From positions 1 to 32,413 of the forward strand of contig JAEKKP010000093.1 of NCBI GenBank assembly GCA_019510315.1: 32,413 nucleotides of DNA, read 5' to 3'. Positions 1 through 32,413 of the stretch are shown in pieces. How positions within the stretch are numbered: position 1 is the stretch's first letter; each line of letters starts with the position of its first letter. The notes under the pieces were generated by a model. It made no database searches. It saw only the letters and a program-made list of their open reading frames with translations, and was not told the origin of the DNA. Origin of the DNA: Propionibacteriales bacterium (GTDB lineage: Bacteria; Actinomycetota; Actinomycetes; Propionibacteriales; Nocardioidaceae). The translations under genes and the position numbers were made by a program.

Positions 1-1
1 C

Positions 2-763
2 ACGCCGCACGGCTCCTTGTCGATGCACTCCGCGATCGAGTTCGGCAACCGCACCCTGACCTTCGTGCTCGCCGCGATCGCGGTTGCCACCTTCGTCGCC
101 GCCTGGCAGTCCGGCCGCAGAGACCTACGGCGCCTGGCCCTCGTGCTCGGACTCGGCATCCCCGCCCAGGCGGTGATCGGCGGGATCACCGTCCTCACCG
201 ACCTGAACCCGTGGGTGGTCTCGTTCCACCTGCTCTCGTCGCTGGCGATCATCGGCCTCTCCGTGGTCTTCCTGCGCCGCCTCGACCGGCCCGCACCGAC
301 ACCCGTGTCCGGTCCGGTCGTGGCGCTTGCCTGGGCCGCGTTCGCCGCCGGCTGGGTCGTCCTGTACGTCGGCACCGTGGTCACGGGCTCCGGACCGCAC
401 GCCGGTGACGTGGACGCGCCGCGCAACGGTCTGGACCCGCTGCAGCTCTCCCAGCTCCACGCCGACGTGGTCTTCCTGTTCGTCGGGCTGACGCTCGGCC
501 TCGCCTTCACACTCCCCGCCGTGAACGCCTCGGCCGAGGCCGTGCGCGCAGCGCGAGTGCTCCTTCTGGTCGAGCTCGGCCAGGGCACCATCGGGTTCGT
601 GCAGTACTTCACCGACCTGCCCGTCGTGCTGGTCGGCTTCCACATGCTCGGCGCCGCGCTGATCTCGGCCACGATGACCTGGGCCCTGCTGGCCGTGCGC
701 GAGCAGGAGGGTGTCAGGCCAGCGCCTTCTCGCCCCACCAGCTCGCTGCCGGGTTCGCGTTGA
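2..763 (+). CDS. ctaA: Heme A synthase (COX15/CtaA family), 5'-truncated by window edge
   Basis: Frame open from window start (TPHGSLSMHSAIEFGNRTLTF...); multiple TM segments, HSAIEFGNR and FHLLSSL/FHMLGA His motifs; adjacent to ctaB. Confidence 0.85.
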   Translation, partial: TPHGSLSMHSAIEFGNRTLTFVLAAIAVATFVAAWQSGRRDLRRLALVLGLGIPAQAVIGGITVLTDLNPWVVSFHLLSSLAIIGLSVVFLRRLDRPAPTPVSGPVVALAWAAFAAGWVVLYVGTVVTGSGPHAGDVDAPRNGLDPLQLSQLHADVVFLFVGLTLGLAFTLPAVNASAEAVRAARVLLLVELGQGTIGFVQYFTDLPVVLVGFHMLGAALISATMTWALLAVREQEGVRPAPSRPTSSLPGSR

Positions 764-1181
764 AGTTGCCGATCGGCGCGTAGCCCTCGCCCTCGTAGAA
801 CGCCATCGCGTGCTGCTGGCGCGGACCGGTGTCCATCCGCGCCACCGAGAAGCCGAGCTCTCGAGCGGCATCCTCCAGCGCGTGCAGCAGCGCCCGGGCG
901 ACACCTCGGCGGCGCGCGTCGGGCACCACGTACATGCGCTTGAGCTCGCAGGCGCCGTCGGGGAGCCGCTTGACCCCGCCGCAGCACACCGGCCGGCCAT
1001 CGGCGTACCCGACGAGGAAGGCGCCGCCGGGAGGACCGAGATCGTCCGGGCCGGCGGTCGGCATGCCGGGAGCGCCGAGGTCGAGGCCGTCGTACAGCTC
1101 GGCCATCTCGAGGGCGAAGGCCGCGATCAGGTCGCCACCGTCGCCCGCGTCGACACGGCCGGGTCGGAACTCGACCTGCAT
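714..1181 (-). CDS. GNAT family N-acetyltransferase
   Basis: 155 aa with GNAT core 'LKRMYVVPDARRRGVARALLHALEDAARELGF'; ATG overlaps the ctaB TGA (ATGA). Confidence 0.85.
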   Translation of the reverse strand: MQVEFRPGRVDAGDGGDLIAAFALEMAELYDGLDLGAPGMPTAGPDDLGPPGGAFLVGYADGRPVCCGGVKRLPDGACELKRMYVVPDARRRGVARALLHALEDAARELGFSVARMDTGPRQQHAMAFYEGEGYAPIGNFNANPAASWWGEKALA

Positions 1182-2122
1182 CAGCGGGTGAGCAGGGGGT
1201 CCAGCGCGACGGCGACGAAGAGCAGCGAGAGGTACATGTTCGACCAGTGGAACAACCGCATCGGCTTGATCACGCTGAGGTCGTCACTGCTGCGGGCCCG
1301 GTGCCACATCAGGTGCGCCTCCACGAGGAACGCCGCGCCGAGCACCACTGCAGCGACCGGGTAGACCGCACCCGTGTCGGCCACCGGCCAGAGCGCGAGC
1401 GACACCGCCACCATGACCCAGGAGTAGGCGACGATCTGCTTCGCCACCTCCTCGCCGGAGCGGAGCACCGGCAGCATCGGCACGTCGACGGCGGCATAGT
1501 CCTCGCGGTAGCGCATCGCCAGCGCCCAGGTGTGCGGTGGCGTCCAGAGGAACACGACGAGGAACAGCACGACCGGCGGCCAGGCCAGCTCGCCGGTGAC
1601 GGCGGTCCAGCCGATGAGGGCGGGGAAACAACCGGCGAGGCCGCCCCACACGATGTTCTGCGTCGTACGACGCTTGAGCACCATCGTGTAGACGAAGAGG
1701 TAGAACGCCGATGCGGCGAGCGCGAGGCCGGCGGAGAGCCAGTTGACGAAGAGGCCGAGGACGACCGTGGACAGCACCGCCAGCCCGAGGCCGAAGACCA
1801 GTGCCGCCCGCGGGGAGACCATGTGCCGCGGCAGCGCCCGGCGCCGCGTGCGCCGCATCTGCTCGTCGATGTCGCGGTCGTAGACGCAGTTCAGGGCGTT
1901 CGCGCTCCCGGCCGACAACGTGCCACCGAGGACCGTCGCCACCACGAGCCCGAGCGGCGGCACGCCACGCTGCGCGTAGAACATCACCGGGACGGTGGTG
2001 AGCAGCAGCAGCTCGATGACCCGCGGCTTCATCAGTCCGATGTAGGCCGCCGCGATGTCACGCAGCGTCGCGGCCCGGGCCAGCGGTCGCGAGACCGAAA
2101 CCTGGGAGTCGACCGCGGTCAC
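1181..2122 (-). CDS. ctaB: Protoheme IX farnesyltransferase (heme O synthase)
   Basis: UbiA-type motifs [24 protein letters not shown] and '[26 protein letters not shown]'; GTG start at 2122 chosen inside the longer 1181..4606 open frame. Confidence 0.9.
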
Positions 2123-2290
2123 GCAAGGCCTCGATTCGGGGGACGGCAGCCGCGCGCGGGGCGGGTGCATGAGGGCGCGCACGGGTGGTACTGGCTCGCT
2201 GAGTCTAACGGTCCGTGAGTAGGCTCGTTGCGGGTGGCCCGCCACGGTCTCCCGCCCCCTACTCGCCCCGCATTTCCCGAGAGGACTGCC

Positions 2291-4414
2291 TTGAGCGACA
2301 CCCGCACCCCGTTGGAGTGGACCGAGCTCGACCAGCGTGCGGTGGACACCGCGCGATGCCTGGCGATGGACTCGGTCCAGAAGGTCGGCAACGGCCACCC
2401 CGGCACGGCGATGAGCCTCGCGCCCGCGGCGTACCTGCTCTTCCAGAAGAGGATGCGGCACAACCCGGCCGACCCCGCCTGGCCGGGCCGCGACCGCTTC
2501 GTGCTGTCCTGCGGACACTCCTCGATCACGCTCTACACACAGCTGTACTTCGGCGGCTTCGGCCTCGAGATCGAGGACCTCAAGGCGCTGCGCACGTGGG
2601 GCAGCAAGACACCGGGTCACCCCGAGCACGGCCACACCGCCGGCGTGGAGACGACCACCGGTCCGCTGGGTCAGGGCGTCGGCAACGCGGTCGGCATGGC
2701 GATGGCAGCGCGCCGCGAGCGTGGCCTGTTCGACCCCGACGCGGCCGCGGGCGAGAGCCCGTTCGACCACCACATCTACGCGATCTGCTCCGACGGCGAC
2801 CTCGAGGAGGGCGTCAGCTCGGAGGCCTCGAGCATCGCCGGCCACCAGCAGCTGGGCAACCTGACGCTGATCTACGACGACAACCGGGTCAGCATCGAGG
2901 GCGACACCAACATCGCCTTCACCGAGGACGTCGCGAAGCGCTACGAGGCCTACGGGTGGCACGTGCAGACCGTCGACTGGACCAAGGACGGCGACCACAC
3001 CGACGGCGCGGGCTACCACGAGGACGTGCCGGCCCTGTGGAAGGCGCTCGACAGGGCAGAGGCCGAGACGGCACGGCCGAGCCTGATCGTCCTTCGCACG
3101 ATCATCGCGTGGCCGGCGCCGCACGCGCAGAACACCGGAGCGGCCCACGGCTCGGCGCTGGGTGCCGACGAGGTGGCGGCGACCAAGAAGGTCCTCGGCT
3201 TCGACCCCGACAGGACCTTCGAGGTCTCCGAGGAGGTCATCGACCACACCCGCAGCCTCGTCGACCGCGGCAAGGTCGCGGAGGCGGAGTGGGACGAGCA
3301 GTTCGGTGCCTGGGCCGCCGCGCATCCCGAGCAGAAGGCGCTCTTCGACCGGATGTCGACCCGCCAGCTGCCCAGCGGCTGGGCCGATGCGCTGCCGTCG
3401 TTCCCCGCCGACGAGAAGGGGATGGCCACCCGCAAGGCGTCCGGCTCGCTCCTCAAGGCGATCGCGCCCGTCCTGCCGGAGCTCTGGGGCGGTTCGGCCG
3501 ACCTCGCCGAGTCCAACAACACCACCCCCGAGGGACAGCCGAGCTTCACCCCGGAGGAGTGGCAGACGAACTCGTGGAGTGGCAGCAAGTACGGCCGCGT
3601 GCTGCACTTCGGCATCCGCGAGCACGCCATGGGCTCGATCATGAACGGCATCACGCTGCACGGCGGCACGCGCGTGTACGGCGGCACGTTCCTCGTCTTC
3701 TCCGACTACATGCGACCGGCCGTCCGGCTCGCCGCGCTGATGCAGATCCCCACCATCTATGTGTGGACGCACGACTCCATCGGGCTCGGCGAGGACGGTC
3801 CGACCCACCAGCCCGTCGAGCACCTCGCGGCGCTGCGGGCGATCCCGGGTCTGGACGTCGTACGTCCCGCCGACGCCAACGAGACGGTCGTCGCCTGGCG
3901 CACGATCCTCGAGCAGACCGATCGGCCGGCCGGGCTGGCGCTGACGCGCCAGAACGTCCCGACGTACCCGCGCGGAGAGCAAGGCTTCTCCACCGCCGAC
4001 GACGTCGCCCGGGGCGGCTACGTGCTCATCGACAGCGAGGGCCTGCCCGACGTGGTGCTGATCGGAACCGGCTCGGAGGTCCAGCTCGCCGTCGCCGCCC
4101 GCGAGCAGCTCGCTGCGAAGGGCGTCAAGGCGCGCGTGGTCTCGATGCCGTGCCGCGAGTGGTTCGACCGCCAGGACCAGGCCTACCGCGACACCGTCAT
4201 CCCGCCGAACGTGCGCGCCCGGGTCAGCGTGGAGGCCGGGGTGGCGCAGGGCTGGCGCGAGGTCGTCGGCGACGCCGGCCGGATCGTCTCGCTCGAGCAC
4301 TTCGGCGCCTCTGCTGATTTCGACACCATCTACCGCCAGTTCCACATCACCGCGGAGGCCGTCACCCTGGCCGCCGAGGAGAGCCTGCGCGCCCTGGAGG
4401 CGACGACCCGCTAG
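2291..4414 (+). CDS. tkt: Transketolase
   Basis: [49 protein letters not shown]; probable TTG start at 2291 after AGAGGA; the ORF track extends it upstream to 2228. Confidence 0.93.
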
Positions 4415-4454
4415 CACGACACCGCGTCCTGGAGCACGAGAGAGGAAGGACACC

Positions 4455-5564
4455 ATGTCCGAGCACCTGAAGGAGCTGTCCGAGGCAGGAGTCTCCATCT
4501 GGCTCGACGACCTGTCGCGCGAGCGGCTGGAGACCGGCAACCTCGTCGACCTGAAGAAGAACTCCTCGGTGGTCGGCATCACCAGCAATCCGTCGATCTT
4601 CGCCAAGGCCCTCGAGGAGGGCGAGCGGTACGACGCCCAGGTCCGCGAGCTCGTCGGTCAGGGCGCCGACCTCGACACGGTGATCGAGGAGCTGACCACG
4701 ACCGACGTCCGCAACGCCTGCGACGTGTTCATGGACGTGTTCGAGGCGACCGACGGCGTCGACGGCCGGGTCTCGATCGAGGTCAACCCCGGCCTGGCCC
4801 ACCAGACGGAGGCCACTCTTCGCCAGGCGGAGGAGCTGTGGCGCAAGGTCGACCGGCCCAACCTCTACATCAAGATCCCCGGGACCAAGGAGGGCTGGCC
4901 GGCGATCGCCGAGACCCTCGGCGCCGGCATCCCGGTCAACGTCACCCTGATCTTCGGCCTCGACCAGTACCACCACGTCATGGAGGCCTACGTCGACGGT
5001 CTCGAGAAGGCGCGAGCCGCCGGCCACGACATCTCCAAGCTGCACTCCGTGGCCTCCTTCTTCGTCTCCCGCGTCGACACCGAGATCGACAAGCGCCTCG
5101 AGGCCTCGGGCGCGCCGGCAGAGCTGTTCGGCAAGGCCGGGATCGCCAACGCACGGCTCGCGTACAAGGCGTTCGAGGAGTTCTTCGTCGGTGAGCGCTG
5201 GGAGGCGCTCGTCGCTGCCGGTGCGAACCCCCAGCGCCCGCTGTGGGCGTCGACCGGCGTGAAGAACCCCGACTACCCGGACACGATGTACGTCGTGGAT
5301 CTCGTCGTCCCCAACACCGTCAACACGATGCCGGAGCCCACCCTTCACGCCGTCGCCGACCACGGCGAGATCAAGGGCGACCAGGTGCACGGCTTCTACG
5401 ACGACGCGGCCGCCGTGTTCGCCGCGCTGAAGGACGCCGGCGTCGACTACGACGACGTGATCGAGGTCCTGATCAAGGAGGGCGTCGAGAAGTTCGTCAC
5501 GGCGTTCGACGACCTGACCGCGACGGTCGAGAAGGCGACACAGCAGGCCGGCGCGGGCCGTTGA
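4455..5564 (+). CDS. tal: Transaldolase
   Basis: [56 protein letters not shown]; purine-rich RBS upstream. Confidence 0.95.
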
Positions 5565-7225
5565 CCGAGGACGGCTCGGGCGGTCCCGTCGACCCGACGA
5601 CAACAGCGGCGTGGGCGCGGCTGGAGAAGCTGGCGCACGCCTTCACACCGGACCTGCGGGCCTGGTTCGCCGACGACCCGGCCCGGGCCGACCGGCTGAC
5701 GTTGTCAGCCGTCGACCTGCAGGCCGACCTGTCGAAGAACCTCGTCGACGCCACCATCCTCGACGCGCTGCTCGCCCTTGCCGACGAGGTCGGCGTCACC
5801 GCGCGGCGGGACGCGATGTTCCGCGGCGATCCCATCAACGTCACCGAGCACCGTGCCGTCCTGCACACCGCACTGCGACTGCCGGCCGACGCGACCCTCG
5901 AGGTCGACGGCCTCGACGTCGTCCCACAGGTCCACGAGGTCCTCGGCCGGGTCTACGCGTTCGCCGACCAGGTGCGGTCCGGTGCCTGGAAGGGTGCCAC
6001 CGGCGAACAGATCCGCACCGTGGTCAACATCGGGATCGGCGGCTCGGACCTCGGTCCGGTGATGGCGTACGAGGCGCTGAAGCCGTACGTCGCCGACGAC
6101 CTCGAGTGCCGCTTCATCAGCAACATCGACCCGACCGACTGCGCCACGACGCTCGCCGACCTCGACCCGGCGACCACGCTCTTCATCGTCTCCAGCAAGA
6201 CCTTCGGCACGCTCGAGACCCTGACCAACGCGCGGCTCTGCCGGACCTGGCTGCTCGAGGGACTCGGGGCAGCAGACCCGTCGGTCGCAGTTGCGAAGCA
6301 CTTCGTCGCCGTGTCGACCGCGCTCGACAAGGTGGCGGACTTCGGGATCGACCCGGACAACGCGTTCGGGTTCTGGGACTGGGTCGGCGGTCGCTACTCG
6401 ATCGACTCCGCGATCGGCACGTCCCTCGTGGTCGCGATCGGGCCGGAGCGGTTCGCGGACTTCCTCGCGGGGATGCACGCGATGGACGAGCACTTCAGGA
6501 CGGCTTCGACCGCCCGCAACCTGCCGGTGCTGATGGGCCTGTTGAACGTCTGGTACACCAACTTCCTCGGCGCATCGACCCACGCGGTGCTCCCCTACTC
6601 CCAGCTGCTGCACCGGTTCCCGGCGTACCTGCAGCAGCTCACCATGGAGTCCAACGGCAAGGGCGTGCGCTGGGACGGCAGCCCCGTCACGACGGAGACC
6701 GGCGAGGTCTTCTGGGGCGAGCCCGGCACCAACGGCCAGCACGCCTTCTACCAGCTGATCCACCAGGGCACCCGCCTGATCCCGGCCGACTTCATCGGGT
6801 TCGCGAACCCGGCCTACCCGCTCCGTGACGGCGACACCGATGTGCACGAGCTCTTCCTGGCCAACTTCTTCGCCCAGACGCGGGCGCTGGCGTTCGGGAA
6901 GACGGCCGACGAGGTGCGCGCTGAGGGGACCGACGAGGCCGTCGTCCCGGCGCGGGTCTTCTCCGGCAACCGGCCGACCACTTCGATCATGGCGCCCGAG
7001 CTGACGCCCTCCGTGCTCGGGCAGCTGATCGCGCTCTATGAGCACCTCACCTTCACCGAGGGAGTGGTCTGGGGCATCGACAGCTTCGACCAGTGGGGCG
7101 TCGAGCTGGGCAAGCAGCTCGCCGTCGAGCTCGGGCCGGCGGTGGCCGGCGATGCCGACGCCGCGGCGAAGCAGGACCCGTCGACCCGATCGTTGATCGA
7201 CTACTACCGGAGGCACCGACGGTGA
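5561..7225 (+). CDS. pgi: Glucose-6-phosphate isomerase
   Basis: [44 protein letters not shown]; likely TTG start at 5561 overlapping the tal TGA (TTGA). Confidence 0.92.
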
Positions 7226-8772
7226 CACCCCGACTCGACGCAGACCCCGAGCACCCGGTCAACCCGCTCCGCGACCCCGAGGACCGCCGGCTCCCGAGGA
7301 TCGCCGGTCCCTGCGGGATGGTGCTGTTCGGCGTCACCGGCGACCTGTCGCGCAAGAAGGTCATGCCGGCGATCTACGACCTCGCCAACCGCGGCCTCCT
7401 CCCGCCGGGCTTCAGCCTCGTCGGCTTCGCCCGGCGCGACTGGGCCGACCAGGACTTCGCCCAGATCGTGCACGAGTCGGTCAAGCAGCACGCGCGCACC
7501 GAGTTCCGCGAAGAGGTCTGGCGCCAGCTTGCCGAGGGCTTCCGCTTCGTCCAGGGTGACTTCAACGACGACGCCGCGTTCGACCAGCTGCGGCGGACCA
7601 TCGAGGAGCTCGACGAGACCCGCGGCACGGGGGGCAACCACGCGTTCTACCTGGCGATCCCGCCGTCGTTCTTCGGCGACGTGGCCGACCAGCTCAAGGA
7701 GCACAAGCTCGCGCAGCCCCAGCCCGGCTCGTGGCGCCGCGTGGTCGTCGAGAAGCCCTTCGGCCACGACCTCGAGTCGGCCCGGCACCTCAACGACATC
7801 CTGGGGCAGGTCTTCGAGTCCGGCTCGATCTTCCGGATCGACCACTACCTCGGCAAGGAGACGGTGCAGAACATCCTGGCGATGCGCTTCGCCAACAACC
7901 TGTTCGAGCCGATCTGGAACTCCAACTACGTCGACCACGTGCAGATCACCATGGCCGAGGACGTCGGCATCGGCGGCCGCGCGGGCTACTACGACGGTGT
8001 CGGGGCAGCCCGTGACGTCATCCAGAACCACCTGATGCAGCTGATGGCGCTGGTGGCGATGGAGGAGCCGATGTCCTTCGACGCCGAGAGCCTGCGGATC
8101 GAGAAGCTCAAGGTCCTCTCCTCCGTCCAGCTGCCGAAGCGTCTCGACCAGACGACGGCGCGGGGCCAGTACGTCGCGGGCTGGGCCGGTGGCGACAAGG
8201 TGATCGGCTTCTGCGAGGAGGAGGGCATCGACCCGGACTCCACCACCGAGACCTTCGCCGCGGTGAAGCTCGACATCGACACCCGGCGGTGGGCCGGCGT
8301 GCCCTTCTACCTGCGCACGGGCAAGCGGCTCGGCCGCCGCGTCACCGAGGTGGCCGTCGTCTTCAAGCGCGCTCCGCACCTCCCGTTCTCCTCGACCGCC
8401 ACCGAGGAGCTCACCCCCAACACGTTGGTGATCCGCGTGCAGCCCGACGAGGGCATGACGATCAGGTTCGGCGCGAAGGTGCCGGGCACCGCGATGGAGA
8501 TCCGCGACGTCAACATGGACTTCGCGTACGGCGGGTCGTTCACCGAGTCTTCGCCGGAGGCGTACGAGCGGCTGATCCTCGACGTCCTGCTCGGCGACCC
8601 GCCGCTGTTCCCCCGGCACGAGGAGGTCGAGCTGTCCTGGAAGATCCTCGACCCGATCCTCGCGCACTGGGCGAAGAAGGGCCGGCCGGACCACTACGAC
8701 GCCGGCACCTGGGGACCGAAGTCGGCCGACCAGATGCTCGCCCGCGACGGACGCACCTGGCGGAGGCCGTGA
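7222..8772 (+). CDS. zwf: Glucose-6-phosphate 1-dehydrogenase
   Basis: [50 protein letters not shown] start overlaps the pgi stop (GTGA). Confidence 0.94.
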
Positions 8773-8803
8773 TGAGGACGACACCGGTGAGGAGTGAGCA
8801 GTC

Positions 8804-9712
8804 GTGATCGAGCTGACCGACACCAACTCGGCGCAGATCGCCGCGGAGTTCGTCCGGGCCCGGATCCGGGCCGGCAGCCCGGCGATGGGCATGGTGATGA
8901 CCCTCATCATCGTCGTCGACGAGGACAGCGCCCCCGACGCCATGGAGGCCGCGCGTCTCGCCTCCCGGGAGCACCCGGCGCGCGTCCTCGGCGTGATCCT
9001 CGGCGACGGACGCGGCGCACCGACGATCAACGCCCAGGTCGGCATCGGCCAGTCGTGGACCGGCGAGACCGCGCTGATCCGGCTCAAGGGCGAGGTGGTG
9101 AAGCACCCCGAGTCCGTCGTGCTCCCCCTGCTGCTGCCCGACTCCCCTGTCGCGATCTGGTGGCCGAAGGACGCACCGGCGGACCCCGCGGCCGACCCGC
9201 TCGGCGCGCTGGCACAACGACGGATCACCGACGCGGCGGCCTCGACCAAGGCGAAGGGCCGGGCGCTGCACACCCTCTGCTCGACGTACGCGAAGGGCAA
9301 CACCGACCTTGCCTGGACGCGGATCACCCCCTGGCGCGCCCTGCTCGCGGCCGCGCTCGACCAGCAGCCGCTCAAGGTACGCCGCGCATCGGTGACCGCC
9401 GAGCGGATCAGCCCGAGCGCCGAGCTCCTGCGCGCCTGGCTCAACGACCGCCTGCACGTGGAGGTGGACCGCGAGAACTCCCGCGGACCTGGCATCACCG
9501 AGGTCGTGCTGGAGACGAAGGACGGTCCGATCCGGATCAGTCGCCTGGACGGCAAGCTCGCGACGTTCAGCTCACCCGACCGACCCGACCGTCCCGTCGC
9601 GCTCAAGCGGCGGGAGCTGCCCGACCTGCTGGCCGAGGAGCTGCGCAGGCTGGACGAGGACGACATCTACCGCGACGCCACCAAGCGGCTGATGAAGCTC
9701 GACGGACACTGA
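8804..9712 (+). CDS. opcA: Glucose-6-phosphate dehydrogenase assembly protein OpcA
   Basis: 302 aa between zwf and pgl; PVAIWWPKDAPADPAADPLG typical of OpcA; GTG start. Confidence 0.9.
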   Translation: MIELTDTNSAQIAAEFVRARIRAGSPAMGMVMTLIIVVDEDSAPDAMEAARLASREHPARVLGVILGDGRGAPTINAQVGIGQSWTGETALIRLKGEVVKHPESVVLPLLLPDSPVAIWWPKDAPADPAADPLGALAQRRITDAAASTKAKGRALHTLCSTYAKGNTDLAWTRITPWRALLAAALDQQPLKVRRASVTAERISPSAELLRAWLNDRLHVEVDRENSRGPGITEVVLETKDGPIRISRLDGKLATFSSPDRPDRPVALKRRELPDLLAEELRRLDEDDIYRDATKRLMKLDGH

Positions 9713-9714
9713 CC

Positions 9715-10452
9715 GTGCCGCTCGAGCTGAAGATCCTGTCCAGCCCCGCGGAGCTGGCCGCGACCGTGGCCGACCGGTTCCTGCAGCGGATGGCGGCGGC
9801 GCAGGGGCGCGGCGAGGAGCCCCACGTCGCCCTCACCGGCGGCACCATCGCGCACGACGTGCACCGCGAGATCGCCCAGCGCGCCGAGGCTGGCGGCCAC
9901 AGCGTCGACTGGAGCCGCGTCACCTTCTGGTGGGGCGACGAGCGCTTCGTTGCGGCGGACAGCTCCGATCGCAACGCGCTCGACGCACGGGCGGTCTTCC
10001 TCGACCCGGTCGGCGCGACCGCGGTGCGCGAAGTCCCGTCGACCGACGACGCCGCCGACGTCGAGGCCGCAGCGACGGCGTACGGCGATCAGCTGCGAGC
10101 CTCCGGCGCGGGCGAGTTCGACCTGGTGATGCTCGGTCTGGGGCCCGACGGGCACGTGGCGTCGCTCTTCCCCGGGTTTCAGCAGCTCGACGCCGACGGC
10201 ATCACGGTTGCCGTCACCGGATCACCGAAGCCACCTCCGGAACGGGTGAGCCTGACCTTCCCGGCCCTGAACCGCACGCGCGCGGCGTGGTTCCTCGTCA
10301 CCGGCGACGCCAAGGCCGACGCCGTGCGGCGTGCCCTGGCCGACCGCGGCGACGTCCACGAGACCCCCGCCCGCGGCATCAGGCCCGCACCGCTCCACGG
10401 CCCCGGCGAGACGATCTGGTTCCTCGACCTCGCCGCCGCCAGCAAGCTGTAG
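9715..10452 (+). CDS. pgl: 6-phosphogluconolactonase
   Basis: VTFWWGDERFVAADSSDRNA, LVMLGLGPDGHVASLFPG, RVSLTFPALNRTRAAWFLVTGDAKADAV; GTG start. Confidence 0.92.
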   Translation: MPLELKILSSPAELAATVADRFLQRMAAAQGRGEEPHVALTGGTIAHDVHREIAQRAEAGGHSVDWSRVTFWWGDERFVAADSSDRNALDARAVFLDPVGATAVREVPSTDDAADVEAAATAYGDQLRASGAGEFDLVMLGLGPDGHVASLFPGFQQLDADGITVAVTGSPKPPPERVSLTFPALNRTRAAWFLVTGDAKADAVRRALADRGDVHETPARGIRPAPLHGPGETIWFLDLAAASKL

Positions 10453-10548
10453 GTACGCCGACAGGGCGGTTGCGTGCGCCTTCGGTACGCCGAGAGGGCA
10501 CTTGCGCGCGTTCAGGAGGCGTCGAGCGGGCAACTCCTCACGGTCTCC
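10453..10548. repeat. Short array of ~32-bp-spaced repeat units (two clear, one degenerate) with core GTACGCCGASAGGGCRSTTGCGYGCG
   Basis: Core copies at 10453-10478 and 10485-10510; a degenerate copy in the same register begins ~10517. Inverted partner at 11019-11044. Confidence 0.8.
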
Positions 10549-10966
10549 AGATCATGCGCGCCTCGCGCGCCCGGCGAAGGCCCGAGCGCAGTCGTTCGCC
10601 GATGTCCGTGTTGCGTCCATAGACGCTGTCCTTGCGGAACACGTCGATGGTCCAGCCGCGTTCGTCGCGAATCCACGCGCGACGCTCCTCATCATGCTGG
10701 ATGTCCTCGGGCTCGGAGTGGAACTCTTCGCCGTCGTACTCGGCGGCGTAGAGACCCGAGGGCAGCGGTACGTCGAGCCGGTAGATCTCGTGTCCCCAGT
10801 CGTCGAGGATTCCGAACTGGGGTTCCGGTGGTGGCAGGCCCGCGTCCAACCAGTGCAGCCGCAGCGCAGACTCTCCGGGCGACTCTGCACGACCGTCGTC
10901 GAGAGGCAGCGGAAAGTCGGCGCCGAGTAGGACGCCGTCAGAGGAGAGCCAGCGCGAGTTGTTCAT
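10538..10966 (-). CDS. Short DUF559/AbiEi-like endonuclease-domain protein, apparently only the C-terminal half of the usual architecture
   Basis: 142 aa; 'ESPGESALRLHWLDAGLPPPEPQF...LDVPLPSGLYAAEYDGEEFHS...HDEERRAWIRDERGWTIDVFRKDSVYG' resembles PD-(D/E)XK/Vsr-like C-terminal domains common in Nocardioides; no clear Shine-Dalgarno; in-frame TGA 11 codons upstream of the ATG. Confidence 0.65.
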   Translation of the reverse strand: MNNSRWLSSDGVLLGADFPLPLDDGRAESPGESALRLHWLDAGLPPPEPQFGILDDWGHEIYRLDVPLPSGLYAAEYDGEEFHSEPEDIQHDEERRAWIRDERGWTIDVFRKDSVYGRNTDIGERLRSGLRRAREARMIWRP

Positions 10967-11018
10967 GCCGGGACGATGCCGCTGATCGGGCAGGCCGCGT
11001 CAGCACAATCCACAGACA

Positions 11019-11044
11019 CGCGCGCAACCGCCCGCTCGGCGTAC
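11019..11044 (-). repeat. Inverted partner of the pgl-side repeat: GTACGCCGAGCGGGCGGTTGCGCGCG
   Basis: 23/26 identical to each of the two left copies by hand alignment, in opposite orientation, ending at the rbpA stop codon. Confidence 0.85.
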
Positions 11045-11403
11045 TAGAAGATGACTTCGCCGTTCTTGCGGCGGGTGCGGAGGGTCTGGAGAGCCTCGTC
11101 GAGGATGTCCTTGGCCTCCGCGTCGGAGCGACGCTCCTTCACGTAGGCCAGGTGGGTCTTGTACGGCTCGATCTTGGTCGGCGGCGGCGGGTTCTCCGAG
11201 TCGAGGCTCGCCGGCAGTCCGCAGCGCGGGCAGTCCCACGACTCGGGGACCGTCGCCTCCACGGCGAACGCGATCAGCGTGCGGTGCTCGCGCGAGCAGA
11301 AGTACGTGACGTTCTGGCGCGGTGCGGCTTCACCACGCTCCGCCTCGCCCATCGGTCCCGCACCCACACGGCTGCCACGAATGGCATTTCCTCCGCCAGC
11401 CAC
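11044..11403 (-). CDS. rbpA: RNA polymerase-binding protein RbpA
   Basis: MAGGGNAIRGSRVGAGPMGEAERGEAAPR..YFC..H...FA.EA.VPE.WDCPRCGLPA; classic RbpA. Confidence 0.95.
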   Translation of the reverse strand: MAGGGNAIRGSRVGAGPMGEAERGEAAPRQNVTYFCSREHRTLIAFAVEATVPESWDCPRCGLPASLDSENPPPPTKIEPYKTHLAYVKERRSDAEAKDILDEALQTLRTRRKNGEVIF

Positions 11404-11437
11404 CAGGTCTCCTTCTCAGTTCCGCACCACAGGGGGA

Positions 11438-11674
11438 TCAGTTGCTGGTCTTGAACAGGAGCCCGAGACCGATGACGCAGGCGAACCAGACCAGCCCGAT
11501 GCCGATCGTGATCCGGTCGAGGTTGCGCTCGGCGACCGACGAGCCACCGAGGCCACTCGACACCCCGCCGCCGAACATGTCGGAGAGTCCACCGCCGCGG
11601 CCCTTGTGGAGCAGCACGAGCAGGATCATCAACATGCTGCTGATGACGAGCAGGATCTCGAAAACGGTGATCAC
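11438..11674 (-). CDS. secG: Preprotein translocase subunit SecG
   Basis: 78 aa, two TM helices, LLHKGRGGGLSDMFGGG signature. Confidence 0.93.
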   Translation of the reverse strand: MITVFEILLVISSMLMILLVLLHKGRGGGLSDMFGGGVSSGLGGSSVAERNLDRITIGIGLVWFACVIGLGLLFKTSN

Positions 11675-11803
11675 GGCCGGAATCCTAACTGACGTCGTGC
11701 ATTTTCAGGCACGTGGGCCGTCACTGGACGGACATGTCGTCGTCGCAGAAGCCTTCCTGACCGACGAGTGCACCGTGACGTGGACCTACGCGGCTCGGCG
11801 CAC

Positions 11804-12952
11804 CTATGGTGCTGGGTTGGCGGTCGCGGTGATCGAGACAGTGATCGTGGGCGGATCGTCGTGGGTCAGTGCCAGGTGCCAGGCAGCGGCATCCCGGTCC
11901 GACATCGACCAGATCGTGCGCGCATCGTCGTCGATCCAGGTTGCCAGCTGCCCGGCCGGTGCGCCCATCGCGGAGTTCAGCGAGGTGAATCCATGGTCTG
12001 GGTCCCCGATGAAGGTGGCGATCGGGTGGACTCCGTCGGTCCCCTCACGGACGACGACCGCCGAGGCATCGTGCGCCACGGACGCAGCCCACCCGCGTTG
12101 ACTCAGCTGGCTGGTCCACCGTGCGTTGGTCGGGAGATCCCGGACGTGGGCCGTGTCCACGGTCGCCGCCGTGGTCACGTACGCGAGGAGATGGCCGTCA
12201 CCGGACGCCCCACCGAAGGCGCAGGCCGCCGTTCCGCAGTCGACGACGGGTGCCACGGCGCCGGTCGTGGGCGTCCAGGAGTACACGTATCCACCGATCG
12301 CGTTCGAGAAGTCTGGTCCGGTGGCCGTGCCCGGACTCGCGAAGAGCAGATTCCCGTTGTCCAGGAGCGCGTAGCCGGACGCTGCGTGGACCGTGTCGGG
12401 TGCTGCCGTGAGCCTGCCACTCTGCAGATCGCGGACGTACGGCCGCGAAGCGGCGCAGGTGAACGCGACGAAGCGACCGTCGGGAGTCAGCGAGCTCGGT
12501 CCGACCCCGGTGCACATCGTGTCGAGGGGTGCACCGGTCGGGTCGAGGTCGACCTGCTCGGTCACGCCCGTCGAGAGGTTCCGGACGAACACGTGCGACG
12601 TTGTGGAGTAACCGATGTGCTCGTGGACGCTGTACGCCACGGTCTGCCCGTCCGGGGTGATCCCGATGGCATGGCTTCCCGGTGCGCCCGGGACCAGCAT
12701 GGTGTAGGTGTGGGATCGCGTGTCCAGGAGCGCTGCCTGGAAGACGCCGTTGACGACGAGATCGACCGTCATCACTCCGGTGCTGCCGGCGCCCTGCACC
12801 GGCACGACGGTCGTGAAACCGGGCGGCGGCGCGAATCTATCGGTCGAGACGACGCGGGCGGAGGTTGTTGCCGACGCAGACGAGACGATGGCGAGAACGC
12901 CGACCGCGCTGATCAGGAGAAGCGCCGAGATCGCCGAGGTTGCACGTTGCAT
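11804..12952 (-). CDS. Secreted protein with TolB/WD40-like beta-propeller repeats
   Basis: Signal peptide MQRATSAISALLLISAVGVLAIVSSASATT; recurring blades such as 'SLTPDGRFVAFTC', 'GITPDGQTVAYSV', 'GASGDGHLLAYVT'; internal start at 12952 preferred over 13027. Confidence 0.7.
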   Translation of the reverse strand: MQRATSAISALLLISAVGVLAIVSSASATTSARVVSTDRFAPPPGFTTVVPVQGAGSTGVMTVDLVVNGVFQAALLDTRSHTYTMLVPGAPGSHAIGITPDGQTVAYSVHEHIGYSTTSHVFVRNLSTGVTEQVDLDPTGAPLDTMCTGVGPSSLTPDGRFVAFTCAASRPYVRDLQSGRLTAAPDTVHAASGYALLDNGNLLFASPGTATGPDFSNAIGGYVYSWTPTTGAVAPVVDCGTAACAFGGASGDGHLLAYVTTAATVDTAHVRDLPTNARWTSQLSQRGWAASVAHDASAVVVREGTDGVHPIATFIGDPDHGFTSLNSAMGAPAGQLATWIDDDARTIWSMSDRDAAAWHLALTHDDPPTITVSITATANPAP

Positions 12953-13051
12953 GTCGAGCCCCCATCCACGGCCGGTCGACCGGCTGCTGTTCGGCCCCCC
13001 GCTCGTGTCAACGAACCCGTGCCTCACGGGTCACGGCGGCGTCGCCTGGGC

Positions 13052-13849
13052 TCAGAGGACGGGCATGTCGTAGTAGCGGCAGATGCCGCCGAACTCCTCT
13101 GCCTGGAGGCTCGCCCCACCAACGAGCGCGCCGTCGACGTCGGGCTGCTGCATGATGCCAGCGATGTTCGCGGCCTTCACCGAGCCGCCGTACAGCACGC
13201 GTACGCCGGCAGCCGCCTCAGCTCCGTGGACGTCAGCGATGCCCTGCCGGACCGCTGCGCACACCTCCTGGGCGTCCGCAGGTGTCGCCACCTCGCCCGT
13301 GCCGATCGCCCACACCGGCTCGTAGGCGATCACGAGCCCGGCGACCTGTTCTGCTGTGAAGCCCGCCAGGGACCCGTGCACCTGGTCGACGCAGTGGCTG
13401 ACGTGGCGCCCCTCCTTGCGGATGTCGAGGGCCTCGCCGACGCACACGATCGGCGTCATCCCGGCAGCGAGCGCCTTGTGGGCCTTCGCGCTCACGAGCG
13501 CGTCGTCCTCCTGGTGGTACTCGCGACGCTCCGAGTGGCCGACCACCACGTAGCTGCAGCCGAGCTTGGTCAGCATCGAGGCCGAGATCTCCCCGGTGTA
13601 GGCACCGTCGTCGTGGACGGAGACGTCCTGGGCGCCGTACCGCAGCTGCAGCCGGTCACCGTCGACAAGCGTCTGCACCGAGCGCAGGTCGGTGAACGGC
13701 GGCACGACGACCACCTCCACGCGGCTGTAGTCGTGCTTCTTGTCGGCCAGCGTGAGAGCCAGCTTCTGCACGAGGTGCACGGCCTCGAGGTGGTTGAGGT
13801 TCATCTTCCAGTTGCCTGCCATCAAGGGCAGGCGAGAGCTCTTCGCCAT
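13052..13849 (-). CDS. tpiA: Triosephosphate isomerase
   Basis: [47 protein letters not shown]. Confidence 0.97.
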
Positions 13850-13871
13850 GGCTTCGCTTTCAGAGTTCAGA

Positions 13872-13910
13872 GGTTTCGAGACGGTCGCTGCGCGACCTCC
13901 TCAACCACCG
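13872..13910. repeat. REP-like intergenic hairpin repeat
   Basis: GGTTTCGAGACGGTCGCTGCGCGACCTCCTCAACCACCG with perfect GGTCGC-TGC-GCGACC hairpin; ends share the GGTTTCGA/CAACCACCG motif with the 28.8 kb repeat block; overlaps the pgk stop codon. Confidence 0.75.
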
Positions 13911-15094
13911 TTGAGTACGTCGATCCCCGGGAGCGTCTTGCCCTCGAGGTACTCCAGGCTGGCGCCGCCGCCCGTGGAGATGTGGCCGAACGCGTCGTCG
14001 GCGAAGCCGAGCTGCCGGACCGCGGCCGCCGAGTCGCCCCCGCCGACGACCGACAGGCCGTCGACTTCGGTCAGCGCCTCGGCGACGGCACGGGTGCCGG
14101 CCGCGAAGGCGGGGAACTCGAAGACGCCCATCGGACCGTTCCAGAACACGGTGCGCGCACCACGGATCGCCTCGGCGAACGCGGCACCCGAGTCGGGACC
14201 GATGTCGAGCCCGATCCGGTCGTCGGGGATCTCGTCGGCCGCCACCACGAGCGGCTCGGCGTCGGCGCTGAACTCAGCCGCCACCACGATGTCAGTGGGC
14301 AGCAGGATCTCGACTCCGGAGTCGGTCGCGCGGCGGAGGTACTCACGGCAGGTCTCGACCTGGTCGTCCTCGAGGAGGCTCTTGCCGACCGGATGGCCCT
14401 GGGCCTTGAGGAAGGTGAACACCATCCCGCCGCCGATCAGCAGCCGGTCGGCCTTGCCGAGGAGGTTGTCGATCACGGCGAGCTTGTCGGAGACCTTGGA
14501 CCCGCCGAGCACCACGACGTACGGCCGCTCGGGTGACTCCGTGAGCCGGCGCAACACGTCGATCTCCGCCGCGACGAGGCCGCCCATGGCGTGTGGCAGG
14601 CGCTGGGCGACGTCGTACACGGAGGCCTGCTTGCGGTGCACGACACCGAAGCCGTCGCTCACGAACGCGTCGCCTAGCGCGGCAAGCTGGTCGGCGAACG
14701 CCCCGCGCTCGGCCTCGTCCTTGCTGGTCTCGCCGGCATTGAAGCGGACGTTCTCGAGCAGGGCGACCTGTCCGTCGGCGAGCCCGTCGACCGCGGCGCG
14801 GGCGGACGAGCCGACCGTGTCGGTCGCGAACGTGACCGTGGTGCCCAGGAGCTCACCGAGGCGCACCGCCACCGGCGCGAGTGAGTACGCCGGGTCCGGC
14901 GACCCCTTCGGCCGGCCCAGGTGAGCCATCACGACCACCCGGGCGCCGGCGTCCGCCAGCTGGCGGATCGTCGGCACGCTGGCCCGGATCCGGCCGTCGT
15001 CGGAGATGCTGGAACCGTCGAGCGGGACGTTGAGGTCCGAGCGGACCAGCACCCGCTTTCCCTGAACGTCACCCAGGGTCGAGTACTCCCCCAC
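13901..15094 (-). CDS. pgk: Phosphoglycerate kinase
   Basis: [58 protein letters not shown] start at 15094. Confidence 0.95.
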
Positions 15095-15099
15095 GCCGC

Positions 15100-16134
<1,035 letters not shown>

Positions 16135-16225
16135 TCACCCGACCTTATCGCGGTCCACGACCACGACGAACGCGTTGTCCGGCGTACGTGCCGGTAACCG
16201 CGGACGTAGAGATGGTCGGTCGGGG

Positions 16226-17212
16226 TCAGGCCTCTTCGGCAAGCATCTCCGGGGTCAGCGAGGACTCCGTGTCGGGGATGCCGAGCTCCTCGGCGCGCTT
16301 GTCGGCCATGGCCAGCAACCGGCGGATCCGGCCCGCGATCGCGTCCTTCGTGAGCACCGGGTCGTGGAGCTGGCCGAGCTCCTCGAGCGACGCCTGCTTG
16401 TGCTCGAGACGGAGCCGGCCGGCCAGCTGGAGGTGGTCGGGGATCTCCGCGCCGAGGATCTCCAGGGCGCGCTCGACACGGGCGCCGGCAGCGACCGCCG
16501 CGCGGGCCGAGCGACGCAGGTTGGCGTCGTCGAAGTTCGCGAGCCGGTTGGCCGTGGCGCGCACCTCGCGGCGCATCCGGCGCTCCTCCCACGCCAGCAG
16601 CGACTCGTGGGCACCGAGGCGGGTGAGCAGCTGGCCGATCGCGTCGCCGTCGCGGATGACGACGCGGTCGACGCCGCGCACCTCGCGCGCCTTGGCCGAG
16701 ATGCCGAGTCGACGCGCCGACCCGACGAGTGCGAGCGCCGCCTCGGGCCCCGGGCACGTGACCTCGAGGGAGCTCGAGCGCCCGGGCTCCGTGAGCGAGC
16801 CGTGCGCCAGGAACGCGCCGCGCCAGGCAGCGACCGCGTCGCAGCCCGACCCCGACACGACCTGCGGCGGGAGACCTCGAACGGGTCGGTTGCGCTGGTC
16901 GATCAGACCGGTCTGCCGGGCCAGCGACTCCCCGTCGCGGGCGACGCGGACGATGTAGTGGGTGCCCCGACGCAGGCCGTTGCCCTTGAGCAGCACGACC
17001 TCGGAGTCGTGGCCGTAGACCTCGGCGATGTCCTTGCGGAGACGGCGTGCAGCGGCTCCTGTGTCGAGCTCGGCCTCGACGACGATCCCGCCGTTGACGA
17101 GGTGCAGCGAGTCGGCGAAGCGCAGCATCGAGGAGACCTCTGACTTCCGGCAACATGTCTTCGTCACTGCCGTGCTGGCCAGCTCCGCCTTCACCTGTGC
17201 CGTCATCGCCAT
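16226..17212 (-). CDS. whiA: DNA-binding protein WhiA
   Basis: [39 protein letters not shown]-terminal HTH '[32 protein letters not shown]'; next to yvcK and rapZ. Confidence 0.95.
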
Positions 17213-17222
17213 GCGCGCCACC

Positions 17223-18188
17223 TTAGTTCGCTCCCGTGACGCGTGCATACGCTCGGGCAAGTTTCTCGGGATCGTGCTGTCCGGGAGCACCCTGACGAGC
17301 CACGTCGGCGAGCACCAGGCGCGCACCGATGTCCTCCGTCATCGCTTCCAGGGCCGCGGCGTCGTGCACCGATCCGGGATCGGCGAGCACTGTGTGCACC
17401 CGCAGGTCAGGTGCCGTGCGATGGAGTACGGCGAGGTGGTCCTCCGGCGTCCAGCCCTCTGTCTCGCCGGGCTGGGCCTCGAGGTTGAGGGTGACCACGA
17501 CGTTGCCGGGCGTCGTCGCGAGTGCGTCGCGCAGACCGGGGACGAGCAGGTGCGGGATCACCGACGAGTACCACGAACCCGGTCCGAGGACGACCCAGTC
17601 CGCCTCGCCGAGCGCGCGCGTCGCCTCGGGACAGGCCTTAGGGTCAGCCGGCTCCAGGCTCACCTCGACCACCTCACCCGGTGTCGTCGCGACGGCGACC
17701 TGCCCGCGAACAGTGCTGATCTCGTCGGGCTTCGCCGGGTCCGCACCTCGCACCCGGGCCATGATGTCGATCGGCGTGATCGCCATCGGCAGCACCCGGC
17801 CGCGCGCGCCCAGCAGGCTGCCCACCCAGTCGAGGCCGGAGACATGGTCGCCGAGGAGCTGCCAGAGCGCGACGATCAGCAGGTTGCCGACGGAGTGCCC
17901 GTCCATCTCTCCGTCGGACTCGAACCGATGCTGCAGGACCCGCGCCCAGGTCTGCCCCCAGCGGTCGTCGCCGCAGAGCGCAGCGAGTGCCATCCGCAGG
18001 TCGCCGGGCGGGAGAACACCGAACTCCTCCCTGAGCCGACCGGACGAGCCGCCGTTGTCCGCGACCGTGACGACCGCCGTGAGATCGGAGGTCAGCCGCC
18101 GAAGCGCCGCCAGCGATGCCGCCAGACCGTGACCGCCACCCAGGGCGACGACCGCAGGCTCGGACGACCAGGCCACGCCCGAGCTCAC
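17223..18188 (-). CDS. yvcK: Gluconeogenesis factor YvcK / CofD-like protein
   Basis: [41 protein letters not shown]; conserved whiA-yvcK-rapZ order. Confidence 0.94.
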
Positions 18189-19105
18189 TCGCGGCCCAGG
18201 TCGCGGTGCGTGGCGGAGGCCTCCATGCCCAGGGCGCGCAATCGCGTCGCGATCTCCTCGGCCATGGCGACGCTGCGGTGCTTGCCGCCGGTGCAGCCGA
18301 TCGCGACCGTCATGAACCGCTTGCCCTCGCGGAGGTAGCCCTCGCCGACGGTCTCGATCACCGGGATGTAGCGCTCGAGGAACGTCTTGGCGTCCGCCCG
18401 GCCGGTGACGTACTCGATCACGCCGGCGTCCTTGCCGGTGAAGTCACGCAGCTCGGCGACCCAGTACGGGTTGGGCAGAAAGCGCATGTCGGCCAAGAGG
18501 TCGGCGTCGACCGGGACGCCGTACTTGAAGCCGAAGCTGACGACCGTGACCCTCAGGGCGGTCGTGCCGGGGGCGCCGAACGCCTGCGCCACCTTGTCCT
18601 TGAGCTGGTGGAGGTTGAGCTGGGTCGTGTCGATGACGACGTCGGCGTCTCCGCGCAGCTGCGTCATGACGCTGCGCTCGCGGTCGATGCCCTCGAGCAG
18701 CCGGCCGCCGGCCTGGAGCGGGTGCGGGCGGCGCGCGGCCTCCTGACGACGGACCAGGATGTCGTCGTCGGCCTCGAGGAACAGCAACGAGGTACGCCGG
18801 GTCGGCAGGTGCTGCGCCAGCTGCTCGCGCAGCGTGTGGAACGACGTGCCACCGCGTACGTCGACGAGCACGGCGATCGGCTGGTCGCGGCCCTTCTGCT
18901 CGTCGACCAGCCGGACCACCTCGGTGACGAGCTCCGGCGGAAGGTTGTCGACGACGAAGTAGCCGAGGTCCTCGAGCTCCTTGGCCGCGGTGCTGCGTCC
19001 GGCGCCGGTCATGCCGGTCACCACGACGAGCTCGCCGAGCTCGGGCGATGCGCCGACCGCCGGCATCTCGCCGGTGTCGTCGCTGGACCTCGGCTCTGCG
19101 GTCAT
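18185..19105 (-). CDS. rapZ: RNase adapter protein RapZ (P-loop nucleotide-binding)
   Basis: VVTGMTGAGRSTAAKELEDLGYFVVDNLPPELV; CTGGKHRSVAMAEEIATRL; overlaps yvcK start by 4 bp. Confidence 0.95.
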   Translation of the reverse strand: MTAEPRSSDDTGEMPAVGASPELGELVVVTGMTGAGRSTAAKELEDLGYFVVDNLPPELVTEVVRLVDEQKGRDQPIAVLVDVRGGTSFHTLREQLAQHLPTRRTSLLFLEADDDILVRRQEAARRPHPLQAGGRLLEGIDRERSVMTQLRGDADVVIDTTQLNLHQLKDKVAQAFGAPGTTALRVTVVSFGFKYGVPVDADLLADMRFLPNPYWVAELRDFTGKDAGVIEYVTGRADAKTFLERYIPVIETVGEGYLREGKRFMTVAIGCTGGKHRSVAMAEEIATRLRALGMEASATHRDLGRE

Positions 19106-19106
19106 C

Positions 19107-21092
19107 TCAGCCTTCCTGGATCTCGCCGGTCGCGGTGTTCACGCTGACAGTCTTGCGGGCGACCCCGTCGGGCGCGACCGCTTCGGCGATGGCGGCAGCG
19201 GTCGACGGACCGATTCCCGGGACCTGAGCGATCTCCTCGGTGCTCGCGGCACGGAGCTTCTTCAGCGAGCCGAAGTGCTTGATCAGCGTCTTGCGCCGGA
19301 CCTCGCCGAGGCCGGGCACGTCGTCGAGCAGGCTCTCCACCATCGACTTCGACCGCCGCGACCGGTGGTGGGTGATCGCGAACCGATGGGCCTCGTCACG
19401 GATCCGCTGGAGGAGGTAGAGGCCCTCGCTGGTCCGCGGAAGGATCACCGGGTCGGGCTCCCCGGGCAGCCAGACCTCCTCGAGCCGCTTGGCCAGTCCG
19501 CAGACCGGGATGTCGTCGATGCCGAGCTCGTCGAGGGCCCGCTGGGCGGCCGCCACCTGGGGCGGACCACCGTCGACCACGACCAGGCCGGGCGTGTAGG
19601 CGAACTTGCGGGGCTTGCCGGTCTCGGGGTCGATCAGCATCGGTCCACTGTCATCGGCGTCGACCTCACCCCCGGCCACCTCCGGGCGCTCGATCCGCTC
19701 GTCGAGCAGACGGCGGAAGCGCCGGGTGATCACCTCGTGCATGGAGGCGACGTCGTTCTGTCCCTCGACGCTCCTGATCACGAAGCGGCGGTACTCGCTC
19801 TTGCGGGCGAGCCCGTCCTCGAACACCACCATCGACGCGACCACCTCGGTGCCCTGGAGGTTCGAGATGTCGTAGCACTCGATCCGCAGCGGCGCAGCCG
19901 GCAGGTCGAGGGCACGCTGGATCTCCTCGAGCGCCTGGTTGCGGGCGGTCAGGTCGCTCGCGCGCCGGGTCTTGTGGAGGGCGAGCGACTGGCCGGCGTT
20001 CTGGGCGACCGTCTTCTGCAGCGCCTTCTTGTCGCCGCGCTTCGGCACCCGGACCTGCACCTTGCTCCCGCGAGCCTCGGAGAGCAGCTGCTCGAAGGTG
20101 TCGGCGTCCTCGGGCATCGCCGGCACCAGGATCTCGCGCGGGATCGAGTCGCCCTCCTCCCCGGCGTACAGCTGGAGGAGGAACTCGCTGACCAGTCCGG
20201 CGGTGTCGAGGTCCTCGACGCGGTCGGCGACCCAGCCGCGCTGGCCGCGGATCCGGCCGGAGCGCACGTGGAAGATCTGCACCGCGACCTCGAGGGGGTC
20301 CTCGGCGAGCGCGATCACGTCGGCGTCGGTGCCGTCGCCGAAGACGACGGCCTGCTTCTCCAGCGCCTTGTTGAGCGCACCCAGGTCGTCGCGCAGCCGG
20401 GCGGCGCGTTCGTACTCCTGCGCTTTCGACGCGGCGTACATCTCCTGCTCGACACGGCGCACGAAGGCGTCGGTGCGACCGCCCATGAAGTCGCAGAAGT
20501 CCTCGGCGATGCGCCGGTGCTCCTCGGCGTCGATCCGGCCGACGCAGGGCGCGGCGCACTTGTCGATGTAACCGAGGAGGCACGGCCGGCCGATCTGCGA
20601 CGACCTCTTGAAGACGCCGTTGCTGCACGACCGCATCGGGAAGACCCGCAGCAGCAGGTCGACGGTCTCCCGGATCGCCCAGGCGTGGGAGTACGGCCCG
20701 AAGTACTTCACGCCCTTCTTCTTCGCGCCACGGCCGACCATGACGCGCGGGTAGTCCTCGTTGAGCGTCACCGCCAGCCACGGGTAGGACTTGTCGTCGC
20801 GGTACTTCACGTTGAACCGCGGGTCGAACTCCTTGATCCAGGAGTACTCCAGCTGCAGGGCCTCGACCTCGGTGGCGACGACCGTCCACTCCACGCTCGC
20901 GGCCGTCGTCACCATCGTCGCGGTGCGCGGGTGCAGGTTGACGACGTCCTGGAAGTACGACGACAGCCGGGCCCGGAGGTTCTTCGCCTTGCCGACGTAG
21001 ACGACCCGCCCGTCCTTGTCACGGAAGCGGTAGACGCCCGGCCGGGTCGGGATCGACCCCTGCTTCGGCCGGTACGTCGACGGATCTGCCAC
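19107..21092 (-). CDS. uvrC: Excinuclease ABC subunit C
   Basis: GIY-YIG N-terminus '[32 protein letters not shown]'; RNase H-like '[31 protein letters not shown]'; HhH C-terminus. Confidence 0.96.
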
Positions 21093-21133
21093 ATGCCAAC
21101 CCTACGGGCGGGTGGGGACAGCCCCGGGAACGG

Positions 21134-21646
21134 TCAGCTGACCGTGAGGGTGTCCCCGGCCGGAGACAGGGTGACGGTCTTCTCCGGCAGCGGCTTCGGC
21201 GCCGGGCCGTCCTCGACCGAGCCGTCCTTGATGGAGTACTTGCTGCCATGGCACGTGCAGTCGATCGTGCCGCCCTCGATCTTGGTGACCGGGCAACCCT
21301 GATGGGTGCAGATGGACGAGAAGGCCTTGAACTGGCCTGCCGTCGGCTGGGTCACCACGATCTGCTGCGAGGAGAAGATCCTGCCGCCGCCGACCGGGAT
21401 CTCCGAGGTCTTGATGCCACCGCCCGAGGAGCCGCCGGACGAGCCGCCGGTCGAACCACCCGTGGCGCCACTCGACGTGCTGGGGTCGCCGGCGGTGGTG
21501 CCGGTGCTGTCGCCCGAGCCGCTGCTGCTGCCGCACGCGGCGAGCACCGGGAGCGCCACGCCCGCGGCGGCGAGGCCACCGAGCAGGTTCCTGCGGCTGG
21601 TTTCGTGGTCGGACACGGAGACACCCTTCGTCGGAGACATCGGCAC
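21134..21646 (-). CDS. Rieske (2Fe-2S) domain protein with Tat/lipoprotein signal
   Basis: RRNLLGGLAAAGVALPVLAAC (twin-Arg plus lipobox), Gly/Ser/Thr linker, CTHQGCPV and CTCHGSKYS cluster motifs. Confidence 0.9.
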   Translation of the reverse strand: MPMSPTKGVSVSDHETSRRNLLGGLAAAGVALPVLAACGSSSGSGDSTGTTAGDPSTSSGATGGSTGGSSGGSSGGGIKTSEIPVGGGRIFSSQQIVVTQPTAGQFKAFSSICTHQGCPVTKIEGGTIDCTCHGSKYSIKDGSVEDGPAPKPLPEKTVTLSPAGDTLTVS

Positions 21647-21704
21647 GGCGGCGAGGTGGGCGAGCGTAGTGGTTGAAACTTAGATTTTCCTTTGAGCTCG
21701 CTGC

Positions 21705-24545
<2,841 letters not shown>

Positions 24546-24618
24546 TGCTTCCCCTGCTGTCCGGGCTCCCGGACCGTCGCCGTTGGCTGTCGTCGTGGTC
24601 TCTGCCTGCTCCTGGTGG

Positions 24619-24634
24619 TCGAACACATGTTCGC
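24619..24634 (-). promoter_or_regulatory. LexA/SOS box upstream of uvrA
   Basis: TCGAACACATGTTCGC closely matches the actinobacterial/Gram-positive LexA consensus (CGAAC-N4-GTTCG); 74 bp 5' of the uvrA start. Confidence 0.75.
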
Positions 24635-24741
24635 ACATGGCCGGTCACGGAGCGTGGAGGCACACACCGTCGTCACGATCTCACGCCGCACCGACAAGGA
24701 CGGGTGCCGCCCGGTCGCCCGGTCGCGGCAGACTGGGCACC

Positions 24742-25509
24742 ATGACCTCTCCGAGCCCGGACCCCAGCAACGAGACCAGTCCCATGGAGGCCGTCGAGGC
24801 CCTTCACCAGTCCGAACAACGTCTTCTGCGCACCGTCGATTCCCTGCGCCCCGACGCGTACGCCGAGCCGTCCGTCCTCCCCGGCTGGACCCGCGGCCAC
24901 GTGGTCGCCCACCTTGCCCTGAACGCGGAAGGGCTGGCCGGTGCGGTCGACGGTCTGGCCCACGAGCGCGACGTACCCATCTACGAGTCCGACGACCGCC
25001 GCAACAGCGACATCGAGGAGCTCTCCGGCGCTGACCCGTCGGAGATCCGCGAGCGTCTGTTCGCTGCCGGCCAGGCGCTGCGCGACGCGCTGACCTCGCT
25101 CGACGAGGAGCAGTGGGCCGGCTCCGTCCACCGCCTGCCCGGAGGTCCGGTGCTGGCCATGGCGACCATCCCGGAGACGCGGCGCCGGGAGGTGGAGATC
25201 CACCACGCGGACATGGACGCCGGCTACGGCCACAAGGACTGGCCCGAGGACTTCCGGATCGCGCTCCTCGACCTGGTCACCGGCGACCGTGCGGCCGACC
25301 CGGGCTCCCCCGTCTTCACCGTCCGCGCCACCGACACCGTCCGCACCTGGAGCGTCGGCGCCGAGCAGCCCGTCGTCGACGGCACCGCCGCCGACCTCGC
25401 CTGGTGGCTGGTCGGCCGCGGCACCGGCGGGGGCCTGACCTGCGACAGCGCCGAACTCCCTAGGCTGGGCCCATGGCGACGTACGCAGGCCCGTACTCAG
25501 GCGAGGTGA
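24742..25509 (+). CDS. Maleylpyruvate isomerase N-terminal/DinB-like (mycothiol-dependent) family protein
   Basis: EALHQSEQRLLRTVDSL...PSVLPGWTRGHVVAHLALNAEGLAGAVDG and ETRRREVEIHHADMDAGYG motifs. Confidence 0.85.
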   Translation: MTSPSPDPSNETSPMEAVEALHQSEQRLLRTVDSLRPDAYAEPSVLPGWTRGHVVAHLALNAEGLAGAVDGLAHERDVPIYESDDRRNSDIEELSGADPSEIRERLFAAGQALRDALTSLDEEQWAGSVHRLPGGPVLAMATIPETRRREVEIHHADMDAGYGHKDWPEDFRIALLDLVTGDRAADPGSPVFTVRATDTVRTWSVGAEQPVVDGTAADLAWWLVGRGTGGGLTCDSAELPRLGPWRRTQARTQAR

Positions 25510-26105
25510 CGCCCGGCGGCACACCGGACGTGCGCGAGCTCAGCAAGCTGATCATCACCAAGGTCGCCGTGGACCCGCAGATGTCGAACAACTGCTACGT
25601 CCTCCGCTGCCGGGCGACGGACGAGCAGGTGCTCATCGACGCCGCCGACGACGCTCCGCTCCTCGTCGAGGTGCTCGGTGTCTCCGGAGCGTCCAAGGTG
25701 ATCACCACCCACCAGCACTGGGACCACCACCGTGCCCTGAAGGCCGTGACCGAGCGCACCGGCGCCGTCACCGTCGCGGGCCGGGCCGACTCCGCCGCGA
25801 TCACCGAGCAGACCGGCGTCGCGATCGACGATCAGGTGGAGGACGGCGACACCGTCGAGTTCGGCGACGCCCGGCTCCAGGTGATCCACCTCGTTGGCCA
25901 CACGCCCGGCTCGATCGCGCTCCTGTACGACGACCCCGACGGCACGCCGCACCTCTTCACCGGCGATTCACTGTTCCCCGGTGGCGTCGGCAACACGTTC
26001 GGCGACGAGGGCGCGTTCCGCTCGCTCATCGCCGACGCCAGGTCGCGGACGATCGACCCTGCCGGACGGATGTCCTGGATCCGCGACACGGTCTCGCCGG
26101 CATAG
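25473..26105 (+). CDS. MBL-fold metallohydrolase, C-terminally truncated
   Basis: THQHWDHHRAL, GHTPGSIALLY, LFTGDSLFPGGVGNTFGDEGAFRSLIAD, then an unrelated tail ARSRTIDPAGRMSWIRDTVSPA; usual '...VYPGHG...' C-terminus absent. Confidence 0.75.
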   Translation: MATYAGPYSGEVTPGGTPDVRELSKLIITKVAVDPQMSNNCYVLRCRATDEQVLIDAADDAPLLVEVLGVSGASKVITTHQHWDHHRALKAVTERTGAVTVAGRADSAAITEQTGVAIDDQVEDGDTVEFGDARLQVIHLVGHTPGSIALLYDDPDGTPHLFTGDSLFPGGVGNTFGDEGAFRSLIADARSRTIDPAGRMSWIRDTVSPA

Positions 26106-26992
26106 AGCGGAGCGGTCTCGAGGACCCGGTCCGGCACGTCGCCGACCGCCGGCACCGGCGCGAAGAACGGGATCGCAACTGCCTGGTGCCCGAGCAGCCA
26201 GCCCTGCACGGACTCCGGTCCCCGCGCCATGACAGGTCGAGCCAGCCGGTTCGCCAGCCGGACGACCCGCGGTCCCCTCGGATCACGCCCCAGCCATCTC
26301 CGCGTGGCGGCGTTCGGCAGCACGCGATGGGCGCCGGGCCAGCCGACGCCGAAGAGCTCGGTGAGCACGGTCTCCGAGCCTTCGACCAGACGCCGCTTGT
26401 AGCCGGGTGCAGCACCGCTCTCCTCCGACATCAGGAAGCGAGTCCCGCAGACGGCGGCGACGGCACCGGCGTCCAGGACGCGTACGACGTCGTCAGGGCC
26501 GGCGATCCCGCCTGCCACGAGCAGCGGACATGGGTCGGGCAGCGCGGCGCGGGCCGCCGCCAGCAGCTCCAGCGCAGGCATGGCGCCGCGTACGTGCCCG
26601 CCGGCCTCGACGCCCTGCAGGATCACGGCATCGGCACCGGCAGCACGCGCGGCGAGTGCCTCTTCGACCGATCCGGCCTGATGGATCCACGGCTTGGCGG
26701 ACCAGCGCCGGGGCCGGCCCCAGAACGTGACCACGACGTCCGCCTCGGCGGCCGGACCGGCGTGACCCGGGCGCGCGAAGGGGAGGAGCAGGTTGATTGC
26801 GATCGGCCGCTGCGTGCGTCGGCGCGCCGCAACGAGCTGGGCGCTCATCCGCGACGGGCTCGCCATCCCGATCGTGCCGAGCCCGCCGGCCTCGGACACC
26901 GCCGCCGCCAGGTCGGGCCCCGAGATTCCGCCGCCCATCCCCGCCTGGACGATCGGCAGCTCGACACCAAGCTCGTTCAGGAAATCGTGCAC
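25832..26992 (-). CDS. Nitronate monooxygenase / 2-nitropropane dioxygenase-like FMN protein with aberrant C-terminal extension
   Basis: LPIVQAGMGGGISGPDLAAAVSEAGGLGTIG, VILQGVEAGGHV, VAGGIAGPDDVVRVLDAGAVAAVCGTRFL; the last ~70 aa are antisense to the MBL gene. Confidence 0.82.
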   Translation of the reverse strand: MHDFLNELGVELPIVQAGMGGGISGPDLAAAVSEAGGLGTIGMASPSRMSAQLVAARRRTQRPIAINLLLPFARPGHAGPAAEADVVVTFWGRPRRWSAKPWIHQAGSVEEALAARAAGADAVILQGVEAGGHVRGAMPALELLAAARAALPDPCPLLVAGGIAGPDDVVRVLDAGAVAAVCGTRFLMSEESGAAPGYKRRLVEGSETVLTELFGVGWPGAHRVLPNAATRRWLGRDPRGPRVVRLANRLARPVMARGPESVQGWLLGHQAVAIPFFAPVPAVGDVPDRVLETAPLYAGETVSRIQDIRPAGSIVRDLASAMSERNAPSSPNVLPTPPGNSESPVKRCGVPSGSSYRSAIEPGVWPTRWITWSRASPNSTVSPSST

Positions 26993-27131
26993 GGGCGGCC
27001 TCCGGGCGCGTGGTCGAGGAGGAGGCGGATCACCTCATCATCCCAGTGCGTGACGACAACGAACCGGAGCGCGTGATCTCGGCCTCAACCACAGCCTGAG
27101 ACGAGGCTCACGGGAGCGGCCAGCCGATACC

Positions 27132-27809
27132 GTGAGCCGCATGCCTACGACCATCGACCGCGAGGCGTGGTCCGCCGCCGCGGTCGGTGCCGTCCCCGCG
27201 GTCCTGGCGGGCTTCCTGGGGCGGAAGCGGGCCGCGACGATCCTGCTCGGACTGCCCGTCGGCATCGTCGCCTTCTTCCGCGACCCCGACCGGCGCGTGG
27301 ACGCCACCGCGGTCGACGAGGACACCGTGCTCGCGCCGGCCGACGGCAAGGTGATGCACGCGGGACCCGGTCAGCCCGGTGTGGCTCCCCCACCGACCGA
27401 CCAGGGCGACTGGCAGCAGGTGAGCATCTTCCTGTCCGTCTTCGACGTCCACATCAACAGAGCGCCGTACGGCGGCCGGATCCGGTCCGTGACTCATCGG
27501 CCGGGGCGGTGGCTCGCGGCGTACAAGTTCGAGAGCGCGACCGAGAACGAACGCTCCGACATCGTCGTCGAGCGCGAGGTCGGCGGCCGCACGCGCACGA
27601 TCGTGTTCCGCCAGATCGTCGGTGCCGTTGCCCGCCGCGTCGTCACTCGCGTGCAGGCCGGCGACGACGTCGCGACAGGTGAGCGCATCGGGCTGATGAA
27701 GTTCGGCTCCCGCATGGACGTGTTCGTGCCGCCCGACGTGGAGCTCACCGTGGCGAAGGGTGACCGCACGGTGGCCGGCGAGACGGTGATCGGTCGATGG
27801 ACCCGCTGA
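27132..27809 (+). CDS. psd: Phosphatidylserine decarboxylase proenzyme
   Basis: VGIVAFFRDPDR, VLAPADGKVM, IFLSVFDVHINRAPYGG, self-cleavage region LMKFGSRMDVFVP; start could be GTG 27132 or ATG 27141. Confidence 0.9.
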   Translation: MSRMPTTIDREAWSAAAVGAVPAVLAGFLGRKRAATILLGLPVGIVAFFRDPDRRVDATAVDEDTVLAPADGKVMHAGPGQPGVAPPPTDQGDWQQVSIFLSVFDVHINRAPYGGRIRSVTHRPGRWLAAYKFESATENERSDIVVEREVGGRTRTIVFRQIVGAVARRVVTRVQAGDDVATGERIGLMKFGSRMDVFVPPDVELTVAKGDRTVAGETVIGRWTR

Positions 27810-28714
27810 GCGAGGGCACGCCGCACCGTCGCCGCCGCCGGCTGCTGCGCCGGCGTCGCTTCCGGATCGCCTCGCACTCCGGTGCAGAGGTCGTCTCGCT
27901 GCGGCAGCTGCCGACGAAGGAGAAGCTGCGGGTCACCGCGCCCAGCATGTTCACCGCGGCCAACATGGCCTGCGGGTTCTCCGCGGTCCCGCTCGCGTTC
28001 AACGACCACACCCACTGGGCCGCTGCGCTGATGATCCTCGCGATCGTGATGGACATCGCCGACGGCGCGGTCGCTCGCCTCGTCGGCGCGACCTCGCCGT
28101 TCGGCGTGCAGCTCGACTCGCTCGCCGACCTGATCTCGTTCGGGCTGGCACCGGCCGTCCTCGTCTACACCTGGGTGCTGCCCGAGTGGCCGGTGATTGC
28201 CTGGTTCGCGGCGTACCTGTGGCTCGCGTGCGCAGCGTTCAGGCTCGCGCGGTTCAACTTCACGATCGACCCGACCGCGGACAAGCGGTACTTCGTCGGC
28301 ATGCCGAGCCCCGGCGCCGCGGCGGTCGTGATCGCCACGGTCATCGCACTGGACACCCCGGAGCTCAAGGTGGGGCCCGGGATCCTGCTGCCGGCCGTGG
28401 TCAGCGTCGTGCCGGCCCTGCTCATGGTCAGCACGGTGCGCTTCCGCTCCTTCCGCGACCTGGTCACGCCGCGGACGCGCGAGGCCCGGATCACCACCGC
28501 CCTGGTGGCGGTCGGCTTCGTCGCCGGGCTGGCGATCGCGCCAGCCGTGACCTTGCTGGTCATCGCGTACTGCTACGTCCTGACCGCACCCCTGGGCGCG
28601 CTCACCGGACCGCTCCGCGCGCGGGTGTTCGGACAGGGATCGGTAGCGCCGCCGCGGCAGCGGCAGCAGTCGGTGTTCCTGCCGATCACCGGCGAGGACA
28701 CCGAAGAGGACTGA
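27797..28714 (+). CDS. pssA: CDP-diacylglycerol-serine O-phosphatidyltransferase
   Basis: CDP-alcohol phosphotransferase motif DIADGAVARLVGATSPFGVQLDSLAD; overlaps psd by 13 bp. Confidence 0.9.
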   Translation: MDPLSEGTPHRRRRRLLRRRRFRIASHSGAEVVSLRQLPTKEKLRVTAPSMFTAANMACGFSAVPLAFNDHTHWAAALMILAIVMDIADGAVARLVGATSPFGVQLDSLADLISFGLAPAVLVYTWVLPEWPVIAWFAAYLWLACAAFRLARFNFTIDPTADKRYFVGMPSPGAAAVVIATVIALDTPELKVGPGILLPAVVSVVPALLMVSTVRFRSFRDLVTPRTREARITTALVAVGFVAGLAIAPAVTLLVIAYCYVLTAPLGALTGPLRARVFGQGSVAPPRQRQQSVFLPITGEDTEED

Positions 28715-28722
28715 GGCGGACC

Positions 28723-28950
28723 GTGGTTCCGTCCCTGGCCACCTCACCGGGTCTCGACTGATCGCTCGCAAGCTCGCTGCTCGACCACCCGGTGGCTGAG
28801 CCTGTCGAAACCCCCGGGTGGTTCCGACCCTGGCTACGTCACCGGGTCTCGACTGATCGCTCGCAAGCTCGCTGCTCGACCACCCGGTGGTTGAGCCTGT
28901 CGAAACCCCCGGGTGGTTCCGACCCTGGCTACGAGCCTGTCGAAACCCGA
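28723..28950. repeat. 95-bp tandem repeat: two full copies plus a third, internally deleted copy
   Basis: GTGGTTCC... at 28723, 28818 and 28913 (exact 95-bp period); each full unit contains GGTCTCGACTGATCGCTCGCAAGCTCGCTGCTCGACCACCCGGTGGYTGAGCCTGTCGAAACC with inverted ends. Confidence 0.92.
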
Positions 28951-30048
28951 TCAGCCGTTGTAGCTGATCCGGAGCTTCTCCGAGACCGGCTTGGCCTGGC
29001 AGACCAGCCGGATCCCCTCGCCGAGGTCGTCCTCGTCGAGCACCTCGTTGTGCAGCAACCGGACCTCACCCTCGAGCACCAAGCAGGCGCAGGCGCTGCA
29101 CTGCCCCTCGCGGCAGCTGAAGGGTGCGTCGACGCCCTTGGACTCGAGGAACTCGAGCAGCACCTCCTCGCCCCGCCAGTCGTCGAAGGAGTACTGCTGG
29201 CCGTCGAGCTCGACCTCGACGGCGACCGGTCCCGCGAACGCCGGCTCGGCGGGCTGGGTGTCCTGCTCGTCGTCGGCGTCGTCGGCGTCCGCGAGCTCCT
29301 TCTGGGCGGCGAGCACCTCCTCGACGTCGCCGAACGGGTTGCCGCCCAGCGAGACGAACTTCTCCTGGTGCCGGCGCTCACGCGGGAAGCCGAGCTCCTT
29401 GAGCGCGTTGGTCACCGCCTTCATGTACGGCGCCGGGCCGCACACGAACGCCGTGTAGGAGGTGAAGTACGACGCGAACAGGCCGAGCTGCTTCTCCGAG
29501 GGCAGCCCCTGCAGCGACACGAGCCAGTGCACGACGGTGAAGCGGTCGGCGTACTCCTCGACGAGCTCGGCCAGCTGCCGCCCGAAGATCACCGCGGACT
29601 CGTGCTCGTTGGCGTAGAAGAGCACGACCTTGCCGGTGCCCTTCTCCAGTGCCGTGCGGGCTATCGACATCACCGGGGTGATGCCGGACCCGCCCGCGAA
29701 GAGCAGGAAGTCGGCGTCGACGTCCTTCGGCGTGAAGATGCCGCTCGGTGGCAGCACCCGCAGGGTGTCGCCGGCCTTGAGGTTGTCGCAGATCCAGTTC
29801 GATGCGTAGCCGTCGACGGTGCGCTTGACCGTGATCTGGTGCCGACCGCTGTGGGGGGCGCTCGACAGCGAGTAGCACCGCGCCGCAAGGCCGGTCTGCT
29901 CGCTCGGCACGGCGACGGTCAGGAACTGCCCGGGCGTGTAGGCGAACGTCTGCTGCAGCTCGGACGGGACCTCGAACACGACCGATCGCGCGTCGGCGGT
30001 CTCCTCGATGACCTCCGCGACGTTCAGGACGAACGACTCAGTAGCCAT
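28951..30048 (-). CDS. kshB: Ferredoxin-NADP-type reductase with C-terminal plant-type 2Fe-2S domain; 3-ketosteroid 9-alpha-monooxygenase reductase-like
   Basis: RCYSLSSAPHSGRHQITVKR, FAGGSGITPVMSIART, CREGQCSACACLVLEGEV...LVCQA; adjacent to a KshA-like oxygenase. Confidence 0.85.
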   Translation of the reverse strand: MATESFVLNVAEVIEETADARSVVFEVPSELQQTFAYTPGQFLTVAVPSEQTGLAARCYSLSSAPHSGRHQITVKRTVDGYASNWICDNLKAGDTLRVLPPSGIFTPKDVDADFLLFAGGSGITPVMSIARTALEKGTGKVVLFYANEHESAVIFGRQLAELVEEYADRFTVVHWLVSLQGLPSEKQLGLFASYFTSYTAFVCGPAPYMKAVTNALKELGFPRERRHQEKFVSLGGNPFGDVEEVLAAQKELADADDADDEQDTQPAEPAFAGPVAVEVELDGQQYSFDDWRGEEVLLEFLESKGVDAPFSCREGQCSACACLVLEGEVRLLHNEVLDEDDLGEGIRLVCQAKPVSEKLRISYNG

Positions 30049-30050
30049 GC

Positions 30051-30353
30051 TCAGTAACCATCTTGGGCCCCGACCTCCAGCTCTCCCTCGGCGACGGCCC
30101 GATCGATCGACGCCATGAGGCGCGAACAGGTCTCGTAGACCGGTCGACCGCCCGGTTGTCCGGAGAGTCTGGCGAACTCCTGGCAGTGCCCCAGCGCGAC
30201 GTCCGTCCACTGGACGGCGGTGTGATGCTCGCTGTTCTTCTTGACCTTCACCTTCGCCAGGCAGTCGAGGCAGGCGATCTCGCGGAGCCGCCCGTCGAGG
30301 TAGAGGCGCTGGTCCTCGACGGTCTCCTGGCGAGTCGGGGCGAAGAGCCCCAT
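30051..30353 (-). CDS. Small conserved-looking protein of unknown function with CxxC motif, in the ksh operon
   Basis: 100 aa MGLFAPTRQETVEDQRLYLDGRLREIACLDCLAKVKVKKNSEHHTAVQWTDVALGHCQEFARLSGQPGGRPVYETCSRL...; ATG overlaps the kshA TGA (ATGA); 2 bp gap to kshB ATG. Confidence 0.75.
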   Translation of the reverse strand: MGLFAPTRQETVEDQRLYLDGRLREIACLDCLAKVKVKKNSEHHTAVQWTDVALGHCQEFARLSGQPGGRPVYETCSRLMASIDRAVAEGELEVGAQDGY

Positions 30354-31507
30354 CAGGCCTCCACCGACGTGGCCGCGTCCTCGTCCGCCCGCCGGCGGAG
30401 GTTCTCGGCGACCTCGGCGTGCCAGTACTCGTTGGCCTTGGTCGTGTCGACCTCGAACTCGAACCGGTCGACCATCTCCGGCTTGATCTCGGCCTGGTCG
30501 ACGTAGAACTGCTCGTACCAGCGGCGGAGCTGGTAGACGGGGCCGTCCTCCTCGCAGAGGAGAGGGTTCTGCACGGGCGCCTTGTTCTCCCAGATCGCCA
30601 CGTCCTGCAGGAAGCCGGTGCCGAAGGACTCGGTGTAGCGCTCGGCGATGTACTGCACGGTCTTCTCGTCGAGGCCCTCGGGCTTCTTGACCGAGATGCC
30701 GTACTGCAGGGTGAACGAGCTCGGGCTCGTGGGCAGGTGGCAGTTGATCAGGATGACCTCGGTGACGAAGCCCTTGTAGTCGACCTCGAGCCAGTTGATC
30801 ATGTACGCCGGCCCGAAGTAGGTGGCCACCGACTTGAGCGTGGAGTTCTCGTCGCCGTAGCCGCCCTGGCCCATGTCCGGGCGGCCCTTGGACGACATGT
30901 ACTGCGTCGCGGTGTGCCCCTCGAACACGTTGCGGAAGTCCGTCGGGAACGCGAAGTGCACGTAGTAGAAGTGCGCCATGTCCGCGACGTTGTCGATCAG
31001 CTCGCGGCAGTGGGAGCCGTTGATCTCCTTGGTGTGCCACGACCAGTCGGTGTAGGCGTCGGTGAGCACGTCGGGGAGCTCCGGCGGCAGGATGTCCAGG
31101 TCGGCGGCCGAGCCCTCGGGGTCGTGCCAGATGAACAGCTGGCCGTTGCGCTCGGCGGTCTCGAACCGCTGCGTCCGGGCCCGCATCGGCACCCGGCGGG
31201 CGTAGGGGATCTCCTTGCACTTGCCGTCGCCGCCCCAGCGCCAGTCGTGGAACGGGCAGGCGATGTTGTCACCCTTGATCTCGCCCTGGGTCAGGTCGCC
31301 GCCCATGTGGCGGCAGTAGCCGTCGAGCACGTTGAGCTTGTCGTCGGCGCCGGCCCAGACGACCAGCTTGCGCTCGAAGGCGTTGATCCGGTGCGGCTTG
31401 CCGTCACGGAAGGTGTCTGCCAGGCCGAGGCAGTGCCAGCCGCGGGCGTACCGCGCCGGCGCGACCCCAGGGTCGAGAGCGCGGGCTTCGGTGGTGGCGG
31501 TGCTCAT
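30353..31507 (-). CDS. kshA: Rieske-type oxygenase, 3-ketosteroid-9-alpha-monooxygenase oxygenase component
   Basis: YARGWHCLGLADTF; Rieske motif CRHMGGDL...CPFHDWRWGGDGKC; mononuclear iron ligands in NVADMAHFYYVHFAFPTDFRN. Confidence 0.88.
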   Translation of the reverse strand: MSTATTEARALDPGVAPARYARGWHCLGLADTFRDGKPHRINAFERKLVVWAGADDKLNVLDGYCRHMGGDLTQGEIKGDNIACPFHDWRWGGDGKCKEIPYARRVPMRARTQRFETAERNGQLFIWHDPEGSAADLDILPPELPDVLTDAYTDWSWHTKEINGSHCRELIDNVADMAHFYYVHFAFPTDFRNVFEGHTATQYMSSKGRPDMGQGGYGDENSTLKSVATYFGPAYMINWLEVDYKGFVTEVILINCHLPTSPSSFTLQYGISVKKPEGLDEKTVQYIAERYTESFGTGFLQDVAIWENKAPVQNPLLCEEDGPVYQLRRWYEQFYVDQAEIKPEMVDRFEFEVDTTKANEYWHAEVAENLRRRADEDAATSVEA

Positions 31508-31529
31508 CGTGCCTCCCAGGGCTGTCTGT

Positions 31530-31555
31530 CAAAACAAGAACAGGTTATAGTTTTG
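31530..31555. promoter_or_regulatory. 26-bp near-palindrome in the kshA / acyl-CoA dehydrogenase divergent promoter; candidate KstR-type (TetR family) operator
   Basis: CAAAACaAgAACagGTTaTaGTTTTG: 10 of 13 symmetric pairs match; core AAC-N2-GTT as in the KstR motif TnnAACnnGTTnnA. Confidence 0.6.
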
Positions 31556-31628
31556 GGGCGGAGAAATCCAGCACCATCCCTAGTCCCGGCGCCTGTCCTG
31601 GCTCCAACTCTTGCGTGAGGATGACCCC

Positions 31629-32413
31629 ATGAGGATCGCACTGACCGACGGGCAGGAACAGCTTCGCAGCGAGCTCCGCGCCTACTTCGCCGAGCTGGTC
31701 ACGCCCGAGGTTCGCGCCGGCCTCGCCGCTGCGACTGGCGAGTTCGGCGAGTTCGGCGAGGCGAGCGTCTACAAGGACGTGATCCGCCAGGTCGGGCGGG
31801 ACGGCTGGCTCGGCATCGGCTGGCCCGAGGAGTACGGCGGCCAGGCCCGCTCCATGATGGAGCAGCTGATCTTCACCGACGAGGCCGCGATCGCCGGCGT
31901 ACCGATCCCCTACCTGACGCTCAACACCGTCGGCCCGACGATCATGCGCTACGGCACGGATGCCCAGAAGCAGGAGATCCTGCCGAAGATCCTCCAGGGG
32001 GAGATGCACTTCTCGATCGGCTACTCCGAGCCGGGCTCGGGGACCGACCTCGCCAGCCTGCAGACCAGGGCGGTGCTCGAGGGCGACGAGTGGGTGATCA
32101 ACGGCCAGAAGATGTGGACGTCACTCATCCAGTACGCCGACTACGTCTGGCTCGCCTGCCGGACCGATCCCGACCTCCCCCGCCACAAGGGCCTCTCGAT
32201 GATCCTGGTGCCGACCAGCGCCGAGGGCTTCTCCTACACGCCCGTGCACACGGTGGCCGGTGTCAGCACCAGCGCGACGTACTACGACAACGTGCGGGTG
32301 CCGCGGGACAACCTCGTCGGCGAGCTCAACGGCGGCTGGGCGCTGATGACCAACCAGCTCAACCACGAGCGCGTCGCGCTGACCTCGGCCGCGCCCACCG
32401 AGCAGTCGATCCG
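31629..32413 (+). CDS. Acyl-CoA dehydrogenase, 3'-truncated by window edge
   Basis: MRIALTDGQEQLRSELRAYFAEL...GWLGIGWPEEYGGQ...FSIGYSEPGSGTDLASLQTRAV...WVINGQKMWTS; not in the ORF track because it has no stop within the window. Confidence 0.92.
   Translation, partial: MRIALTDGQEQLRSELRAYFAELVTPEVRAGLAAATGEFGEFGEASVYKDVIRQVGRDGWLGIGWPEEYGGQARSMMEQLIFTDEAAIAGVPIPYLTLNTVGPTIMRYGTDAQKQEILPKILQGEMHFSIGYSEPGSGTDLASLQTRAVLEGDEWVINGQKMWTSLIQYADYVWLACRTDPDLPRHKGLSMILVPTSAEGFSYTPVHTVAGVSTSATYYDNVRVPRDNLVGELNGGWALMTNQLNHERVALTSAAPTEQSI

Follow-up and report, generated by a model that had tools for sequence, protein, structure and literature searches.

A probable small deletion between convergent MBL-fold and NMO-family genes accounts for a 274-bp antisense overlap beside uvrA

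Long overlaps between convergent genes that arise by stop loss have already been described (PMC2478687), and the origin of gene overlaps has been modelled as well, by stop-codon mutation (PMC2174442). In a survey of convergent overlaps longer than 60 bp, 124 of 178 cases were judged to be errors or 3' extensions, leaving 54 that were possibly real (PMC2478687). In the model as described, it is mostly a single stop that is lost, by mutation, deletion or frameshift (PMC2478687, PMC2174442). The locus analyzed here differs in that both stops appear to have been lost together, by one deletion, and in that one of the two partners is also truncated. As in the described cases of stop loss, the two genes differ from their orthologues at the 3' end only, and an intact, non-overlapping pair is present in relatives.

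The window (the whole stretch of DNA analyzed, 32,413 nucleotides) is a contig (C253) from a 2.59-Mb Propionibacteriales assembly that is divided into 300 contigs and is 75% complete. Judging from the translations and from the features of the families, we take the gene order to be uvrC and uvrA on the minus strand, followed by a DinB/maleylpyruvate-isomerase-like gene and an MBL-fold gene on the plus strand and by a nitronate-monooxygenase (NMO)-family gene on the minus strand; beyond the latter lie what are presumably psd and pssA (plus strand) and then kshB and kshA (minus strand). The MBL-fold ORF (25473..26105, plus strand, 210 aa) and the NMO-family ORF (25832..26992, minus strand, 386 aa) overlap tail to tail by 274 bp, exactly as the initial annotation of this DNA had reported. 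An intact convergent NMO/MBL pair, lying between the ksh genes and uvrA, is found in two genomes of the same family, G313 and G256 (loci L187 and L188). The genes, their orientation and their position are those of the window; in G313 and G256, however, both genes are full length and end at their own stops.

The MBL-fold protein carries HQHWDHH at residue 80, GHTPGS at residue 142 and GDSLFPGG at residue 164; the HxHxDH motif, the downstream His (GHT) and the Asp (GDS) of functional GloB-like MBL-fold metallohydrolases are thus all present. It matches the Pfam family Lactamase_B with 53.8 bits (cut-off, 22.7), and the nearest solved structures are hydroxyacylglutathione-hydrolase-like proteins (2xf4). 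In protein searches, the matches of relatives stop at residues 187-191 of the window protein, inside longer open frames. The kept core comprises codons 1-188 (25473..26036, plus strand) and is followed by a run-on of 22 codons and a TAG stop (26037..26105, plus strand) that reads antisense NMO sequence. What the core lacks is a conserved tail, about 40 residues long and exemplified by LPDETWFYPGHGNDSTLGAERPHLAEWRERGW, with a YPGHG motif and a final W, which is present in all of the 30 intact MBL relatives read (29 ranging from genus to order, plus Nocardioides pelophilus). The residues conserved in these tails (V, F, LPD, T, YPGHG, LG, RP, W, RGW) are missing from the window protein after codon 188. 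The loss includes the C-terminal PGHG segment of functional GloB-like MBL-fold metallohydrolases, which none of the 30 relatives lacks. In the MBL fold, the last metal ligand is usually the His of PGHG and, for this reason, the window protein, deprived of the ligand segment and of the end of the fold, is most likely inactive. The tail does not seem to have been displaced: a six-frame reading of the whole window contains no YPGHG, a search beyond the NMO gene and elsewhere in the window gave no convincing match, and no second close MBL copy was detected in the genome, the next best match being 34% identical.

The core itself bears no trace of decay. None of the 56 columns invariant among relatives is changed over residues 7-188, and the dN/dS value between the window and the nearest relative, G007, is 0.22, no higher than between intact pairs. 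Measured from outgroups, the core of the window is, on average, just marginally more distant than that of G007. Mycobacterium tuberculosis Rv1637c is a possible counterpart of this protein; a search of the literature on Rv1637c yielded nothing useful.

The NMO-family protein matches PF03060 over the full-length domain (122.7 bits; cut-off, 28), and its nearest solved structures are FabK/NMO enzymes (2z6i and others). It scored 87.1 bits against the FabK equivalog TIGR03151, below the cut-off of 453.1, and so is not identified as FabK by that profile. The homologues, with identities of up to 74%, can be aligned to residues 1-316 and finish 0-8 residues past the SIVRDLA of the window protein (about residue 319, down to 26036-26038). 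Since the homologues stop so soon after this motif, the gene (residues 1-319, 26036..26992, minus strand) would have lost little beyond its stop, a few residues at the very most, being otherwise essentially complete. The frame then continues for 67 codons and a stop through antisense MBL sequence (25832..26035, minus strand), a stretch that is absent from homologues. In the predicted structure, confidence is high up to about residue 320, and residues 339-386 are unstructured. The gene is conserved to a degree similar to that of the MBL core (dN/dS of 0.18 relative to G313). The enzyme most likely works with a disordered 67-residue tail.

The comparison with G313 defines the point at which the two genes were joined. 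There, the TGA of the MBL gene and the TAG of the NMO gene are separated by 13 bp. (In G256, an alpha/beta-hydrolase-like frame lies between the two full-length genes.) Two blocks of the window align to G313; they abut in the window, whereas G313 has 149 bp more between them. This places a strandless junction at 26036..26041 with about 149 bp fewer than in the intact layout. A breakpoint scan against G313 put the best switch point at 26038-26040, and per-position conservation shifts from MBL-like to NMO-like across 26037-26040. The initial annotation had proposed that both frames change character at about 26035-26048, the MBL frame passing into antisense NMO sequence and the NMO frame continuing for some 70 residues as antisense MBL; alignment to homologues upholds each of these points, and close homologues of either protein do not share the C-termini seen here. 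A frameshift that had left the MBL tail in another frame was ruled out, as the sequence from 26037 onward matches NMO 3' ends and not the MBL tail. Searches of the junction for a structured RNA, a promoter or a terminator were negative. The NMO gene was found in none of 23 other members of the genus, and an ancestor with the intact pair is therefore unseen within the genus.

The length of the two run-ons bears on whether the overlap is maintained. Among intact MBL relatives, 62% have no stop for 66 codons or more in the antisense phase used by the NMO frame (67 codons in the window). In the opposite direction, the MBL phase would be closed after exactly 22 codons, the length found in the window, by 10 of 12 NMO homologues; the reason is a TAG that lies opposite the conserved LYAG codons. 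On these counts, the length of the overlap is what chance gives; it follows from the join, and no selection is needed. It could be imagined that the overlap is kept because both chimeric proteins are produced and serve a purpose, the C-terminus of the MBL protein having been replaced and the NMO protein bearing an antisense-derived tail. The openness of both frames, and an MBL core that is undamaged and ordinarily constrained, would agree with this. Such a function is nonetheless very improbable, given open tails that match chance expectation, an NMO tail predicted to be disordered, the disappearance of PGHG and the other conserved tail residues from the MBL protein, and the absence of the junction from all 30 relatives for which the end of the MBL gene was read.

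We favor, with a probability of roughly 0.7, an explanation in which one deletion of about 150 bp joined two convergent genes, leaving the MBL gene as a fresh pseudogene, the NMO gene encoding a complete enzyme with a floppy tail, and an overlap devoid of function. The ancestor would have carried a tail-to-tail pair as in G313, with the MBL-fold hydrolase gene beside uvrA and the NMO-family flavoenzyme gene facing it. A single deletion would have taken about 40 last MBL codons and the stop, the spacer, and the NMO stop with at most a few codons; each frame would then read through the opposite gene in antisense up to the next chance stop. As consequences, the MBL protein would be inactive and its gene newly a pseudogene, the NMO protein would be complete apart from a floppy 67-residue tail, and the overlap would have no function of its own. 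That the MBL tail, the spacer and the NMO stop were lost is shown by the comparison with relatives; the exact length of the deletion in the window's own lineage we infer. The initial annotation had likewise invoked one deletion between convergent genes that removed both natural stops, a proposal to which the intact pairs and the missing 149 bp lend support. The damage, as judged from the alignments, is lopsided: about 40 residues and a metal-ligand motif are gone from the MBL protein, as against the stop and no more than a few residues from NMO.

Against a deletion are the facts that the junction occurs in a single assembly and that the intact pair is not seen in other members of the genus. 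Because the MBL core is undecayed and its dN/dS not raised, either the event was very recent or the assembly is in error, unless the protein keeps some role. In the case of an error, both genes would be intact in the organism, about 150 bp having been dropped or reads from two strains having been joined. The fragmented and incomplete state of the assembly, the single observation of the junction and the lack of decay in the MBL core all fit such an origin, which we consider unlikely but a good deal more credible than a functional overlap. The genes compared between the rest of the contig and G007 are collinear and near full length, which is mild counter-evidence to a generally faulty contig, and no long repeat likely to mislead an assembler was seen at the junction position in the G313 layout, although the true local sequence may differ.

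Gene content around the MBL gene varies among relatives. In G022, psd directly follows the MBL gene, and in G007 (L192, 6502-8677) a different long reading frame occupies the psd-MBL gap, in the place taken by NMO in the window; from these arrangements, the gap looks prone to frequent gene gain and loss. In G078 (L190, 5363-7096), NMO lies on the other side of the MBL gene, between it and uvrA, and diverges from it; by this comparison, NMO and MBL have met in more than one arrangement. In G021 (L203, C159:75500-82500), one homologue of this MBL gene is broken into two parts over positions 1004-5305, with the N-terminal part at about 5148-5305 and the C-terminal part at 1004-1442. The two parts flank an intact second MBL copy (4110-4790, minus strand), together with an ATPase of the ParA/AAA_31 type and a protein that has a SIR2 domain and resembles the Thoeris defence protein ThsA.

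Unless the assembly is in error, the locus is a case of ordinary gene damage, another stop-loss overlap between convergent genes, for which the intact reference is unusually clear, and not a new system. It provides a clean example of how a small deletion between close-packed convergent genes can give rise to a long antisense overlap and leave both proteins with chimeric ends, and a reminder that such overlaps usually reflect damage or assembly error rather than design. If real, the deletion suggests that at least one lineage can dispense with this MBL gene, which is linked to uvrA and widely conserved.
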